NCBI RefSeq assembly: GCF_004369205.1
Contig: NZ_QFGA01000003.1
Coordinates: 434,001 to 498,000 of the forward strand
Length of the DNA stretch: 64,000 bases
Direction of reading: 5' to 3'
From: Pelotomaculum schinkii
Lineage (GTDB): Bacteria; Bacillota; Desulfotomaculia; Desulfotomaculales; Pelotomaculaceae
Part shown: positions 1-64,000 of the stretch, piece after piece
Layout: every line of letters begins with the position of its first letter
Position numbering within the stretch: position 1 is the stretch's first letter
Position numbers and translations under genes: made by a program
The notes under the pieces: model-generated
The model's input: only the letters and a program-made list of their open reading frames with translations
Database searches by the model: none
Told to the model about the DNA's origin: nothing

Positions 1-285
1 GACATCATCGCTGATCCGTTGAGTCCCGATCCCCTTGATATTATTGAGGGGGACGAGGGTAGGCGAATGCTGGCGCAAGCTATCGAAGAACTTCCGCAAA
101 AAGATCTTACGGTGCTGTCACTTTATTATCAGGAAGGATTAACCTTAAAGGAAATCGGCAAAGTACTGGAGGTATCGGAGTCACGGGTTTGCCAGATCCA
201 TACCAGGGCTTTGAAGAGGCTCAGAGATAAGTTGGAGCAGGTTGAAACAACTGTTAAATGTAAACCGGTAAAACAAAGAAATTAA
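1..285 (+). CDS. fliA: RNA polymerase sigma-28 (FliA/SigD), C-terminal fragment
   Basis: The reading frame is open from base 1, so the gene enters from the left edge and only its last 94 codons are present. The visible part is sigma region 4: the helix-turn-helix stretch LTLKEIGKVLEVSESRVCQI followed by HTRALKRLRDKL, which in this family contacts the -35 element. The wording LPQKDLTVLSLYYQEGLTLK is typical of the flagellar sigma factor FliA/SigD, which directs late flagellar and chemotaxis genes. The gene sits directly upstream of flgF, flgG and che genes on the same strand, as expected at the end of a Firmicutes fla/che operon. The short tail after region 4 (KCKPVKQRN) is not conserved. The sigma-70 family call is secure; the FliA assignment rests on motif wording plus neighbours. 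Confidence 0.88.
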   Translation, partial: DIIADPLSPDPLDIIEGDEGRRMLAQAIEELPQKDLTVLSLYYQEGLTLKEIGKVLEVSESRVCQIHTRALKRLRDKLEQVETTVKCKPVKQRN

Positions 286-335
286 GGACGTTTGCAGTAT
301 AACAGCTCTTAATGATGTTGAAAGGGGATTGTAAA

Positions 336-1127
336 GTGATCAGAGGTTTGTATTGCGCCGCGTCCGGGATGGATGTACAGCAGGCGAAAGCTGAAAGTAT
401 CTCCAATAATCTGGCCAATAGCGCCACACCGGGTTTTAAAGCGGAAAATATACAGGTGCAGAGCTTCCCGGAGGTCCTTCTGGTACAACAGGGCGGACCA
501 AAACGTCAGGTTGGGGCAATGGCGCTCGATGCGCCTCAAGAAATTGGCTCCGCTGGAATGGGCGCCCTGGTGACCGGGGTCCCCATCGACCATGCGCCGG
601 GGGTGGTTCAAGAAACCGGCAAGGCAACCGACATGGTACTCAAGGGGCCTGGGTTTTTTGCGGTTAACGCGCCTGCCGCAGGAGATCCCGGGAGGGTTTG
701 TTATACCCGCAACGGGGCATTCAAGGTAGACCAGGAGGGCTATCTGGCCGTTGGAAGCGGATACCGCGTGCTGGGCCAGGGTGGCGCCATAAGGGTGGAA
801 GACACCGGGTTTAACGTCGCCCCCGACGGAACAATTGAGGCCGGCGGCGCGGCAGTGGACAAGTTAAGGCTGGTTGAATTTGACGATGTGAACGTACTGC
901 GTAAAGAAGCCGGCGGTATATTTGTTGACGTCGAGGGAACGGGCGGCAGACAGGCTTCCTTGACTACGGTTGGCCAGGGTTTCCTGGAGAGGTCTAATGT
1001 TAACGTTGTTGACGAGATGGTGGGCCTGGTTTCGGTAATGCGTTCCTACGAGGCTAACCAACGGTTAATTCAGGCCTATGACGAACAGCTGGCCAAGACG
1101 GTAAACCAGGTGGGAAGTCTCAGGTAA
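336..1127 (+). CDS. flgF: Flagellar basal-body rod protein FlgF (FlhO-type)
   Basis: This is a structural rod or hook protein of the flagellar basal body, exported through the flagellar type III apparatus. The start is taken as GTG at 336, giving MIRGLYCAASGM, the usual N-terminus of the family, behind an AAAGGGG box at 321-327. An in-frame ATG at 312 lies upstream of that box and is unlikely. The N-terminal rod signature SISNNLANSATPGFKA and the C-terminal helix (VDEMVGLVSVMRSYEANQRL) are both present, and 263 residues is normal. FlgF and FlgG are paralogues; the first gene of such Firmicutes pairs corresponds to B. subtilis FlhO. It lies between fliA and flgG in the same operon. Confidence 0.87.
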   Translation: MIRGLYCAASGMDVQQAKAESISNNLANSATPGFKAENIQVQSFPEVLLVQQGGPKRQVGAMALDAPQEIGSAGMGALVTGVPIDHAPGVVQETGKATDMVLKGPGFFAVNAPAAGDPGRVCYTRNGAFKVDQEGYLAVGSGYRVLGQGGAIRVEDTGFNVAPDGTIEAGGAAVDKLRLVEFDDVNVLRKEAGGIFVDVEGTGGRQASLTTVGQGFLERSNVNVVDEMVGLVSVMRSYEANQRLIQAYDEQLAKTVNQVGSLR

Positions 1128-1229
1128 CAGTAATTTCATCTTTCCCAAATGCATCTGTGGGCTAAGCTGGTACAAACGGAATGCCCTCGTTTATGATGAA
1201 AAATTTGCAAACCAACAGAGGTGATGAAT

Positions 1230-2003
1230 GTGTTAAGAGCCCTCGGAAGCGGCGCTTCCGGACTTAACGCCCAGCAAATAAAGGTTGATATTTCGGCCAA
1301 TAATCTTGCTAACATCAATACCCCGGGCTTTAAAAAAAGCAGCCCCGATTTTTTCGAACTGGTCAGTCAGGATTTATTGAACTCCGGCATCCCGGCAGCT
1401 GCCGGCGATAACCGGCTTGCGCTGGGAAGCGGTGTACACGTAGCGGAGGTGACGAGGGTTTATGAACAGGGAAATATGATTGAAACCGGAGCTCCAGCAG
1501 ATTTGGCAATTCAGGGTGAAGGGTTTTTTAAAGTGCTTCTGCCTGACGGGGAAGAGCGATATACCCGGGGTGGTAGTTTTACCCTTGACCCGGCAGGGAA
1601 TATCGTTACATCCGCCGGTTATATCCTGGAGGGAATTCAGTTGACGCCAGGTTCAAGTAAAATAAATGTGGCTCGAGATGGAACGGTGAGTGTTGTCAAC
1701 CACGATGAGACCATCACTGTGGAGGGGCAAATCCAGTTGTACCAGTTTACCAACGCGGCGGGACTTCAGGCGGCGGGTGAGGACCTTTATTCCTTCAACG
1801 GGCCTGCAGCGGAAGTTGTTGCGGGAGATCCCGGCACGGGGGGATTCGGTATAGTCAGGCAAGGTTGCCTGGAAAAGGCCAATGTCGACCTGGTTGAGGA
1901 AATGACTAACCTGATTGAAGCCCAGCGCGCCTATGGGTTCAATACCCGTATTGTGCGCACGGCTGATGAGATGTGGAGTATGGCCAATAGTTTACGGAAG
2001 TAA
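1230..2003 (+). CDS. flgG: Flagellar distal rod protein FlgG (FlhP-type)
   Basis: Distal rod protein of the flagellar basal body. The start is GTG at 1230 (MLRALGSGASGLNAQQIKVD), six bases after an AGAGGTGA box at 1217-1224; in-frame GTG 1221 and ATG 1224 overlap that box. The N-terminal rod motif DISANNLANINTPGFKKS and the C-terminal EMTNLIEAQRAYGFNTRIV are well conserved, and 257 residues fits FlgG, normally about 260. It shares the N- and C-terminal rod signatures of the preceding flgF, so the two are paralogues. The stop is only 10 bases from cheD, which points to cotranscription and probably translational coupling. Confidence 0.88.
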   Translation: MLRALGSGASGLNAQQIKVDISANNLANINTPGFKKSSPDFFELVSQDLLNSGIPAAAGDNRLALGSGVHVAEVTRVYEQGNMIETGAPADLAIQGEGFFKVLLPDGEERYTRGGSFTLDPAGNIVTSAGYILEGIQLTPGSSKINVARDGTVSVVNHDETITVEGQIQLYQFTNAAGLQAAGEDLYSFNGPAAEVVAGDPGTGGFGIVRQGCLEKANVDLVEEMTNLIEAQRAYGFNTRIVRTADEMWSMANSLRK

Positions 2004-2013
2004 GGTGATTTGC

Positions 2014-2544
2014 ATGCAGTTGTCGCCGGCACGGGAAAACCAGGTAAGCCAGGCTGTGCTTGTTACCGAAATTCAGGTTGGTATCGCTGAACTGAAAGTG
2101 GCCGGGCACCCTGACCGTTTGATTACCTTTAGCCTTGGTTCCTGTGTCGGGGTCAGCCTTTATGACCCTTTTACCAGGGTGGGAGGGCTAATACATATTA
2201 TGCTTCCTGACAGTACCCAGTTCAACACTGTTACCAAACCGGCCAAGTTTGCCGATCTGGGCATCCCCCTGCTTTTAAGTGAGATCAGGCGTTATGGGGC
2301 AAGGAGCGCCAACCTGCAGGCTAAGCTGGCCGGCGGGGCCCAGATGTTTTCCGGTTCAAATGAAAAGTTTGAGCTCAATATAGGCATGCGAAATGCTACT
2401 ATGGCCAGGCAAACATTAAAAAAGCTTGGAATTAAAATATTGGCCGCGGAATTGGGCGGCAACAGGGGCAGGACCATGATCCTGGATACGGTCAGCGGAC
2501 AGGTTTTTATTCGGACGGCGGGTAGCCAATTAAAGGTGATTTAA
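2014..2544 (+). CDS. cheD: Chemoreceptor glutamine deamidase CheD
   Basis: CheD deamidates glutamines in methyl-accepting chemotaxis proteins and, in CheC-containing systems, binds CheC and stimulates its CheY-P phosphatase activity. The start is ATG 2014, six bases after an AAGGTG box that overlaps the flgG stop; an in-frame start at 1915 would lie deep inside flgG. The catalytic Cys is in ITFSLGSCVGVSLYDP and the catalytic His in GGLIHIMLPDS, the known Cys-His arrangement of the family. At 176 residues it is close to family length (about 160). The cheC gene follows 31 bases later, so the functional CheC-CheD partners are adjacent. Confidence 0.93.
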   Translation: MQLSPARENQVSQAVLVTEIQVGIAELKVAGHPDRLITFSLGSCVGVSLYDPFTRVGGLIHIMLPDSTQFNTVTKPAKFADLGIPLLLSEIRRYGARSANLQAKLAGGAQMFSGSNEKFELNIGMRNATMARQTLKKLGIKILAAELGGNRGRTMILDTVSGQVFIRTAGSQLKVI

Positions 2545-2575
2545 AGAGCATCAAGATCCGAAGAAGGGAAGAAAA

Positions 2576-3193
2576 ATGAGTGAACGCATAGAAATGTCAT
2601 ACTCCCATTTGGATGTTCTGCAGGAAATCAGTAACATCGGTTTGGGTAACGCTGCCACAGCCCTGGCCGAATTACTGAAAAAAAAGGTTAATATAGCTGT
2701 GCCTCATGCCACTTTTTTGGAGATGGAACAGGTATTTCCTCTGGTAGGCGGGCTGGAGGAAGTCGTTGCCTGTGTCAACCTCAGTTTTGACGGTGATGTT
2801 GCTGGAACAGTTATGTATATTTTTGCAGAAAAAAGCGTCTATAAGCTGGTGGATATGTTGCTCGGGCAGGAGATAGGCGCTACCGGGGAACTGAACGCTT
2901 TGGGTGAGTCGGTTATAATGGAAATCGGCAACATTTTGACCGGCTCATTTATGAACGCCCTCGGTAGTATGACCGGCTTGACCATGCAAACTTCCGTGCC
3001 GTTGTTTGCTTTTGATATGATGGGGGCGATCTTAAGCGCTTCTCTTGTAGCCAGCGGTCACTGGGATGAGCAAGTGCTTTTAATCGAAACAATTTTTTTG
3101 CAGAACAATGACCAAATTAAAGGGCACTTTTTCCTGCTGCCGGAAACCGGCGCTCTAAACAGGCTTTTCGAAGCGTTGGGTATACCTGCATAA
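2576..3193 (+). CDS. cheC: CheY-P phosphatase CheC
   Basis: CheC dephosphorylates CheY-P and takes part in the CheC-CheD-CheY adaptation loop. Two copies of the CheC/FliY phosphatase motif are visible: EISNIGLGNAATALAELL near residue 16 and ALGESVIMEIGNILTGSF near residue 112. Each carries the Glu and Asn of the E-x2-N active-site pattern, so both pseudo-symmetric active centres appear intact. Length is 205 residues, typical of CheC. The ribosome binding site is GAAGGGAAGAAA just before ATG 2576. It lies between cheD and cheY on the same strand. Confidence 0.92.
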   Translation: MSERIEMSYSHLDVLQEISNIGLGNAATALAELLKKKVNIAVPHATFLEMEQVFPLVGGLEEVVACVNLSFDGDVAGTVMYIFAEKSVYKLVDMLLGQEIGATGELNALGESVIMEIGNILTGSFMNALGSMTGLTMQTSVPLFAFDMMGAILSASLVASGHWDEQVLLIETIFLQNNDQIKGHFFLLPETGALNRLFEALGIPA

Positions 3194-3221
3194 TGCTGAT
3201 AGAAACGGAGGTAGCATAACT

Positions 3222-3596
3222 TTGGGTAAGAGAATCCTGATTGTAGATGATGCTGCATTTATGAGAATGATGATTAAAAATATCGTCACGAAAAATGGCT
3301 ATGAAGTGGTAGGTGAGGCTGAGAACGGGCAGGCTGCTTTGGAATTATATAAGGAGCACAAACCCGACCTGGTGACTATGGATATCACCATGCCTGAGAT
3401 GAGCGGCATTGAGGGTGTGAAGGCCATCCGCCAGTTTGACCCTGCCGCCAACATAATCATGTGCAGCGCTATGGGCCAACAGGCCATGGTAATGGATGCT
3501 ATTCAGGCGGGGGCAAAAGATTTTATCGTTAAGCCCTTCCAGCAGGACCGCATCCTTCAGGCTATCGAGAGAGTCCTGGCCAGAGCAGGCCAATAA
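3222..3596 (+). CDS. cheY: Chemotaxis response regulator CheY
   Basis: Single-domain receiver that carries the phosphoryl signal from CheA to the flagellar switch. It starts with TTG at 3222, set by the ACGGAGGTA box at 3205-3213. The acidic pair is D9/D10, the phospho-acceptor is Asp54 in LVTMDITMPEMSG, and the conserved Lys lies in DFIVKPF near the C-terminus. At 124 residues there is no output domain. The position between cheC and the switch genes fliM/fliY supports CheY rather than another receiver. In CheC/CheD organisms CheY-P commonly promotes counterclockwise rotation; that is family knowledge, not visible here. Confidence 0.92.
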   Translation: MGKRILIVDDAAFMRMMIKNIVTKNGYEVVGEAENGQAALELYKEHKPDLVTMDITMPEMSGIEGVKAIRQFDPAANIIMCSAMGQQAMVMDAIQAGAKDFIVKPFQQDRILQAIERVLARAGQ

Positions 3597-3633
3597 AAAA
3601 ATAATTGTATAACTAGGCTGGGATGATTAAATC

Positions 3634-4626
3634 ATGGATGTCCTGTCTCAAAACGAAATAGACGCTTTGCTGGATGCGTTGTCCACGGGCGAAGTTAAGA
3701 TTGAAGAACTTAAAGGAACCGCACAACAGGTTAATTATAAAAACTATGATTTCCGGCGCCCGAATAAATTTTCCAAGGAACAGCTGCGTACCCTCCAGGC
3801 GTTGCATGGTGTCTTCGCACGTATCCTGTCGAACTTTTTAACCGGATATCTGAGGAACAACATTCAGGTTGAGGTCGCTTCTGTGGATCAAATGACTTAT
3901 GAGGATTTTATTGGTTCAATACCAAGTCCGGCGGTCCTTACTGTTTTTTCCTTGGAGCCTTTAAAGGGTACGGCCATGGTGCAGTTTGATCCTATGTTTC
4001 TTTTCCCCATGATCGACCTGTTCTTCGGGGGGAAAGGGGAAGCCCCGGGCTCAGTCCGGGAGTTTACCGACATCGAACTTGCTGTGGCGCGCAATCTGGC
4101 CGAAAAGGTCTTGGAAAACCTGGCCCTGGCCTGGAAGGACATTATTCAGGTCAAGCCGGTTATTACTTCTGTGGAGACCAACCCTCACCTGCACCAGATA
4201 TTATCTTTTAATGAAATTGTGGCCCTGATCACCCTGACTACCCAGGTAGGCGACGCAACCAAAGGATTTATTAACCTTTGTCTGCCCTTTCCTTTATTGG
4301 TTCCTGTAGTCTCCCAACTGGCTTATCACAAAAGCTTTAAACCCGACACTACTGATATTAGTATTCAGGAAACAAAAAGACTACAATACTGGCTCGGCTT
4401 TCCAATGATAGAACTGACGGTTTTGACCGGCCAAACCCAGATAACCGTTCATGATTTTTTACAGTTGCAGGAAGGTGACGTGTTGCTTCTGAACAGTAAG
4501 GTAGATCAGGATATGGACCTGTATGTAGGAGAATCTTTGAAATTTAAAGCTCAGCCAGGTACGCTGGGGAACCAGCTCGCCGTACAAATTACCGCGTTGA
4601 CGTCGGGAGGTGAGCAAGATGACTAA
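3634..4626 (+). CDS. fliM: Flagellar motor switch protein FliM
   Basis: Component of the C-ring that binds CheY-P and sets rotation direction. The N-terminus carries the CheY-binding peptide (LSQNEIDALLDAL, residues 4-16). The middle domain is CheC-like but lacks phosphatase motifs, and the C-terminal SpoA/FliN-like domain runs from about residue 250 (LTVLTGQTQITVHDFLQLQ). Length is 330 residues, as expected. Its stop codon overlaps the fliY start by 8 bases, so the two switch subunits are likely translationally coupled. Confidence 0.94.
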   Translation: MDVLSQNEIDALLDALSTGEVKIEELKGTAQQVNYKNYDFRRPNKFSKEQLRTLQALHGVFARILSNFLTGYLRNNIQVEVASVDQMTYEDFIGSIPSPAVLTVFSLEPLKGTAMVQFDPMFLFPMIDLFFGGKGEAPGSVREFTDIELAVARNLAEKVLENLALAWKDIIQVKPVITSVETNPHLHQILSFNEIVALITLTTQVGDATKGFINLCLPFPLLVPVVSQLAYHKSFKPDTTDISIQETKRLQYWLGFPMIELTVLTGQTQITVHDFLQLQEGDVLLLNSKVDQDMDLYVGESLKFKAQPGTLGNQLAVQITALTSGGEQDD

Positions 4627-5818
4627 CAAGCTTCTGAAACAGGAAGAAATAGACGCGCTCCTGAACGGTCAGGAGCCGGAATCTGACCATCCGGAAAAAT
4701 ATGTGGAACAAGAAAAACATGGACCACTGGAGTCTGCCGGGGTGGATTCTACCGGAGAGCAAAATGCTGCTCAAGCAAACGGGGCGGTATTGGTAACGGA
4801 ACAGCCGGCTATGGGGCTGTCGTTATTAACAGACGAAGAAAAAGACGCCCTGGGGGAGGTCGGCAACATATGTATGGGTTCTTCGGCAACCACCCTGTCC
4901 ATGCTGCTCAACCAGCCGGTACACATAACCAGCCCAAGGGTGACGATCACCACCATGGAAGAGCTTTTCAACAGTTTCGTTACTCCTCATATGTCCATAC
5001 GCGTGCGTTTTATAGAAGGACTTTCCGGTTATAATCTTTTGATCATGAGAGTACAAGACGCCGCTGTCCTGGCCGACTTGATGATGGGCGGCGACGGTAT
5101 AAGCGCATCTGATGAGCTTGCTGAAATTGGCATCAGCGCAGCTTCCGAAGCCATGAACCAGATGATCGGGGCCGCATCTACGGCTATGGCTACGATGTTT
5201 AGCCGTACTGTAAATATATCTCCCCCCGTAACAAAAATTTATCATAGCCCTGAAGAATTAACCTCTCTGGAGCAAAGCCAGGTGGTGGTCGTTTGGTTTA
5301 AAATGACCATCGGCAGCGTCCTCGATACCCAGATCATGCAGGTAATGGATATGGATACAGCCAGGGAAGAAGCCGGTTTAATTCTGGGCCAGTTGTTAAA
5401 AGCGGAAGGGGAAGAATGTTTACCTATTCAAGAAGAGCCGCATGCGCAGGCTGCAAACCATTCATCTCTGCCGGAACAGCAGGCCCGTATTGAAACCTCC
5501 CGCGCCAGGCCGCCTGCGGCAAGAAGGCCTGCGGCGACTCAATCCGGTCTTGATCAGCAGCGTTTGGAGCTGATACTGGATATCCCTTTGAAAGTTACGG
5601 TCCTCCTGGGCCGGACCAGGTGGCCGATTAAAGATATACTGGAGCTGACGCCCGGATCTGTGGTTGAACTGCAAAGCCTTGTGGACGAGCCGGTGGAAGT
5701 GCTGATAAACGGTACCCTGGTGGCGATGGGGGAAGTGGTGGTTGTAAATGAAAACTTTGGAGTACGGCTCACCAACATCATTAAACCGGAGGAAAGGCTG
5801 CAAAAACTCAGGAAATAA
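4619..5818 (+). CDS. fliY: Flagellar motor switch phosphatase FliY (CheC-like plus FliN)
   Basis: Combines a CheY-P phosphatase with the FliN switch domain at the C-ring. The start is ATG 4619 (MTNKLLKQEEIDALLNGQ), preceded by GGGAGGTGAG; the in-frame GTG at 4610 is part of that box. The EIDALL peptide at residues 10-15 is the CheY-binding element shared with FliM. Two CheC-type motifs follow (GEVGNICMGSSATTLSML and GISAASEAMNQMIGAAST), then a Pro/Ala/Arg-rich linker and the FliN domain (LELILDIPLKVTVLLGRTRW to the end). The 399 residues fit the fused FliY form used by Firmicutes. It is the last clearly flagellar gene in the window, so export genes such as fliPQR must lie elsewhere. Confidence 0.93.
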   Translation: MTNKLLKQEEIDALLNGQEPESDHPEKYVEQEKHGPLESAGVDSTGEQNAAQANGAVLVTEQPAMGLSLLTDEEKDALGEVGNICMGSSATTLSMLLNQPVHITSPRVTITTMEELFNSFVTPHMSIRVRFIEGLSGYNLLIMRVQDAAVLADLMMGGDGISASDELAEIGISAASEAMNQMIGAASTAMATMFSRTVNISPPVTKIYHSPEELTSLEQSQVVVVWFKMTIGSVLDTQIMQVMDMDTAREEAGLILGQLLKAEGEECLPIQEEPHAQAANHSSLPEQQARIETSRARPPAARRPAATQSGLDQQRLELILDIPLKVTVLLGRTRWPIKDILELTPGSVVELQSLVDEPVEVLINGTLVAMGEVVVVNENFGVRLTNIIKPEERLQKLRK

Positions 5819-5932
5819 GGATGCCCTGAAATAAATCTTTAGCCTGACAACAGGACATATTTTTTTTATTTCCCCTACTATATTAATTCCAGGTTTTTGG
5901 TTATATTTAATGGTAATATAGGGAGGGAGAAT

Positions 5933-6670
5933 TTGAAAATTTACGCCATAGGTGATATGCACTTTTCTTTCAGCCGTCCGGTTGACCCGTTACGCTGGGA
6001 TGATGTCGAAACCTACAAGCCGATGGATATATTCGGGGCGGAATGGCGCGGACACTACCGAAAAATATATGACAACTGGGTTAAGATAATAAATAATGAA
6101 GATATTGTTCTAATACCCGGTGATTTTTCATGGGCCATGAAACTGAGCGAGGCGCGCTACGACCTGGATTTCCTGGGCTTACTGCCGGGGACCATTGTGG
6201 GTATACCAGGAAACCATGATCTCTGGTGGCAAAGTCTTTCACGTGTGCGCGAAGCGCTGCCTCCAAACATGAGATTGCTCCAGAATGATCATACTGAGGT
6301 CGGCAATGTTTCGCTTTGTGGTTCAAGGGGCTGGCTTTGCCCGGGAGCAGAATATTTCAGTGACCATGACCTTAAAATATACCGCAGGGAGTTAATAAGG
6401 ATGGAGAATTCCTTAAAGAGCGCTGGTCCTGCCGGTAAGGAAATTATTGTAATGATGCATTTTATGCCTGTTAATGATCGCCACGAGAAGAATGAATTTA
6501 TTGAAATGTTTCAATATTACCGGGTAAACACCGTGGTTTACGGCCATTTACACGGAGCGGCAACCAGGCTTCGGCTTCCAGGCCGCGCCTGGGGGATAAA
6601 GTTCCAATTGGCCAGTGCGGACTTTCTGCATTTCGCGCCTGTATTAATAAAGGACGAGGGCTTAATATGA
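5933..6670 (+). CDS. Calcineurin-like metallophosphoesterase
   Basis: Predicted cytoplasmic metal-dependent phosphoesterase. The start is TTG at 5933 (MKIYAIGDMHFS) after the strong GGGAGGGAG box at 5921-5929. All the metal-binding blocks are visible in order: D8-x-H10 in GDMHF, GD in IPGDFSWA, the GNHD box in GIPGNHDLWW, MMHF, and the C-terminal GHLH in VYGHLHG. The 245 residues form a single catalytic domain with no signal peptide. The substrate cannot be told from sequence. Its stop overlaps the start of the following HAD phosphatase (ATGA), so the two are coupled. Confidence 0.85.
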   Translation: MKIYAIGDMHFSFSRPVDPLRWDDVETYKPMDIFGAEWRGHYRKIYDNWVKIINNEDIVLIPGDFSWAMKLSEARYDLDFLGLLPGTIVGIPGNHDLWWQSLSRVREALPPNMRLLQNDHTEVGNVSLCGSRGWLCPGAEYFSDHDLKIYRRELIRMENSLKSAGPAGKEIIVMMHFMPVNDRHEKNEFIEMFQYYRVNTVVYGHLHGAATRLRLPGRAWGIKFQLASADFLHFAPVLIKDEGLI

Positions 6671-7296
6671 ATACTGAAGCAGTTTTATTCGACCTGGACG
6701 GTACTCTGGTGGATTCACTTCCTTTAATAGTACGTACCTACCGCCATGTATTCAAGGAAATGGACATACCATGGGGAAATGATGATGTCGTGAAAATGAT
6801 CGGCCTCCCCTTGAAAGATATCGGACGCCGCTTTGTGGGTGAAGCGGCCCCTGCTTTTGAAGAGCGGTACCAGTACTATTACCACCGGGACCATGACCTC
6901 TATACCCGCCTTTTCCCAGGCACACTGGAGATGCTGGAAAGTCTTAAAAGCCAGGGGATTCGATTGGGCATCGTTACTTCAAAGGGAAAGCCCGGCACAA
7001 CCAGGACAGCTGCCTTTACCAGGCTTGACGCTTACATGGATGTGATGATTACCGCCCACGACGTGGCGAGACATAAGCCTGACCCGGAACCCATCTTAAC
7101 AGCTCTGGCAACCTTGCATGCGCAGGCTGAAAGGACTATTTTTATTGGGGACAGCAGTTATGATATCCTCACCGGGAAAAACGCAGGATGCCTTACTTTG
7201 GGAGTCGCCTGGGGACTCGACAGCCGTACGGAACTGGAGAAACTCAGCCCTGACGGCATACTTGCAAGCTGGGAGGAACTTCAGGAGTATCTATAA
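6667..7296 (+). CDS. HAD-superfamily phosphatase, PpaX/phosphoglycolate phosphatase-like
   Basis: Small-molecule phosphohydrolase of the haloacid dehalogenase superfamily. Motif I is VLFDLDGTLVDS, with nucleophile Asp9 and acid/base Asp11; motif II is the Ser in IVTSKGKPG; motif III/IV is HKPDPEPIL followed by IFIGDSSYDILTGKNAG. A helical cap of type C1 sits between motifs I and II. At 209 residues it matches pyrophosphatase PpaX and phosphoglycolate phosphatase Gph, which cannot be separated by eye, so no symbol is given. The ATG overlaps the stop of the metallophosphoesterase gene. Confidence 0.83.
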   Translation: MNTEAVLFDLDGTLVDSLPLIVRTYRHVFKEMDIPWGNDDVVKMIGLPLKDIGRRFVGEAAPAFEERYQYYYHRDHDLYTRLFPGTLEMLESLKSQGIRLGIVTSKGKPGTTRTAAFTRLDAYMDVMITAHDVARHKPDPEPILTALATLHAQAERTIFIGDSSYDILTGKNAGCLTLGVAWGLDSRTELEKLSPDGILASWEELQEYL

Positions 7297-7372
7297 CTTG
7301 GAGGGACCTTTGGTATATAAAACGCGCCCGGTAGATAGTTATGGATCAAGGCGGGAACTGGAGGATAACAGA

Positions 7373-7654
7373 TTGATCGTGGGATTATTGACGGTTGAGC
7401 TCTTTCTTGGTGAAGCAAATTCCCTAAAGGAGAAACGAAGATTGCTAAAAGGCCTTATCGACCGGATCAAAGCCCGCTTTAACGTATCAGTTGCCGAAGT
7501 AGGCGAACAGGACACCTGGCAGCGCTCCGTGGTGGGTGTTTCTTTCGTCAGCTGTGAGCAGGCTCATGTCCACCAGGTTTTAGCGGCGGTGGTAAGATTC
7601 ATAGAGCGCCAGGGTACGGTCCTGATCACCGACTATCAAACCGAGTTGCTTTAA
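7373..7654 (+). CDS. DUF503 family protein
   Basis: Small protein of the DUF503 family (YlxP-like), widespread in Firmicutes and often near translation genes; its exact function is unresolved. The start is TTG at 7373 (MIVGLLTVELFLGEANSLKE), seven bases after GGAGGA at 7360-7365. This gives 93 residues, the family's usual length, and the canonical N-terminus with the SLKEKRR motif. An upstream in-frame TTG at 7310 also has a GGAGG box but would add a non-conserved 21-residue extension. The C-terminal VLITDYQTELL is typical. Confidence 0.82.
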   Translation: MIVGLLTVELFLGEANSLKEKRRLLKGLIDRIKARFNVSVAEVGEQDTWQRSVVGVSFVSCEQAHVHQVLAAVVRFIERQGTVLITDYQTELL

Positions 7655-7733
7655 CTGTCGATTTGAGGCAGGAGGATATGCTGCTGTCTTCGTAGAAGAC
7701 TCTGTAAAATATTTCTTTACGGGGGGGCATATT

Positions 7734-8174
7734 ATGAGTCAGGAGCTGATTTCAGCTGCCAGAAACAAAGCCGGGGATTATTTTCGCCAGGGGTATAATT
7801 GCTCGGAATCCATTTTCCTCGCCTTCCGGGATCTCGTGGCCCCGGAGCTGGATGCGGGGCTGGTTAAAATGTTTACCGGTTTTGGCGGTGGCCTCGGTCA
7901 CGCCGGCTGCATGTGCGGGGCTTTAAGCTCAGCGGAAATGATCATCAGCCTTTTTACTGGACGGACCAGTAACCAGGAGGACCGCGAGGTAAGCTATCAA
8001 GCCGCCCGGGAGTACCACGATCTGTTTAACGAGCGTTTTGGCGGGACCTGCTGCCGCGCTCTGAACCCCCATTCTTTTGACACACCCGAACATCTCAAAA
8101 ACTGTCTTAAAATTACCGGCAACACCGGGAAGCTATTAATGGAATATCTAATTCAAAAAGGTCTGGTGGCCTAA
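7734..8174 (+). CDS. C_GCAxxG_C_C family Cys-rich protein
   Basis: Putative redox protein of the C_GCAxxG_C_C family, common in anaerobes. The landmark cysteines are present: YNCSES near residue 22, GHAGCMCGAL near 60, CCRAL near 103, and NCLKIT near 122. The family's core motif normally reads GCAxxG; here the local wording is CMCGAL, a small departure. Length is 146 residues, with no signal peptide or transmembrane helix. Cysteine spacing suggests metal or cluster binding, but no function is established for this member. It stands between DUF503 and a rho-independent terminator, with a G-rich leader just before the ATG. Confidence 0.78.
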   Translation: MSQELISAARNKAGDYFRQGYNCSESIFLAFRDLVAPELDAGLVKMFTGFGGGLGHAGCMCGALSSAEMIISLFTGRTSNQEDREVSYQAAREYHDLFNERFGGTCCRALNPHSFDTPEHLKNCLKITGNTGKLLMEYLIQKGLVA

Positions 8175-8189
8175 AGGATGCAGAAAAAA

Positions 8190-8219
8190 GGCGGCGCCTG
8201 AAAAACGCCGTCTTTTTTC
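8190..8219 (+). terminator. Rho-independent terminator after the C_GCAxxG_C_C gene
   Basis: Stem GGCGGCG (8190-8196) pairs with CGCCGTC (8206-8212, one G-T pair) across a 9-base loop. It is followed by TTTTTT, and an A-run precedes the stem. It lies 16 bases after the stop codon at 8174. Confidence 0.85.
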
Positions 8220-8440
8220 TATAATGTTAACGGAAGCAAAAGAACCGTCCCCCTGCTTGCCGGCTTTGCATTTAAACGGGGAGCAGCCCCCGGCTTTTGC
8301 CATCCATGAATACCTGTCCCGCCGGCGGTCCCTCACCGTTGAAGGCCAAGGCAGGTGGTCAGACGCAGACGCTGTTTACCGGACACCTTCCCCGCGCTTC
8401 TATTATGGCCGGAGGTAGTGCTTCTTATGCGAAAAATTCA

Positions 8441-9187
8441 TCAATCAATCACCGCGCAGGGGCCGCAGGCGGCGCACTTGCCGCAGGCGTCACACACGCC
8501 GAGGTCACTGTAAAAGGAGTCAACCTCGAGGAGGTAGTTATAGCATTTCTGCTTGTCCAGTCCCTTTGTGGTCAGTGCCCCGGAGGGGCATTTTTTAACG
8601 CAAGCCAGGCATTTCCCCCGAAGGTAAAAAAGACATCGCTGCACCGCCGGACGGGGTGATGGGGAGAGAGGCAGGTCGATGACCAGGCTGCCGAAACGGC
8701 CGGCACAGCCGTAAGCGGTAATCAGCATTTGGTGCAGGCCGAATTCCCCCAGGCCACAGATGTAAGCCACGTGTTTATGGGACCAGCGGGAGCAAAGCTG
8801 TACCGGGTCAAAGTTGTGGGTGGGCTGCTGCCATGCTGCTTTCACTCCATTACTGGCGAGGGTAGCTGCAATTTCCTTACAACACAAGCTGATCAAAGCG
8901 TTGGTTTCGATGTAGGCTATAGCCCAGGATCTGGCCACATAAGGATGCTCCCGGTTGTTTTCAACCAGCTGCTTGGTGAACGGCAAGAAAAAGGCCAGCA
9001 CAGTCGCCGCTTCCGGCAGCAGGTCATCTGGCAGCAAATGGCCGGGACCCACGGCAGTTTTCAGCTGTTGAAAAAGGGGGTCGGCCGCTTGCGCATAACC
9101 CAATAGCGGCGCGCGGTAGGCAGTCTGACCACCCAATTGGTTTTCTGTAATGACTCTGTTAATCGTGTTTTCAATGAGGTCTTTCAT
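8441..9187 (-). CDS. Short QueG-like (epoxyqueuosine reductase family) iron-sulfur protein
   Basis: Iron-sulfur oxidoreductase-like protein related to the QueG family. The start is taken as ATG 9187 (MKDLIENTINRVI) with an AGGTGA box upstream; an in-frame GTG at 9202 is the alternative. Residues 1-180 resemble the cobalamin-binding fold of the family (LPEAATVLAFFLPFTKQLVE, HVAYICGLGEFGLHQMLIT). The C-terminus carries two cysteine groups, CLACVKKCPSGAL and CDACGKCAACGPC, suited to two 4Fe-4S clusters. At 248 residues it is much shorter than full QueG (about 370) and lacks the C-terminal HEAT-like part. It may therefore act on another substrate or as an electron-transfer protein. Confidence 0.72.
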   Translation of the reverse strand: MKDLIENTINRVITENQLGGQTAYRAPLLGYAQAADPLFQQLKTAVGPGHLLPDDLLPEAATVLAFFLPFTKQLVENNREHPYVARSWAIAYIETNALISLCCKEIAATLASNGVKAAWQQPTHNFDPVQLCSRWSHKHVAYICGLGEFGLHQMLITAYGCAGRFGSLVIDLPLSPSPRPAVQRCLFYLRGKCLACVKKCPSGALTTKGLDKQKCYNYLLEVDSFYSDLGVCDACGKCAACGPCAVID

Positions 9188-9326
9188 ACAGTCTGTAATC
9201 ACCTACTTAATAAGGAGTTTTGCCTTGGTGCCTTAAAGGAGAGGCCGTTTCTCAATATTATAACAAAATAAAAGGAGACTGCTTGCGGCCGGAGAATATT
9301 ATTTTCATTCAAATGATATATCGGAG

Positions 9327-10220
9327 GTGCAAGTACTGAAACTGGAAACTCCCGCTGTTAACCCCTATCTGGCTGTAATACTGGCGGTGGTTGCCACCGC
9401 TTTTTCGTCAATATTTACAAAACTAGCCTTTGCTCCGCCGAATGTGATAGCTTTTTACCGGCTGGCCTTTACCGTGTTATTGCTAACCCCGCTGGCGCTG
9501 AACTCCTCCGGGCGCCGGGAGCTCAGGCAGATACCCGGGCGGGATCTGGCGATGGCGACACTGGCCGGGGCCTTTCTGGCTTTGCATTTCGCTGTGTGGA
9601 TTGCCTCCCTTCAGTACACCTCCGTGGCCAGTTCCACTGTGTTGGTTACCATGCAGCCGCTATTTGTAGTAACCGGCGGATTCTTTTTCTTCAAGGAGAA
9701 GATTCCCCTGCGTGGCCTGGCCGGGGGCGCCGCAGCGCTGTCCGGCAGCGTTATCATTGGTTTAGGAGACTTTCAGGCTGGCGGACAAGCTTTGTGGGGA
9801 GATATACTGGCCTTTAGCGGCGCCTTTATGGTAGCCCTCTACATCCTGATCGGGCGCAGCCTGCGGAGCAGGCTTTCCCTTTTTCCCTATGTTTTTCTCG
9901 TTTATGGTACTTCGGCATTCTTTTTACTCCTGATTAATCTGGCTAGCCGTACGCCGCTGTTCCCATATCCGGTTATGGACTGGGTTTGGTTTCTGGCCCT
10001 GGCCGTGGTGCCCACCATATTTGGGCATACCGTTTTCAACTGGGCGTTGCGCTATGTGAAGGCAGCGGTGGTTTCTGTCAGTATCCTGGGTGAACCGGTC
10101 GGAGCCACACTGATGGCCTATTTTATTTTTAAAGAGGTCCCGGGACCGCTGCAAATAACAGGAGGGCTTGCCATTATAGCGGGGCTCTATATCTTTATTA
10201 CTGCTTCACGTGGCAAGTGA
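9327..10220 (+). CDS. EamA/DMT-family transporter
   Basis: Drug/metabolite-transporter superfamily permease in the cytoplasmic membrane, with about ten transmembrane helices in two EamA repeats (residues about 12-145 and 157-293). Conserved pieces include NVIAFYRLAFTVLLLTPLA, VLVTMQPLFVV and the second-repeat VSILGEPVGATLMAYFIF. The start is odd. The GGAGGT box at 9323-9328 overlaps the GTG at 9327; no other ATG, GTG or TTG follows closely, and the codon at proper distance is CTG at 9336. Initiation at CTG is therefore possible. The substrate is unknown. Upstream is the divergent QueG-like gene. Confidence 0.82.
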   Translation: MQVLKLETPAVNPYLAVILAVVATAFSSIFTKLAFAPPNVIAFYRLAFTVLLLTPLALNSSGRRELRQIPGRDLAMATLAGAFLALHFAVWIASLQYTSVASSTVLVTMQPLFVVTGGFFFFKEKIPLRGLAGGAAALSGSVIIGLGDFQAGGQALWGDILAFSGAFMVALYILIGRSLRSRLSLFPYVFLVYGTSAFFLLLINLASRTPLFPYPVMDWVWFLALAVVPTIFGHTVFNWALRYVKAAVVSVSILGEPVGATLMAYFIFKEVPGPLQITGGLAIIAGLYIFITASRGK

Positions 10221-10378
10221 CTACTGTATTTATTTATTATCAACGACATCATGGTTTTACCGGGAAAGAAGGATAAAAACCGGTTAATGTTGAAATTAAG
10301 TTACTCAATGAATCAACGAGGCACGGGAGTGTTCGCCCGGCAGATTGATTTAATCTTAAAAAAAGGGGGAAAAGGGTT

Positions 10379-11554
10379 TTGAAAAAAAACAGGTATCTAT
10401 TGGTCCTGGTGGCTTTGCTGGCCTTAGCCTTGATGGCTGCCGGCTGCGGCGGCGCCAAGGAGACACCCAAGGCGGCTGGTGGAGACACCATTAAGATTGG
10501 GTTCCTGGGGGGGTTGACCGGTGGACACGCTCACTATGGAATTGAAACTCTGAAAGGGATGCAGATGGCCGTCGACGACATCAACAGCGCCGGCGGGGTT
10601 AACGGCAAAAAACTGGAGATCGTCCAGGGAGACCACGGCAGCAACAGCAGTGAGGCCGCTAACGTTACGCAAAAGCTGATCACCCAGAAGGTGTCTGCCA
10701 TTGTCGGCGACCCGACCACTGGTATTACCAAATCGGCCGCCCAGATTTGCCAACCGGCCAAGGTTGTCCTGCTCTCGGCAGGGGCTGTCGGCCCGGGAGT
10801 TGTTGAAATTGGTGACTACATATACCGCGATACCTTGCTTGACGCGGTTGCGGCGCCGGCGGTGACCAGATATTTAGCCGAAGATCTCAAGTGGAAAAAA
10901 GTAGCCCTGGTTACAACTACCGGCCTTTCCTACAGCGAAGGGCTGACCAGTATCTTTAAACCGGCGCTGGCCAAGTATGGTATGGAAATTGTGGCCGAAC
11001 AGAGCATCATGGAAAAGGACACCAACTTCAGCGCCCAGGTCACGGCCCTCAGCCAGAAACAATTTGACGGGGTGGTTTTCACCGGCTATTATACCGAGGG
11101 CGCTCTGTTCATGAAAGAAATGCGCAAGCAGGGGCTCAACCAGGTGATGGCCGGAGGTGACGGCCTCTTGGGTAAAGAACTTTACGAACTGGGCGAAAAT
11201 GCCGTTCAGGGGAGTATGGTTTACGCCGGTTTTGCGGTGGACACCCAGAACGCCACCGGCAAGACCAAAGAATTCATTGAGAAATACAAAGCCAAGAACA
11301 ACAATGCCCTGCCCGACATGTTCCCCGCTCAGGGCTATGACGCGGTAATGCTCCTGGCAGACGCCATGAAGGCGGCCAATAGCAGCGATCCCACCGTTTT
11401 CAAGGATAAGCTCGCTCAGACCAAGGACTGGCAAGGCGTTACCGGTACGATTACTTTCGACGAAAAGCGCGAACCGATCAAGAGCCCGGTCTACCTGCAA
11501 GAGGTGAAGGGACAGGCTTTTGCGGTCAAAGCGGTTATCCCCATCACACAATAA
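10379..11554 (+). CDS. Branched-chain amino acid ABC transporter substrate-binding lipoprotein (LivJ/LivK type)
   Basis: Periplasmic-type ligand receptor for the transporter encoded immediately downstream. It begins at TTG 10379 after an A/G-rich GGGGGAAAAGGG box. The N-terminus is a lipoprotein signal (MKKNRYLLVLVALLALALMA, then AGC with Cys23 as the lipidated residue). The mature part is a type-1 periplasmic-binding fold: IKIGFLGGLTGGHAHYGIET, GGVNGKKLEIVQGDHG, TDNFSAQV-like and GYDAVMLLADAMK segments. Length is 391 residues, as usual. The ligand may be leucine/isoleucine/valine or another amide or short acid; sequence alone does not settle it. A 252-base gap separates it from livH. Confidence 0.85.
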   Translation: MKKNRYLLVLVALLALALMAAGCGGAKETPKAAGGDTIKIGFLGGLTGGHAHYGIETLKGMQMAVDDINSAGGVNGKKLEIVQGDHGSNSSEAANVTQKLITQKVSAIVGDPTTGITKSAAQICQPAKVVLLSAGAVGPGVVEIGDYIYRDTLLDAVAAPAVTRYLAEDLKWKKVALVTTTGLSYSEGLTSIFKPALAKYGMEIVAEQSIMEKDTNFSAQVTALSQKQFDGVVFTGYYTEGALFMKEMRKQGLNQVMAGGDGLLGKELYELGENAVQGSMVYAGFAVDTQNATGKTKEFIEKYKAKNNNALPDMFPAQGYDAVMLLADAMKAANSSDPTVFKDKLAQTKDWQGVTGTITFDEKREPIKSPVYLQEVKGQAFAVKAVIPITQ

Positions 11555-11621
11555 TGCCGCCGACGGCGCTATAACTATAAAGCGAACAGTCCTTTAGATA
11601 GAGATCGTTTGCCATATGGGT

Positions 11622-11711
11622 CGCGGGCCTGCCAAAGTACAACTGTTACCGGAGGACGTTCCTTATTTGAATAAGGCTCGAAATCCTGACGCTGGCCCTT
11701 GGCAGGCCGCG
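11622..11711. repeat. Inverted repeat in the livK-livH intergenic region
   Basis: The arms GGCCTGCCAA (about 11625-11634) and TTGGCAGGCC (about 11699-11708) are exact reverse complements, separated by about 64 bases. They sit in the 252-base gap between the binding-protein gene and livH. They could form an mRNA structure that limits expression of the permease genes relative to the abundant binding protein. No uridine run follows, so this is not a classical terminator. Confidence 0.4.
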
Positions 11712-11806
11712 GCTGATTTTAATTTTTACACGGGTATTCGTGCAGCAAAGGTCCTTTCGACAGTTGCCGTCCCGGATGGGCTCTTGAAGCAATAGGAGGT
11801 AGTAGA

Positions 11807-12694
11807 ATGTTCTGGCAGCAGTTCTGGCAGCAGCTGGTTAACGGGGTGACCCTGGGCTCCACTTACGCCTTAATAGCCCTGGGTTATACCATGGTTTACG
11901 GTATCATTCAACTTATTAATTTTGCGCATGGCGAGGTCTACATGATCGGGGCTTTTACCGGCCTGATTATGGTAACTGTGTACAAAGTCAATTTTATGGT
12001 TGCAATCCTCGCTGCCATGCTGGTTTGCATTCCGCTGGCAATTCTTATTGAGAGAGTCGCCTACCGTCCTTTGCGCAGATCTACCAGGCTGGCCCCCCTG
12101 ATTTCCGCCCTGGGGGTCTCCATTTTTCTGCAGACACTGATTACGCTGATTAAAGGCGGCCCGAACCCGCTGGCTTTTCCCCAGGTAATTCAGGATACTG
12201 TTTACGTACTGGGGCCGGTCAGGTTTTCCACAGTCCAGGTCCTCATATTAGTCATGGCCAGCCTTTTGATGGTGTTCCTGCAATTTACCGTGAAATACAC
12301 CAGGATCGGCAAGGCCATGCGGGCCACCTCGGAAGATTATGAAACCGCCAGCTTAATGGGCATCAACGTCAATCGTGTTGTTTCATTTACCTTCGCGGTG
12401 GGCGCGGCTCTGGCCGGAGCAGGCGGTGTACTGGTGGGCATGTATTTTAATTCAATCCATCCCTTTATGGGTGTGAGTGTCGGTCTCAAATCCTTCTGCG
12501 CGGCGGTGGTCGGGGGAATCGGCAGTATTCCGGGAGCCATGCTGGGTGGAATATTCCTCGGGATTGCCGAGGTAATGGGTGTTGCCGCGGGATTTGACAC
12601 CTATAAAGAGGCGATAGCCTTTGGATTCCTGATCTTGGTTTTACTTTTTAAACCGACAGGCCTGTTGGGCCTTCCGATACAAAGGAAGGTGTAG
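11807..12694 (+). CDS. livH: Branched-chain amino acid ABC transporter permease LivH
   Basis: First permease subunit of the LIV transporter, cytoplasmic membrane. It has about eight transmembrane helices over 295 residues. Family motifs include LVNGVTLGSTYALIALGYTM, GIIQLINFAHGEVYMIGAF, IERVAYRPLRRSTRLAPLIS and the C-terminal GGIGSIPGAMLGGIFLGIAE. An AGGAGGTAG box precedes ATG 11807. The livM gene begins five bases after its stop, so the two permeases are cotranslated. Confidence 0.93.
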   Translation: MFWQQFWQQLVNGVTLGSTYALIALGYTMVYGIIQLINFAHGEVYMIGAFTGLIMVTVYKVNFMVAILAAMLVCIPLAILIERVAYRPLRRSTRLAPLISALGVSIFLQTLITLIKGGPNPLAFPQVIQDTVYVLGPVRFSTVQVLILVMASLLMVFLQFTVKYTRIGKAMRATSEDYETASLMGINVNRVVSFTFAVGAALAGAGGVLVGMYFNSIHPFMGVSVGLKSFCAAVVGGIGSIPGAMLGGIFLGIAEVMGVAAGFDTYKEAIAFGFLILVLLFKPTGLLGLPIQRKV

Positions 12695-12699
12695 GGTTT

Positions 12700-13602
12700 A
12701 TGGAAGCCTTTGTTAATGTGTTGACCAACCCTTATTACGTCCAAGTTGCAACCATGATGGGCATATTTCTGATTGCAGCCCTGGGGCTGCACCTGATTAC
12801 AGGTGTTACCGGACAGTTTTCCTTCGGGCACGCTGCCTTTTTGAGCATAGGCGCCTATAGTTCAGCTTTGATGACCATCCACCTGCACACCCCCTTTATC
12901 CTGAACATGCTTGCCGGCGGGCTGATGGCAGCCCTGTGGGGTGTCCTTCTGGGGTTTCCCAGCCTCCGGTTGACCGGAGATTACCTGGGAATCACCACCC
13001 TGGGCTTCGGTGAAATTGTACGGGTGGTATTTATTAACATGAAAATCACGGGAGGAGCCGGCGGGCTGGGCGGTATACCCAGAGAAACAAATATTTTAAT
13101 TGTTTATATTGTTGTGGCGCTGACCATCTGGGGTCTCTACCGCATCCAGAATTCCCGCTTCGGACGGGCTCTGGCCGCTATCCGTGAGGATGAAATTGCC
13201 GCCGAGTCCATGGGTATCAACCCACTTCTCTATAAAATACAAGGCTTTGCTCTCGGGACCTTCTTTGCCGGGATCAGCGGCTCCCTTTTTGCACACATGA
13301 TGCAGTATCTCAATCCAGCGGACTTTGGTTTTGCAAGGTCATTTGAGATTTTGAACTACGTGGTTTTGGGCGGACTCGGCAGTATTCCGGGGGCTATTCT
13401 TGGTACGGCTGTCCTGTCTCTGGCGCCTGAATTTTTGCGGTTCGTTCAAGAGTACAGGATGCTAATTTACGGCGCCCTGATGGTTTTGATGATGATTTTC
13501 CGCCCCCATGGCCTGCTGGGCGGGGTGGATTTTGCCCGGCTGTACAAAAAAATCAAGAATAAGCGCAAGTCTGTAGAGAGTAATAATGCTGAAGGCATAT
13601 AA
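12700..13602 (+). CDS. livM: Branched-chain amino acid ABC transporter permease LivM
   Basis: Second permease subunit. It has about eight membrane helices in 300 residues. Hallmarks are LHLITGVTGQFSFGHAAFLS, LRLTGDYLGITTLGFGEIVR, the IREDEIAAESMGINPLLYK cytoplasmic loop and the C-terminal GGLGSIPGAILGTAVLS. Start ATG 12700 follows the livH stop by five bases. Unusually for the operon, the next gene (livG) is 234 bases away, and that space is occupied by an inverted-repeat element, so expression of the ATPases may partly depend on the inserted sequence. Confidence 0.92.
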   Translation: MEAFVNVLTNPYYVQVATMMGIFLIAALGLHLITGVTGQFSFGHAAFLSIGAYSSALMTIHLHTPFILNMLAGGLMAALWGVLLGFPSLRLTGDYLGITTLGFGEIVRVVFINMKITGGAGGLGGIPRETNILIVYIVVALTIWGLYRIQNSRFGRALAAIREDEIAAESMGINPLLYKIQGFALGTFFAGISGSLFAHMMQYLNPADFGFARSFEILNYVVLGGLGSIPGAILGTAVLSLAPEFLRFVQEYRMLIYGALMVLMMIFRPHGLLGGVDFARLYKKIKNKRKSVESNNAEGI

Positions 13603-13633
13603 ACATTGCATTTTCTATAGGCATGTTGGACCA

Positions 13634-13758
13634 GGTCGTAGGCCGTAGGGCGTAAGGCGTAAAATACTAGCGCAGGATGTTAGTGCTTAAGATATATGAC
13701 GGCCTTCAAGAAGACCTAAAAGAAATGCAGTATATACTACGCCCTACGCCTTACGACC
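13634..13758. repeat. MITE-like inverted-repeat element between livM and livG
   Basis: About 125 bases bounded by 21-base terminal inverted repeats. The left arm starts GGTCGTAGGCCGTAGGGCG at 13634, and the right arm ends CGCCTTACGACC at 13758. The arms match at 19 of 21 positions. The left arm also contains a short direct repetition (GGGCGTA / AGGCGTA). There is no open reading frame inside. A related half-element lies near 49132-49177, so the sequence is dispersed in this genome. It is inserted inside an operon. Confidence 0.7.
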
Positions 13759-13836
13759 TAAACGATGTCGGTTGGATTAAATTAGATGTTTTTAAATAAA
13801 CCCTGTATAAAAGGAATTATTTACTGAGGTGCATTT

Positions 13837-14604
13837 ATGTCTTTATTACTGGAGCTGGAAGACGTAACCATCCGTTTCGGTGGTTTGATCGCTGTTGACC
13901 ACGTCAGCCTTCAGTTGGAGGAAGGTCAGGTGGTGGCTTTAATCGGACCCAACGGGGCCGGTAAGAGCACTGTTTTCAACGTGATTACCGGTATTTATCC
14001 CCCTACCGGCGGCAAGGTGCTATTTAAGGGCGCTGATATCACAACCATGAAACCATACGCCATCACAGCCCGCGGCATTGCGCGGACCTTCCAAAATATT
14101 CGTCTTTTTAAAAACCTCTCTGTTATTGATAACATTAGAATAGGTTGTCACTGCCGCAGCAAGGCGGGAATAATCGGGGCGCTAACCAGGCTGTCCGGTT
14201 TCAAGGAAGAGGAAAGAATTATTATCGAAAAATCCCTGGCCGTTATGGATGTGGTCGACCTGACCCCCAAAAGGGAAGAGCTGGCCAAGAACCTTTCCTA
14301 CGGTGAGCAGAGGCGGCTCGAAATAGCCAGGGCTTTGGCGGCTGAACCATTGCTTTTGCTGCTGGACGAACCGGCTGCCGGGATGAACCCGCTGGAGAAG
14401 CAGACTTTAATGCAGATGCTGCAGCGTATCAGGACGATGGGCGTTACTATCCTGCTGGTAGAGCACGATATGAAATTCGTCATGAGTATTTCCGACCGTG
14501 TGGACGTATTGGATTACGGGCAGAAAATTGCTTCGGGCACGCCGGCGGAAATTCAGAACGACCCTGCGGTAATTGCCGCCTACCTTGGGAAGGAAGTGGT
14601 TTAG
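13837..14604 (+). CDS. livG: Branched-chain amino acid ABC transporter ATP-binding protein LivG
   Basis: ATPase subunit of the LIV transporter. Walker A is GPNGAGKST (residues 37-45), the ABC signature is LSYGEQRRLEIARAL, Walker B is LLLLDEPAAGMNP, and the switch His lies in LLVEHDMKFV. The conserved LivG insert TARGIARTFQNIRLF is present. The C-terminal YLGKEVV is the usual end of the subfamily. Length is 255 residues. Start ATG 13837 is preceded by GAGGTG. The livF gene follows after three bases. Confidence 0.94.
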   Translation: MSLLLELEDVTIRFGGLIAVDHVSLQLEEGQVVALIGPNGAGKSTVFNVITGIYPPTGGKVLFKGADITTMKPYAITARGIARTFQNIRLFKNLSVIDNIRIGCHCRSKAGIIGALTRLSGFKEEERIIIEKSLAVMDVVDLTPKREELAKNLSYGEQRRLEIARALAAEPLLLLLDEPAAGMNPLEKQTLMQMLQRIRTMGVTILLVEHDMKFVMSISDRVDVLDYGQKIASGTPAEIQNDPAVIAAYLGKEVV

Positions 14605-14607
14605 AGG

Positions 14608-15312
14608 ATGCTCCTGGCTGTTGAAAACCTTACCGTTTCTTATGGGGGTATCCAGGCCTTAAGAGGTATTTCCTTTACCGTGGAGGAGGGTGAAGTGGTG
14701 ACCCTGATCGGCGCCAACGGGGCCGGAAAAAGCACTACTTTAAAAACCATCTGCGGCTTGGTCCGGCCCCAGTCAGGTAATGTCTCTTACCAGGATGAGT
14801 CACTGCATAAAGCGTCACCCCACCAAATCGTTTCCATGGGAATATCTCAGGTGCCGGAGGGGCGGCGTGTTTTTACCAGGCTGACCGTGCTGGAAAACCT
14901 TGAGATGGGCGCCTATACACGGAACAAACAGGAAACCAGGCAATCGCTGGAAAGTGTTTTTGAGAGGTTCCCGCGCCTTAAGGAGAGGAAAAATCAGCTT
15001 GCTGGAACCTTGAGCGGGGGAGAACAGCAGATGTTGGCTATGGGTCGGGCCTTGATGTCCAGGCCCCGCTTGCTCCTTCTTGATGAACCTTCCATGGGGC
15101 TGGCGCCGATGCTGGTGAGAGAGATATTTTCGATTATTACTGAAATCAACCGGTCGGGCATGACCATACTGTTGGTGGAACAGAATGCCAACATGGCGCT
15201 ATCTATTGCCAAGCGGGCTTATGTACTGGAAACAGGTCAAATTGTACTTTCAGGCTTGGCCGCCGAGATGGCCCGTAATCCGGAAGTGCGCAAAGCTTAT
15301 CTCGGTGAGTAA
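14608..15312 (+). CDS. livF: Branched-chain amino acid ABC transporter ATP-binding protein LivF
   Basis: Second ATPase subunit, partner of LivG. Walker A is GANGAGKST, the signature is LSGGEQQMLAMGRAL, Walker B is LLLLDEPSMGL, and the switch region is ILLVEQNANMAL. The LivF-specific ISQVPEGRRVFTRLTVLENL block is present, and 234 residues is the normal size. The ATG at 14608 overlaps no gene but lies only three bases past livG. A small unknown gene follows 23 bases later and is probably cotranscribed. Confidence 0.94.
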   Translation: MLLAVENLTVSYGGIQALRGISFTVEEGEVVTLIGANGAGKSTTLKTICGLVRPQSGNVSYQDESLHKASPHQIVSMGISQVPEGRRVFTRLTVLENLEMGAYTRNKQETRQSLESVFERFPRLKERKNQLAGTLSGGEQQMLAMGRALMSRPRLLLLDEPSMGLAPMLVREIFSIITEINRSGMTILLVEQNANMALSIAKRAYVLETGQIVLSGLAAEMARNPEVRKAYLGE

Positions 15313-15335
15313 CGAAAGTGCAGGAGGGTAGAAAA

Positions 15336-15647
15336 GTGAAAAGGCCCGATTTTGATTCTTTCAGGACTATTTTTCTGGAATGCCTGGGGCAGTCCACCAA
15401 CCTGGAGCCTTTAAACAGCGCTGCGGCCAGGTGGGATGGACTTGGCGACCTGGAGATGCGAGGTCAAATTCTGGAGTCGGTTAATGCCAAACTGCAGGAT
15501 AGCTGCGGTTTGAGCTTTGAGGTCAACCACCGGCTGCTTAAGGTAGAAGGTCCGGTGGAAAGCGTGATCATCCAGGCTTATCACGAGTTGAACACTATTT
15601 ATCTGGTTGAAAAAATCAACAACAAGATTAGGGGGCGGCTCAATTAA
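15336..15647 (+). CDS. Hypothetical protein at the end of the liv operon
   Basis: I do not recognise this 103-residue protein. The start is GTG 15336 (MKRPDFDSFRTIFLECLGQS), eight bases after an AGGAGGG box at 15322-15328. It is soluble, mixed alpha/beta in appearance, with two cysteines and no signal peptide or membrane segment. The C-terminus (IIQAYHELNTIYLVEKINNK) looks helical. It lies 23 bases after livF on the same strand with its own good ribosome binding site, so it is very likely translated together with the transporter. It could be a small ligand-sensing or regulatory accessory; nothing in the sequence proves this. Confidence 0.62.
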   Translation: MKRPDFDSFRTIFLECLGQSTNLEPLNSAAARWDGLGDLEMRGQILESVNAKLQDSCGLSFEVNHRLLKVEGPVESVIIQAYHELNTIYLVEKINNKIRGRLN

Positions 15648-16065
15648 TCGGACGAAATGTAAATTAACTAAAAGTAAATAATTTTTTGAATTTTTAGTTT
15701 TACATAGAAGGAATTTTTAAAAGGCGGTTGAATATAATAAATTGAGGTTGGTAGGACGGTCACTTTGCCAGGCCGCTTGTCAAAAATACCATCCTCTTAT
15801 AATGGTTAATGGGGGTATAGAACCGGCTCCGGCCTGCCACATGGGGTTTTTACGATCATGTGGCAATGACGGAACGTAGTGTCGGTTTGTAATTTGCGCC
15901 CATTCAACCATTATTTTTATTTTTAGGCGAGAGGGGGGTGGTAAAAAAGGAAAGTAATCAACAAGCGCTTGCCATGAGAAAAATATGGAATTATCTCACA
16001 TCTTGTTTATTGTTGGGTAACAGGGTCCATACTGACTTGGCGAAAAATTGAGAGGGAGTGAGATT
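15648..16065 (+). other. Intergenic region before the MFS gene, with a hairpin
   Basis: This 418-base gap has no convincing reading frame. It contains one clear dyad: TGCCACATG (15835-15843) and CATGTGGCA (15857-15865), a 9-base perfect stem with a 13-base T-rich loop. As the T run is in the loop, it is not a standard terminator and may be an operator or leader structure for the downstream transporter. The rest is A/T-rich, with several possible -10-like hexamers that I cannot rank. Confidence 0.4.
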
Positions 16066-17391
16066 ATGTCAGTTGAAAAGGCAACGCTGCCAAGGTGGAT
16101 TCCTCTACTGGGTGGATTGCTGGGCAGTACAACCTGTGGTTTGCTGCTGTATGCCTTTAGTGTTTTTATCAAGCCCCTGAGGGCGCAGTTTGGTTGGACA
16201 GCTGCTGAAGTATCACTGGCTTACGCCATTGCCGTGCTTATATTCGGTCTCATGACATTCCCTGCGGGAAAATTAAGCGATAAATTCGGCCCCAGGCCGG
16301 TAGTTGTTATCGGGGGAGCTATCGTTGGTATCGGCTTCTTCCTGACTTCAACTATCGAGACCAAATTTCAACTATACCTCTACTACGGCCTTATCGCCGG
16401 TTTTGGCGGCGGCCTGGTCTACCTTCCGCCAATTTCCACCGCGCCCAAATGGTGGCCCGACCGGAGGGCGCTGGCTACCGGTATCGCAGTGGTCGGCCTC
16501 GGTTTGGGCTCGTTCATCATGGGTCCGCTGGCTACCGGCATGATCAACTCTTTTGGTGGGGCGCTGCCCGTATTTAAGTATGTCGGTATTGCAATGTTCT
16601 TTATGGCTATTATTGCCGGGCTGTGCCTGCAGAACCCTCCGCCCGGCTACAAGCCGGCCGGCTGGAACCCGCCGGCGCCTAAGGCGGGGGCGCCGAAGGT
16701 GGGCAGGGACTATACCTTCGGCGAGACGATCCGGACAGTCCAGTTCTGGATGCTTTATCTGGCTTACTTCTGCGGCTCATTTGCCGGGCTGATGGTCATC
16801 GGGGTTATGGCGGCCCACGGGATTAATGAAATGAATAAAGAGGCGGCTGTCCTCGCGGGTGTTGCAGTAAGCGCCCTTCCCAAGGAATTGACGGCTAAAA
16901 TCGCCATGCAGGCTGCTCTTGCCACCAGCAGCTTGAATGCCGCCAACGCCCTGGTGCGGATATTGATCGGCGCCATCGCCGACAAGACCGGAACGAGGAT
17001 TTGTTTCCTGGTAACCTTTGTCCTCCAGGTAGCCGCCATGCTGCTCCTGTTCCCGGTTGGGAAAACCCTTTTCCTCCTCTGTGTTGTTGCCATTATCATT
17101 GGCTGGAACTATGGAGCCATGTTTACCCTGTTCCCTGCCACTTGTTTGCAGTACTTCGGCCCGACGGCTCAGGGGTCAAACTACGGCCTGCTGTTTACCT
17201 CCTGGGGCATTGCCGGCTTCGTAGCGAACTTACTGGCCGGTAGAATGTTTGATATCTTTGGAACCTACATGATGTCGTTTACGGTAGGCGCTGTTTTGGT
17301 TGCGGTTGGTGTTATAGTTCTAGCCATAACCAAACAGCCGCAGAGGCTATCGGCAGATGCAAAAGCCGGGTCCGCCCACCTGTCAAGCTAA
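16066..17391 (+). CDS. MFS transporter, oxalate/formate antiporter (OFA) family
   Basis: Twelve-helix secondary carrier of the OFA family, which exchanges small carboxylates. The start is ATG 16066 ([17 protein letters not shown]) behind GAGGGAGTGAG; an in-frame TTG at 16048 is upstream of that box. MFS signatures are visible: [17 protein letters not shown] between helices 2 and 3, [17 protein letters not shown] in helix 4, [20 protein letters not shown] after it, and [11 protein letters not shown] in the second half. The 441 residues fit. Its position beside two CoA-transferase pairs suggests it imports the carboxylate those enzymes activate; that is inference. Confidence 0.83.
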
Positions 17392-17419
17392 TAACAATTA
17401 AGGTGTTTATAGACCATGT

Positions 17420-17455
17420 AGAGCGTCCTGTATTGCACGGGGCGTTCTGCTATTT
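17420..17455 (+). terminator. Possible terminator after the MFS gene
   Basis: AGAGCGTCCTG (17420-17430) pairs with the CACGGGGCGTTCT arm (17436-17448), with some G-T pairs, over a short loop. Only a weak T-rich tail (CTATTTGT) follows, so termination may be partial. Confidence 0.4.
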
Positions 17456-17526
17456 GTCGCTTAAAAATCCGCCAGGAAGCGGCAGCGTAAGACCACAGGC
17501 CGACGGGCCGGCAAATTTGTTTTGAC

Positions 17527-17560
17527 ATAAAAATAAAATGGCGCCTTCTCTCAAGACGCC
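17527..17560 (-). terminator. Terminator of the minus-strand CoA-transferase operon
   Basis: Read on the minus strand, GGCGTC (17560-17555) and GGCGCC (17545-17540) form a 6-base stem with one G-T pair and a 9-base loop, followed by ATTTTATTTTTAT. It lies about 43 bases after the stop of the subunit B gene. Confidence 0.6.
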
Positions 17561-17602
17561 TTAAAGTAGGGGGCTATTTATAAATATACAGGTATAAGTA
17601 TA

Positions 17603-18409
17603 TTATTCTTTGATTTTCTTTCTAACGAAATAACCCTGCGGGTCAATAACTTCCCGGATTAAACGGACTTCCTCTACCGTCGGAGGCTCAAATTCGTAAA
17701 CATCATCGGGAATAATCAGTTTAAAACCGGTGGCTTCCTGTACGCTATTAACCGTTTCGCCGGGCATGGTGGCGATTAGTTTCATCCGTTTGGTTTCATC
17801 GTCAAAACCCATAAGGGCTTTGGTGGTGATCACCCTGTAGGGGCCCTGTCCGACCAGGCCGGCGCGCCAACGGGCGTTGGGAGAACCGTCCAGGTAGCCG
17901 GGGCTGGTGATGTAATTTATCTTCTCTGCGAAACGTCTCGGCTCGTGTACCATGATAATGATGGTGCGCTCGCAGGAGCAGGCCATATCGCTGGCGCCGC
18001 CGCTGCCGGGCAGACGGGTTTTGGGCTTCTGGTAGTTTTCCGGAAACTTGCCCATCATGGTGGAGTTCAGGTTGCCATACGGGTCGATCTCAGCGCCGCC
18101 GATAAAGCCGAAGTCGCAAAAGCCGCGTTGGGTCAGCTCAAAGGCTGAGTTGAGGCCGAGCAGGTAGTTGGCCTTGTATGTGGTCCTGGATCCACCCACA
18201 GAAAGGGGCAGGCCGCGGGAAAGCTCGGGACCGACGGCGCCTGCCTCAAATACCGGGACGATGCCGGGGCCGTGCGTCAACTGGGCCAGGGTAATGGCCA
18301 CCATAGGCAGGCCGGTGCCGGCGAACACTACTTTATTATCAATCAGGGTTCGCGACCCAGCGACTACGATCATCTCTTGAGGAGTAAAGTCTTCAGAATA
18401 ATTTGCCAT
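17603..18409 (-). CDS. CoA-transferase subunit B (glutaconate CoA-transferase-like), copy 1
   Basis: Beta subunit of a family I acyl-CoA transferase, forming the active site together with the alpha subunit encoded just upstream. The family I catalytic Glu is probably Glu55 in VFEAGAVG. The glycine-rich block RLPGSGGASDMACSCE and the C-terminal IDPQGYFVRKKI are characteristic. Length is 268 residues. The gene is 13 bases downstream of the alpha-subunit gene. It has the same order and length as the plus-strand pair at 20525-22412 and clear sequence similarity to it. The substrate is not determinable by eye; glutaconate, acetate/butyrate or a branched acid are all possible. Confidence 0.82.
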   Translation of the reverse strand: MANYSEDFTPQEMIVVAGSRTLIDNKVVFAGTGLPMVAITLAQLTHGPGIVPVFEAGAVGPELSRGLPLSVGGSRTTYKANYLLGLNSAFELTQRGFCDFGFIGGAEIDPYGNLNSTMMGKFPENYQKPKTRLPGSGGASDMACSCERTIIIMVHEPRRFAEKINYITSPGYLDGSPNARWRAGLVGQGPYRVITTKALMGFDDETKRMKLIATMPGETVNSVQEATGFKLIIPDDVYEFEPPTVEEVRLIREVIDPQGYFVRKKIKE

Positions 18410-18422
18410 TTATTGCCACCCC

Positions 18423-19436
18423 CTAACCTAATACCGTGTAGCCTGCATCAAGGCGAATGCCGGGCTCGATTTTTTGAATATACTGAATCTGGCTGAGCGG
18501 AAGCTTGTTGATAAATTCGGTTGTGTTCTCTACTCCAAATATATAGGTGTCGTAGTAGTCCTGGAGCGGAGCAGGATCCCCTTTACGTAACTTCTCGCAG
18601 GCTCCCCTGAATTCGGCGGTGTGTTTTTCGTCGAAGTAATAGAGTCCGTTGGAGTTGCCCGGGTAAGCTCCGTACGGCACTTCAATGACGGCGTCGACAC
18701 TGAAGAACGGTATGCTGACCCGGTTCGGGTACCGTGTCATGTCGTCGTGCTCGATCAGGCGGTCACAGGTAACAATGGTGTGCGCGGAAGCCATGGCAAT
18801 TTCCGGACAGGTAAATAACGGACCCTGGATCCGGCAATTGCCGTAGATGTCAGCCTCCTGAACGTGCACCAGGGCAACGTTCGGGTGTGAGGCAGGCAGG
18901 AGCATAATCGGCCGCCCGGTGAAGGGGCATTCAATGACCTTGGCCCTGTTGGTTTGGAGCATATCGCTGCCAAGGGGACTGCGGCAAGGAATAAACGGCA
19001 AGCCAATGGAGGCTGCTTTAAAGCGGGCGGACATGTTGTAGTTGCTCCAGTCTTCGAGCTCCACCTTATTGTTTTCAGCCAGGTAGCGTAAAAGCGGGGA
19101 AATACCGAAAGCTTCGTGTGCGAAGTAGGCAAATTCCATTCTTTTGATACTGTTTTTGCTTTCGTCCAAAGCCATAGCTCCGGCCAAATATTCAGGCGCA
19201 AGTCCGGCGGATTGGAAAGAAAGGGTTAAATCTTTTCTTCCCTGCCTGATAATCTCATGTACGATTGCAACTGGTTGCCGGGCGTTAACAAAACCAGCAA
19301 TGCCGACATTGTCTCCATCCTTGACAAATTTTTGCACGGCCTCTTTGAGGCTCATTCTTTTGTCTCTTTTGGATTTATCTTTGTTTGCCAGGAACTGTCT
19401 GGCCTCATCCGGTGATAGGCCTGTCCATTCAATCAT
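18423..19436 (-). CDS. CoA-transferase subunit A (glutaconate CoA-transferase-like), copy 1
   Basis: Alpha subunit of a family I CoA-transferase. The start is ATG 19436 (MIEWTGLSPDEARQFLANK), preceded by a CAGGGGGAGAG box; an in-frame ATG at 19484 would add 16 residues and has no obvious box. Motifs include VGIAGFVNARQPVAIVHEII and DLTLSFQSAGLAPEYLAGAM, which match the paralogue at 20525 nearly word for word. The protein is 337 residues. It is the first gene of the minus-strand pair. It diverges from the second pair across an intergenic stretch of about 1.1 kb that contains a transposase remnant. Confidence 0.8.
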   Translation of the reverse strand: MIEWTGLSPDEARQFLANKDKSKRDKRMSLKEAVQKFVKDGDNVGIAGFVNARQPVAIVHEIIRQGRKDLTLSFQSAGLAPEYLAGAMALDESKNSIKRMEFAYFAHEAFGISPLLRYLAENNKVELEDWSNYNMSARFKAASIGLPFIPCRSPLGSDMLQTNRAKVIECPFTGRPIMLLPASHPNVALVHVQEADIYGNCRIQGPLFTCPEIAMASAHTIVTCDRLIEHDDMTRYPNRVSIPFFSVDAVIEVPYGAYPGNSNGLYYFDEKHTAEFRGACEKLRKGDPAPLQDYYDTYIFGVENTTEFINKLPLSQIQYIQKIEPGIRLDAGYTVLG

Positions 19437-19599
19437 TGGCTCTCTCCCCCTGGTTTCTGTAATCCGGGCATCCAAAATTTGCACAGATTTACTCCCGCCG
19501 ACGAACCGGGACGCTGTTTACATGAATTCTTGGGAGCTGTGGCACGGCAGTCTGGTACTTAACAACAGGTTATAATACAACAGATACTTTACGTTCCTT

Positions 19600-19803
19600 T
19601 CTTCATAGAAAAATATTTCTATTCCGAAATTCCTGCATCATCGACCCGTGACTAGATGGTTTCCCATCCCCGTCGAAAGGGAGCTTTACAGGCTTAAATT
19701 CCCGAAGAACTTCCGGCGCTCAAATTTCGGGCAACGCTTCTTGCATATCCTTCAGGTTGACAGCAGCATGAACGTCACGGTCATGGACTTTGTGCCATGA
19801 AAG
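19600..19803 (-). pseudogene. Decayed IS200/IS605 OrfB (TnpB-like) C-terminal remnant
   Basis: Read from about 19803 down to 19600 on the minus strand, the translation contains HKVHDRDVHAAVNLKDMQ, the HDRDxNAAIN-type motif that carries the last catalytic Asp of TnpB/OrfB nucleases. The same frame is then interrupted by a TGA right after LPEI. It continues with APEVLREFKPVKLPFDG and ends near MMQEFRN, resembling the usual TnpB tail. Nothing upstream of the motif matches the rest of the protein, so only the C-terminal end survives. The near-palindromes at both ends of this stretch may be insertion-sequence end structures. Confidence 0.62.
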
Positions 19804-19815
19804 AAATATATTTCT
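19802..19815. repeat. Perfect 14-base palindrome AGAAATATATTTCT
   Basis: AGAAATATATTTCT is its own reverse complement. A related imperfect palindrome, ATAGAAAAATATTTCTAT, lies at 19605-19622. Both are in the divergent region between the two CoA-transferase operons and bracket the TnpB remnant. They may be operators for a regulator of the CoA-transferases or relics of insertion-sequence ends. Confidence 0.4.
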
Positions 19816-20524
19816 ATATTTTAATTAACAATTTGGAACCCCCCACTAAATACTATATGTTGTTTATGGTTACCTGCCGCCAGCACCTTTTTAACCTGGT
19901 GTGCCAATTTATGCCAGATGTAAACAGCCAGAAACCTTTCCTTTCTACAAAAGTTTTTTAGATTTAAACCTTCTCCACCTTCCTTACAAGCAAATTCTAT
20001 CGTTCTTATAAACAATAGACCATTGTCTGAAGGAACAGTATGGATCTATCTTTGGGACTAGTACTTTAGATACAATCCATGGGTGAGAAGTTAATAAATG
20101 GCTATGAATAACCGGCTTCTTGTTTTGCAGTAAAGGTTATCACCCCAGATCAAGGAATATCTTGTGTACCCTGCAAGTATAAATAGATTGTCTTATAGAA
20201 CGAGAGGAACTAACCGGTTGACCATGAGGACTAGGACGCCGGATACATTGTCAGAATATTAAAACATTGATAAGATCGTTTTGCAGCAAGTATTATCTTT
20301 GGCTCAGGATTATTTATAGCCCGAAAAACCTGAGCATGAGCATGCTTTTGAGGAACAGGAGCGCATATAGAGATTAACCGATATGATTATCCGTAATTTC
20401 CTTCATTATTAGATGGGCAGATACCGTAAGGCGGCTAATAGCTGAGAGGGGGTGGCCTGGTAAGTCTGCTGGAATGGGGAAGTGGGCTGGATATTAGAAA
20501 AGTTTTTTAAAGGGAGGCAAAAAA
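19816..20524. other. Intergenic region upstream of CoA-transferase copy 2
   Basis: About 700 bases with no supportable gene. Short frames occur (for example minus-strand 19821-20015), but none has a recognisable motif or a ribosome binding site. The composition is A/T-rich with scattered stops in all frames. Together with the adjacent TnpB relic this looks like decayed mobile or duplicated DNA. The promoter of the plus-strand pair presumably lies here but cannot be placed. Confidence 0.4.
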
Positions 20525-21586
20525 ATGACAAACAATGTAAGCTCTAAAATTAAAAATATTTCCACTCTGGAGTACAAGGAAAAAGAGTTTGAATACTGGG
20601 GTCCGACCCCCGACGAAGCCAGAAAAATAATGGTCAATAAGTCGCACGGTCTGCGCGATAAAAGACACACTTTAAAGGATGCGGTAGCCAAGTTTATCAA
20701 GGACGGGATTAACATCGGAATTGGCGGTTTTGTTAACACCAGGGTTCCCGTAGCTATCATACATGAAATCATCAGACACGGGGCAAAAGATTTGACCCTT
20801 TCCTTCCAGTCCAACTCAATTTGTCCCGAGCTTCTGGCAGGAGCGATGATCCTCGATCCTGACCGGGTTTCGATCAAGCGGGTGGAGCTGGCCTGGTGGG
20901 GGTATGAAATTATCGGCATTGCCCCCATGGTGCGCTATCTGACCACCAATGGAATGATCGAGATGGACGATTACACCAACTACGGTATGTCCGCCAGGTT
21001 TAAAGCCGCGGCCATGGGGATACCTTTTATCCCGGTCAGGGACCACGGCGGTTCAGATATGGAGTTGATTAACAGGGGCAAGATGATCGAATGTCCCTTT
21101 AGCGGCAAGAACGTTTACCTGCTGCCGGCCTGCCATCCCGATGTCGGCATCGTCCATACCACGGCAGCTGATATGTACGGCAATGCCAGGATTTTTGGGG
21201 CGCATTGCACCTGCCCCGAGATCGCGATGGCGGCTACCTACACGATCATGACGACGGAAAAGGTGATCCCGACTGAAAACATCAGGTCCTATCCCAACCT
21301 GACCGAAATTCCATATCCCGCTGTAGACACAGTGACCGAAGTGCCTTTTGGAGCTACACCTGGAGCGAGTTACGGCAACTACTGGTTTGACATGGATCAC
21401 CTGAAAATGTTCCGCAGCCTCTGCGAGGACTTCCGCAAGACCGGCAACAAGGAAGGGCTCCAGAAGTACTACGATGAGTATATCTTCAGCTGCCAGACCT
21501 TTGACGAGACCCTTGAGAAAATCGGGTACAAAGCTCTTAAGGATTTAAAAGACTTGGACGGCGGCCAGCCCATCATCCTGACCTAA
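20525..21586 (+). CDS. CoA-transferase subunit A (glutaconate CoA-transferase-like), copy 2
   Basis: Alpha subunit of a second family I CoA-transferase. ATG 20525 follows GGGAGGCAAAAAA. Conserved blocks are IGIGGFVNTRVPVAIIHEII, DLTLSFQSNSICPELLAGAM, YGMSARFKAAAMGIPFIP and EVPFGATPGASYGNYWF. The protein is 353 residues, with about 20 extra N-terminal residues compared with the minus-strand paralogue. The two paralogues differ enough to suggest different acyl specificities rather than a recent duplication. Subunit B follows 40 bases downstream. Confidence 0.82.
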   Translation: MTNNVSSKIKNISTLEYKEKEFEYWGPTPDEARKIMVNKSHGLRDKRHTLKDAVAKFIKDGINIGIGGFVNTRVPVAIIHEIIRHGAKDLTLSFQSNSICPELLAGAMILDPDRVSIKRVELAWWGYEIIGIAPMVRYLTTNGMIEMDDYTNYGMSARFKAAAMGIPFIPVRDHGGSDMELINRGKMIECPFSGKNVYLLPACHPDVGIVHTTAADMYGNARIFGAHCTCPEIAMAATYTIMTTEKVIPTENIRSYPNLTEIPYPAVDTVTEVPFGATPGASYGNYWFDMDHLKMFRSLCEDFRKTGNKEGLQKYYDEYIFSCQTFDETLEKIGYKALKDLKDLDGGQPIILT

Positions 21587-21626
21587 TCTTGGCTAACCGG
21601 CAAATTAGATAATAGGAGGTAAAAAA

Positions 21627-22412
21627 ATGTCCGAATACACTCCATTTGAGATGATAGCTTATACCGGCTCCAGGGTTCTTGAAGACGAAAAAATCGTCTT
21701 TGTGGGTACCGGCCTGCCGATCATTGCAGCCATGCACGCTCAGCTTACCCATGCGCCCAACCTTTATATGATTTACGAAGCGGGATCGATGGCGCCTATT
21801 CTTGAAATGGGCATGCCGCTTTCAGTCGGAGACACCAGAGCGGCTCGCAAGGCCTGCTACCTCAAGGGGCTGTGCGCGGTATTTGAAATCACGCAACGGG
21901 GCTACGCCGACTACGCCTTTATCGGAGGAGCGCAGGTCGATATGTATGGCAACATCTGCTCTACCATTGAAGGGCACAACTATGACCAACCGAACATCCG
22001 CTTTCCGGGCAGCGGCGGCGCCGGCGCCATGGCGGCCAACTGCGAGAAAACCATTGCTATTATGGCGCTGGAAAAAAGGAGGTTCGTGAAGAAGCTGGAC
22101 TTTGTCACCAGCATCGGCTTTGGCGACGGCGCCGGCGATTACCGGGAGAAAGCCGGTGTGATGGGCTCCGGTCCCTACCGGGTCATTACCAACCAGGCCC
22201 TTTTTGGTTTTGACCAGGAAACAAAACGTATGAAACTGCTTGAAGTAAAACCGGGGAGGACACCTCAGGATATCCAGGACCTGGTGGACTTTGAGTTAAT
22301 TATTCCGCCGGATGTCAAGGAGATGGCTGAACCCACGGATGAGGACTTAAGACTGCTCCGGGATGTGATCGACGCCGAGGGTTATTTCCTTAAACGAGTT
22401 ATAAAAAAATAG
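21627..22412 (+). CDS. CoA-transferase subunit B (glutaconate CoA-transferase-like), copy 2
   Basis: Beta subunit partner of the preceding gene. ATG 21627 follows TAGGAGGTAAAAAA. The probable catalytic Glu is Glu51 in MIYEAGSMAP. Further blocks are GMPLSVGDTRAARKACYLKG, FIGGAQVDMYGNICST, RFPGSGGAGAMAANCEKT and the C-terminal IDAEGYFLKRVI. Length is 261 residues. A strong terminator lies 125 bases downstream, closing this two-gene operon. Confidence 0.83.
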   Translation: MSEYTPFEMIAYTGSRVLEDEKIVFVGTGLPIIAAMHAQLTHAPNLYMIYEAGSMAPILEMGMPLSVGDTRAARKACYLKGLCAVFEITQRGYADYAFIGGAQVDMYGNICSTIEGHNYDQPNIRFPGSGGAGAMAANCEKTIAIMALEKRRFVKKLDFVTSIGFGDGAGDYREKAGVMGSGPYRVITNQALFGFDQETKRMKLLEVKPGRTPQDIQDLVDFELIIPPDVKEMAEPTDEDLRLLRDVIDAEGYFLKRVIKK

Positions 22413-22472
22413 TTGCGGCGACGTAAATATTGGAGGAGGTGATGTTTCTAACGAAATAAACCTGCAGTACCG

Positions 22473-22498
22473 CGGAATAACAATATAGAATTATTCCG
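22473..22498. repeat. Small perfect hairpin after CoA-transferase copy 2
   Basis: CGGAATAA (22473-22480) and TTATTCCG (22491-22498) form an 8-base perfect stem with a 10-base loop. It lies between the stop codon at 22412 and the terminator at 22537. There is no T run, so an mRNA-stabilising or protein-binding role is as likely as termination. Confidence 0.4.
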
Positions 22499-22536
22499 TT
22501 AGCTGTTTTAAAAAGGTAATCTACCCCCTACTCACC

Positions 22537-22566
22537 CGCGCCTTGGGCAAAAGGCGCGATTTTTTT
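22537..22566 (+). terminator. Rho-independent terminator of the CoA-transferase copy 2 operon
   Basis: CGCGCCTT (22537-22544) and AAGGCGCG (22551-22558) form an 8-base perfect stem with a six-base loop, followed by ATTTTTTT. Confidence 0.9.
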
Positions 22567-22644
22567 GGCTGAATACAACGAGCATGACTGACTACAGGCC
22601 GCCGTAGTAGGATTCGTTCCGGCAAGATGGCCTTTTTGGCCCGG

Positions 22645-23316
22645 TCAATTGTTAGTATCTAAAAACTTTTCCTGGATGGCCAGGACCGCCGCCTGGGTGC
22701 GGTCGTTCACGTTTAACTTCGTTAAAATACTGCTGACATGAGCCTTGACGGTGCGTAAAGTGATCTTTAAGCTGGAGGCGATTTCCTTATTGCTCAAGCC
22801 GTTGACAATCAGCTGCAGGACCTCTTTTTCCCGGCAGGTCAAGAGGGAAGGTTCCTTCTGAGCCTGCTGAGGCGGGGTCCCCTGCACCAGGTTAACCAGC
22901 AGTTCGTTGGCGATAGTGGTATCAACAAAATATCGTCCTTCAGCAACGCTTTCGACAATTTCGATCAGCTGCTCGGGAGAACTGTCTTTTAAAACGTAGG
23001 CGGAGCTCCCTTCACGTATGGCCTGGACCACCTTGTCGTGCTGGTTGTGCACCGTTAGTATAACTACCTGGACGGATGGGTGTTTGGCCTTAATTATTTT
23101 GGCCGCCTGGATGCCGTCCATTTTCGGCATATTCACATCCATAAGCACCATGGTGGGCTTTAGCCTGGCCACAGCTTCAACCGCTTCTTCCCCGTTGGCC
23201 GCTTCTCCTGCGATGGTCACATCATGCAGTTCGAAGAGCATACGCAGGCTGCGGCGCACCAGGGGGTCGTCATCGACCAGCAGCAGCCTGATCTCGTTGA
23301 CCAGGAACTCATTCAT
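22645..23316 (-). CDS. NarL/FixJ-type response regulator
   Basis: DNA-binding response regulator, partner of the sensor kinase encoded just upstream. The receiver occupies residues 8-125, with acidic triad D15-D17 and phospho-acceptor Asp60 in MVLMDVNMPKMDGIQ. The LuxR-type HTH is at the C-terminus (LTCREKEVLQLIVNGLSNKE, then KITLRTVKAHVSSILTKLNV). Length is 223 residues. The start ATG shares one base with the kinase stop (TAATG), a sign of tight coupling. Target genes are unknown; the neighbouring CoA-transferase and carbonic anhydrase genes are possible targets. Confidence 0.9.
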   Translation of the reverse strand: MNEFLVNEIRLLLVDDDPLVRRSLRMLFELHDVTIAGEAANGEEAVEAVARLKPTMVLMDVNMPKMDGIQAAKIIKAKHPSVQVVILTVHNQHDKVVQAIREGSSAYVLKDSSPEQLIEIVESVAEGRYFVDTTIANELLVNLVQGTPPQQAQKEPSLLTCREKEVLQLIVNGLSNKEIASSLKITLRTVKAHVSSILTKLNVNDRTQAAVLAIQEKFLDTNN

Positions 23317-24650
23317 TAGACCACTCCGTTCCGTCCGGGATGTTGAACAAACAGGGTTATATTGAATTTAGTGCCCCAACCCGGTTCACTCTCAACTTCA
23401 ATGACGCCCCTGTGAGCTTCTATGTTTTTTTTGGCAATGGCCAGCCCGAGGCCGGTACCGCTCTGCTTGGTGGTAAAAAAAGGGTCGAAAATCTTTTGTT
23501 GGATTTCGGGTGAAATCCCGTCACCCCAGTCCTCAATGGTGACCACGACCCGGTCAAAAGAGGGGTCGGTTGATACACGTACGGTACCCCCGCTTTCAGT
23601 GGCGGCAATGGCGTTGGACAAAAGGTTGCTGAAGGCTTCTTTTAATTTTTCATGGTCGGCCAGGACCAGGGGTGTGGGTTTGTGCAGCGAGGTTTCAATA
23701 ATCATTTGGCTGCTCAAGTGTTTCTTATGCTCGGTTACAAGGTCTCTTAAGAGCTCGTTTATGTCAATTTCTTTTATTAACAGGGTGGTATTACCGGAAA
23801 AATGCAGCAGGTCCTCCGTGGTGCGGCTGACACGCTCCACAGCTTCTTTGACAATGTTCAGATCTTCGTTGAAATCCATCCGCCAGGCCGCTTTTTTTTC
23901 AACTGAATAGAGAGAAAGGCGGATGGAGGTAAGAGGATTTTTGATCTCATGGGCGATAATCGCGGCTGCCCTGCCGAGGGCGGCCAGCCTTTCCGCTTGT
24001 TTAACTTTTTGTTCGAGGACGGTGATCAGGTGCTCCTTTTCCTTTAGGCCTTTTTCGTAGGTTAGGGCGTTTTTCACGGCTATTCCGACTTGGTGAGCAA
24101 CCAGTTCCAGCATACGCTGGTCCTTGAGACTGAAATCCCGCCTGCTTTCAGGACGTGTGAGCTGGATGGTCCCGATAAAGTTACCGTCTAAAATAATAGG
24201 CGCGCCAATGCCATAGAGTACTCCAATCCCTTCCCGGCGAAGAGCGGACTGGAAGTAAAGGGTCTTTTTTATTTCCTCGACCGTGAGGATATCGGTGGCC
24301 CGGCAGCTTTTTTTGGTTTCAAACAGTTTTTTAAAGAGGAAGTTCTGCTCGGTGTTTTCAGTAAAAAGTTTTGCCAGTCGCTCACTTAAGCCTATGTTTG
24401 ATTGCAGCGTGATTCTTCCGGTCTTTTCCTGGTAGAAAAAAATACCGCTTTTGGTGTGTGGGATCAGCTTGGGCAGGTAAGCGTGTACACAGTGGAGGAT
24501 TTCATCAAGGTCTAAATTTGAGGTTACAGTTTCACTTATGTTAAGTAATATATCGAGCTCGTCTACACCAAGTTCGCTCTTAAAACCCTCCCTGCCGCTA
24601 ACCCGGGCGGTTTCATGAGATGTTTTGATTTTCCGGTTGTCGCTTTTCAT
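23316..24650 (-). CDS. GAF-domain sensor histidine kinase
   Basis: Cytoplasmic sensor kinase. The GAF domain spans about residues 45-200 (LDEILHCVHAYLPKLIPHTK, GIGAPIILDGNFIGTIQLTR). A short coiled coil follows, then HisKA with the phospho-acceptor His in IAHEIKNPLTSIRLSLYSVE, and HATPase_c with the N box NLLSNAIAATESGG, G1 DWGDGISPE and G2 TGLGLAIAKKN. There are no membrane helices, so the input is intracellular. It has 444 residues and is cotranscribed with the NarL-type regulator. The ligand of the GAF domain is unknown. Confidence 0.88.
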   Translation of the reverse strand: MKSDNRKIKTSHETARVSGREGFKSELGVDELDILLNISETVTSNLDLDEILHCVHAYLPKLIPHTKSGIFFYQEKTGRITLQSNIGLSERLAKLFTENTEQNFLFKKLFETKKSCRATDILTVEEIKKTLYFQSALRREGIGVLYGIGAPIILDGNFIGTIQLTRPESRRDFSLKDQRMLELVAHQVGIAVKNALTYEKGLKEKEHLITVLEQKVKQAERLAALGRAAAIIAHEIKNPLTSIRLSLYSVEKKAAWRMDFNEDLNIVKEAVERVSRTTEDLLHFSGNTTLLIKEIDINELLRDLVTEHKKHLSSQMIIETSLHKPTPLVLADHEKLKEAFSNLLSNAIAATESGGTVRVSTDPSFDRVVVTIEDWGDGISPEIQQKIFDPFFTTKQSGTGLGLAIAKKNIEAHRGVIEVESEPGWGTKFNITLFVQHPGRNGVV

Positions 24651-24833
24651 CTCAAATCCTTCCCCTCAGATCATAAAAAAGCTGTTCAGTCAATAATATA
24701 ATTTATATATTCCTTTTATTATAGCAGTTTTCAAAAGATTTCGCACTTTTGAAAGAGGAGCAATAACTTGCTCAGCCCGGAGTTTAAGGGGATAATAGTA
24801 AAAAGACTAATAGTATTGCCGGGAGGTTTTTAT

Positions 24834-25346
24834 ATGCCTTATGAATATGACGGGATTAAGCCCAAGATTGATGAGACAGTGTTTATAGCTCCGGGGGCGA
24901 TTGTGGTTGGAAAGGTTGAAATTGGGCCGAACTCCAGCATTTGGTACAACTCTGTGGTCAGGGCGGACGTCGATACCATAACAATCGGCTCCCGCACGAA
25001 TATCCAGGACGGTTCCATACTGCACGAGCATACCGGTTTTCCGCTGGTCATAGGAGACCGGGTAACAGTAGGGCACCGGGCTCTTCTACATGGCTGTACA
25101 ATTGAAGACGACGCCTACATTGGTATGGGTGTGATCGTGCTGAATGGCGCTCACGTGGGGGCAGGGGCCGTAGTAGGAGCCGGGTCCCTGGTGCTGCAGG
25201 GCCAGCGCATACCTGCCGGCATGCTTGCGATGGGACTTCCGGCAAAAGTGGTGAGGGAGTTGAAGGAAGGGGAGTATGAACGGTTTCGGGGCGCCGTCGG
25301 CAGGTATCAAAATCTGGCTGAAATACACAACAGACTGCTGGAATAA
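24834..25346 (+). CDS. Gamma-class carbonic anhydrase family protein
   Basis: Left-handed beta-helix hexapeptide-repeat protein. The start is ATG 24834 (MPYEYDGIKPKIDETVFIAP), behind GGGAGGTTTT; an upstream in-frame TTG at 24768 would add a non-conserved extension. Metal-ligand candidates are His64/His66 in ILHEHTG and His81/His86 in VGHRALLHGC, matching the three-His zinc site of the Cam/YrdA group. At 170 residues it matches the short YrdA/CaiE-like type, whose carbonic anhydrase activity varies between members. Confidence 0.82.
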   Translation: MPYEYDGIKPKIDETVFIAPGAIVVGKVEIGPNSSIWYNSVVRADVDTITIGSRTNIQDGSILHEHTGFPLVIGDRVTVGHRALLHGCTIEDDAYIGMGVIVLNGAHVGAGAVVGAGSLVLQGQRIPAGMLAMGLPAKVVRELKEGEYERFRGAVGRYQNLAEIHNRLLE

Positions 25347-25354
25347 ACACTGTT

Positions 25355-26356
25355 TTACAAAAAGACGACTGCCACCGCCCGGTATGCTAAGCCGGCCAGC
25401 AGGGCCGTGACCGGCAAGGTGATCACCCAGGTGATCACCATTCTTTCCGCTGTATCCCAACGGACCGAATTAAAGTGTTTGGCCGAACCTACTCCCATAA
25501 TTGAAGAAGAAATAACATGGGTGGTGCTGACAGGCATTTTGATCAGGGTGGCCAGGATGATAATCATGGCCGAGCTTAAATCTGCCGCAAACCCGTTGGC
25601 TGGTTCCAGCTTGATAATCCTGGAGCCTACGGTCTTGATTATTTTCCAGCCGCCTACGGAAGTACCAAGGGCCATGGCCACGGCGCACACCAATTTAACC
25701 CAGAAGGGGACGTCAAGGGTGGTTTGGAAGCCACCCGCCACCAGTGCAAAAGTGATGATACCCATCGTTTTTTGGGCGTCATTGGTGCCGTGGCTGAATG
25801 ATTGAAAGGCGGCCGTTAACACTTGCAGGAGGCGAAAGCGCCGGTTTAATTTGGCATGGTGCCCGTTTTTAAAAATGAATCTGATCAGGCTCATAATGAT
25901 GTAGCCAACGGTGAAAGCAATCAGCGGGGAGAAAAGCAGCGCGCTCAAAACAGTAATAAAGCCGCCGAAATTCACCGCGTTATGCCCGGCTGAGGCAATT
26001 ACGGCGCCGGTTAAAGAACCGATCAGGGCATGGGAGGAGCTGCTGGGAATGCCGTAATACCAGGTGATGAGGTTCCAGGCAATGGCGGCAACCAGGGCGG
26101 CGACGACGATGTATATACCATGTTCGAGTTGTAGCGGGTCGGCAATCTGGCCTCCGATGGTTTTGGCGACCCCGGTGAAGGAAAGGGCGCCTAAAAGGTT
26201 CATGCATGCGGCCAGGACGATGGCAGCCCTCGGAGTGAGCGCTTTGGTCGATACAGAAGTGGCGATGGAATTGGCCGTATCGTGAAAACCGTTGATAAAG
26301 TCGAAAGATAAAGCCAGCGCTACGACTATAACCAGGATCAGGTTTATTTCAGACAT
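25355..26356 (-). CDS. PiT-family inorganic phosphate transporter
   Basis: Low-affinity cation-coupled phosphate permease in the cytoplasmic membrane, with about ten helices. The two PiT signatures are present: GFHDTANSIATSVSTKALTP near the N-terminus and SHGTNDAQKTMGII in the second half. A further conserved block is VSTTHVISSSIMGVGSAKHF. Length is 333 residues. It begins 10 bases downstream of the DUF47 gene, the usual two-gene arrangement. The stop is close to the convergent carbonic anhydrase gene with no strong terminator visible. Confidence 0.9.
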   Translation of the reverse strand: MSEINLILVIVVALALSFDFINGFHDTANSIATSVSTKALTPRAAIVLAACMNLLGALSFTGVAKTIGGQIADPLQLEHGIYIVVAALVAAIAWNLITWYYGIPSSSSHALIGSLTGAVIASAGHNAVNFGGFITVLSALLFSPLIAFTVGYIIMSLIRFIFKNGHHAKLNRRFRLLQVLTAAFQSFSHGTNDAQKTMGIITFALVAGGFQTTLDVPFWVKLVCAVAMALGTSVGGWKIIKTVGSRIIKLEPANGFAADLSSAMIIILATLIKMPVSTTHVISSSIMGVGSAKHFNSVRWDTAERMVITWVITLPVTALLAGLAYRAVAVVFL

Positions 26357-26366
26357 TTAAGACTCC

Positions 26367-26981
26367 TTAGTTCCGCATCATGATTCTTTCTAAAATATCA
26401 GCGACGTCCTCGCATTCATCCGTGATCTCTTCCATCATATTATAAATTTCTTTTTTCTTGATAATATCGATGGGGTCGGTGCAAGTAGAGAACAGTGTTT
26501 TTAACCCATCTCGCAACAGGTCGTCGGCGACCTTTTCCAGGTCGTTAATTTTATGGGTATGCTTGCTCATATCCTGTAATTTTTTCTCACCCAGATGCCT
26601 GATCGCCTCGACAATTTCTTCAATGCACATCTCAATATTTTTGGAGAAAAGCTTCATGTACTCGTCGGTTTCAACGATGTTGAAAAGCTCAAACCTCCAG
26701 GTGCAAGCTTCAATAAGGTCGAGCACGTCATCCAGCTTGATGGTTAGTCCAAGTATATCCTCTCTCTCAAGGGGCGTTATAAAGCTTTTGTTCAAGGCAA
26801 ACATGATTTCATGGGTGTACTGGTCGCCGATATTCTCAAGGTTTTTGACCTGGACGGCAAATTTTTCAGTGTCGCCCAGGTTGGAAATCTCCTCCCGGAA
26901 TATTTTGGAAGCCATTTGCAGGTTTTTAGCTATCAGTATAAAATATTCATAAAAAGTATCCTTTTTCCTGGTTTGAAACAT
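26367..26981 (-). CDS. DUF47/PhoU-like partner of the phosphate transporter
   Basis: Helical PhoU-like protein of the DUF47 (TIGR00153) family, thought to regulate the linked PiT transporter. Recognisable parts are FYEYFILIAKNLQMASKIF at the N-terminus, EHEADQYTHEI-like wording (NLENIGDQYTHEIMFALNKS) and the C-terminal EEITDECEDVADILERI, which carries the acidic metal-binding residues of the family. Length is 204 residues. It is the first gene of the two-gene operon, ten bases before the transporter. Confidence 0.88.
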   Translation of the reverse strand: MFQTRKKDTFYEYFILIAKNLQMASKIFREEISNLGDTEKFAVQVKNLENIGDQYTHEIMFALNKSFITPLEREDILGLTIKLDDVLDLIEACTWRFELFNIVETDEYMKLFSKNIEMCIEEIVEAIRHLGEKKLQDMSKHTHKINDLEKVADDLLRDGLKTLFSTCTDPIDIIKKKEIYNMMEEITDECEDVADILERIMMRN

Positions 26982-27124
26982 CTACAGCACCTCTTTTGGG
27001 GATGTTTGTCTCATACTGGTATCTTATCATAAGCGCCGGGAACGTAATGTTAAATCTGTGTTAATATTTTACCGCCAGGTAATAAATAAAATTTTTTAAT
27101 AAAACAATAATTTTGTCAAAAACT

Positions 27125-27143
27125 GATAATGATATTTGCATGG
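27125..27143 (+). promoter_or_regulatory. Possible Fur-like box upstream of the TM1266-like gene
   Basis: GATAATGATATTTGCATGG shares its first nine bases exactly with the classical Fur box and part of the second half. It lies 28 bases upstream of the TTG start at 27172. The resemblance could be chance in A/T-rich DNA, so this is tentative. Confidence 0.25.
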
Positions 27144-27171
27144 CAAGAAAAATTAAAAGGAGCTGTCTTAT

Positions 27172-27453
27172 TTGAAACAGGATATTTGTATTGCCGGGCT
27201 TTTAATAAACGAAAAATCTCAGCAGGCGCCGCAAGTCCAACAGGTTTTATCCAAGTATGGCAAACTGATTTTACACCGGAGCGGTATACCTTATTCCGAC
27301 TGTGACCGCGGGCTTATTAATGTGACCATGAAAGCCTCCGAAGAAGAACTGCAAAATTTTAAGGCCGAGCTAAACAGAATAGGTGGAGTGAAAGTTGAAT
27401 CGCTGTGCCTCATCGATGACGCCGATGAACTAAATACCTGCGAAACCAGGTAG
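27172..27453 (+). CDS. TM1266-like iron-only hydrogenase system putative regulator
   Basis: Small ACT/NikR-C-like protein of the TM1266 family, often linked to [FeFe]-hydrogenase genes and thought to act as a ligand-sensing regulator. It starts with TTG 27172 after an AAAAGGAGCT box. The typical features are an N-terminal beta strand (ICIAGLLINE), the KYGKLILHRSGIPY segment that usually reads GRMGIPY in the family, and a final strand VKVESLCL. It has 93 residues and no DNA-binding domain. No [FeFe]-hydrogenase gene is present in this window, so the partner must be elsewhere. Confidence 0.7.
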   Translation: MKQDICIAGLLINEKSQQAPQVQQVLSKYGKLILHRSGIPYSDCDRGLINVTMKASEEELQNFKAELNRIGGVKVESLCLIDDADELNTCETR

Positions 27454-27467
27454 TACTCCAACCGCTT

Positions 27468-27920
27468 TTAGTTGGATTCTTCACCACCTAGGGACTTCAG
27501 ATTCAACCGCAGGCCGATAAATCCGAGTACGGCTGCAACTAGAGCTGTCACAAACATCCCCATCCCAAGGGCGGTGCCCAAGCCTGCGGTCAGCCAGACA
27601 CTGGCTGCCGTGGTTAGACCCTGGACCTTGTTTTCTTCTTTAAAAATGAGACCGCCGCCGATAAAACCAACCCCCACCACAATTTGGGCGGCAATTCTGG
27701 CGGGATCCATGTTAGTCCGGTAGTAAGGCGCTCCGCTGAATTCAAAAAAACCATAAACCCCAATGATGGTAAAGAGGGCGGCCCCCAGCCCTACCAGGGC
27801 GTGTGTTCGCAATCCGGCAGGCTTGTGCCGGATTTTTCTTTCTGCGCCGATTACGGCGCCCACCAGGAAGGCCAGGACCAGTCTCAACGCAATTTGTTTT
27901 TCATCGATAGGCATACCCAT
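27468..27920 (-). CDS. MgtC/SapB family membrane protein
   Basis: Integral membrane protein of the MgtC family, with about four helices in 150 residues. The signature is clear: RLVLAFLVGAVIGAERKIRH, KPAGLRTHALVGLGAALFTI, IAAQIVVGVGFIGGGLIF and VQGLTTAASVWLTAGLGTAL. It is the short form without the C-terminal ACT-like domain, so it is closer to SapB/YhiD than to full MgtC. The roles of such short forms are poorly defined. It is convergent with the TM1266-like gene and separated from it by a short TCCAAC/GTTGGA dyad. Confidence 0.88.
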   Translation of the reverse strand: MGMPIDEKQIALRLVLAFLVGAVIGAERKIRHKPAGLRTHALVGLGAALFTIIGVYGFFEFSGAPYYRTNMDPARIAAQIVVGVGFIGGGLIFKEENKVQGLTTAASVWLTAGLGTALGMGMFVTALVAAVLGFIGLRLNLKSLGGEESN

Positions 27921-27976
27921 CTCTCCCGTTTTGACGATTTTTATGATTCTTCTACATGTATTTATTTTTAATTAAA

Positions 27977-27999
27977 AGGATGCCCCGGCGGGGCATCCT
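27977..27999 (-). terminator. Terminator after the SASP gene
   Basis: AGGATGCCCC (27977-27986) and GGGGCATCCT (27990-27999) form a perfect 10-base stem with a three-base loop. On the minus strand the stem is followed by TTTTAATT, suiting the SASP gene, whose stop is at 28018. The T-rich tail on the other strand (AATTTT) is weaker. Confidence 0.75.
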
Positions 28000-28017
28000 A
28001 ATTTTGGCTATCGTTCC

Positions 28018-28185
28018 CTAAAAAGCTCGCTCGGCACGTTCGATGGCAAGCCGGACCAGGTTGCCACAGTTTCTGGAAGAAACTTCACCAAAGCCCTGCC
28101 TGCGCGCCACGTCGCCAACACCGAGTTCGTCGGCTAACTCGAACTTCAGCCTTTCAGACATAACTCCTCCACGCCTTCTGCTCAT
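28018..28185 (-). CDS. Alpha/beta-type small acid-soluble spore protein (SASP)
   Basis: A 55-residue protein that would coat and protect DNA in the dormant spore. Reading the minus strand from ATG 28185, the sequence opens MSRRRGGVMSERLKFELADE and closes with SSRNCGNLVRLAIERAERAF. The FELADELG segment matches the first conserved SASP region, which includes the GPR protease site. The GxVSSRxCGNLVRxAIExAE segment matches the second. The start is supported by a GGGGGTTGGG box upstream. It is slightly shorter at the N-terminus than most family members (60-70 residues). It is preceded by non-coding DNA and followed by its own terminator, so it is monocistronic; expression would be expected from the forespore sigma-G in related organisms. 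Confidence 0.82.
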   Translation of the reverse strand: MSRRRGGVMSERLKFELADELGVGDVARRQGFGEVSSRNCGNLVRLAIERAERAF

Positions 28186-28909
28186 TTAGCCCAACCCCCT
28201 TATTCAGTTAGAACGACAGCCGTTATTATTATTTCTATTTCAATAAGGTTTAGACCTGGGAAATTTACTTATTGTATTAATAAATACATATTGTCAATAC
28301 CTGAATTTGCTTAAAATAGGCTAATTTCCAGAAATATTATGGTGTATCGATAAAAAACTCCTTATAATAGAGATTATAGTAAGCAACTCTGATCCCTAAC
28401 TAAGGAGAATAGACATGAATCAGGATACCGTATAGTCCATATTTAATCAAGTCGCATACAGCTTCCCTCCGACGATTTGGTGATAATATGTTGCAAGACT
28501 TAAAACTTTATGGTTACAAGAGCCTTTGGTTTTTATGCAACACTAGTGTAGTATGAGCATAAAAAGTGGAGCCTTCTAAAGATGTCAAATTTTGTGACCG
28601 GTAATGAAATAATTTTGCTTTCGACAAGCAATGACTTTTTCTCCAAAGGGGATCTGATTGTGTTTGTCAAATGCATGATTAGTTGGAAGAACAACCTGGA
28701 CCTGACATAGTTATAGGCAGCAATCTAGCCAGTCTTATCTAGTTCTTCTATTGAATTAATATTAGGATATAAACCGTAAACGGATCATTGTTAACAATAC
28801 TGTAAGCTTAACATTGTAAAAAGGCGCATGTCCTGTCGGGGGCAAGATTAGGGCTCAGTGATAAAACACTCCCTTTGACTGGATAAAAAAATGAAGGAGA
28901 TTGGGCAGC
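28186..28909. other. Intergenic stretch with decayed coding traces
   Basis: About 720 bases without an intact gene. At 28402 an AAGGAG box precedes ATG 28415 (MNQDTV, then TAG). The same frame stays protein-like (SIFNQVAYSFPPTIW) before further stops, as in a decayed gene. A 42-codon open frame at 28582-28710 begins MSNFVTGNEIILLSTSNDFF and ends LDLT; its wording recalls the N-terminus of some insertion-sequence transposases, but I cannot confirm it. A palindrome ACACTAGTGT lies near 28540. The promoter of the downstream signalling cluster should be in the last 200 bases. Confidence 0.4.
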
Positions 28910-30793
28910 ATGCAAAACGATGAATCGAAGACCAAAGAGGAAATTTTCCAAGAATTAAAAGAATATCGCTCTATCTTTGAAATCTGCGGCTCCGGCATTG
29001 CCATAGCAGAAGAAGATGCCACTATAATTCGTGTTAATACGGAGTTTGTGACGCTCTTTGGCTATTCCAAAGAGGAAATAGAAGGCAAAAAAAAGTTGGC
29101 TGAACTTTGCGCAGCGGAAGATAGAGACAAGGTCAATAATTATCACCGGCTGAGAAGAATTGATCCTGCCAGCGTACCTCGTGATTATGAGGTGCGCTTT
29201 GTCCACAAAGACGGCAGTTTTGTCGATACCTATGTTGCCACTGATCTGATTCCGGGTACCAAAAAATCCGTTCTGGCCGCTGTTGATGTCAGCGAGCACA
29301 AGAAGGCTGCGGAGGTATTACGCAGGTCGCATGAAGAACTGGAGTTAAGAGTCAAGGAGCGGACAGCCGAACTGGAAAAACTCAACCGGGTACTGCTGGC
29401 GGAAATTGAAGAGCGCAAACGGGCCGAGGCGTCAGTAGTAAACGAACGGAAGCGGTTCAATGATGTCCTGGAGCTGTTGCCTGCTTACCTTGTACTGTTA
29501 ACTCCGGATTATCATGTGCCTTTTGCCAACCGCTTCTTCCGGGAGCGCTTCGGCGAGTCTCACGGCCGGCGCTGTTTTGAGTATCTGTTTGGACGCAGCG
29601 AACCCTGCGAGATCTGCGAAACCTATGAAGTCCTGAAGACCATGACGCCGCATGAGTGGGAGTGGACCGGCCCGGATGGCCGCAATTACCATATTTTCGA
29701 CTATCCTTTCACTGATGCTGACGGTTCCACTCTCATCATGGAGATGGGCATTGACATCACCGGGCACAAGAAGGCGGAAGAGGCGCTGCAAAGGGCATAT
29801 GATGTCCTTGAAGCCAGAGTCGCGGAGCGGACTACCGAATTAAATATAGAACTCACGCAACGCAAGCAGGCTGAGGAAGCATTCCGGGAGGCGAACGCTT
29901 ACCTGGAAAACCTGCTCAACTATGCCAACGCCCCGATTATCGTGTGGGATCCGGATTATAAAATAATTCGTTTCAACCAGGCCTTCGAACGCTTGACCGG
30001 GTACAGCGCTGATGAGGTTTTGGGCAAATCTTTGGAGATCCTCTTCCCCGCCGCACAAAAAGATGAATCGATGGCCCTGATCCGCCGCACAACGTCCGGC
30101 GAGCGCTGGGAGGTCGTGGAGATCGCCATCGCCCGTGTTGACGGAACGGTGCGGACGGTGCTCTGGAATTCGGCCACCCTGTTTGCGGAGGACGGCACGA
30201 CAGTAGTCGCCACCATCGCCCAGGGGCAGGATATCACCAGGCGCAAACAGGCGGAGGAAGCCTTGCGAAAGTCGCATGAAGAACTGGATGCAAGAGTAAA
30301 AGAGCGGACAGCAGAGCTGGAGAAACTCAACCAGGCGCTGCGGGTGGAAATTGAAGAGCGCAAGCGGGCCGAGGAGATTATCTCCCGCCAGGCCCAGGAA
30401 ATCCTCGAGGTTTCTACTCCAGTCATACAGATATGGGAAGGCATTGTGTCCGTACCCCTGATCGGCACCCTGGACAGTATGCGGGCGCAGCAACTGATGG
30501 AGCAGTTGCTGCAGAAGATCGTGCAAACGAGTTCATCTGTCGCCCTGCTTGATGTTACCGGCGTTCCCGCCATCGATTCGAAAACTGCCCGGCACCTGCT
30601 CGAAACCATCAGCGCGGTGCGCCTGCTGGGGGCGGAGGTGGTATTGACCGGAATCCGCCCGGCGATTGCCCGGACACTCGCCCAATTAGGCGTCGATCTG
30701 TCCAACGTGAACACCCGCTCCTCCTTTGCCGCAGGTCTGCTCTTTGCCATGACTCTATTGAAGCTGAAGGTGGTCAATCAGGCTTCCAGCTGA
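28910..30793 (+). CDS. RsbR-like stressosome sensor: three PAS-type domains plus C-terminal STAS
   Basis: Probable scaffold and sensor subunit of a stressosome. ATG 28910 follows AAGGAGATT; an in-frame TTG at 28901 overlaps it. Domain order over 627 residues: PAS 1 (about 20-135), coiled linker (EELELRVKERTAELEKLNRV), PAS-like 2 (about 180-285), second coiled linker, PAS 3 (about 325-445), third linker (EELDARVKERTAELEKLNQA) and an RsbR-type STAS domain (about 500-627). In the STAS domain Ser557 (AIDSKTARH) and Thr589 (AIARTLAQL) sit where RsbR proteins are phosphorylated by RsbT. The PAS inputs suggest redox, ligand or light sensing, in contrast to the globin-like N-terminus of B. subtilis RsbR. 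The STAS and linker are nearly duplicated in the gene at 35936. Confidence 0.82.
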   Translation: MQNDESKTKEEIFQELKEYRSIFEICGSGIAIAEEDATIIRVNTEFVTLFGYSKEEIEGKKKLAELCAAEDRDKVNNYHRLRRIDPASVPRDYEVRFVHKDGSFVDTYVATDLIPGTKKSVLAAVDVSEHKKAAEVLRRSHEELELRVKERTAELEKLNRVLLAEIEERKRAEASVVNERKRFNDVLELLPAYLVLLTPDYHVPFANRFFRERFGESHGRRCFEYLFGRSEPCEICETYEVLKTMTPHEWEWTGPDGRNYHIFDYPFTDADGSTLIMEMGIDITGHKKAEEALQRAYDVLEARVAERTTELNIELTQRKQAEEAFREANAYLENLLNYANAPIIVWDPDYKIIRFNQAFERLTGYSADEVLGKSLEILFPAAQKDESMALIRRTTSGERWEVVEIAIARVDGTVRTVLWNSATLFAEDGTTVVATIAQGQDITRRKQAEEALRKSHEELDARVKERTAELEKLNQALRVEIEERKRAEEIISRQAQEILEVSTPVIQIWEGIVSVPLIGTLDSMRAQQLMEQLLQKIVQTSSSVALLDVTGVPAIDSKTARHLLETISAVRLLGAEVVLTGIRPAIARTLAQLGVDLSNVNTRSSFAAGLLFAMTLLKLKVVNQASS

Positions 30794-30861
30794 TTACTGC
30801 ATTGTCAATAGTGAATAGGCAGTAATTAAGCGCGGGGATATGAAAGGTGATATGAAGTAAT

Positions 30862-33800
30862 ATGATTATCCCGAATTATGAGATTATAGAAAAGATCGTC
30901 GAAAGCAAAGAGGCTGTTATTTACAAAGCATATCAGAAAAAAAATGCGGAACGGCTGCTGGCGCTCAAGGTTTTGAAAACGGTCTTTTTATCCGAATATA
31001 AAATATCGCAATTCAGCCGCAGAATCGAACACCTCAGGATCTTAAACGATCCCCTTGTTATCACGCCCACAGCAATTAACGTAAATGACGGAATCTGCTT
31101 TATAACACGGGACTTTTTCGATGGGGTCCCTCTCGATAACCTGACTGCAGCGCATTCCAGGGTTTCTTTAAACAGTTTTTTCACCATAGCCTGCCAGCTG
31201 GCTGAAGCTCTGAATAAAATTCACGAAGCAGGTATTGTCCACGGAGGAGTGAAGCCGCACAATATACTTGTCAACCTCAGCACCCTCGATATCAGGTTGA
31301 TAGACTTCATAGGCACAGTTGATGTAAGAGATGTAAGCCATTTTATTTACGACCGTTCCTTTGTAAAGGACATCCTGTCTTATACCTCACCCGAACAAAC
31401 CGGCCGCATCAACCATAGAGTGGTTTTTTCTTCGGATCTCTATTCTCTCGGGATCGTATTCTACGAGATGCTGACCGGTAGTCTGCCTTTCTCTTCTGAT
31501 GATCCCCTTGAATTAATCCATTCACATCTTGCCGAAGAAGCTCCTTTCGTCCATGAATTAAATCCGGATGTCCCAATCGCCTTAAGTAACATAATCGCCA
31601 AATTGATGCTTAAAGCGCCCGAGAAACGCTACCAGAGCGCAAACGGGCTCCTTGCCGACCTGGTAAGATGCAGGGATGAATATGCCGCCACCGGTATGAT
31701 ACGCGAGTTCCCTCTGGAAAGCTGCGCTTATACCCACAGAGTTACCTTTATCTCCAAGTTGGTCGGCCGCGAGCATGAAGCTGAGATTATTCTTGAAGAA
31801 TACGAACAGGTTACCAGGGGCGCATTTCGCTCACTATTCATTTCCGGGCTGTCCGGGATCGGGAAGACACGCCTGATCCAGGAACTGCAAAAGCCGATTG
31901 TAAAACACAGAGGTTATTTCACATCGGGAAAATTTGACGTGTACCAAAGGAACATCCCTTACAGCTCTCTAATCCAGGCGCTCAGAAATTTGATGCGGAC
32001 TTTTCTGACGGAAAGCGACGAAAGGGTTGCGCTCTGGAAAAAAAGCATATTGAAAGCCGTGGGACAAAATGGAAAGATCCTGACAGATGTCATCCCGGAA
32101 CTGGAGATCCTGATTGGCCTGCAACCCGAGGTCCAACAGCTTCCCCCGGTTGAATCGCTAAACAGGTTCAATGATCTCTTCGACCGGTTTCTGAAGTGTC
32201 TGGCGAGCGAGCAGAATCCCCTGACTCTGTTCATAGATGACCTGCAGTGGTGTGACGCGGCATCCTTTGAATTCCTGACAAATATATTCGCTAATTATAA
32301 GGACCACCCCTATCTTTTCTTTTTGGGTGCGTACCGCCATAACGAGGTGGAATCAAGCCATCCCTTAACCAAGCTCATCGGGAGCGCCAAAGAGAGCAGC
32401 CAGCCATTGCAGGAAATCCGGCTGGGGCCCTTGCAGCCGCAACATTGCCATGAAATGGTCTCATACATTCTTGACGCACCGCTTGTGCAAACAGAGACGT
32501 TATCTGATTTTATAAGCATGCTAAGCGAAGGGAACCCGCTGTTCGTCAGTGAGAGCCTGTCATATCTTCACAATGAAAACCTTCTTTACCTTGACGGTGA
32601 GGGGCAATGGCGATGGGATATGGAAAAGATCCGTCAGTCCCGCATGCCGAATACCGTAGTCGCTCTTTTTGGCTCAAAGATTCAGAAGCTTCCACCTGAC
32701 CTGGTAAACCTCCTCGAATTTTGCTCCTGTATGGGAAATACTTTTTCACCTGCCGATATGGCAGCGCTCAAGGAAACAACTCTGGTAGAGATCTTTGAGT
32801 TGTTGAAACCTGCTCTTGGACAAGGACTGCTGATGGAAAACAAGGACAAGTTGCAGTTTGTCCATGACAAGGTCCAGGAAGCGACGTTGTCCGCTATTTC
32901 GACGGAAAGACGCCGCCGGATTCACTGGCAAATCGGAAATCACCTCCTCGGTACTATGCCGGAGGGCGTTCAAGACATCGAAAAACAAGAGAACTTGTTT
33001 GCAATTGTTTCCCACCTCAACATAGGCAGGGAAAGTAATCCGGATGCAAAGACGGCTTATCTTTTATCAGACCTCAACTACCATGCCGGCAACAAGGCAC
33101 TGGCTTCCCTTGCCGTGGAAGCGGCAAATGAGTATTTCAAACTCAGCAGACAACTATTGCCGGTTGACTGCTGGGGGGATGATCACTACGACCGTACCTT
33201 CAGGATATTCCAGAAAGCGGCAAAGACAGAGCTTATGTGCGGTAATTATGATAATTTTGAATTTCTACTCAACCAATTGCTTGATCATGCCAAAACCGAT
33301 TTGGATAAGGCCGAATGTCTGGCGGAACAAACGACTTCGCTGTCATCCGTCGGTAATTTTATCAAGGCTATTGAAACAGCCAACCGGGGCCTTGCCTATT
33401 TTGACAAGGCCATCCCGTTAAGTCCGGATGAAGCGGACAGGCGACGGTATGAGATAATGTCTGAGATTTCCGCAAAGGATATCGATGTCTGGGAAGCCAT
33501 TCTGAACATGCCTTTCGCCACGGACAGAAAAAGCAAAATTGAGCTTGCGTTTTACAGCGAGCTTATTCCTGACCTGTATATGTCCGGTCTGGTGCCGCAG
33601 CTTTATCTCTCGGCTGCGCAATCAACGCAGCATTGCCTGTCTGGCGGCATGGATGAATCCGTGATTTATTCTTTCAGTATCATGGGACTTCAGTTTGGAG
33701 AAGAGGAAGACTTTGCACAGGCATTCAAATACGAAGACCTGGCGCGGGACCTGTCTGCAAAATACCCGAACACATTCGGCGCTACCCGCGGGATGAACGG

Positions 33801-35919
33801 GATCGTCTGGTGCAACATGCATTCAAGGAGTCACCCCAAAGAGATCGTTGATTATTGCCTGAAGTCGATCCAGTGCGGGAAAAACTGCGGTGACCTGTAT
33901 AACGCCGGACTTTCCTACGGCCCCCTGATGTGGAACCTGCAGGTCCAGGGGGCGGATCTGTCTGCTATCGAAGCCTACGCCAAGGAATGCCTGCAGTTCT
34001 CTAACAGATATCATCTGTCTTTTTCCATAGGCCTGGCCGAAGCGGTGCTGGCCGGCTGGAGTGAACCCATGCGGAAAGGCTATTCCCTTATACCCATGGA
34101 AGAAAAACTGAGGCAATGGGAGCGGGACAACCATATCGCTGCAGCAGGCAGTTATTACGTCCACATGGCCCTATCGCAGTATTACCTGGGAGAGCATGAA
34201 GAGGCCGAGGTATACCTTGCCGGAGTCAGGAAGTATCTGTCGGGTCTTACCGATAACGTGCTGAAGAGACAGTGGCATGTCTTCCGGGTGTTGAACTCGC
34301 TTAAGCTGTATGAAAAGGGTATAGGTTTTGCAACTGAACATGAATTAATGGCAGAAATTCAGCCGCTTATCAAGAAGACCGAAACATGGGCCGGTTTAGG
34401 GCCTTTGTTGAAGCCATACCTTGCCTTTCTTTATGCCGAACTGGAAAGAGTCACCAGTGGGTTTGAAAAGGCCAGGAGCCTTTACCTCGATGCGATAGAC
34501 ATTGCACATGAACAAAAGTATACGTTTCTGGAAGGCCATCTCAATGAATGCCTCGGTGAACTTCTCCTGCAGGCGGGTCATTGTTCCAAAAGGGTATTTT
34601 TTGTCGAGGCGGCACGTTTGTATAAGAAATGCCGTGCAGAGCAAAAAGAAATCAGTCTTATCGAAAAATATCCTGAGTATTTTGAGGAAGAAAAGACCTG
34701 CTACGCACATTTAGAAGTGGAATCTTCCTCCTCCCATACCCTTCCTAACCTTGACGTCAATTATCTGATGAAATCATCCATCGCTATTTCTGCCGAGATT
34801 GAGCAGGACGCCCTGCTGAAAAAGATTATGAACGTGGTCATCGAAAGTTCGGGGGCGCAGCATGGTTATCTGCTGATTGAGGAAGATGGCGCCTTGTTTA
34901 TCCGTGCGGAAAGCCATGTCGCCGACAAAGAGGTTGTAAAGACATTTCATATAGAACTTGAAGAAGCCGGCGGCATCTGCAAAGCGATTGTCCGTTATGT
35001 GTATCGAACCGGAGAGAGGATGATCCTTGACAGCGCTTTTCAGGAAGGCATGTTCAAAGACAACCCGGAGGTCCAGCAGCTGCAGCTGCGCTCAGTCCTC
35101 TGTCTTCCGGTAATCAAGCAATCAAAGATGATCGGGATCCTCTATCTGGAAAACCGTCTTTCCAATGCGGTATTTACCTCCGGCAAGACGCAAATGACGG
35201 AACTGTTGACGTCACAGGCGGCCATTTCACTTGAGAATTCCCGGTTGGTGGGGGATATGAAAAAGGCGGAGGAAGAGGTCAAAAAATCGCTAAGAGAAAA
35301 AGAGGCGCTTTTAAAGGAAGTACACCACCGTGTTAAAAACAACCTTCAGATCATTTATAGCATGCTAAATCTTCAACTGGCTAAGATCAAAGACGAGCAG
35401 GCCATCGCATCGTTCAAAGAGAGCCAGAACCGGGTTTACTCAATGGCCCTTATCCATGAAAAACTATACCAGTCCGATTCGTTGGCAAAAATCGACCTTT
35501 CCGAATACATCCGAAGCCTCACAACCAACTTGTTCCTCTCTTACGGAGTGACCAAGAGGGCCATAAAACCGAAGATACTTGTTGAAAACGTTACGCTCGG
35601 CGTTGATACGGTCGTTCCCTGCGCTTTGATCATTAATGAGCTCGTCTCCAATTCGTTGAAACATGCCTTTCCCAAACTTTCTGGACCGGCTGGAGAGACA
35701 GGTGAAATATGTGTTGACCTGCGCCATGGCGCCGGCAATAAGTTCATATTAAGCGTCAGTGACAATGGTGTCGGTTTGCCGGAAGATTTCGAGATACTGA
35801 ACTGTGAATCACTGGGACTAAAATTAGTAAGCGCGCTGGTAAAACAGCTGAAGGGCGCCATGCATATCAATAAAAGCAACAGAACCGAATTTGTAATTAA
35901 GTTTAAAGCTTTAAAATGA
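30862..35919 (+). CDS. Giant kinase-like/AAA ATPase/GAF/histidine kinase protein
   Basis: A 1685-residue cytoplasmic signalling protein. Residues 1-270 are a Ser/Thr-kinase fold (Lys36 in LALKVLK), but the catalytic loop reads HGGVKPHN (127-134), so the HRD aspartate is Gly129, and the DFG region reads DFIG (148-151). It is probably a pseudokinase. From about 300 to 640 is an AAA/NACHT-like ATPase with Walker A GLSGIGKT (Lys335) and Walker [14 protein letters not shown] long helical, TPR-like region runs to about 1290, then a GAF domain (about 1310-1470) and a HisKA_2/HATPase kinase with HHRVKNNLQ (His1488/1489) and [11 protein letters not shown]. The receiver-PAS-STAS protein follows 16 bases downstream and is a likely phosphotransfer partner. 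The start ATG 30862 has only a weak box (GAAGTAAT). Confidence 0.82.
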
Positions 35920-35935
35920 GAAAGGAGCCCGCACA

Positions 35936-37246
35936 ATGGACAATGCCAGGATACTTATTGTTGAGGACGAAGGTATTGAAGCCCTTGACTTACAAAATAG
36001 GCTGATTGGTCAGGGATACACCGCACCTGATATTGCAGCTACCGGTGAAGAGGCTGTCAAAAAAACAGAGGAAACAGCTCCTGATCTGGTGCTGATGGAC
36101 ATAATGCTGCATGGAGAAATCGACGGTGTGACGGCCGCCGAGCAGATCCAGGCCCGTTTTGATATTCCGGTAATATATATCACCGCCTTTGCGGATGAAG
36201 ATACACTGCAGCGCGCCAAGATAACAGAGCCGTACGGCTATTTAGTCAAGCCTTTCAGGGAGAGAGAGCTGTACGTAACTATCGATATGGCCTTGTATAA
36301 GCATAAAATGGAAAAGAAGTTAAGAGAGCGCGAAAAATGGTTTGCCACAACGCTTAGGAGTATTGGAGACGCTGTAATTGCCACTGATAATAACGGTCTG
36401 GTAACATTTATGAATCCGATGGCTGAGAAACTAACCGGCTGGAAGCTGGAAGAAAGCCAGAATAAAAAATTGACGGAAATATTTAATATAATAAACATGT
36501 ACTCGCGTAAACCCGCCGAGAACCCGGTAACAAAGGTACTAGTTGAAGGCCTTACCGTAGATCTGGCAAACCATACCATATTGATAGCCAGAGATGGAAC
36601 AGAAATAGCGATAGATGACAGCGCCGCACCCATCAAAGATGACAAGGGGAACATTACCGGCGTGGTCCTGGCATTCCGCGATATCACCGAGCGCGAACAG
36701 GCTGAGGAAGCCTTGCGAAAATCATATGAAGAACTGGATGCAAGAGTAAAAGAGCGGACAGCAGAGCTGGAGAAACTCAACCAGGCACTGCGGGTGGAAA
36801 TTGAAGAGCGCAAGCAGGCCGAGGAGATCATCTCACGACAGACACAGGAGATTATCGAAGTTTCTACGCCGGTCATACAGATATGGGAAGGCATTGTGTC
36901 CGTACCCCTGATCGGCACCCTGGACAGTATGCGGGCGCAGCAACTGATGGAGCAGTTGCTGGAGAAGATCGTGGAAACGGGGTCATCTGTCGCTTTGCTT
37001 GACGTTACCGGTGTTCCCGCCATCGATTCGAAAACAGCCCGGCACCTCCTCGAAACCATCAGCGCGGTGCGCCTGCTGGGGGCGGAGGTGGTATTGACCG
37101 GAATCCGCCCGGCGATTGCCCGGACACTCGCTCAATTAGGCGTCGATCTGTCCAATGTGAACACCCGCTCCTCCTTCTCCGCAGGGCTGCTCCATGCCTT
37201 GACCCTATTGAAGCTGCGGGTGGTTAACCAAGCTTGTGCAGACTAA
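35936..37246 (+). CDS. Receiver-PAS-STAS protein (response regulator fused to RsbR-type STAS)
   Basis: Links two-component phosphorelay to a stressosome. ATG 35936 follows AAAGGAGCCC. Domain order in 436 residues: CheY-like receiver 1-125 with phospho-acceptor Asp55 (LVLMDIMLHG) and the Lys in GYLVKPF; PAS about 135-255; coiled linker (EELDARVKERTAELEKLNQA); and STAS about 310-436, with the same AIDSKTARH and AIARTLAQL sites as the gene at 28910. The last roughly 175 residues are almost identical to that gene, also at DNA level. This allows phosphorylation by the neighbouring histidine kinases to feed into a stressosome particle, an inference from architecture. Confidence 0.83.
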   Translation: MDNARILIVEDEGIEALDLQNRLIGQGYTAPDIAATGEEAVKKTEETAPDLVLMDIMLHGEIDGVTAAEQIQARFDIPVIYITAFADEDTLQRAKITEPYGYLVKPFRERELYVTIDMALYKHKMEKKLREREKWFATTLRSIGDAVIATDNNGLVTFMNPMAEKLTGWKLEESQNKKLTEIFNIINMYSRKPAENPVTKVLVEGLTVDLANHTILIARDGTEIAIDDSAAPIKDDKGNITGVVLAFRDITEREQAEEALRKSYEELDARVKERTAELEKLNQALRVEIEERKQAEEIISRQTQEIIEVSTPVIQIWEGIVSVPLIGTLDSMRAQQLMEQLLEKIVETGSSVALLDVTGVPAIDSKTARHLLETISAVRLLGAEVVLTGIRPAIARTLAQLGVDLSNVNTRSSFSAGLLHALTLLKLRVVNQACAD

Positions 37247-37266
37247 TATCTATTGGGGGGTGTAAG

Positions 37267-37641
37267 ATGATGACCAGCGAAAGCATCTCTGTGATAAGGA
37301 TACACGACGTGTTGTTGGTAACGATGCCGCCCGATCCTGATGATACTTCTGTCACCATTCTCCAGGAAAAGGTTTTAAACGCCATGGAGCGGTATCGAGT
37401 CAAAGGCCTGGTATTGGACATTTCCGCTGTGCAGACAATGGACTCTTTTTTTGCCCGGGTGGTAGCTGAAACTGCCCAAATGGTAGTCCTGATGGGTGGA
37501 AAGACGGTTATCGCCGGAATGCAGCCGAGCGTTGCTATTACAGCCACGCAGCTGGGTTTGACGCTGGGAGGCGCCTTGACGGCTTTGAATGCCGACCTTG
37601 CTTTAGATATGATTAGCGACATATTTCAACGGGGGCGATAA
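37267..37641 (+). CDS. rsbS: RsbS-like stressosome STAS protein
   Basis: Single STAS domain forming the stressosome core with RsbR-type proteins. The start is ATG 37267 or 37270, just after GGGGGGTG. The TMDSFFARVVAE motif carries the serine (Ser60, or Ser59 from the second ATG) equivalent to B. subtilis RsbS Ser59, the RsbT phosphorylation site. GKTVIAGMQPSVAITATQLG is the second RsbS hallmark. Length is 124 residues, normal for RsbS. The rsbT gene follows two bases after its stop. An upstream in-frame TTG at 37234 inside the preceding gene is unlikely. Confidence 0.9.
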   Translation: MMTSESISVIRIHDVLLVTMPPDPDDTSVTILQEKVLNAMERYRVKGLVLDISAVQTMDSFFARVVAETAQMVVLMGGKTVIAGMQPSVAITATQLGLTLGGALTALNADLALDMISDIFQRGR

Positions 37642-37643
37642 AC

Positions 37644-38057
37644 ATGAGCGGTGATGCTCATGGAGAAATAACTATTGATAAGGAGATCGACATTATCGTT
37701 GTACGTAAGACAGTCCGTGATGCAGCAGCTAAGTTGAACTTCGGTATCACGGACGTTACGCGTATCGTTACTGCGGCGTCTGAACTTGCACGCAACGTTT
37801 TTTTATACGCCGGCTCGGGTGTTATGAAGTGGCGTGCCCTCAATTCAAGCGTAGCGGTGGGAATGGAGTTGACCTTCATAGATCACGGCCCTGGTATCGC
37901 CGACCTGGAACAGGTGATGCATGAGGGCTATTCCACCAGCGGCGGCCTTGGACTGGGCCTCCCGGGTTCCCGCAGGCTGATGGATGAACTGGAGATCACA
38001 TCCCAGGTAGGTAAAGGCACCACCGTTATCATCAAGAAGTGGCGAAGGAGATACTAA
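37644..38057 (+). CDS. rsbT: RsbT-like switch serine/threonine kinase
   Basis: GHKL-type kinase that phosphorylates RsbS and RsbR STAS domains and on release activates a downstream effector. The N box is TAASELARNVFLYAG, G1 is DHGPGIADLEQVM, and G2 is GGLGLGLPGSRRLMDELEI. Length is 137 residues, matching RsbT rather than the longer RsbW. ATG 37644 follows the rsbS stop by two bases, and its own stop overlaps the next ATG (TAATG), so R-S-T-X-like genes are tightly coupled. No RsbU phosphatase gene is present as the usual partner in this window. Confidence 0.9.
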   Translation: MSGDAHGEITIDKEIDIIVVRKTVRDAAAKLNFGITDVTRIVTAASELARNVFLYAGSGVMKWRALNSSVAVGMELTFIDHGPGIADLEQVMHEGYSTSGGLGLGLPGSRRLMDELEITSQVGKGTTVIIKKWRRRY

Positions 38058-39109
38058 TGATGCCGCTTCCATCTTGTTGTAGAGTTTCGGTCTCCCACTT
38101 GAGCGATGCGAACGAGGCGCGACGGCTGGTAAAGGCCATGGCAAGCAAGCTGGGCTTCGGTATGCGGGAAAGCGAGGAGTTTGCCATTGTCGTGAGCGAG
38201 CTGGCATCCAATCTGGTCAAGCACGCAACAAGCGGTCAGCTGACGCTGACTCCGCTTGAGGAAGGCGGTCGCTTCGGGATTAAAATAGAATCGCAAGATA
38301 ACGGACCCGGGATTGCCGACGTTGAGCGGGCAATTACCGATGGCTTCTCGACTACAGGCAGTCTGGGCTATGGTTTGGGCTCGGTCAACCGGCTGATGGA
38401 CGAATTCGAAATCCAGCCTGGCCCTGACGGTAAAACCGGTACCCAAATCACATGCCTACGGTGGAGGCGTGAACATGCCCGGAAAACGGAGGAATGCCCC
38501 CTCGCTTTCGGGGTCGCAACCCGTGCTTACCGCAATACGGAATTAAATGGAGACACCTTTGTCGTTAGACGATCGAATAAATTTGCCCTGGTTGCCTTGA
38601 TTGACGGATTAGGACACGGACAGTATGCCAAAATTGCGGCCCAGGCCGCCAGGGAATATATAGAAAACCACTACGATCAGCCGCTGGAGGCGCTTTTTCG
38701 CGGGGCGGGACGAGCCTGCCGCGCCACCCGGGGAGTGGTGATGGCCCTCGCCAGGTTTGATTGGAAAGCGGAGACTATTTCATTAACCTTCGCCAGCGTT
38801 GGCAATATTGAGGCGAGGGTGTTTGGCAGCCCGGCCCCGATGAATTTCATCGTGCAGCGTGGGGTGGTGGGGCTTAATGCTCCCGATCCGGTTATAACTG
38901 GTAACATATGGGACTCAGACTATATTCTGGTATTACATACTGATGGCGTCCGGACGAAGTGGTGTTGGAATGACTTTCCGGAGCTGGCTGATTTGCCCGC
39001 TTCCCCTGCCGCCCGGCGCCTGCTGCAGGCTCTGGCTAAAGATAATGATGACGCCACTGTCATCGTGGTTAGAAAAAGCTTCACAAATCGGGTGATACCA
39101 TATGACTGA
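38057..39109 (+). CDS. RsbT/W-like ATPase fused to PP2C (RsbX-like) phosphatase
   Basis: A 350-residue fusion. The start is ATG 38057, which shares its A with the rsbT stop and follows AAGGAGAT. Residues 1-140 form a GHKL ATPase like RsbT/RsbW: N box VVSELASNLVKHATSG, G1 DNGPGIADVERAI, G2 GSLGYGLGSVNRLMDEFEI. Residues about 150-350 are a PP2C/SpoIIE-type phosphatase: LVALIDGLGHGQYAKIAAQA, LVLHTDGVRTKW and DDATVIVVRK supply the metal-binding aspartates. RsbX in other stressosomes is a lone phosphatase resetting RsbR/RsbS; here a kinase-type module is attached, so one polypeptide might bind or modify and also dephosphorylate the STAS proteins. Confidence 0.85.
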   Translation: MMPLPSCCRVSVSHLSDANEARRLVKAMASKLGFGMRESEEFAIVVSELASNLVKHATSGQLTLTPLEEGGRFGIKIESQDNGPGIADVERAITDGFSTTGSLGYGLGSVNRLMDEFEIQPGPDGKTGTQITCLRWRREHARKTEECPLAFGVATRAYRNTELNGDTFVVRRSNKFALVALIDGLGHGQYAKIAAQAAREYIENHYDQPLEALFRGAGRACRATRGVVMALARFDWKAETISLTFASVGNIEARVFGSPAPMNFIVQRGVVGLNAPDPVITGNIWDSDYILVLHTDGVRTKWCWNDFPELADLPASPAARRLLQALAKDNDDATVIVVRKSFTNRVIPYD

Positions 39110-39998
39110 GATAAAAGTAGAGACAATTTCTTTAAGGAACCAATTGGAAGAAACGCTGCAGCGAAACCGGCTGCTCCAGGAGGAACTGGATGCAACAAAC
39201 ATCGGCCTGCTTGCTTTGACCATGGAGCTCGAGGAGAAGAACGAGGAAGTCCAGTCTATAACCCAACAACTCTGGCAAGTGGCTAGAATGGTAACGATGG
39301 GCGAACTGGCGGCGAGCATCGCTCACGAACTGAATAACCCGCTGGCGACCGTAAGCCTGCGGGTAGAGTCCCTGGCTAACAAGCTCCCCCCTGAGGACCC
39401 AAAGCAGAAAGCTTTGCAAATTATCTCTCAGGAAGTCGAACGTATGGGCGCTCTTGTTAAAAAACTGCTCAATTTCAGCCGCCGCGGCCAGCGAAAGGTT
39501 ACCACGGTTGATGTCTGCCGGGAGATAGAGCATGCCCTCGAGCTTATTTATTATCAGCTGCGCAAAAACAGGATCACCGTCAGGCGGGATTATCAGGCCG
39601 AGTTGCCGCTGATTCATGCCGACAGCCAGGAGTTGCTGCAACTTTTCCTGAACCTTTTCACCAATGCCAGCGATGCCATGCCGCAGGGTGGAACGCTGAC
39701 GATTCGGGTATACGAGGGACATACGGATACTGATTGTGTTGCCATTGAGATTGCCGATACCGGTATGGGAATTCAGCCCGATGACCTGGCAAAAGTGATG
39801 GACCCCTTTTTTACTACCAAGCCAGTGGGTAAAGGCACTGGCTTGGGCTTATCTATTTGCCGGCACATTGTACGGGAACACCAAGGTTTAATTACCATTG
39901 CCAGCGAGGTCGGTAAAGGCGCCACTGTATTTATAAAGCTGCCCATGATTAAGGAAAGCGGACACACTTCTTCGCAAGGGGTGTCCCCGCTAAAATAG
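39102..39998 (+). CDS. Soluble histidine kinase of the stressosome cluster
   Basis: Cytoplasmic sensor kinase without a sensor domain. ATG 39102 lies inside the end of the preceding gene (8-base overlap), so the product is made in step with it. Residues 1-60 form a coiled coil (LQRNRLLQEELDATNIGLLA). The HisKA is MGELAASIAHELNNPLATVS, and the HATPase has N box LFLNLFTNASDAMPQGG, G1 ADTGMGIQPDD and G2 GTGLGLSICRHIV. The 298 residues contain no transmembrane helix, so the signal probably comes from bound partners. This kinase is placed as in Vibrio-type stressosome operons where RsbX is followed by a two-component pair. Confidence 0.87.
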   Translation: MTEIKVETISLRNQLEETLQRNRLLQEELDATNIGLLALTMELEEKNEEVQSITQQLWQVARMVTMGELAASIAHELNNPLATVSLRVESLANKLPPEDPKQKALQIISQEVERMGALVKKLLNFSRRGQRKVTTVDVCREIEHALELIYYQLRKNRITVRRDYQAELPLIHADSQELLQLFLNLFTNASDAMPQGGTLTIRVYEGHTDTDCVAIEIADTGMGIQPDDLAKVMDPFFTTKPVGKGTGLGLSICRHIVREHQGLITIASEVGKGATVFIKLPMIKESGHTSSQGVSPLK

Positions 39999-40055
39999 CA
40001 AATATGCTTACTGTATTAAGGTTTCTATTTTATAGTCGCTTGGAGGTGAATTGTA

Positions 40056-42344
40056 ATGGGCATGACAAAATTAGGCCGGGTTTTGGTTGTTGATGATGAA
40101 GTAGAACTGATGACTGTCCTTTGTGAAACTCTTAATGAAAGAGAATACGAGGCATTTGGATTTACATCCGGCGCGGATGCCTTAAAAGCTTTACAAGAAC
40201 AGGATTTCGATCTCATCTTAACCGATCTGATGATGCCCGGTATGAATGGAATTGAGCTATATAGGGAAGCGCTTAAAATTGATCCCAATATGGTTGGGAT
40301 TATGATGACTGGTCAGGGAACAGTCCAAACAGCAGTGGAGGCGATGAAGGTAGGGGCTTTTGATTTTGTACTAAAACCCTTTAAATTAAACACACTGTTG
40401 GCCGTGCTGCTTCGTGCCATGGAAATGAGGCGGCTGAGGAATGAAAACCTGCAGTTATGCGATTCGATGGCGATTTATGATCTTGCCATGGCTGTTTCCT
40501 CTTCCCTGGACATTAATGTAATTCTTAATAAGATTGCTGACGCTGTACTTGATCAATGTGAAGCGGATGAGATATCGATCATGCTGCCCACAAGCACAGG
40601 GGAAGAACTTTATGTGGCTGTTGCCCGGGGTGATCAGATGGAAATAAAATTGGGGCAGCGTATCCCCATCCATAAAGGGATTGCCGGATGGGTGGCATCC
40701 AATCACGAGACCCTGATCATGCAGGGAGCTATCCGCGATCCCCGTTTTGCTCCGATCAAACCCCGCCCGGAGATTAAGTCGTCTATTTCAACACCCTTGC
40801 TTGTTGGTGGAAAGTGCGTTGGGGTGTTGAACGTTAATTCAAAAAAAAGAAAATCGTATCTCTTTGGCAAGGTCAAGGCATTGAAAATTTTGGCCGGCAC
40901 TGCTGCCAGCGCCCTGGAAAACGCCAGGCTTTATGGAGAATTGCAAAGGGCTGAGCAGAAGTACCGCTCCATTTTTGAAAACACCACCGAGGGGATCTTT
41001 CAGGTTGCCCCTGATGGGCGTTATCTATTCGTTAATCCATCGATGGCGCGTATCCTGGGATATAATCAACCTGAAGAGATGCTCTCGCTTAAGTCAGGTC
41101 TGAATTACGAAAGTTTTTTGGGAAGCGAATCAGAAAGGCAAGGCATAGAGCGCCAAATACGCCGCCAGGATGGCGCCGTGATTTGGGTCTCAGAAAATGT
41201 CCGGGTTGTGCGTGATGATCAGGGCGATATGCTATACTTTGAAGGCACTATGGAAGACATTACCAAACGCAAAGAGGCCGAAGAAGCGCTGCGGGAGAGC
41301 GAGGCGCGATATCGCCGGATCGTAGAAACAGCCGCTGAAGGAATTTGGGTTATAGATAGGAACTGCAGGACGACTTTTATCAACAAAAAGATGGCAGAGA
41401 TGCTGGGCTGCGCTGTCGAGGAAATGGTTGGAAAGTCTCTGTATGATTTCATCGACAATGAATGGGCTGCAAAAGTCGAGAGTAATATAAAGTTACACCA
41501 ACAAGGAATTTCAAAGCAATATGAATTCAAGTTCCGCCGAACAGACGGAAAGGAATTATGGGCAATTATATCAATCAATCCCTTTTTTGAACTAAACGGA
41601 CAATACTCCGGGGCACTGGCAATGGTTACCGATATCACTGAACGCAAGCAGCTTGAAAAAGAAATGGCGCGACTCGACCGGCTGGACCTGATAGGTGAAA
41701 TGGCGGCCGGGATAGGCCACGAAATCAGGAACCCGATGACTGCTGTCCGTGGTTTTTTGCAGTTGCTGAAAGGGAAAAAGGAGTTTGTCAAACACGGGGA
41801 GTACTTCAACCTGATGATCTCAGAGCTTGACAGGGCTAATACTATAATAACCGAGTTTCTATCTTTAGCAAAAAACAAGGCTGTACAATTGAAACCGTCA
41901 ATTCTAAACACCATCCTTGAATCCATGCTTCCCTTAATCGAGGCGGACGCCTTAGTGACTGACAAATATATCAATTTGGAAACACAGGAACTGCCGGAAC
42001 TATTGCTGGATGAGAAAGAGATTCGCCAGCTTATTTTGAACCTTGCCCGGAATGGGCTGGAGTCCATGTCCCCCGGTGGGAAGATGAATTTAAGGACATT
42101 TGTGGAAGGCGAAGAGGTAGTTTTATCCGTGCAAGATCAGGGGAAAGGTATTGAACCCGGCATCATCGAAAAGATTGGCACTCCTTTTTATACGACCAAA
42201 GAAAATGGCACAGGATTAGGGCTGGCGGTATGTTATAAGGTTGCTGACAGGCACAACGCCAAGATAGATTTTGAAACAGGTCAAGCAGGCACTACATTTT
42301 TTGTCCGTTTTAAAACAAGCAAAAAACGGACTATTAACCACTAA
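40056..42344 (+). CDS. Hybrid receiver-GAF-PAS-PAS-histidine kinase
   Basis: A 762-residue soluble signalling protein with the receiver at the N-terminus. ATG 40056 follows TTGGAGGTGAATTG. The receiver is 1-125, with Asp57 in LILTDLMMPGMNG and Lys in FVLKPFKL. A GAF domain follows (about 145-295; GKCVGVLNVNSKKRKSYLFG), then PAS 1 (about 305-420), PAS 2 (about 430-545) and HisKA with AAGIGHEIRNPMTAVRGFLQ. The HATPase has N box LILNLARNGLESMSPGG and G1 DQGKGIEPG. Its receiver could accept phosphate from the small kinase upstream, giving a relay. It ends the same-strand cluster; the next gene is convergent. Confidence 0.87.
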   Translation: MGMTKLGRVLVVDDEVELMTVLCETLNEREYEAFGFTSGADALKALQEQDFDLILTDLMMPGMNGIELYREALKIDPNMVGIMMTGQGTVQTAVEAMKVGAFDFVLKPFKLNTLLAVLLRAMEMRRLRNENLQLCDSMAIYDLAMAVSSSLDINVILNKIADAVLDQCEADEISIMLPTSTGEELYVAVARGDQMEIKLGQRIPIHKGIAGWVASNHETLIMQGAIRDPRFAPIKPRPEIKSSISTPLLVGGKCVGVLNVNSKKRKSYLFGKVKALKILAGTAASALENARLYGELQRAEQKYRSIFENTTEGIFQVAPDGRYLFVNPSMARILGYNQPEEMLSLKSGLNYESFLGSESERQGIERQIRRQDGAVIWVSENVRVVRDDQGDMLYFEGTMEDITKRKEAEEALRESEARYRRIVETAAEGIWVIDRNCRTTFINKKMAEMLGCAVEEMVGKSLYDFIDNEWAAKVESNIKLHQQGISKQYEFKFRRTDGKELWAIISINPFFELNGQYSGALAMVTDITERKQLEKEMARLDRLDLIGEMAAGIGHEIRNPMTAVRGFLQLLKGKKEFVKHGEYFNLMISELDRANTIITEFLSLAKNKAVQLKPSILNTILESMLPLIEADALVTDKYINLETQELPELLLDEKEIRQLILNLARNGLESMSPGGKMNLRTFVEGEEVVLSVQDQGKGIEPGIIEKIGTPFYTTKENGTGLGLAVCYKVADRHNAKIDFETGQAGTTFFVRFKTSKKRTINH

Positions 42345-42386
42345 GCCCGAAGATCATCTAGTGTTGAAACTGGAGGATTAGCCGGA

Positions 42387-43262
42387 TTATTTTTTGCTCG
42401 TGAAACCCCGCCCCATGACTTCACTGGCGTCGGATATATAAACAAAGGCGTTGGGGTCGGATTCCGCCACAATTTTTTTCAACTTGGCCAACTCGAACCT
42501 GTTGACCACACAGTTGACAATGGTCTTTTCCTCCCGGGTAAAGGCCCCTTTACCGGAAAAATAGGTGACTCCGCGGTGCATCTCGTTAATTATTCTGCTG
42601 CCGATTTGCATGGAATGGTTGGACACAATTATTACCGACTTGCTGGTGTTGAGTCCGGAGATAACGGCATCAGTCACCTTTGACGCTACAAACATGGAAA
42701 TAATGGTGTAAAGCCCGATGTTGAGAGGGAAAAAAACTAATGACACTGCAATTACCAGCAAGTTGGCCAAAAAACCAACTTCGCCGATCCCCATGTTTTT
42801 TCTTTTACGCAGAATGACAGCAATGATGTCGGTTCCTCCGGTGCTGCCGTGGCCCCGGAGCACCAATCCCAACCCGGCGCCGCTCAGCGACCCGCCAAAA
42901 ATCGCAGCTAAAATCAGGTCAATCTGCGGGGGCCGCGCCAGAGCCTGGGTTGCCGGCTGGAAGAAGGCCAGTGCCAGAGTGCCGGTAAGGCTGTATAGCA
43001 GGAATTGCCGGTTAATTTCTTTAAAGCCCCACCAAAAAATGGGAATGTTTAATATGATGATGGTGAGGTAAACCGGTATTTTCAACAGGTAAAAGAACAC
43101 CAGCGCCAGCCCCGTCACGCCCCCCGCCAGGAAGCTGTTGGGGATTAAAAAGAAGTTGAGGCTCAGCGCTGTCAGCAGGGTTCCGGTAATGATTAACAGC
43201 AGATCAAGCAGATCTTCCCTGGCTTTGCGCGATTGCAAATATGCTTTGAGTTTACGGCGCAT
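42387..43262 (-). CDS. YitT family membrane protein (DUF161/DUF2179)
   Basis: Membrane protein with five to six helices followed by a cytoplasmic DUF2179 domain. Typical blocks are FFLIPNSFLAGGVTGLALVF, GLVLRGHGSTGGTDIIAVIL and, in the C-terminal domain, HRGVTYFSGKGAFTREEKTI and ESDPNAFVYISDASEVMGRG. Length is 291 residues, as usual for the YitT/YqfU group. The function of the family is not firmly known. The gene is transcribed toward the signalling cluster, with about 40 bases between the two stops and no obvious terminator. Confidence 0.88.
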   Translation of the reverse strand: MRRKLKAYLQSRKAREDLLDLLLIITGTLLTALSLNFFLIPNSFLAGGVTGLALVFFYLLKIPVYLTIIILNIPIFWWGFKEINRQFLLYSLTGTLALAFFQPATQALARPPQIDLILAAIFGGSLSGAGLGLVLRGHGSTGGTDIIAVILRKRKNMGIGEVGFLANLLVIAVSLVFFPLNIGLYTIISMFVASKVTDAVISGLNTSKSVIIVSNHSMQIGSRIINEMHRGVTYFSGKGAFTREEKTIVNCVVNRFELAKLKKIVAESDPNAFVYISDASEVMGRGFTSKK

Positions 43263-43286
43263 ATTGTTGCTCCAAATTTATCAGTA

Positions 43287-43595
43287 TTATTTTTCAGGCT
43301 GGCGCCTTTGGTTGATGTATTGTATTGCCGCCTGAGCAATTTCCCTCTTGATGTTTTTCAGTATTTCCTCCGGGAGCGGACTGCCGTCTGTCTTTTTAAT
43401 CCAACCGGGTATGGCAATATCGTTATGACTGGCTTCTCTATGGTACTGGACTACTCCATCACCAATGAAACTGCCGTCTTCAAAAAGCTGGTAACGTACG
43501 ATGTAGCTTGGGTCAAGAGACAGTTTCCGGTCTACTTCTGTTTTCACCTCGATACTATCAGGATTCACCCGCTGATCCAGCCGATGGTTCTTCAT
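43287..43595 (-). CDS. Hypothetical protein
   Basis: I do not recognise this 102-residue soluble protein. The start is taken as ATG 43595 (MKNHRLDQRVNPDSIEVKTE), with a weak AGG upstream; TTG 43604 is an alternative. Its start lies inside the 3' end of the glycosidase gene in another frame, a coupling-type overlap. The middle (VRYQLFEDGSFIGDGVVQYH) suggests beta strands and the C-terminus a helix (EILKNIKREIAQAAIQYINQ). Codon use looks coding, and it fills the space between the glycosidase and YitT genes. No signal peptide. Confidence 0.55.
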   Translation of the reverse strand: MKNHRLDQRVNPDSIEVKTEVDRKLSLDPSYIVRYQLFEDGSFIGDGVVQYHREASHNDIAIPGWIKKTDGSPLPEEILKNIKREIAQAAIQYINQRRQPEK

Positions 43596-45618
43596 GCTGT
43601 TCAAGCCTGTACATCCCCTTTTTGGTTATACTTAGTTTCCCCTGCAGCGCCAAATGAGCCAGTATAAACATGGCGTGCGACCAGCTCAAAGGCATTACCC
43701 AGGCTGGTCCGCCCTGGTTTTTATCAACCTGCTCCGGGAGCAGCTGGTGCTGGTTAGCATGTTTATAGGCCCATTCGTAGAGGGCTCCGGCGTGTTTGAT
43801 GTTCCCGGTCATACAGTGGTAGATGGCCAACCAGAGGGTGGTGAGCAGCCAGGGATTGCTGTCCCGGTAACCGTCCCATTCATAGCGGTGCAGACCGCCC
43901 ACGTGATGGTTCCAAAGCAGCTCTTCCAGCGAGCGGGCTGTCGCTTGCATCCTCTCATCAAGCGGGTCCAGCACCGCAAAGGGAAAAGCCAAACCCAGGA
44001 GAGCCGCGTCGGCGCGACCGTCTTCCCCGACCCAAAAAGTCTCGTACAGGCCGGTGGAATCCTTGCCGCTGAAGGCGCGGCCGCCTTTGCGCCGGGCGTC
44101 CTCGAAGGACCCCCGGTCTGTCCTGCGGTTTATCCCCCGTATGAAGCGATTGTAATGGGGGGACCACAGGCGCTTGAGGATGCCCTCCTTGACCTTGGCC
44201 GCGGCTTGCCCCCAGCGCTCCATTTCTACCAGCTGGTTTTTAATTCCGGCCAGCTCCGAAGCGGCTCTCAACCCTGCATAAACTGACGCGGCCGAATATG
44301 TGGCCTGGGCGTGCAGGTCCTCCCAGAGATCATAGCTGGGCGCCGGCAGGCCGTTTTCCTCCAGGTTGCCGGACAGATAAGCCGCCCCGGCAGTCAATGA
44401 GGGCCATACCTCTTCGAGAAAGCAGCCGTCGCGGGTCAGCCCGTAGTGGTGCCGGTAACCCCACAAAACGGACCCCACCTGGTCGATTTGTTTGCCCCAG
44501 GTAGGAGCCGCACTGCCGTCTGTGAAATAACGCTGCTGCCAGCTGCCGTCTTTTTCCTGCACAGAAGAGGCGAAGTGATAAAACTGTCCCGCCAGATCGT
44601 GATATCCCGCCTCGTCCATGGCCGCCGCGATATAAACCGAATCCCTCGGCCAGCAGTAGCCGTAGCCGCCGCTGGCCAGGTAGTAGGGGTCGAATTCCGG
44701 GGCAGCGATGGAAGCGCCGGTCTCTTTCGAGGTCAGCAGCTTGATCGCCAGCAGCGACCTTTTATAGGTAGGGTAGCCGGCATAGATCCCGCAGGGCTGC
44801 ATCCTCGGGCCCAACCAACCCTGCCAGTAGCTTACGGTATTATCCAACCACTCGTTGCCTGGTTTCGCAGTTGCCATTGCCAGGTGCTCCATGACTGAGT
44901 CTTTGCCGTGTCCTGCCGCCAGGTAAAGGGAAAAGGTTTTGGACTGTCCTTGCTGCAAGTCCCCCAAATCCCAGGCCAGACTTCCCGAACTTTCCCGGAT
45001 ATTATCGCTATTCCCCCATAGCAATCCCCTGGAGGCGTCCTGGTAAGGATCCGAGCCTGTGCCTCGCCTGCCCAGGTGGTATCCGGCCAGGGGATAACCG
45101 GAGCCGGCTAATGCCATGTATATATTTCTCCGGTAAAATATCAAGGAGTTATTAGAAGGTTCAAAGTAAGCGCTGTCATAAAGAGGCGACTCCTCTATTT
45201 CAAAATTGCAGTAGAGGAGAAATGACACCTTCTCAGATTTTTCCCCATCATTTCTGATTTCATAAAATCTGACCAGGATATCGCGGTCGGGCAAGACGAA
45301 ATCCCGCTGGATAACTTTAATATAATGGGATACGCTGGACAGGGTTGTTTCCAGAACGTTAGTGTTTTCCAGGTAGCGTTGTGTGGTATCCCATACGTTT
45401 AAATGAAACCACCTGGTAAAACTCTCCCCTTCCGTTGCGGCCATCCTCAGGCCTGGCCAAAAGCGGCCCAGATGCTGGGCATATTCGATGTGGGGCCAGA
45501 AAAGCTTGAAGATCTCCCCGTTTTTACGTACGGAGGCCAGCATGCTTGAATTACCTATGATAGCCTCAGGCATTTCAGGCTGGAACCTGGTTGAAATATT
45601 TTCCACCACCATTTTCAC
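43558..45618 (-). CDS. Glycoside hydrolase family 15-like (glucoamylase/glucodextranase type)
   Basis: Predicted inverting glycosidase with an N-terminal beta-sandwich (about residues 1-260) and a C-terminal alpha/alpha toroid (about 270-660), the bacterial GH15 layout. Recognisable blocks are YCWPRDSVYIAAAMDEAGYH, the acid region APSYDLWEDLHAQATYSAAS, SPHYNRFIRGI and DSNPWLLTTLWLAIYH. It has 686 residues and no signal peptide, so it would act in the cytoplasm on alpha-glucans or short oligosaccharides such as glycogen or trehalose. The start GTG 45618 or ATG 45612 follows an AAGAG box. A second, smaller toroid protein is encoded 400 bases upstream on the same strand. Confidence 0.83.
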   Translation of the reverse strand: MKMVVENISTRFQPEMPEAIIGNSSMLASVRKNGEIFKLFWPHIEYAQHLGRFWPGLRMAATEGESFTRWFHLNVWDTTQRYLENTNVLETTLSSVSHYIKVIQRDFVLPDRDILVRFYEIRNDGEKSEKVSFLLYCNFEIEESPLYDSAYFEPSNNSLIFYRRNIYMALAGSGYPLAGYHLGRRGTGSDPYQDASRGLLWGNSDNIRESSGSLAWDLGDLQQGQSKTFSLYLAAGHGKDSVMEHLAMATAKPGNEWLDNTVSYWQGWLGPRMQPCGIYAGYPTYKRSLLAIKLLTSKETGASIAAPEFDPYYLASGGYGYCWPRDSVYIAAAMDEAGYHDLAGQFYHFASSVQEKDGSWQQRYFTDGSAAPTWGKQIDQVGSVLWGYRHHYGLTRDGCFLEEVWPSLTAGAAYLSGNLEENGLPAPSYDLWEDLHAQATYSAASVYAGLRAASELAGIKNQLVEMERWGQAAAKVKEGILKRLWSPHYNRFIRGINRRTDRGSFEDARRKGGRAFSGKDSTGLYETFWVGEDGRADAALLGLAFPFAVLDPLDERMQATARSLEELLWNHHVGGLHRYEWDGYRDSNPWLLTTLWLAIYHCMTGNIKHAGALYEWAYKHANQHQLLPEQVDKNQGGPAWVMPLSWSHAMFILAHLALQGKLSITKKGMYRLEQHEEPSAGSAGES

Positions 45619-45648
45619 TGTACTCTTAAAAAGAACTGCCTCAAAAAA

Positions 45649-45676
45649 TGTAGGTGCGAATTCATTCGTACAAATG
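45649..45676. repeat. REP-like palindromic repeat, copy A
   Basis: The core GTGCGAATTCATTCGTAC is nearly self-complementary, preceded by TGTAG. A second copy is at 45831-45855. Confidence 0.55.
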
Positions 45677-45830
45677 CAACATTGGCTGCCACAAGTTCGG
45701 CGCTAGTGCGCCGTGTGCGATTGAAATGGCGCCTACATCGGCTGGTATTTTTATGATACGTCGCGCCGCTGGCGGCATGTGAAACTATCCAGAATATAGC
45801 GTCCAGCTTACAGAGCAATTCCCCAACAAA

Positions 45831-45855
45831 TGTGGCCGCGAATTTATTCGCACCT
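45831..45855. repeat. REP-like palindromic repeat, copy B
   Basis: TGTGGCCGCGAATTTATTCG, followed by CACC, repeats the core of copy A with three changes and is again near-palindromic. The two copies lie in the same orientation about 180 bases apart. Confidence 0.55.
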
Positions 45856-46020
45856 TTAGTATGCGCTTTTGAACGAGCTTAAATTTATAGGATTTTCTTG
45901 CCGATCTGCGAGATTTGGCGGGTACCCGATTATGATAGCGACTGTAGTATTTTCATTATAGTAACATATTTCCCATCAGAAATTTTACCAACAGACTGAA
46001 ATGATTTATCGGTCAAAAAC

Positions 46021-47055
46021 CTAGCTGCCTGCAAACAGCCACTCGCCGCTTCTTTGCAGCAGCCTGGCGCAGGTTAGCACAAAAAAGGCGGCTTCAGCGC
46101 AGAACCAGTTGCCGGATTTGGTGGCGATATACTCCTCACGGACATAGCGAAGTTTTTCGTAAGCCCTTTTATAGTCTCCGTGCAGGGAGGCGCAGTAGCC
46201 CAGGATTGCCCAGGGATAATCAGGAGGCTTGATTGTTAACCATTCCGGGTGGTTGCTGTTGAACAGTTCGTACAAATTGGCCGCCCGCTCCGAACCCGGT
46301 TCAATTAACCCGTACAGCGCCGGAAAGAGCTGGCAGGTGGCGTCAGGGTAGAATTTTTTTAAATTAACCCCCGGCCGCAGCCACCAGCTGGTTTTACTAG
46401 GATAGTAGCAGGTCCTCCGTGCATCCCACAAAGACTTTTCGATACCTGTGGCGACAGCTTTAGCCCTGGCATTAAAAACAGAGGCTTCCTGGTCGCCGAG
46501 GTAGTCCAAAAGCCCGGCGAAATCAGCCAACCCCCTGTACACCTCGCAGTTGTCCATCAGGTATTTGACCCGGTACTTGGCCAGAGCAAAGGTCAGGCCG
46601 TCCCGGTCAGTCAGGTTGACGATGCAGTTGGCCACTTTTTTCAGGGCCGGTAGGTTTTTTCTCACCCAATTGGTCTTACGGGTACGTTCGTGGTAAGCCG
46701 CCACCAGGGAGAGATAGGAGCCGGCGTAAGCGTCCTCGGAATCCGGGCTGGCCTTTTTGGCATTTAAATTTTCGTCATAGTGGTAGTCCTTGATCGTACC
46801 GTCATCTTCCAGGTTGGCCAGGTACCAGTTGAGGTAGCGTTCTACCAGTAGGTGGGCGTTAACGTCCTCCAGCAGGGCCATAGCTGCAAAATTGGCAAAA
46901 TAGGGCATCACCCAACCCTGGTCCGGGTACCTGCCGATAGCTCCGTCGGCGCTGCTGCCGGGGCTCAAAATCTGGCAGCTTTTCAGCCAAGCTACCTGGG
47001 ACGCCATGTTGTTTTTGAGCGCCCGGATAATTTCCGACATATTACTGTAAGACAT
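46021..47055 (-). CDS. Alpha/alpha-toroid (six-hairpin glycosidase-like) protein
   Basis: A 344-residue protein that looks like the catalytic toroid of a GH15-type glycosidase without the N-terminal sandwich. The start is ATG 47055 (MSYSNMSEIIRALKNNMASQ), nine bases after GGAG; an in-frame ATG at 47070 overlaps that box. Paired helices with aromatic-rich turns occur throughout: RYPDQGWVMPYFANFAAMAL, NCEVYRGLADFAGLLDYLG, DARRTCYYPSKTSWWLRPG and KSGNWFCAEAAFFVLTC. The WEDL acid motif of the larger neighbour has no exact counterpart, although NCEVYRGLADF occupies a similar place. Substrate unknown. Being on the same strand as the GH15 gene, it may serve the same pathway. Confidence 0.65.
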   Translation of the reverse strand: MSYSNMSEIIRALKNNMASQVAWLKSCQILSPGSSADGAIGRYPDQGWVMPYFANFAAMALLEDVNAHLLVERYLNWYLANLEDDGTIKDYHYDENLNAKKASPDSEDAYAGSYLSLVAAYHERTRKTNWVRKNLPALKKVANCIVNLTDRDGLTFALAKYRVKYLMDNCEVYRGLADFAGLLDYLGDQEASVFNARAKAVATGIEKSLWDARRTCYYPSKTSWWLRPGVNLKKFYPDATCQLFPALYGLIEPGSERAANLYELFNSNHPEWLTIKPPDYPWAILGYCASLHGDYKRAYEKLRYVREEYIATKSGNWFCAEAAFFVLTCARLLQRSGEWLFAGS

Positions 47056-47180
47056 CTTTAGACACTCCATGAAGTAATTTTATTACATAGTATGGGTTGG
47101 ATAATATTTTAGTTTCGGCAACGCGAAGGAAAGTGAGAAATGGTTGCAGAATATTCTTCCCCGGAGGGAAAAATAAAGAT

Positions 47181-48557
47181 ATGTTGAATAGACAAATACT
47201 CACTCAATTTTCGCATGCCCTGCATGCGGCAAAAGGCCTGACTCTATACCGGGGTATTATGGAAGACCCGGTCTGCCGGGCCATGGTAGTTTTCCTTGAA
47301 AAGGTGACCGGCCAGGCCCCGATGGAACAAATCCTGGACTCTTACGGCGAGATATTTCGCCTGCTGTCTGCAAAAGCCGTCTTAGCGGGGGAGAAGCCTG
47401 TCGGAGATGCCTGGCAGGACCACTTGCTTAACCTGATCTTGTACCAGGACAACCCTTTTAGTGAAGCAGCGGCCTCAGTTCCTTACGGGCAACTGGGCCA
47501 TTCCCTCAAACAGGCCGCAATGTGGGATCTCAACAAGCTGCAGGTTTTACACAGGGTTGAAGCCGGAGCTGCTCTAGCGTCACTATTAAAGATGGAGGAC
47601 GAATCCTTAGCCGGCCAATTGCCGGTGTGGGATGCCCTCCATATCCCTTTTGTCAGCGAAACAGGCAGGGACGGCAGGCCAAAAGCAAGGGAATTGAAAG
47701 AACTGCTTAGCGGAAGGGGTGACTGGAGCGCTTGTCTCGAGGCTCTGTCGGACTATTACATTTGCGCAGGGTCAGGTATTTTCGGCAGGTATGGGGCATT
47801 TCGTTGGGTAAGCCGGTATGAACACCTGGAAGGTATTGATGAGCCCGATCCGGTGCGTCTGGAGAAACTGATTGGGTACCGGTCTCAACGTCAGGAAGTG
47901 GTGGATAACACCGAAAAATTTCTTGCAGGACTTCCGGCGAATAATATTTTACTTTACGGCGATCGTGGTACCGGTAAATCTTCCACGGTAAAGGCTTTGC
48001 TGAACCGTTACCAGGCAAGGGGCCTTCGTCTCATTGAGGTTCCCAAAAGCGCCCTGGGCGATTACCCGTTAATCATAAGAAAACTTAGAGGGAAGCCCCA
48101 GCGCTTCATCCTTTTCGTTGACGACCTTTCTTTTGAGGATTCAGAGGTCGAGTACAAGGAGCTTAAAGCGGTTTTGGAGGGCGGGCTGGAGGTACGCCCG
48201 GCCAACGTACTGATTTACGCTACCTCCAACAGAAGACACCTGGTCAGGGAACATTTTTCCGACCGTGGACCAGCCGGTGACGGGGATGGAGATCTCCGAA
48301 CAGGGGATACTGTGCAGGAGAAACTTTCCCTGGCAGACAGGTTTGGCATCACGGTCCTTTTTGTCATGCCCGACCGCTCGCTCTACCTCGATATTGTACG
48401 GGGATTGGCTGAACAAAGGGGTATTGATATACCCGGCTCTGAACTCGAGAAAAAAGCGCTGCTCTGGGAGACCTGGCACAACGGGCGTTCCGGTCGTACC
48501 GCCAGGCAGTTCATCGATGATCTCAGCGGTGAGCTTGGTAGACAAAAAAAACAATAA
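47181..48557 (+). CDS. DUF815 family AAA+ ATPase
   Basis: ATP-binding protein of the DUF815 family, related to AAA+ ATPases. The start is ATG 47181 (MLNRQILTQFSHALHAAKGL) after CGGAGGG; an upstream in-frame TTG at 47097 is less likely. A helical N-terminal region of about 200 residues precedes the ATPase core. Walker A is ILLYGDRGTGKSSTVKALL (Lys266), Walker B is FILFVDDLSFED, and a sensor region reads NVLIYATSNRRHLV. The DUF815 hallmark around Walker A and the C-terminal GRTARQFIDDLSGEL are seen. It has 458 residues. Its role is unknown; homologues are widespread in sporulating and other bacteria. Confidence 0.8.
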   Translation: MLNRQILTQFSHALHAAKGLTLYRGIMEDPVCRAMVVFLEKVTGQAPMEQILDSYGEIFRLLSAKAVLAGEKPVGDAWQDHLLNLILYQDNPFSEAAASVPYGQLGHSLKQAAMWDLNKLQVLHRVEAGAALASLLKMEDESLAGQLPVWDALHIPFVSETGRDGRPKARELKELLSGRGDWSACLEALSDYYICAGSGIFGRYGAFRWVSRYEHLEGIDEPDPVRLEKLIGYRSQRQEVVDNTEKFLAGLPANNILLYGDRGTGKSSTVKALLNRYQARGLRLIEVPKSALGDYPLIIRKLRGKPQRFILFVDDLSFEDSEVEYKELKAVLEGGLEVRPANVLIYATSNRRHLVREHFSDRGPAGDGDGDLRTGDTVQEKLSLADRFGITVLFVMPDRSLYLDIVRGLAEQRGIDIPGSELEKKALLWETWHNGRSGRTARQFIDDLSGELGRQKKQ

Positions 48558-48751
48558 GTTTTTCATAAATACATCAATAAGTCTTTTCTAAGAAAAGGGA
48601 ATTGGTATCATGCTGCTGAATAAGATTAAACAGTACAAGTAATACTAAAAGGTCTCCAAGCAATACACTTATACCAGCAATCTGCCAGAGATGGCGCCTG
48701 TCGCCGGAGCGGCAAGCCCATGTAAAAATATCATACAAGGGGGGAATTCTA

Positions 48752-49054
48752 ATGAACAGTCCTCGCTTTCTGTTAATCCTGTTTGCATTGGCCTTTCTTG
48801 CCATGCAGACCATAAGCTTCATGTCGACTTTGACCAAACATGAGGACAGGGTGGTTAAACTTGAAAAGCAGGCCGTTCAGTTTGAAACCAAGGGCACTTA
48901 CATCGACCTGAAGATGAACCCGGCTGTGGAATTAAAGAAGGAAGAAGACAGGTTTAAAGCTGAAACTGTGAATTATGTCATCAAAGTGCTTGTTATTTCA
49001 GGGGCAACGGTTTTTGTCCTTGTCTTGATGAAACGGGTGCAAGAAAGCGGCTGA
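48752..49054 (+). CDS. Hypothetical small membrane protein with two TM segments
   Basis: Unrecognised protein of 100 residues with an N-terminal helix (RFLLILFALAFLAMQTISFM) and a C-terminal helix (IKVLVISGATVFVLVLMKRV) flanking a charged, probably helical loop of about 45 residues (KHEDRVVKLEKQAVQFETKG). ATG 48752 is preceded by AAGGGGGGAATTCT, a good ribosome binding site. Both ends are probably on the same side of the membrane, leaving the coiled-coil-like loop on the other. It lies alone between the DUF815 gene and the repeat before the CotF-like gene. Confidence 0.65.
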   Translation: MNSPRFLLILFALAFLAMQTISFMSTLTKHEDRVVKLEKQAVQFETKGTYIDLKMNPAVELKKEEDRFKAETVNYVIKVLVISGATVFVLVLMKRVQESG

Positions 49055-49131
49055 TTTCAACCTTACAGAATTATAGATGACTCTAAGATTGAATGCTGAA
49101 AGCAGAAATTCACTCGCACAAAGGCGCCAGA

Positions 49132-49177
49132 GGAAATGCAGTATGTTCCTGCGTCCTACGCCTGACGGCTTACGACC
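49132..49177. repeat. Half copy of the livM-livG MITE-like element
   Basis: GGAAATGCAGTAT, then an arm with CCTACGCC and GGCTTACGACC, follow the right end of the element at 13634-13758 (GAAATGCAGTAT, CCTACGCC, TTACGACC) with small insertions. The left arm is absent here. It lies in the 276-base gap between the small membrane protein and the CotF-like gene. Confidence 0.6.
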
Positions 49178-49330
49178 ACTTGCAGGGATAGACGTACTAT
49201 AGGCGCCAATAAAATTCACACCAATATAACCCTTCGAGACAGGGGTTATTTTTATTATTTTAGGTATAAATTTCTTAGGTCAATGCAGAATAATAACCAT
49301 GATCTAAATTATTTTTAAGGGAGGTTCGAC

Positions 49331-49990
49331 ATGAAATTCGGAACACATGAAGCTATGGAGGTCCATGAGGTATTAAGCGAGAATACCTGTATGATTGACC
49401 ATTACGCCATGTACCTGAACCAGTGCCAGGATCCCGAATTACGGAGGGTCTTGGAACGCCAGCAACGCCACATGGTTGATACGTATAATACCATGGTAAA
49501 CGTAATGCAGGGACAGGGTATTGATGTATCCGGGGCTCCCCGCATTACCATGGGTTCAACAACCAGAATGGCAGGGGAAAACCAGCCTGATTATGGTATG
49601 CAGCAGGCTGCGCCGGTAATGCCCAAGCCGGAAGCCAAAACCCTGAGTGACCGTGCCATCTCCATGGGCGCCCTGGTATTTCACAAATGCGGAGCTATAC
49701 GCAGCACCAGCGCCGCCCTGGAGTGCGCCAACCCGAACCTGCGCAACATGCTCGCTACAGCGGCCCGCTCCTGTATGGAGATGTCCTATGAAATCTTCCA
49801 GTACATGAATCAAAAAGGTTGGTACCCGGTGCCTGCGATGCCGGAGAGTGTGATGAACCAGATGCAGCAGACCTACCAGCCAACTATGGTGGGGCAGGGA
49901 GGACAGACCGGTTACGGGGTGCAGATGAGTCCTGGGGGGCAGACAGGAAAGGCCGGCCAAATGGGTCAGATCAATCCATACGGGCACTGA
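49331..49990 (+). CDS. CotF-like spore coat protein
   Basis: Coat-type ferritin-like helical protein of the CotF family. The N-terminal helical bundle (HEAMEVHEVLSENTCMIDHY, YLNQCQDPELRRVLERQQRH) and a second pair (LSDRAISMGALVFHKCGAIR, CANPNLRNMLATAARSCMEM, QYMNQKGWYPVPAM) are typical. The last 45 residues are Gln/Gly/Met-rich and low-complexity (QMQQTYQPTMVGQGGQTGYG), as in many coat proteins. Length is 219 residues. ATG 49331 follows AAGGGAGGTTCGAC. It probably acts in the spore coat, expressed in the mother cell; the promoter type is not visible. A terminator follows directly. Confidence 0.82.
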   Translation: MKFGTHEAMEVHEVLSENTCMIDHYAMYLNQCQDPELRRVLERQQRHMVDTYNTMVNVMQGQGIDVSGAPRITMGSTTRMAGENQPDYGMQQAAPVMPKPEAKTLSDRAISMGALVFHKCGAIRSTSAALECANPNLRNMLATAARSCMEMSYEIFQYMNQKGWYPVPAMPESVMNQMQQTYQPTMVGQGGQTGYGVQMSPGGQTGKAGQMGQINPYGH

Positions 49991-50011
49991 TATCGAGTCC
50001 TGCATGAAATA

Positions 50012-50043
50012 GGCCCCACTTTCTGTGGGGCCGCACCTTTTTC
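50012..50043 (+). terminator. Rho-independent terminator after the CotF-like gene
   Basis: GGCCCCAC (50012-50019) and GTGGGGCC (50025-50032) form a perfect 8-base stem with a five-base loop, followed by GCACC and a T5 run. It lies 22 bases after the stop codon. Confidence 0.85.
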
Positions 50044-50101
50044 TGCTGGTTTTATTTTAGTTCCACATGCCGCTAGCGCGGCGCTGGCAGAGAATGAAAA
50101 C

Positions 50102-50368
50102 TTAGCGATGCCACATCCACATTTGTTGGGCCAAAAACATTAGCGCTGCCGCCACCAGGGAAACACAAGCGAGTAATCTGGTGCGGCCATGTTTTGCAGC
50201 CAGCAGGGCAACCTTTTCTTCCAGATCAGTTACCCGTGCGCTTAAGTCCCTAAGTTCACAGTTAACGAGTTCCACCCGGTCCTCGGCCGGTTCCACTAAT
50301 TTCTTCTGGATGGATGAGGCCAGGGATTCTACAAGTTCCAGGTGGTTTTGCCGTTTTTCATTGGGCAT
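50102..50368 (-). CDS. Small tail-anchored coiled-coil protein of the dynamin cluster
   Basis: Unrecognised 88-residue protein. The start is ATG 50368 behind GGAGGGAACAAAG; the gene overlaps the end of the preceding 99-codon gene by 11 bases. Residues 1-60 are predicted helical, with a heptad-like stretch (VNCELRDLSARVTDLEEKVA). A C-terminal membrane helix (LLACVSLVAAALMFLAQQMW) ends the protein, so it is probably tail-anchored with the coil in the cytoplasm. It is the last gene of the minus-strand set headed by a dynamin-like GTPase and could recruit it to the membrane. Confidence 0.66.
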   Translation of the reverse strand: MPNEKRQNHLELVESLASSIQKKLVEPAEDRVELVNCELRDLSARVTDLEEKVALLAAKHGRTRLLACVSLVAAALMFLAQQMWMWHR

Positions 50369-50657
50369 CTTTGTTCCCTCCGCCGGCCTGATTAATCGCG
50401 TCTCTAAGCGCTGCCAGGATTACCAGAGGTACCTGCTGTATTTTATTCTCCAGGACCTCCAACCGCTGCAGCAATTCCGTGATTGCCGCCCGGTCCTCTT
50501 CGCGGAACTGTTCCAGGCTGGAAGCCAGTTTTCTGTTTTCCTCCAAAACGGGCTGGACCATCTTTTTCCTCAACCCGGTCATGATATCTTTAAGCATTTG
50601 CTGAAATAATTCGTCACCGTTGTGGCCGCCTTTGACTTCATCCAGCTTTAATTCCAT
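50358..50657 (-). CDS. Small helical protein of the dynamin cluster
   Basis: Unrecognised 99-residue soluble protein, almost entirely helical, with a coiled-coil candidate (VLEENRKLASSLEQFREEDR and ITELLQRLEVLENKIQQ). ATG 50657 follows GGGGGAAACAGGT. It overlaps the next gene by 11 bases in another frame and lies 20 bases after the preceding 64-codon gene, so cotranscription is likely. Its RKKMVQPVLEENRKL wording resembles the KKLVEPAEDRVEL stretch of the next protein, hinting that the two are related or interacting. Confidence 0.62.
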   Translation of the reverse strand: MELKLDEVKGGHNGDELFQQMLKDIMTGLRKKMVQPVLEENRKLASSLEQFREEDRAAITELLQRLEVLENKIQQVPLVILAALRDAINQAGGGNKDAQ

Positions 50658-50677
50658 ACCTGTTTCCCCCAGTCCTT

Positions 50678-50872
50678 TTACATTTTTTCAATAGCCTTTT
50701 TCAAAAGTTCGAGCAGCCGGTTGGTTTCCTTGCGGGCATGCTCTTCGATGGCTGTTTGGAAACATTCACCCAAATCGCCGAGCAGGTCCTTTTTGATTTC
50801 GCTTCCGGTGCGCCCGCTGATCTCGCTGATTATTTTACGCAGCCGCTCGTCCAAAATCCTGGCGTTTTCCAC
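50678..50872 (-). CDS. Small helical protein of the dynamin cluster
   Basis: Unrecognised 64-residue protein. It starts with GTG 50872, nine bases after a GGGAGGT box. The sequence is helical and charged (EISGRTGSEIKKDLLGDLGE, EEHARKETNRLLELLKKAIE), without a membrane segment. It is 118 bases downstream of the dynamin-like gene and 20 bases ahead of the next small gene. Its size is at the limit for confident calling, but the strong ribosome binding site and the operon position support it. Confidence 0.58.
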   Translation of the reverse strand: MENARILDERLRKIISEISGRTGSEIKKDLLGDLGECFQTAIEEHARKETNRLLELLKKAIEKM

Positions 50873-50990
50873 TTATTTAATACCTCCCGGGTTTTCATGA
50901 AAAAACCATGCCTGTACCCGCCAGGGAAATGCATCCAGGGTGTTCCGCACCGCCTTCGGTAACCCCGGGCCCGCAATTCAAACCACACTT

Positions 50991-53342
50991 TTAAGGAGGT
51001 TTGGCCGGGGAGACTGAGCTGCGAATTTCTTTAAGCTTACTCCTGTAGTCACGCAAGGTTTCCTGCACTTTTCGCAGTTTAACCTTCACGCTTCCCGAAG
51101 CGTTCCGTTCAAGGTAGGCTTTGGCCGCCCGAAGTGACGCCTCATCCAGAATTCCTAAAAGCGCGGCTATTTTATCCAGGTAAAAGTCTGTGGCCCGGTA
51201 TTTAAAGATGCCTTCCTCCAGCGCTTTTAATAAAGAGCCCATACTGTGGGCATCCTCCCCGGACAGTGCTTTGAGAGCCGATATCAGAAAAATATTGGGG
51301 GCGCCTGAGGCAGGAGCATACTTACCGTTAGGGGGGCCGAGGTTTCTTCGCATAAAATTGCAGACAGCTTCCCGTTCAGCCAAACCCAAGGCATCGGCAA
51401 AATTAATGATGAAGAAATATTTCCCCCTCTCGCGTGCTGTCAAGGTCTGAAAACTGGCGTCTGACTGTGGAAGGAACAGAGTCTGAAAGTTTTGCCGGTC
51501 CATCTGATTCAGTATATGCTTGCCGTTAAAAAAGACGAGGTACGCGTCACTTTGCCGGATCAGGCCGGAGGTCTTTGGGTAATGGTATTTTTGAATCCAG
51601 TCGAGACCCGGCGTGTCAAGGAAATCTGCAAGCCTCAAAAACTCCGAGGGGTGCTCAACCACCACCTGCTCAATACGAAAGGCGTTCTCCGGGCCCAAGA
51701 CCTTCCTGAACTGCTCCCGGCCGGATTGTTCGGAAAGATTGAACTCAGAAGACCAGGCGTCCTTAAAGGTGACCCTGACCTGGTCCAGGAAGGGGTTTCG
51801 CTTATTTGCCTTCTGGGAAATCAACCTGAATACGCCCGGTATCCTGCTGCTGTTGGCTGCCGTCCTGGCGAAAGCCCCGGCCGCAAAATGTGCTTTCACC
51901 CGCTGTATCCGCTTAAGGACCTCCTGCCTGTCAAGGAGCCGGAAGAAGCCTCCGTCGGCGCACTCGACTGAAGCTACAGCGTCGTTGCCGGGAGCAAGCC
52001 ATCTCTCCAGCGCCTGTAGCTGTTCCCTGTAGATCCCGACCTTCTCACCCACCTGTTCGCAAGTATTCAGGGTGATTTGCAGAGGAAAGTGGACGGTGGC
52101 TTTTTTTTCAGGGCCGTAAGTTATCCTGGTAACTGCTGTGGTTGTAGGCCCGTCGGCAGCGGGAAGGATGTCTTCCTTCAGCAGGGCGTTAAAAAAGGTT
52201 GTTTTCCCGGTGGAAAAACCGCCCCAGGCCGCCGCCGAAAAACGCTCCGACTGGATTTCACGGGCTATTATTTCAACCGCAGGCAGGTCTATTAACCCTT
52301 CAGTAGTTTTTTCAGCCAGTAAATCAGCAGTCAAGGCCAGCAGCCTTTTTTTGTTTTCCTTCATACTGGTTGTTTTGGGGCGGTAGATGTGTCCTTCGGG
52401 TCTTTTGTGCCCGGCGCCCAGGTTCGCGAGATTGGCGGTTCTCAAGGTATGCTCAAGCTCACCTGCAACTGCGGGGAGAGACTGCAGCAGTTTTCCGGTT
52501 TCAAGGATAACCCGTGAGGTTTCCTGAACTCTCCAGAATTCTGAGAGAAAAGCTGTCTCTTCCTTAATCCTGACGACTTTTGAAATACGCCCCGGCAGTT
52601 CATGATCCAGCTTCTTCAGGCGTCCGTATGCCCGCCGGCAGGTATCCCGGGCCAGCTCCACCTGTAAAAACAGGTTGACGGCCTCAACACTGGCGGGGTC
52701 ATGCGTGTTGATGGTGTAACATCTGACCGGGCTCAGAAAAATCTCCCGCAGTATGGTCCGGGTTGTCTCTAAAGACGAACCGTCGCATAAGCCGTGGTTG
52801 CAGTTCAACCAGAAGGAGAGCTTGTTTATGTCCTTCTTTTTCCAAATATCAGCCAGCTTGTACAAGAACAGGCGGTTAAAATCCTCCATACCGCGCTGGT
52901 GAAAAAGGTAGATAACCTGGTCGGCCTCTATCGCCGCCTGTTCAGCGAGAAGCCCGGCGTCACGTGCTCCGTCAATGCCGGGAGTATCAAGCAGACGGCA
53001 TTTTTTTAAAAGCGGAGAGATATGCTCTATGGAAACCCTGCCTGCGGGAGTTTTTAACCCGCTCCCCAGGAAAGAGCGAAGCTGGTCCATATTTTGAAAA
53101 GGCAAGTTTTGCTTGACCCCGGTATAACTTGCCCTAAAGATATGACCGTAGTCAAAGGCTACCAGACAATTGGTGGTCGGGACAACTCCCACCGGGCTGA
53201 CCTCCGCTCCCAGCAGGCCGTTAACAAGGGTGGATTTGCCGGAATTGAATGACCCGAGGACTGCGACGCAAGGCTTTGCAGTCTGGTCCAGCAGCTCATA
53301 TATATCCTCCACCCCCTGGATAAACCGGTTCACCTGACCCAT
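50991..53342 (-). CDS. Tandem-GTPase dynamin-like protein
   Basis: A 783-residue bacterial dynamin-like protein with two GTPase domains in one chain. Unit 1: P-loop LGSFNSGKSTLVNGLLG (Lys36), G2 Thr in VGVVPTTNCLVAF, G3 RLLDTPGIDGARD (Asp119). Unit 2: P-loop WGGFSTGKTTFFNALL (Lys380), G2 in DGPTTTAVTRITYG, G3 ADFLDTPGLDWIQKYH, and a likely G4 in FFIINFADALG. Helical stalk-like regions follow each. The layout is like the fused two-headed B. subtilis DynA but shorter, with no obvious membrane helix. Family members remodel or fuse membranes, often under envelope stress or phage attack. ATG 53342 follows GGGGAGGTTGG. Three small helical genes lie downstream on the same strand, and a regulator diverges upstream. 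Confidence 0.82.
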   Translation of the reverse strand: MGQVNRFIQGVEDIYELLDQTAKPCVAVLGSFNSGKSTLVNGLLGAEVSPVGVVPTTNCLVAFDYGHIFRASYTGVKQNLPFQNMDQLRSFLGSGLKTPAGRVSIEHISPLLKKCRLLDTPGIDGARDAGLLAEQAAIEADQVIYLFHQRGMEDFNRLFLYKLADIWKKKDINKLSFWLNCNHGLCDGSSLETTRTILREIFLSPVRCYTINTHDPASVEAVNLFLQVELARDTCRRAYGRLKKLDHELPGRISKVVRIKEETAFLSEFWRVQETSRVILETGKLLQSLPAVAGELEHTLRTANLANLGAGHKRPEGHIYRPKTTSMKENKKRLLALTADLLAEKTTEGLIDLPAVEIIAREIQSERFSAAAWGGFSTGKTTFFNALLKEDILPAADGPTTTAVTRITYGPEKKATVHFPLQITLNTCEQVGEKVGIYREQLQALERWLAPGNDAVASVECADGGFFRLLDRQEVLKRIQRVKAHFAAGAFARTAANSSRIPGVFRLISQKANKRNPFLDQVRVTFKDAWSSEFNLSEQSGREQFRKVLGPENAFRIEQVVVEHPSEFLRLADFLDTPGLDWIQKYHYPKTSGLIRQSDAYLVFFNGKHILNQMDRQNFQTLFLPQSDASFQTLTARERGKYFFIINFADALGLAEREAVCNFMRRNLGPPNGKYAPASGAPNIFLISALKALSGEDAHSMGSLLKALEEGIFKYRATDFYLDKIAALLGILDEASLRAAKAYLERNASGSVKVKLRKVQETLRDYRSKLKEIRSSVSPAKPP

Positions 53343-53506
53343 GAACGACCAACCTCCCCTGTCAAAGCCAGGTATTTATTGCTTATGTTTCTATATATTA
53401 ACGTTGCAGGGCTTTTATGCCCGGCATAATTACTTATAATTACGCTCTTGCGAGTGATAAAATAAACGTAGCAGGGGTTGTCAAAGAAAAAAGGGGTATG
53501 ACTATA

Positions 53507-54361
53507 ATGGAGCCTGGCTCAGAAAATTATTTAACTACAGCGCAGGCGGCTGATCTCCTAAACATAACGCCAGCTGCGGTGCGCCGTCTGGTCCGCGAGG
53601 GGCTTCTCGAAGTCAAACATACGAAGCGCTATAAGTTTGGGGTGGACCAGTCTTTCGACCGCGCAGCGGTGGAAAAGCTGCTGCCCAGGCTCCCTGAATT
53701 TAAGAGAAAGTGGCATGCTGAGGAGGACTTTCGCCTGGGCGCCAAAAAGGCTGCCTTCAAACGCCTGGAAGACCAGAAAAAAACCCGCGCCTACCAGGGT
53801 TTCAAGGAACGTTTTTTGCTTTCACTGGAAGACTACCCGGAAAGAGTGGCTTTGCTGCTCAGGACCTCGTTCTTTTTGTACCACCTGAACCACTATGCCA
53901 AGGGTGGAGAAGAATACCTGTATGACTTAAAAGAAGAGACCCTGAAGAAGATGAGCGAGAAATTCACCTCCCTGGAGGGTCTGGAGGTTATCCTGGTGGA
54001 GGGCGGGGAAAAAATATATTTATGTGAAACGTGCCGGTTGAAGGCCCGGTCTATGGGGCTGGACTATGTCAAGTATAAAAGTGTGCAGGGCGGGTGCCCC
54101 CGTTGCAGAAAAGAAAGCGATTATTACAGCCTGTTTGAGTTCAGGGTAAAGTACGGAGACCATTTTTTCTGTTTTCACACGCCATATCAGGTTGCCAAGA
54201 GCTGGTTGAAAAATCCTCTTGAACTGCCGTGTAAGACGCATGTGCCCGGCAGAGAGGAAGCCCGTGCTTTTGGTCGCCCCATCACTGAGGCCGAAGCTCT
54301 GGCGGTAAGTCTGGAGGAGGTCATCAGGGAGTTGGAAGTATTCACGGGAGAGCCTGTATAA
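53507..54361 (+). CDS. HTH (MerR/excisionase-like) and zinc-ribbon protein, divergent from the dynamin gene
   Basis: A 284-residue protein with an N-terminal helix-turn-helix of the excisionase/MerR kind (YLTTAQAADLLNITPAAVRR, LVREGLLEVKH) over residues 7-45. A basic helical middle part follows (AKKAAFKRLEDQKKTRAYQG), and a zinc-ribbon-like part with two Cys pairs (LCETCRLKARS and GGCPRCRKESDYYSL). The start is ATG 53507, ten bases after AAAGGGG; in-frame ATG 53498 is too close to that box. It is transcribed away from the dynamin operon, with about 160 bases between the starts, a layout typical of a local regulator. Direct regulation is inferred, not seen. Confidence 0.7.
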   Translation: MEPGSENYLTTAQAADLLNITPAAVRRLVREGLLEVKHTKRYKFGVDQSFDRAAVEKLLPRLPEFKRKWHAEEDFRLGAKKAAFKRLEDQKKTRAYQGFKERFLLSLEDYPERVALLLRTSFFLYHLNHYAKGGEEYLYDLKEETLKKMSEKFTSLEGLEVILVEGGEKIYLCETCRLKARSMGLDYVKYKSVQGGCPRCRKESDYYSLFEFRVKYGDHFFCFHTPYQVAKSWLKNPLELPCKTHVPGREEARAFGRPITEAEALAVSLEEVIRELEVFTGEPV

Positions 54362-54566
54362 ATCATATCACATCAACAGGCTGAACAACTTTTGGGATAG
54401 TGCAGCCCCGGCCATCAGCCTGACCGAACGACTTTATTTTGAGGTAGTGGTAATCAACCCCAACCGGCACGTTTGCAAACGTTACCGGCAAATTTTGGGG
54501 GAAAGTTGCAAAATCCCCTGTACTGATTTCACCAGTGATATCTTTCAAGAATATTTAGCAACGTAA
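54309..54566 (+). pseudogene. Open frame without start codon: possible gene fragment
   Basis: From a TAA at 54306 to a TAA at 54564 this frame is open, but no ATG, GTG or TTG occurs before the last third; CTG 54354 is the only early candidate. The translation looks protein-like: INRLNNFWDSAAPAISLTER, LYFEVVVINPNRHVCKRYRQ, CKIPCTDFTSDIFQEYLAT. It may be a C-terminal fragment of a lost gene, or a part of the preceding HTH/zinc-ribbon gene separated by a frameshift near its stop at 54361. A 61-codon minus-strand frame over the same bases is less convincing. Confidence 0.42.
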
Positions 54567-54713
54567 CCCATTAGTTGAGTCTGAACCAGGGGTCAGCTTT
54601 CAATTGAATTAAATTTTTTCAAACTGCATGGATACAGCTTCACCCATTTTTTTGCCAGGGTTGAAAAATACTTATCTATCCTGTGTTCATAAGATGAAAC
54701 ATCATTCTCTGTA
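54567..54713. other. Short intergenic region before the polyprenyl synthase stop
   Basis: No gene, hairpin or repeat that I can support. It is A/T-rich and lies between the gene fragment and the 3' end of the minus-strand polyprenyl synthase gene. Confidence 0.4.
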
Positions 54714-55730
54714 TTAGTATTTTCTTATTACCACATAATCTGCCGCAAGGCTTAAGTTTAATCTGGTAGGTCTGTCAGGGAGCTCTTTTAATGCCTGCTT
54801 GGCCTTATGGATATATTTCTCAACAAGTTCGAGAGATTGCTCGATAGCCCCACTGCTGGTAATTATGCTGATAGCTTCCTGTAACTCGCCATCGTCTTTT
54901 TCAGGTTTTGCCACCAGTTCTTTAAGCCGCTCTCTTTGTCTGGATGTATCCAGGGCATAAATTACCGGCAGAGTGATAATTCCCTGTCGCAAGTCACTGC
55001 CGATAGGCTTGCCCATCTCACGCTGGTCGGCAACCATATCCAGGATGTCATCGGTAATCTGAAAAGCCATGCCCACTGCGTGACCGTACCGGTATAGCGG
55101 CAAGTAAATGCTTTTAGACGCACCGCAGGCTACTGCACCCAGCTGCGTGCTCGCTGCAATCAGCATGGCGGTCTTTCGTTTAATCCGGTATAGGTAGTTC
55201 CTCAGATTCTGTTTGACATCAAAGGATGCGGCTATCTGTTGGATTTCACCCTCACACATGTTGACGCTGGTATCAGCCAGGACTTTAGAAATAAGTGGGG
55301 TATATTCATAACGGGCTATCAACATGAGGGATTTAGCAAAAAGATAGGAGCCAATGTGGGTGGCGATACTGTTTCCCCACATGGCCTTGACAGTGGGCTT
55401 ACCCCTGCGGGTTAGCGAAGCATCAACGACATCATCATGTACCAGTGTAGCCATGTGGATCAGTTCCAAAGCAGCAGCCAGCGGCAGGATCCTCTGCAGG
55501 TCGAAGTTATAGAATTTTGCGCCAAGGAGGCAGAGCGCAGGTCTCAGTCTCTTGCCACCCGCATTAAGGAGATGCGTAGAGGTCTCGGTTAGAAGCGGGT
55601 TTGGCGTTTTCACCACATCACTTAACTCTTTTTCCACCATCTGCAGTTCTTTTGCGATGTCTTTGAAAAACTCTAATATCTTTACCGCTTCCTTTACCTG
55701 AAATAAACAAAGAAAATATTTAGTATCCAT
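54714..55730 (-). CDS. Polyprenyl (heptaprenyl-type) diphosphate synthase
   Basis: Trans-prenyltransferase making the side chain of menaquinone or a related isoprenoid from IPP and a short allylic primer. Both Asp-rich motifs are intact: LVHDDVVDASLTRRG (first) and ITDDILDMVADQREMGKPIG (second). Further landmarks are GGKRLRPALCLLGA and KRKTAMLIAASTQLGA. The start is uncertain. ATG 55730 gives 338 residues but lacks a clear box, while the AAAGGAAG near 55690 would suit a start around the LEFFKDIAKEL segment, which has no standard codon. Its position behind tatC and the hydrogenase genes fits a role in supplying quinone for respiration, an inference. Confidence 0.83.
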   Translation of the reverse strand: MDTKYFLCLFQVKEAVKILEFFKDIAKELQMVEKELSDVVKTPNPLLTETSTHLLNAGGKRLRPALCLLGAKFYNFDLQRILPLAAALELIHMATLVHDDVVDASLTRRGKPTVKAMWGNSIATHIGSYLFAKSLMLIARYEYTPLISKVLADTSVNMCEGEIQQIAASFDVKQNLRNYLYRIKRKTAMLIAASTQLGAVACGASKSIYLPLYRYGHAVGMAFQITDDILDMVADQREMGKPIGSDLRQGIITLPVIYALDTSRQRERLKELVAKPEKDDGELQEAISIITSSGAIEQSLELVEKYIHKAKQALKELPDRPTRLNLSLAADYVVIRKY

Positions 55731-55859
55731 TGTAGTACGCACGTAAAAAAAGACTACCGACAGCCACATTGTCGGCAGTATGATGCCATTTTTGGTACTG
55801 ATGTTGTAATAAGCCATTATAATTCTAGAGCAGTCCATGTTTTTCACGGATGGGCATGA

Positions 55860-56645
55860 CTATTTAACTGTGGCTGCTGATTGTACTTCAGTCATGTCGA
55901 CCAGGCGCTCACGCTCTTTTTTGCGGGCAAGCTTGCGTTCAACGATGCGTACTACCAGCGCGCTTAGTTCAAAAAGCAAATACATGGGACCGCTGATGAT
56001 AAGGCAGGTAACTACATCCGGCGTGGGGGTGATTATGGCCGCCAGGGCTACAACAGCCAACATGGCGTAACGGCGGTTTCTAGCAAAAAAGGCATGTGTC
56101 ACAAGTTCCATTTTGGCCAGGAAAAAGCTTATTAAAGGAAATTCGAACACTATACCAAAAGGAAGGAGAAAGGAAATCGTGAAAGAAATATACTTGTCGA
56201 TTGTAAGTAATGGTGTTAGTGTTGGTCCGGCAAATTGGAGTAAAAACATTACACCCATTCGATAGACACAAAAAAAACCGAAAGCAATACCGCCTAAAAA
56301 ACTGACAAAGGATATCAAAACAAAAATAGAAAAGTAGATCCTTTCATTTTTTTTTAAGGCAGGAACAATAAAACCCCATACCTGCCATAAAATTACCGGC
56401 AGCGCCGCCAGGAAACCGGCAAAGAAAGATATCTTGATTTTAACAAAGATCGCCTCTGTGATACCGGTGAAAAATATCTTCTGCCCCAGCTTGGTAATTG
56501 GTTCCAGCATTGATGCCAAGATCCTATCGCTGAAAAAATACGCTCCCACAGCAAATATGGCAGTGGTAATAATTGAAACAATTAAAACATGACGCAGTTC
56601 TTCTAGGTGCTCAATAATGTTCATTTCTCCGTTAGTTTTAGCCAT
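55860..56645 (-). CDS. tatC: Twin-arginine translocase subunit TatC
   Basis: Membrane core of the Tat translocase; recognises twin-arginine signal peptides. The N-terminal signature MNIIEHLEELRHVLIVSIIT and about six helices are clear, with VLISFVSFLGGIAFGFFCVY and ITPTPDVVTCLIISGPMYLL as typical stretches. Length is 261 residues, with a basic C-terminal tail (RIVERKLARKKERERLVDM). It lies 43 bases downstream of tatA and behind the hydrogenase genes, whose small subunit carries a Tat signal. Confidence 0.94.
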   Translation of the reverse strand: MAKTNGEMNIIEHLEELRHVLIVSIITTAIFAVGAYFFSDRILASMLEPITKLGQKIFFTGITEAIFVKIKISFFAGFLAALPVILWQVWGFIVPALKKNERIYFSIFVLISFVSFLGGIAFGFFCVYRMGVMFLLQFAGPTLTPLLTIDKYISFTISFLLPFGIVFEFPLISFFLAKMELVTHAFFARNRRYAMLAVVALAAIITPTPDVVTCLIISGPMYLLFELSALVVRIVERKLARKKERERLVDMTEVQSAATVK

Positions 56646-56688
56646 CGTTTTCCCCCACTATTATTACAGGCAGTTGGGAATAGGGGCT

Positions 56689-56901
56689 TTAATTCTTGGC
56701 TGCCTTAATCAACTGCATTTGGTTATCTTTTTTCTCATCTGCAACCGCTTCCACCTCGTTCATTATTTCGGAGGAAGAACGACGAAACTCTCTGATTGTT
56801 TTACCAACCGCCTTGCCAAGTTCCGGTAATTTGCCGGGTCCAAAGATAATTAAAGCCAGTGTCAAAACAAGGATTAATTCAGGTACGCCAATGTGCGGCA
56901 T
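56689..56901 (-). CDS. tatA: Twin-arginine translocase subunit TatA
   Basis: Pore-forming component of the Tat system. The start is ATG 56901 (MPHIGVPELILVLTLALIIF), eight bases after AAGGTG. The short N-terminal membrane helix is followed by the FGPGKLPELGKAVGKTIREF hallmark and an amphipathic helix, then an acidic tail. At 70 residues it is a normal TatA/TatE-like protein; no separate TatB is seen, as usual in Firmicutes. Confidence 0.93.
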   Translation of the reverse strand: MPHIGVPELILVLTLALIIFGPGKLPELGKAVGKTIREFRRSSSEIMNEVEAVADEKKDNQMQLIKAAKN

Positions 56902-57108
56902 AATGTTACACACCTTTCAAATTTTAATTTTTAAACACAAGGAATCAAAGTTGGCACAAAAAATCCTCTCAACCAACTGACGATGATATGACTATATTTA
57001 GGGCGATGAAAGTCATCTATCACCTCCTCTTGTTAACTGCTTTACAAAACCGGAGCCTATTCGTGCATAATAGGTCTCCGGTATTGTATTTTGGTGATGA
57101 TTATTCTG

Positions 57109-58278
57109 TTAAGCAGGGAAGTGGGTACCATAGGTAGCTGTACTGTTACTGTGTGCATGCCCTTCCTTGGGCAGAATTGCGAAGTTTTCCACAATAAACA
57201 GGTAAGCCAACGCCAGGAAGCTCCACATGCCGAGGGTAATCAGAAATTCCCAGGCGCTGGGGAAGTAGCTGCCGCCCACGCTCCTGGCCATTCCGGTGAA
57301 GACCACATTCATGCGGTTGAATACAACTCCTACCACCACCAGGACGGAGGCGGTTACAACCCCCCAAAGCTTGTTGCGGATGGAGGGGATGGCGTACATG
57401 AAAATCGGCAACAGGACAAAGACAATCATCTCGATCAAGAACATGTTGCTCTCGTGCGAACCGTTGAAAGCCATCCCGAAAACGCCCCGATAGTTGAGAT
57501 CAATCATCTTGATGATAAAGTAAATGATCATCATCCAGGTGGTTATTCTGGTCATGCTTTGAAATACAGGCAGCTCCGGATCTCGTCCATAAGCTCTTGA
57601 CGCTATGGTCCCTTCGATGGTAACCATGGCCGGCCCCAGGAAGAAGGCGGACCAAACGAAGAAGAACGGGAGCAACATGGACCACCACAGGGGATAGAGT
57701 TTATCAACAGCAACGATAAAGAGTGAGCCCAGCGACGATTGGTGCAGGGTGGGCAGGACGATGCCCAGGATCAATAATGGTGTTATCATGTACCCCAGAA
57801 TCTTTTTCAATGACGGGCACTTAACCTTCTCGAAGAAGATGTCTCCAAATTCCAGGACCTGGATTGTTGTATAAATAGAAATGCACCAGAACACTTCAAA
57901 CAATACCGAGTGGAAACCCCAATAGAAGAATGGCCTCCAGAAGTTAAACCATCTCCCGATATCCAACAAGAGGCTGGCCAGGGATATAATGTAGCCAAGC
58001 AAGGAAGTTAACAGTGCGGCGCGGGCGATGGGGAGGTATTTGTCCCGGTGCAGGACGTGGACTACCAGCGCAGTACTGAAGCCGCCGCCTGCCAGGGCGA
58101 TGCCGCACAAGAGGTCAAAGCCAATCCACAGGCCCCAGGGCCACTGGTCGTTTAAGTTGGTTACAGCTCCCAGGCCGTAGATGAAGCGGTACAGGGAAGC
58201 AGCAGCCGCAATCAGCACAGATATGATTAACAGTATTCTGAACCAGGTAATTCTAAAGCTCCAATTTCTTCCGTACAT
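57109..58278 (-). CDS. hybB: NrfD/HybB-like membrane subunit of the [NiFe] hydrogenase
   Basis: Polytopic membrane protein of the NrfD/PsrC superfamily that passes electrons between the ferredoxin subunit and the quinone pool. Ten or so helices are visible in 389 residues. Features include WPWGLWIGFDLLCGIALAGG near the N-terminus, a conserved stretch around PFFYWGFHSVLFEVFWCISI, and SAFFLGPAMVTIEGTIASRA. The length and the order small, large, ferredoxin, membrane subunit match a Hyb-type (hydrogenase-2-like) complex. It is the last of the four hydrogenase genes, 27 bases after the ferredoxin gene; tatA follows about 200 bases later. Confidence 0.83.
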   Translation of the reverse strand: MYGRNWSFRITWFRILLIISVLIAAAASLYRFIYGLGAVTNLNDQWPWGLWIGFDLLCGIALAGGGFSTALVVHVLHRDKYLPIARAALLTSLLGYIISLASLLLDIGRWFNFWRPFFYWGFHSVLFEVFWCISIYTTIQVLEFGDIFFEKVKCPSLKKILGYMITPLLILGIVLPTLHQSSLGSLFIVAVDKLYPLWWSMLLPFFFVWSAFFLGPAMVTIEGTIASRAYGRDPELPVFQSMTRITTWMMIIYFIIKMIDLNYRGVFGMAFNGSHESNMFLIEMIVFVLLPIFMYAIPSIRNKLWGVVTASVLVVVGVVFNRMNVVFTGMARSVGGSYFPSAWEFLITLGMWSFLALAYLFIVENFAILPKEGHAHSNSTATYGTHFPA

Positions 58279-58305
58279 ATTCTCACCACCACTATAAACA
58301 AAGAT

Positions 58306-59121
58306 TTATTCCTTGGGATCGACGGGAGCGTACATTTCGGCTTCATTATGTCCTTCCTCTTTAGGTTTTGTAAAGAATCTCATTGCTGTAAGCATGGCCC
58401 CCCAACCGGCAAAGATGTAGGGAGTCCACTTGAGCGCCTGCCAGGTATAAGATGGTATTGATTTTTCCGAAACACTGGTTTTGAAGCCGAGCTGTTCAAA
58501 GGGGACATCAGAAATGTACATCCAGGATGTGCCGCCATACTCTTTTTCCCCGTATATGTGTTTGACGTAGTTTGAGTTGCTGTTAATCCTCTGCCTGGCT
58601 TCGGCAAGAAGCGTCTGTCTGTCGCCGTATTTCAACGCGCCGGTAGGGCAGGCGGTGATACACGCGGGCCGTTCGTTCTCCAGCAGACGGTCGTAGCAAA
58701 AACGGCATTTTTGGACGTACGGGAATGTTTTTTCGTACTGAAACTTAGGTACGTTGAAGGGACACGCAATCATGCAGTAGCGGCAACCCACGCAGTAATC
58801 CTTGTTCAACTCTGTGGGTTTGTAGATGACCGGGCCTTCTTCTGTTTTAAGAAAGGAATGGGTAAAGCAGGCGGACTCGCAGGCAGGCTCATTGCAGTGC
58901 ATGCACTGCCTTTTGACAAACCTCCACCTGCGCTCATTGCCCTCCCCGGCCAGATAGCAGCTGACCCTGGTCCAGGTATCCGCGTCCAGTTCTACCGGGA
59001 CGTCCCATTGGTTTGTATTTTGAGACGTTTTGACGGGCAGGTCATTCCAAGTCCTGCAGGCTGTCTGACAGCTCCGGCAGCCGATGCATTTGCTGATGTC
59101 TACCAAAACGCCATTGGACAT
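58306..59121 (-). CDS. hybA: HybA-like four-cluster ferredoxin subunit
   Basis: Electron-transfer subunit with four 4Fe-4S motifs: CIGCRSCQTACR (12-23), CMHCNEPACESACF, CVGCRYCMIACPF and a CRFCY ... CITACPTGAL pair, 16 cysteines in all. The C-terminal region (WTPYIFAGWGAMLTAMRFFT) can form one membrane helix. There is no N-terminal Tat or Sec signal, unlike E. coli HybA, so export must rely on the partner small subunit or the protein faces the cytoplasm. Length is 271 residues. The gene lies 41 bases after the large-subunit gene. Confidence 0.85.
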   Translation of the reverse strand: MSNGVLVDISKCIGCRSCQTACRTWNDLPVKTSQNTNQWDVPVELDADTWTRVSCYLAGEGNERRWRFVKRQCMHCNEPACESACFTHSFLKTEEGPVIYKPTELNKDYCVGCRYCMIACPFNVPKFQYEKTFPYVQKCRFCYDRLLENERPACITACPTGALKYGDRQTLLAEARQRINSNSNYVKHIYGEKEYGGTSWMYISDVPFEQLGFKTSVSEKSIPSYTWQALKWTPYIFAGWGAMLTAMRFFTKPKEEGHNEAEMYAPVDPKE

Positions 59122-59162
59122 CTTTGCACCTCCTATTTCCGCTTGGATTTAATTTACTTTGA

Positions 59163-60608
59163 TCAGACTATAAAGCTCTTGGGCTCCTTGGAAACACCCT
59201 TGATTTCAAGCACGTGAACCGCGCAGGCAATACAAGGATCAAAAGCACGGACGATACGCACCAGTTCAATGGGGTTGTTGGGGTCTTTGACCTGTGCTCC
59301 TACCAGAGCTTCCTCAACCGGACCACGCTGACCCTTGTCATCCCGCGGGCTGCAGTTCCAGGTTGTTGGTACCACAGCCTGGTAGTTTTCGATTTTGTAA
59401 TCTTTGATGGTAATCCAGTGTCCCAGGGCGCCGCGGGAGGCTTCGTGTAAACCTATACCCGACCCTTCCTTAGGGATGTCGAAAGGGGCATAGCAGGGTT
59501 GACCGGGCACCAGCTGGTTAAGCCATTCCAACATAGCACCTGCTACTTGAGCTGTTTCCACTGCACGTGCAAAGTGCCTGCCTAAAACTGAAAATGCTTT
59601 ACCCCCTAACGCCAAAACATCCTTCTGTTTGTTCACTACCTGTCGCGACAGCGGGCCTACTTCATAGGGCAAACCGTCATAGCGCGGTGCTTTAAGCCAG
59701 GAATATGCGTCTTTTTTGCCCGGTGTGGGTACAGTCGCGCCGTCACCGGGGTGCCTGCCGGTCAACTTATCATCGTACCAGGAATATTTGACTTGCTCAG
59801 AAATCTTTTTATGGTCCATGGGCGCGTACTGTCCTTTGGCGTAGGTACCGCGTATGAAGAGCTGTTGTTGCCCGTCCGGGTCTAATTGGTCAGTTAGCCG
59901 GAAAGCGCCGTAAGCCAGCAGGTTTTTGTAGCCTGTCCCAATGTTGAACCAATCATCGTACGCTCCTGCTACTGCCAGGACGTCCGGGATATATACGTTG
60001 TTGATAAAGGAGGTAATTTCCAGTAGGTAAGTCTTAAACTGGGCGATTTTCTCAGAAGTTACGTGCTCAGTTATTCCACCAGCCGTGTAGGTCGTAACGT
60101 GGGGCATTTTGGCCCCGAATACAGCGCCCATTTCATGAGCCTTTTTGCGGATACTCAGAGCCTGGATGTAATGCTCAACGGCTTTATCGTTAATTTCCTT
60201 GGGCAGGCGGTAGTCACCCTCATAACGGGGGATGAAAGGCGAGGTGTCCGGTCCCTTCACGTAATCCAGGGCGGTCAGGTGGTAAAAGTGCAGGATATGT
60301 GACTGCAGGTAATTTGCTCCCTGGATTAAGTTGCGTAAAATCCTGCCGTTTGCAGGTGGTGTGACTTTAAAGGCATCGTCCAGGCATAAGATGGAGGCAG
60401 TGCCGTGAGCAATGGGGCAGACGCCGCAGATACGCTGGGTAATGTGACAGGTGTCGCGAGGATCTCGCCCTTTAAGAATTATTTCTAGCCCGCGGAATAG
60501 AGTACCGCTAGACCTGGCGTCAATTACCCGGCCGTTTTCAATTTCTGCTTCTATTTTCAGGTGCCCTTCAATCCGGGTTACCGGATCAATAACTATTTTT
60601 TGTGCCAC
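59163..60608 (-). CDS. hybC: [NiFe] hydrogenase large subunit
   Basis: Catalytic subunit carrying the Ni-Fe centre. The N-terminal ligand pair is Cys61/Cys64 in QRICGVCPIAHG, and the C-terminal pair is Cys459/Cys462 in DPCIACAVH (His465). After the conserved His a 16-residue extension (VLEIKGVSKEPKSFIV) remains, presumably removed by a maturation endopeptidase; no such protease gene is in this window. Length is 481 residues. ATG 60608 gives MAQKIVIDPVTRIEGHLKIE, the usual N-terminus. The ligand motifs fit a group 1 respiratory uptake enzyme, although subgroup assignment needs a tree. Confidence 0.92.
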   Translation of the reverse strand: MAQKIVIDPVTRIEGHLKIEAEIENGRVIDARSSGTLFRGLEIILKGRDPRDTCHITQRICGVCPIAHGTASILCLDDAFKVTPPANGRILRNLIQGANYLQSHILHFYHLTALDYVKGPDTSPFIPRYEGDYRLPKEINDKAVEHYIQALSIRKKAHEMGAVFGAKMPHVTTYTAGGITEHVTSEKIAQFKTYLLEITSFINNVYIPDVLAVAGAYDDWFNIGTGYKNLLAYGAFRLTDQLDPDGQQQLFIRGTYAKGQYAPMDHKKISEQVKYSWYDDKLTGRHPGDGATVPTPGKKDAYSWLKAPRYDGLPYEVGPLSRQVVNKQKDVLALGGKAFSVLGRHFARAVETAQVAGAMLEWLNQLVPGQPCYAPFDIPKEGSGIGLHEASRGALGHWITIKDYKIENYQAVVPTTWNCSPRDDKGQRGPVEEALVGAQVKDPNNPIELVRIVRAFDPCIACAVHVLEIKGVSKEPKSFIV

Positions 60609-60622
60609 TGCTATATTTCACC

Positions 60623-61627
60623 TCACTGAGCTAGTTTTCTGCTGACCCTTATCTTTTCTAAAATCTCTGTCTTCTGGGGCTCAATCTGGGCCGAAGCGGC
60701 CGCTGTTTTATTAGTTAATGGATAAACGCCGTAAAATGGTGATGACGAATCGGGGAAGGTCGGTTCCGAGCAGGCGTAACAGGGAGCGCCGGCATTGACG
60801 CACCAGTTGACGTTGTTATTCCAGCCGCGGGTGGGACAGTCGGACATGGCCACAAAGCCCTTGCAGCCAAGCATGGCCAGGCAGCCCTCATCTCCAATGA
60901 AGTGAGCGAACTTGCCGGCGTCAAAATATTCACGTCTTATACAGCTTTCATGGATTGGTTTCGGGAAAAACATCCTGGGCCGTCCATATCTGTCAAGTTC
61001 CGGGAGCTGGCCGTATTTCAAGACATATACAACAGTTCCGAGGAAGTGATCAGGCTGCATCGGGCACAGGGAAAGATTGATCACCTTTTTTGCGTCAACG
61101 ATCTTATTGACTCCCACAACTCCGGTGGGATTGGGGGCCGCGCCGGGGATGCCTCCGTAGGATGCGCACTGGCCGGCGGCAATCACGGCCTTGGCCGCAT
61201 TGCCCAGGATATTTACCGCGTGCAGCATGGTTATTTCTTTGCCTTCTTTTTCACAAATCGTACAGTAAACACCTTCGTTTTTTATAGGGATGGCGCCTTC
61301 AACAACCAATATAAATTGGTCCTTGTATTTAATTGCGGCTTCGTCCAGGATCTCCGCGATAAGGTGTCCGGAACCGGCAGAAATATTAGGGTGATATTTC
61401 AAGCTGATAACATCGAGAAGCACCTTTTCAATAGCGGGGTCAACACTGTTTAATAAGGATATGGAGCATCCGGTACAGCTGGCGCCCTGCAGCCAAATTA
61501 CCGGCGGTTTGCCCTCGGCGGCTAAAGCTAGTGTTTCTCCGAGCTCCGGTCCGAGTACCGTAATCAGGCTTGCGCCGACCGCAGAGCTCATGCAGAGTTT
61601 AATAAATTCACGTCTGGTTAAACCCAA
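60623..61627 (-). CDS. hybO: [NiFe] hydrogenase small subunit with twin-arginine signal
   Basis: Fe-S subunit that accompanies the large subunit through the Tat pathway. The start is TTG 61627 (MGLTRREFIKLCMSSAVGAS), nine bases after GGAGGG; an in-frame ATG at 61705 would add a non-signal N-terminus. The LTRREFIK twin-arginine motif followed by a hydrophobic stretch is a Tat signal. The proximal cluster motif is LQGASCTGCSISLLN, and further cysteines in YCTICEKEGKE, LCPMQPDHF and CYACSEPTFPD suit the other clusters. The C-terminus lacks a membrane anchor helix. It has 334 residues and is the first gene of the four-gene hydrogenase operon. Confidence 0.91.
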   Translation of the reverse strand: MGLTRREFIKLCMSSAVGASLITVLGPELGETLALAAEGKPPVIWLQGASCTGCSISLLNSVDPAIEKVLLDVISLKYHPNISAGSGHLIAEILDEAAIKYKDQFILVVEGAIPIKNEGVYCTICEKEGKEITMLHAVNILGNAAKAVIAAGQCASYGGIPGAAPNPTGVVGVNKIVDAKKVINLSLCPMQPDHFLGTVVYVLKYGQLPELDRYGRPRMFFPKPIHESCIRREYFDAGKFAHFIGDEGCLAMLGCKGFVAMSDCPTRGWNNNVNWCVNAGAPCYACSEPTFPDSSSPFYGVYPLTNKTAAASAQIEPQKTEILEKIRVSRKLAQ

Positions 61628-61990
61628 GTCTTTATTCCCTCCTTGTAAATAAATCTCCAAAATTTCCGGCCGGTTTTTACATTTCACCTTATTTCCAAGT
61701 GTCAACTAGATCATCTTGCTCCGATTTCTGCTGTTTAGCGAAATTCCAGCATGAAGATATCTATCCTTAAACTGAGAATTTTATATAAGAGGAATTATTC
61801 CAGGAAACCGGAATTCCAAATAATGGAACATATACTGATTTCTTTAAAATATTCATAAGGAAAACCCTTGAAAAACGCCATTATACTTCTCCAACCGGAA
61901 TCTCAACAAAGATAACGGGATCCTATTCACTACAAATCATAATTCTTTCATAAACAATCCAACCGCCATAGGAATTTAGTTTGCAACAAA
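61628..61990. other. Promoter region of the hydrogenase operon
   Basis: About 360 bases between the minus-strand hydrogenase start and the hairpin beyond coaD. No gene is present. The stretch is A/T-rich and must contain the hydrogenase promoter on the minus strand, but no single -35/-10 pair stands out. Confidence 0.4.
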
Positions 61991-62046
61991 TATGCCAGCG
62001 GTGAAGTTGCGTTGGTATCCATCATGCAACTTCACCGCTGGCGTAT
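61991..62046. terminator. Long perfect hairpin after coaD
   Basis: GCCAGCGGTGAAGTTGC (61994-62010) and GCAACTTCACCGCTGGC (62026-62042) form a 17-base perfect stem, extended by three more near-matching pairs, with a 15-base loop. It begins 20 bases after the coaD stop. On the minus strand a weak T-rich tail (ATATTTGTTG) follows. A terminator or transcript-stabilising structure is likely; its length is unusual. Confidence 0.6.
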
Positions 62047-62065
62047 CACTTTCTTATTGTGCGGG

Positions 62066-62557
62066 TTAACCCTCACGGTAACGTTTGAACTTTTCTTTTA
62101 TTCTCTCCTCCACAAGCGGTGGTACCAGGCTCCGCAAGGAACCGCCAAAGGAGGCTACCTCCTTCACTGTAGTGGAACTGATATAAGAAAACTCCGCCTT
62201 GGTCATCAAAAAGACTGTTTCGATATGGCAGGCCAGCTTTTGATTTGTCAGGGCCATCCGGAACTCGTTCTCAAAATCCGAAATCACCCGTAAGCCCCGT
62301 ACAATAGCTTTTGCGTTGCACTCAAGGGCCACATCAACAATAAGGCCTGTAAATGCCTTCACTTCTATATTAGGATAGTTGGAGAGAACACTTTGCAGCA
62401 GTTCAACTCGCTCTTTAATCGTAAACAGCTGATTCTTTGCCGGGTTGCAGGAAACTACGACGATCAACTTGTCAAAGATCATAGCAGCTCTACTGATAAT
62501 ATCCAGGTGACCGTAGGTTACCGGATCAAAACTTCCCGGGCAAATTGCGGTTCGCAT
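62066..62557 (-). CDS. coaD: Pantetheine-phosphate adenylyltransferase (CoaD)
   Basis: Catalyses the fourth step of coenzyme A synthesis, making dephospho-CoA from ATP and 4'-phosphopantetheine. The start is ATG 62557 (MRTAICPGSFDPVTYGHLDI), seven bases after GGGGTGA. The nucleotidyltransferase TxGH motif (TYGH, residues 14-17), the AIVRGLRVISDFENEFRMA block and the second motif ISSTTVKEVASFGG are all intact. At 163 residues it is full length. Its stop is followed by the long hairpin. Confidence 0.95.
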   Translation of the reverse strand: MRTAICPGSFDPVTYGHLDIISRAAMIFDKLIVVVSCNPAKNQLFTIKERVELLQSVLSNYPNIEVKAFTGLIVDVALECNAKAIVRGLRVISDFENEFRMALTNQKLACHIETVFLMTKAEFSYISSTTVKEVASFGGSLRSLVPPLVEERIKEKFKRYREG

Positions 62558-62616
62558 GCTAATCACCCCAGTGCTTCATTTGCTAGCCAGAAGAAGCGTC
62601 AAGGAAAGGAGCCTCC

Positions 62617-62856
62617 TCAAACATCCTGTAGGGTTGATGTTTGGAAATTCCTTTCCCGCGCTTCAGATTTGTGATGGATTTGCGTAACCACCAGGATAAT
62701 CCCGGCCAAATTAAGAATGTATGCTCCGATCGCTTTTATTGCCAGGCCTAATGGCTTGACCGCTTACGCATTATGAAAATCATTAATACAGCGGTAGATG
62801 ATGTGAGCAGATGTGAAAGCCAGTAAAATGATGAATGAAAAAAGACCATTATTCAT
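62617..62856 (-). pseudogene. Broken small membrane-protein gene with in-frame stop
   Basis: From ATG 62856 the minus strand reads MNNGLFSFIILLAFTSAHII and continues to residue 30, where TAA (62766-62764) interrupts. The same frame goes on without change as AVKPLGLAIKAIGAYILNLA, GIILVVTQIHHKSEA, and ends at TGA 62617. The continuation contains a second clear membrane helix. Either a nonsense mutation has split an 79-codon two-helix protein, or the first 30 codons are a separate peptide. No good ribosome binding site is seen upstream. Confidence 0.42.
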
Positions 62857-62923
62857 GTTTAAAAATTAGCAGCCCCACGAGGCAGTGAAGAACCATACTT
62901 TTATGAATATTCTTTTACAGGTA

Positions 62924-63874
62924 TTAAGGTAAGGGAATTGCAGTAAACAAGCCTAGAGCAGCACAAGCCACGCTAATGGTTGTCACGCTCCAAATTGCAG
63001 CTGCCGGCGGGTCTATATAGGTGTCGGCATGTATCGTAAATAGACACGCCCAAAATTGACCTGCGAAAGCCGATAGAACCCCAAAAATGAGACCCCATAT
63101 GAGACTGTGACTAGCTAAGGCAGCGACGGCTGCATTAACTGATATGTGGTGGGTGACAGGCATTTTGGTGCCGAACTGCAAAAATACAAGACTCAGACCG
63201 GAAATACCAAATCCAATAATTGCGCCACCATGGTCCGCTCCTAAAAGCATCGCAAAGTAACTTGATAACAGACCAACCCCTGCACCGATAACAAAAAGCT
63301 CTTTCCACGACATCTGCCATGGCAACCAAAGGGTGCTTTTTTCAGTGGGGTTGAAGCGGCTTTCTCCCTCAGCTACCTGACCAAAGAAACCTTTCTTCAT
63401 GTCAAACAATAGGCGTCCGATAAGATGCATAACAAAGATGGTTATAGCGACTCCATCAGTCCAGAGCATACCGCCCCATTTCATTGGCAGCGCAGTTATG
63501 AAAAGCCAGTTCAGGATAACGCTGAGAGAGCCAAAAAGTCCGCCAATCAGCAGGACATCCATGCTTTTAGTGCCCATCAGTCCTGCTGTAATATCTCTTC
63601 CCGGTGACAGACCTTTCTTATGCGCGTACATATGAGCAACAACTGCCGCTCCAAAGCATACCTGGGGCCCAAATGTAAACCCAAAGCCAAAGGTGTTCAG
63701 AAAATCCGGTCCTGCTCCGGCAATCATTAAAACCGCGCCAATGAATACGAAGAAACCGCATAAAATGAATGCCGGCAGCGCTCCGACGGCAGCTCCGAAT
63801 ATTCCACCCACAAAAGCTATGCAAAGGTGAAGAAAACTAATACCACCTATTGGCAGCAAAAGAGAGCTTGTCAT
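62924..63874 (-). CDS. Multi-spanning membrane protein of unknown function
   Basis: A 316-residue protein with about nine hydrophobic segments (ISFLHLCIAFVGGIFGAAVG, FVFIGAVLMIAGAGPDF, LLIGGLFGSLSVILNWLFIT and others). Gly-rich motifs such as GFGFTFGPQVCFGAAVVAHM and LLGADHGGAIIGFGISGLSL, and a PVTHHISVNAAVAALASHS stretch with paired histidines, suggest a transporter or channel. I cannot assign a family. The cytoplasmic loop near residue 160-180 is charged (DMKKGFFGQVAEGESRFNPT). ATG 63874 follows an AGGAGGGGGTAAT box. A terminator for another minus-strand gene lies immediately upstream, so it starts its own transcript. Confidence 0.65.
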   Translation of the reverse strand: MTSSLLLPIGGISFLHLCIAFVGGIFGAAVGALPAFILCGFFVFIGAVLMIAGAGPDFLNTFGFGFTFGPQVCFGAAVVAHMYAHKKGLSPGRDITAGLMGTKSMDVLLIGGLFGSLSVILNWLFITALPMKWGGMLWTDGVAITIFVMHLIGRLLFDMKKGFFGQVAEGESRFNPTEKSTLWLPWQMSWKELFVIGAGVGLLSSYFAMLLGADHGGAIIGFGISGLSLVFLQFGTKMPVTHHISVNAAVAALASHSLIWGLIFGVLSAFAGQFWACLFTIHADTYIDPPAAAIWSVTTISVACAALGLFTAIPLP

Positions 63875-63913
63875 AATATTACCCCCTCCTAATTTTGAAA
63901 ATTCCGTTAATTA

Positions 63914-63964
63914 GTTAAAAAAGAAAAAAATAACAGGGAGTAACTCTTTAAGTCACCCCCTGTT
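63914..63964 (-). terminator. Terminator of a minus-strand gene beyond the right edge
   Basis: Read on the minus strand, AACAGGGGGTGACT (63964-63951) pairs with AGTTACTCCCTGTT (63945-63932) at 12 of 14 positions, followed by ATTTTTTTTCTTTTTT. This is a strong intrinsic terminator for a gene lying to the right of the window. Confidence 0.85.
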
Positions 63965-64000
63965 TCCGGCAAGACCACACTATGGGGCGAGCGTGTACTA

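Follow-up and report, generated by a model that had tools for sequence, protein, structure and literature searches.

The window, by which we mean the whole stretch of 64,000 nucleotides that was analyzed (G000:C3:434001-498000, where G000 denotes the 4.44-Mb genome of Pelotomaculum schinkii), contains a liv operon, the genes of which were named from their Pfam matches (Table 1). The gaps between livH and livM and between livG and livF are 5 and 3 nt, whereas livM and livG are split by 234 nt, and this longer gap houses an inverted-repeat element with arms of 22 nt (13633-13654 and 13738-13759) that are 91% complementary and have 83 nt between them. The original prediction had placed a non-coding inverted-repeat element here and had pointed to the long gap in an otherwise tight operon, and it was right on both counts, including the coordinates. 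It had also described the ends as matching arms, which holds in so far as they are complementary, but it missed that they are made up of tandem heptamers, CGTRRGN. One arm adjoins a core of 22 nt. The right end recurs at the place where a repeat had been reported (49132-49177), in the form of a core (49134-49145) and four heptamers (49147-49174), for which no facing left arm was found.

No closed open reading frame of 40 or more amino acids was found within the element, which lies outside any rRNA gene and does not encode an S23p/IVP protein, and no part of the window matched Rfam at gathering scores. A consensus scan of positions 13560-13860 recovered neither a promoter-like site on the sense strand nor a terminator-like site, and the proposal that the element carries a promoter or an attenuator was dropped; the same scan gave one weak promoter-like site on the non-coding strand. 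The single strand from 13620 to 13775 was predicted to fold with -51.9 kcal/mol (z -3.06), which none of 200 shuffled sequences matched. A putative processing site is the most plausible candidate among the functions that had been suggested. It was also noted that the window encodes a protein of 1685 aa (30862-35919) with Ser/Thr kinase, AAA, GAF, and histidine-kinase domains.

Table 1. Features of the liv operon and of the heptamer-armed element, in window coordinates
Feature	Positions	Strand	Basis
livH permease gene, liv operon	11807..12694	+	PF02653
livM permease gene, upstream of element	12700..13602	+	PF02653
Whole heptamer-armed element between livM and livG	13634..13758	.	Inverted-repeat arms; boundaries by heptamer tokenising
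Left arm, four heptamers CGTAGGC CGTAGGG CGTAAGG CGTAAAA	13637..13664	+	Tokenising (C3:447637 onward)
Core GACCTAAAAGAAATGCAGTATA, adjoins right arm	13713..13734	+	C3:447713-447734, 1 mismatch to probe
Right arm, three inverted heptamers ending in CGACC	13735..13758	-	Inverted-repeat and heptamer analysis
livG ATPase gene, downstream of element	13837..14604	+	PF00005, PF12399
livF ATPase gene, liv operon	14608..15312	+	PF00005
Second copy in the window, core and four inverted heptamers	49134..49177	+	C3:483134-483174

The arms are abundant elsewhere in the genome, in agreement with the dispersed element that the original prediction had proposed: the arm word TAGGGCGTAAGGCGTA gave 126 matches with up to 2 mismatches (62 + 64), compared to 3 (2 + 1) for the reversed control. 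With up to 3 mismatches the core matched the genome 37 times and its control not at all, and a blastn search with positions 13600-13790 returned 111 matches at E<=10; these arm-word, core, and blastn counts overlap, as one array may match in several registers. A second class of heptamers gave 170 matches versus none in the control; the two classes are CGTARGN and CGTGRGN. In the approximately 303 kb of merged sequence around the matches we identified 147 arrays of at least three units, 87 of which had exactly four, and the catalogue drawn from the same sequence lists at least 79 groups of four heptamers or more. A 17-heptamer array of the CGTGRGN class was observed within one element at C1:1154504-1154622.

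Many copies take the form of a 54-nt unit, consisting of (A/G)G(T/A), four heptamers and a stretch resembling TATAYWCTGCATTCCTNNNGGGTC that starts at the last base of the array; the 3' part of this unit, read on the opposite strand, is the core GACCYNAAAGGAATGCAGTATA. In a full element, one end consists of the 54-nt unit and the opposite end of a plain inverted array. The elements sit between genes inside operons, among them an S10-type ribosomal operon (genes for S10, S19, L14, and L24 were identified), an ilv-leu operon (ilvB twice, ilvN, ilvC, leuA, leuC, leuB, and a citramalate synthase gene) and the liv operon. That livM and livG are separated by a dispersed heptamer-armed insertion can be concluded with high confidence.

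The heptamer units often had palindromes of another dispersed family (GTGCGAATGAATTCGCAC and similar sequences) beside them, several times directly after the core. Palindromes of this type were seen at four loci of the P. schinkii genome (L008, L010, L011, and L012; for example, C1:1927686-1927703), and REP-like palindromes of the type AAGCAGGGGGACGGTTCTTTTGCTTCC at C1:1789979-1790263, C1:1957607, and in the region of C3:147340, some of them within heptamer-armed elements.

One could regard the whole family as extragenic repeats of the REP/BIME kind, moved by a RAYT transposase or maintained as binding sites for a host protein. The intergenic location inside operons and the tandem or mosaic arrangements with a second palindromic family would suit such repeats. 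However, REPs are described as single palindromes of 20 to 40 bp in the part of the literature consulted (PMC3733652), whereas in our family the two facing arrays are tens to hundreds of nucleotides apart, and we consider a REP/BIME origin most improbable.

The closest named relatives in a comparison of LivM proteins, from which records very near to P. schinkii itself may be absent, were Pelotomaculum sp. UBA10960 (96% amino acid identity) and Desulfotomaculaceae STF1_176 (90%), here referred to as the genus mates G001 and G002. The element is present between livM and livG in G001, where it includes a stretch of N and the gap is 323 nt, and is absent from G002. The junction was measured in 12 of the 80 loci fetched (locus L113 was left without a value) and was short, approximately 13 to 41 nt, in 9 of these 12, which accords with the insertion put forward in the original prediction; the gap of 162 nt at L115 contained no visible heptamers. 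Since the element is present in G001 and absent from G002 and from most of the measured relatives, it was probably gained, on the simplest reading of the sequences before G000 and G001 split.

The family as a whole is older and more widespread than this single insertion. A search for four heptamers with up to 1 mismatch, in which longer arrays are counted repeatedly, gave 129 matches in G000, 65 in G013, which belongs to another genus of the same family, and 26 in G001; among the 25 family genomes searched, five more had 1 to 4 matches each and 17 had none, and the reversed controls were empty in all 25. G013 carries the same kind of 54-nt unit with four heptamers and core, so the heptamer family extends beyond one genus. 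Restriction of the family to G000 and G001 was considered and rejected, because several orthologous sites in the S10-type and ilv-leu operons of G002 carry units that are shorter or decayed, and the family must therefore predate the split between G000 and G002.

One heptamer-armed element of the P. schinkii genome does contain a gene. In the ilv-leu operon, heptamer arrays at C1:1609390-1609417 and 1609826-1609853 flank an open reading frame of 119 aa that encodes a 23S rRNA intervening-sequence protein (IVP, or S23p; PF05635, E 3.8e-34; TIGR02436, four helix bundle; PDB 2gsc, E 2e-12). The arms of this element are 37 nt long and 86% complementary, and their heptamers are of the same type as those between livM and livG. 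The corresponding insert in G001 is shorter and its IVP match is broken up, and G002 has neither the insert nor an IVP match. The three other IVP genes of P. schinkii are located within 23S rRNA genes, as indicated by an Rfam match that spans them (C1:2004640, C1:2349667, and C1:46104), and represent two types of insert, of the kind known as intervening sequences (IVS); two of the three share an identical IVP and the third is distinct. These inserts also have heptamer arrays as arms, of 35 to 36 nt and with sequences unlike those of the ilv-leu arms. Apart from the identical pair, the IVPs of this genome are 58% to 60% identical to each other.

With moderate confidence, and judging from sequence features, the element between livM and livG belongs with the IVS/IVP elements. 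Because an IVP gene was found in just 1 of the at least 79 catalogued heptamer groups, and those IVP elements of the genome that were inspected did not show the core, we infer the derivation from IVP elements from the arms and their context. The kinship is supported by architecture, and the mobilizing enzyme is putative. The findings suggest that heptamer-armed inserts have spread through ordinary genes too, beyond rRNA.

The element resembles both a MITE and an IVS, and fits the definition of each in part. A classical MITE would be a deletion derivative of an IS in which the heptamer arrays serve as terminal inverted repeats for transposase binding. The inverted ends, the lack of coding capacity, the dispersed copies, and the occupied versus empty sites all agree with this, and the usual four heptamers per end, together with a conserved core at one end, resemble protein-binding arrays. 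However, none of 50 facing arm pairs had a target-site duplication when the 6 nt next to the assumed ends were compared; the longest direct repeat there averaged 1.5, compared to 2.0 in shuffled sequences. Three of the seven positions vary in every heptamer at the ends, no autonomous element with such arms was encountered in the fetched stretches, which make up a small fraction of the genome, and the sole gene identified between arms of this kind is that for IVP. We consider a classical MITE fairly unlikely; of the label "MITE-like" in the original prediction we retain the dispersed, non-coding, inverted-repeat insertion and do not find support for the IS-derived origin, given the missing target-site duplication and the degenerate heptamer-array ends.

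Heptamer arms around IVP genes were then sought in a broader set of genomes with one script throughout, which scored a locus as positive if its facing arms reached a score of at least 29 and the best self-match period was 7 to 9 in both arms. Of the 64 IVP loci, which come from several phyla, 50 passed (47 of 61 if only distinct arm pairs are counted), and 41 of the 64 had a period of 7 in both arms. The positives were distributed as 12 of 17 loci in the family genomes, 17 of 18 on plasmids, and 21 of 29 in other genomes of the phylum. An identical procedure applied to random intervals gave 1 positive in 1,000 (none of 500 in the window and loci L110-L189; 1 of 500, a period-7 pair, in loci L323-L362). 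At a stricter cut-off for periodicity, 47 of the 64 IVP loci (12, 15, and 20 in the three sets) were positive versus 1 of the 1,000 random intervals. In an earlier control of 260 intervals, one weak period-8 pair passed at the looser cut-off, the one behind the count of 50, and none at the stricter.

The heptamer sequence varies between IVP elements and is common to both arms of one element. The median arm score was 38 when the two arms were taken from the same locus and 18 when they were taken from different loci, and in 43 of the 61 distinct loci the own pair scored higher than each of the 8 cross pairings made for that locus. Scores of 29 or more were reached by 29 of the 488 cross-locus pairings, at any period and in some cases through shared rRNA flanks. 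Among the 14 loci that failed the test, L280 and L283 had a period of 7 and scores of 27 and 28, just under the cut-off. The right flank of L281 was cut, and for L321 and L282 the verdict varied with the length of flank compared.

The plasmid set comprised 18 of 35 records (38 places), picked mainly for coverage and host spread, and the hosts were mostly cyanobacteria, along with Azospirillum, Gemmatirosa, and Riemerella. At least one arm had a period of 8 or 9, rather than 7, in 9 of the 18 plasmid loci. Three cyanobacterial plasmid IVP genes were observed between cas genes (cas6 and cas4 in L305 and L313, cas10 and cmr3 in L312). The set from other genomes of the phylum consisted of the 29 best-scoring new loci fetched, from a list of over 100 matches spread across 73 of the 398 genomes. 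Of 20 such loci checked, 1 was located in a 23S rRNA gene, so most of the IVP genes in this set lie outside rRNA; L391 was also apparently inside a 23S gene, as judged by a flank match.

Facing arrays of any repeat unit were also searched for. Three pairs were recovered, all with a period of 7, one being the livM-livG element in the G000 window and the others located in G013 and G015, and all three genomes carry IVP. The pair in G015 encloses only approximately 100 nt, and its units, such as AGTAGTC, are also those of a 23S IVS arm in G000. No pairs were found at periods 5, 6, or 8 to 11, none in 388 kb of relatives that lack IVP, and no non-coding heptamer pair in 200 kb of the IVP-bearing G012. 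With three pairs only, the association between such pairs and IVP is suggestive.

These observations bear on whether the arrays are merely simple heptamer repeats, produced by slippage or acting as G-quadruplex or regulatory sites, that face each other by accident. Many bacterial genomes contain more heptameric repeats than expected, according to the parts consulted of a study of Xanthomonas in which four units is the usual length of the GGGAATC arrays (PMC4692102), and in our data the length of the arrays differs between orthologous sites. Accidental pairing is difficult to reconcile with the agreement in heptamer class between facing arrays in 22 of 25 cases, with a conserved core that is not heptameric, or with the 70 and 75 facing pairs given in the same Xanthomonas study (PMC4692102, likewise as far as consulted). 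The absence of period-7 pairs from 388 kb of IVP-negative relatives also speaks against it, although the 200 kb of IVP-positive G012 was empty as well. Simple repeats with accidental pairing are in our judgment very unlikely.

We next turn to the RNA. At least half of the 5' arm was predicted to pair with the 3' arm in 37 of 45 non-coding elements, while 8 paired less than half of the arm, and the fold had z < -2 in 43 of the 45 (30 shuffles each). Core-bearing units located between co-directional genes, as defined by mechanical ORF calls, had the core in sense orientation in 28 of 39 cases and in antisense in 11, and hence both orientations occur. Among arms of one heptamer class no position-by-position co-variation was detected (shuffle p 0.51 and 0.86; some of the facing pairs share an arm), and on the sense strand A.C mismatches outnumbered G.U pairs by 72 to 39 (81 to 54 with the reverse arrangements). 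The missing co-variation and the excess of A.C over G.U argue against fine selection on an RNA stem, and arms that do not co-vary are expected of DNA recognition sites, a point in favor of the MITE. Tandem heptamers may nevertheless preserve arm complementarity despite gain, loss, or shift of units, and it is plausible that tandem arms pair adequately in any register, which would reconcile a stem with the missing co-variation.

RNase III excises the IVS of rRNA, including the Coxiella IVS with tandem heptamers in its 5' region (PMC4990558, in the parts consulted), and cuts mRNAs at Correia inverted repeats, as summarized in the consulted part of a review on MITEs (PMC10969869). The non-coding copies may be deletion derivatives or parasites of IVP-type elements that are co-transcribed with the host operon, and RNase III may cut the stem of 22 to 37 bp formed by the arms, as in rRNA IVS. 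The liv transcript would then be cleaved between livM and livG, and probably with little harm, since no reading frame is cut. That the livM-livG element is a non-coding relative of the mobile IVS/IVP inserts, co-transcribed and with a stem cut by RNase III, is the account that we favor and hold to be probable, if far from certain. Our confidence is lower for the specific step of RNase III processing of the liv element in vivo.

Comparison with 23S rRNA IVS that encode S23p/IVP (PF05635) reveals the same layout of complementary arms, approximately 28 to 37 nt long, around a few hundred nucleotides, and the 23S IVS of P. schinkii itself have heptamer-array arms, as does the livM-livG element. 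The latter differs in being non-coding, in its location in an mRNA operon, and in its core, which was not seen in the IVP elements of this genome. Many IVS are likewise non-coding. In Coxiella burnetii, three tandem heptamers GACAGAT precede the S23p open reading frame of the IVS; IVS have been known for more than 25 years as inserts that fragment rRNA, and their origin and function are described as obscure (both PMC4990558, as far as consulted).

Similar repeats have been described elsewhere, in sources that were consulted in part. The Xanthomonas GGGAATC repeats (Rehm et al. 2015, PMC4692102) are, like the family described here, mostly four heptamers long, intergenic, and arranged in facing pairs, but they have another heptamer and were studied as G-quadruplex-forming sequences. 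The terms "four helix", "intervening sequence", and XCC0516 are absent from the main text of that article. XCC0516 of X. campestris, which is named in PMC4990558, is an S23p-type protein of solved structure (PDB 2gsc). The TAACTGA repeats of Beggiatoaceae and cyanobacteria are also intergenic tandem heptamers in many copies but differ in being direct repeats with a possible translational role; the main text of the article (PMC4679880) contains none of the terms IVP, S23, and "intervening". The Correia elements of Neisseria, which we liken by their description, are small inverted-repeat elements with ends that are cut by RNase III in mRNAs (PMC10969869, in part). In the open-access papers we found no link between IVP genes, heptamer arms, and intergenic copies, and no generalization of the Coxiella IVS heptamers (PMC4990558, as consulted) to IVP elements.

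IVP matched the NCBIfam model of Avd weakly and below the cut-off (E 2e-4, 21.6 of 80 bits). The RVT_1 domain was present in 8 of 9 IVP-bearing and in 5 of 16 IVP-free family genomes, which are related and of unequal size and completeness; for this reason a reverse transcriptase as the partner of IVP was not adopted, and the co-occurrence is kept as a hint only. In two relatives an IVP-like gene was observed beside a reverse transcriptase and without heptamer arms (L288, G013:C4:910-2059; L289, G017:C57:17317-18864), the former with an RT-14 RNA (RF02921). These IVP-like genes are probably the Avd genes of diversity-generating retroelements.

A far more general reading, which we think quite unlikely to hold as a whole, is that IVP/S23p genes define a widespread class of elements that are mobile at the RNA level and have inverted tandem-heptamer arms. 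The IVS would be only the copies that have landed in rRNA genes, and IVP, as a distant relative of Avd, would, together with a trans-acting reverse transcriptase, help to bind or copy the RNA of the element. The heptamers would result from short copying that is repeated, and the non-coding repeats, such as the livM-livG element, would be SINE-like parasites.

If heptamer arms do mark such a general class of elements, the S23p/four-helix-bundle genes that lie outside rRNA would gain a common context, and the intergenic heptamers of Xanthomonas, cyanobacteria, and Beggiatoaceae would be candidates for a shared origin. In P. schinkii itself, the RNAs of the liv, ilv-leu, and S10-type operons may then be cut between genes.

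Follow-up and report, generated by a model that had tools for sequence, protein, structure and literature searches.

The 64,000-nt stretch of Pelotomaculum schinkii DNA analysed here (the window) encodes a soluble, two-headed dynamin-like GTPase together with three small helical proteins, one of which is predicted to be tail-anchored. The set suggests a small, hitherto undescribed machine, whose anchored helper would deliver a soluble dynamin to the membrane. The four genes lie on the minus strand in the order DLP (the GTPase, 783 aa; 50991..53342), sp1 (64 aa, with a GTG start, soluble and helical; 50678..50872), sp2 (99 aa, soluble and helical; 50358..50657) and sp3 (88 aa, with a C-terminal membrane anchor; 50102..50368). 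DLP and sp1 are separated by 118 nt and sp1 and sp2 by 20 nt, and the sp2 and sp3 reading frames overlap by 11 nt. A Shine-Dalgarno-like element could be read on the minus strand before every start: GGGGAGG for DLP, GGGAGG for sp1, GGGGG for sp2 and GGAGGGA for sp3. An earlier note on this DNA had described a 783-residue GTPase followed on the same strand by genes of 64, 99 and 88 codons, two of them overlapping and all with good ribosome binding sites; its coordinates, lengths and strand were exact, and the other two features are those given above. In the interval between sp3 and the convergent gene of a CotF-type spore coat protein (49331-49990, plus strand) there is a terminator-like hairpin with an 8-pair stem (50012..50032), which is a consensus match only, hairpin counts being near the shuffle expectation.

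DLP was matched by the Pfam Dynamin_N model in two stretches (116 bits against a cut-off of 27, E 2.1e-33). Head 1 covers approximately residues 1-235 (52638..53342, minus strand) and head 2 approximately residues 351-715 (51198..52292, minus strand); the domain ends are estimates. Genomes with a DLP ortholog are called carriers below. In head 1 we identified G1 (GSFNSGKST, residues 30-38), G2 (PTT, 55-57) and G3 (DTPGID, 119-124), and in head 2 the equivalent motifs at residues 374-382 (G1), 399-401 (PTT) and 576-581 (DTPGLD). The P-loop, the G2 threonine and the DTPG are kept nearly without exception in both heads of the carrier alignment (K36 54/54, T57 51/53, D119 55/55 and G122 55/55 in head 1; K380 57/57, T401 57/57, D576 56/56 and G579 56/56 in head 2). 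The canonical G4 motif, [T/N]KxD, was found in neither head of this alignment. The G4 region of head 1 is non-canonical, N180-x-N182...D187 (N180 in 55/55, D187 in 54/55), and head 2 has a G4-like N-F-[AST]-D at residues 647-650, where Phe takes the place of the usual Lys (56/56). The G1-G3 spacing is 83 residues in head 1 versus 196 in head 2, and the ∼110 extra residues of the latter gave no Pfam family match. By profile, the nearest PDB relative of head 1 is Cj-DLP2 (5owv_C), and the best relatives of head 2 include Cj-DLP1 (5owv_A), BDLP1 and SynDLP. A single-sequence structure model of DLP was discarded (pLDDT 36). The two Dynamin_N stretches, the motifs in both heads and the structural-profile relatives bear out the first reading of this gene as a dynamin-like, two-headed GTPase.

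The same reading had noted that the GTPase lacks an obvious membrane helix. No membrane-helix-like segment was present in DLP in any of the 57 carriers, where the 19-residue hydropathy does not exceed 1.56. The window protein has ∼115 residues between the heads and ∼70 after head 2, which would leave little space for either trunk or paddle. Most of the GTPases of families f4, f6 and f18 carry a C-terminal extension of roughly 150-180 aa that is missing from the window DLP (loci L086-L097, L105, L106, L114 and L115). Single loci depart from the common form: in L051 (genome G010, a single-contig genome) the DLP frame is broken mid-gene, at about 10380-10560, with sp1-sp3 intact, which may be decay or a sequencing error, and in L090 the DLP ORF stops early, 603 nt before sp1.

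The most conserved part of sp1 is its N-terminus, MENAR.LDERLR.II.E.S..TG.EI, with R5, L11, I14 and G23 present in 57/57 sequences. For sp2, a single-sequence model (pLDDT 81, pTM 0.41) predicts a helix of 64 residues (11-74) followed by a second one (76-92) around the conserved Pro77 (PL.IL.AIRDAINQA); P77 and L81 are found in 57/57. The sp3 protein has three parts, an N-terminal motif (SLA..I....V.P, with L16 and P27 in 57/57), a coiled-coil-like stretch of variable length and the C-terminal anchor. In the window the anchor spans residues about 65-84 (50117..50176, minus strand), its 19-residue hydropathy peaks at 1.98 and the membrane-helix-like segment (residues about 65-83) ends 5 aa from the C-terminus. 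A C-terminal hydrophobic segment, which the earlier note had claimed for the last gene, was observed in every sp3 (57/57, with peaks of 1.66-3.05 and ends 0-10 aa from the C-terminus). The analysis supports the conclusion that, without exception among the 57 carriers, a soluble GTPase is accompanied by an sp3 with a predicted tail anchor. Since differences in sp3 length fall mainly between the N-terminal motif and the anchor while these two persist, the sp3 stalk appears to be spacer-like. A helix motif, K.VxP, is common to sp2 and sp3 (HHalign P 6e-4, probability 29%); this weak match is suggestive, but not proof, of a paralogy in which sp2 would be the member without a TM segment.

No family that describes sp1, sp2 or sp3 was found in Pfam, NCBIfam, PADLOC or PHROGs, and a search of the available literature for Desulfotomaculum or Pelotomaculum together with dynamins gave no relevant paper, in agreement with the first impression that the set was not a recognised one. 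Pfam matches of the small proteins to the DNA ligase N-terminus and to Med10, and of one of 21 sp3 sequences to the bacterial dynamin helical domain (E 0.0016), were single-member and low-scoring, and were rejected as chance. The sp1-sp3 proteins lie outside all the curated families searched and are readily missed in annotation.

The distribution of the four genes was analyzed in 113 genomes of one order, the Desulfotomaculales, which are spore-forming anaerobes, with search profiles built from 22 ortholog loci of the window's family. A DLP ortholog was found in 57 of the 113 genomes, in seven families and with one copy in each. Profile searches located sp1 and sp2 in the identical 57 genomes, at one place each, and the remaining 56 genomes lack DLP, sp1 and sp2. 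The genome-level profile detected sp3 in 49 genomes; with an HMM applied to the loci, combined with position, it was identified in all 57 carriers. Among the 25 genomes of the window's family, 24 gave a DLP match at E ≤ 0.001, that of G014 being another dynamin only, and sp1, sp2 and sp3 lie downstream of the DLP ortholog in 22/22 loci. The search for a conserved neighbourhood that the earlier note had proposed revealed the order DLP-sp1-sp2-sp3 in 57/57 carriers (in G037 the set is split over two contigs). Absence of the small genes from homologous loci, which that note had named as a refutation, did not occur. Most intergenic gaps range from a few bases to some tens; in L087, 488 nt separate sp1 and sp2. 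In a phylum sample of 398 genomes, DLP profile matches (E ≤ 1e-20) were confined to the one order, as was sp2, bar one marginal match (E 0.004). An Ardenticatenia locus (L055), one of at least ten DLP matches listed in a scan that took in other phyla, proved to be an ordinary pair of one-headed dynamins and was discarded.

An identical four-gene order in 57 genomes of seven families is more than chance would produce. Because the co-occurrence was counted across related genomes, it is in part shared ancestry. The trees of DLP, sp1 and sp2 resolve family-level clades, as does that of sp3 except for f10, and the pairwise distances of the four proteins correlate with r 0.78-0.91; both are as expected under vertical co-inheritance. 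From the dN/dS values of six genome pairs (DLP 0.16-0.35, sp1 0.12-0.35, sp2 0.09-0.34 and sp3 0.20-0.71) it can be deduced that purifying selection acts clearly on sp1 and sp2 and more loosely on sp3. The presence of the three small genes in 57/57 carriers supports the conclusion that they belong with DLP.

No flanking gene is common to all families in the carrier loci. The flanks are a small TM protein and glycoside hydrolases in f1, DUF815 in f4, and an unnamed 360-aa protein upstream in f5, f10, f16 and a few f1 genomes. Since the flanks change between families and the four genes stay together, the four genes are the unit, and the glycoside hydrolases and DUF815, neighbours in some families only, were rejected as partners. 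The gene of a DUF815 ATPase is present in the window too (47097-48557, plus strand), convergent to the set; in f4 it lies downstream on the same strand in 15/16 genomes. Also convergent, in at least 19 of 23 family loci, is the gene of a 100-aa protein (48752-49054, plus strand) with a hydrophobic segment near each end, a charged middle and a weak DUF7365 match only. At 54714-60608 (minus strand), polyprenyl synthase, TatC, TatA, NrfD-like, ferredoxin-like and hydrogenase large-subunit-like genes, named by sequence appearance, stand in a row.

Two genomes of the same genus as the carrier G086 have lost the set. In G087 and G089 (loci L126 and L127) there is a clean deletion of all four genes, whose flanks (79-94% identical) meet at the expected site and leave a relic of the sp3 3′ end. 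The left breakpoint is common to both genomes, which points to one deletion event, and a single deletion of adjacent genes speaks for dispensability more than for functional linkage.

We propose that all four genes belong to a single operon and that their products make up a single, membrane-associated GTPase machine. In this reading, which we put at an even chance, sp3 would serve as a tail-anchored receptor and, together with sp1 and sp2, would recruit the soluble dynamin to the cytoplasmic membrane or assemble it there. Its support lies in the intact G1-G3 motifs of both heads, the constant gene order and the constant division of labour between soluble and anchored members, and there is a precedent for a soluble dynamin-like GTPase, RdcA, that requires its operon partner RdcB (PMC6510439). 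In such a machine sp3 would sit in the cytoplasmic membrane via its C-terminal helix and present the N-terminal motif on a coiled-coil stalk. The sp2 and sp1 proteins would bind the GTPase and/or sp3, and may provide, in trans, the stalk and the membrane contact for which other bacterial dynamins use their own trunk and paddle. The recruited GTPase would then pair its heads between molecules in a GTP-dependent manner, leading to membrane tethering or remodelling. The role is most likely a non-essential membrane maintenance function, the process served being a guess. The first reading held for the dynamin-like two-headed GTPase, the linked small genes and the soluble/anchored pairing; a recruitment of DLP by sp3, which it had raised as a possibility, is what we infer. 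The functions it had mentioned for bacterial dynamins, membrane repair, phage defence or cytokinesis, are conjectural for this set.

A more specific version, which we advance tentatively and rate below an even chance, is a bacterial dynamin whose membrane-binding and stalk functions have moved to separate small proteins: with sp3 as tail-anchored receptor, sp2 as a soluble relative of sp3 and sp1 as adaptor, the three would bring about the assembly of a two-headed, trunk-poor GTPase on the membrane, as a convergent counterpart of Drp1 and its tail-anchored receptors. A trunk supplied in trans cannot hold likewise in f4, f6 and f18, given the longer GTPase C-terminus of these families. Recruitment is directly testable with few constructs, as the set always includes a tail-anchored member, its three small proteins take up about 60-110 codons each and two relatives lack the whole set through natural deletion.

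The main rival is a GTP-dependent signalling device like RdcA/RdcB of Escherichia coli, with the small proteins as adaptors and the GTPase switching a membrane protein on or off, so that the bilayer is not remodelled. RdcA, together with its same-operon partner, controls a membrane diguanylate cyclase (PMC6510439), and the odd G4 motifs of both DLP heads and the scarcity of trunk would suit a switch as well as a mechanoenzyme. We nevertheless judge this alternative unlikely: no target gene is linked to the four-gene set across all families, sp3 supplies its own membrane anchor, and DLP falls far under the cut-off of the RdcA/CrfC model (PRK09866; 17.3 against 1146 bits), so that it is not a member of that family.

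Next comes phage or membrane protection, with the set as a defence against phages or membrane damage comparable to DynA or LeoABC. The weak match of the PADLOC LeoA models to DLP (56 bits), the dispensability of the set in G087 and G089, and the finding that DynA shields B. subtilis populations from lysis by phages (PMC8844932) are in its favour. Against it are the single copy per genome and the vertical inheritance at the family level, the small proteins, for which PADLOC gave no credible match, and the limited scans of phage, plasmid and viral-contig collections, in which no full-length relative was found and on which a mobile-element or phage origin was rejected. The phage defence reading is therefore disfavoured, and we give this alternative a low probability as well. 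A role in endospore formation, by engulfment membrane fission or coat assembly, is quite improbable, since the CotF neighbour of 12 loci is no neighbour in f4, f6, f10, f16 and f18, and SpoIVA, which is encoded in almost all carriers, is found in 104/113 genomes, in carriers and non-carriers alike, and hence does not explain the distribution.

Among known systems, DynA of B. subtilis, from the firmicutes, resembles DLP in having two GTPase heads in one chain (PMC8844932). It differs in size, its model (NF052648, equivalog) having 1187 positions versus the 783 aa of DLP, which scored 72.5 bits against a cut-off of 1600 and is not a member. We are not aware of three conserved small partners that would go with DynA. 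In the Cj-DLP1/Cj-DLP2 heterotetramer of Campylobacter two kinds of head also work together, but as separate proteins that have trunks and their own lipid-binding trunk tip, and no tail-anchored partner is described (PMC6104087). Like DLP, RdcA of E. coli (YjdA, CrfC) is a soluble GTPase of the dynamin-like type, and it depends on a protein encoded in its own operon (RdcB, YjcZ); unlike DLP it has one G domain, and RdcB is a soluble protein of 32.9 kDa (PMC6510439). LeoABC is likewise a multi-gene dynamin operon, to which the weak PADLOC match of DLP points, but its partners are dynamin-like or a split dynamin (PMC4159319) rather than helical proteins of 64-99 aa, and DLP is excluded from LeoA by its score (NF041922; 17.4 bits against a cut-off of 325). 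Eukaryotic Drp1 with Mff or Fis1 combines a soluble dynamin with a small tail-anchored adaptor (PMC9377713). The analogy is one of layout only, sp3 having no Mff or Fis1 family match, and on that layout the architecture of the four-gene set would resemble, by convergence, that of Drp1 and these two tail-anchored receptors.
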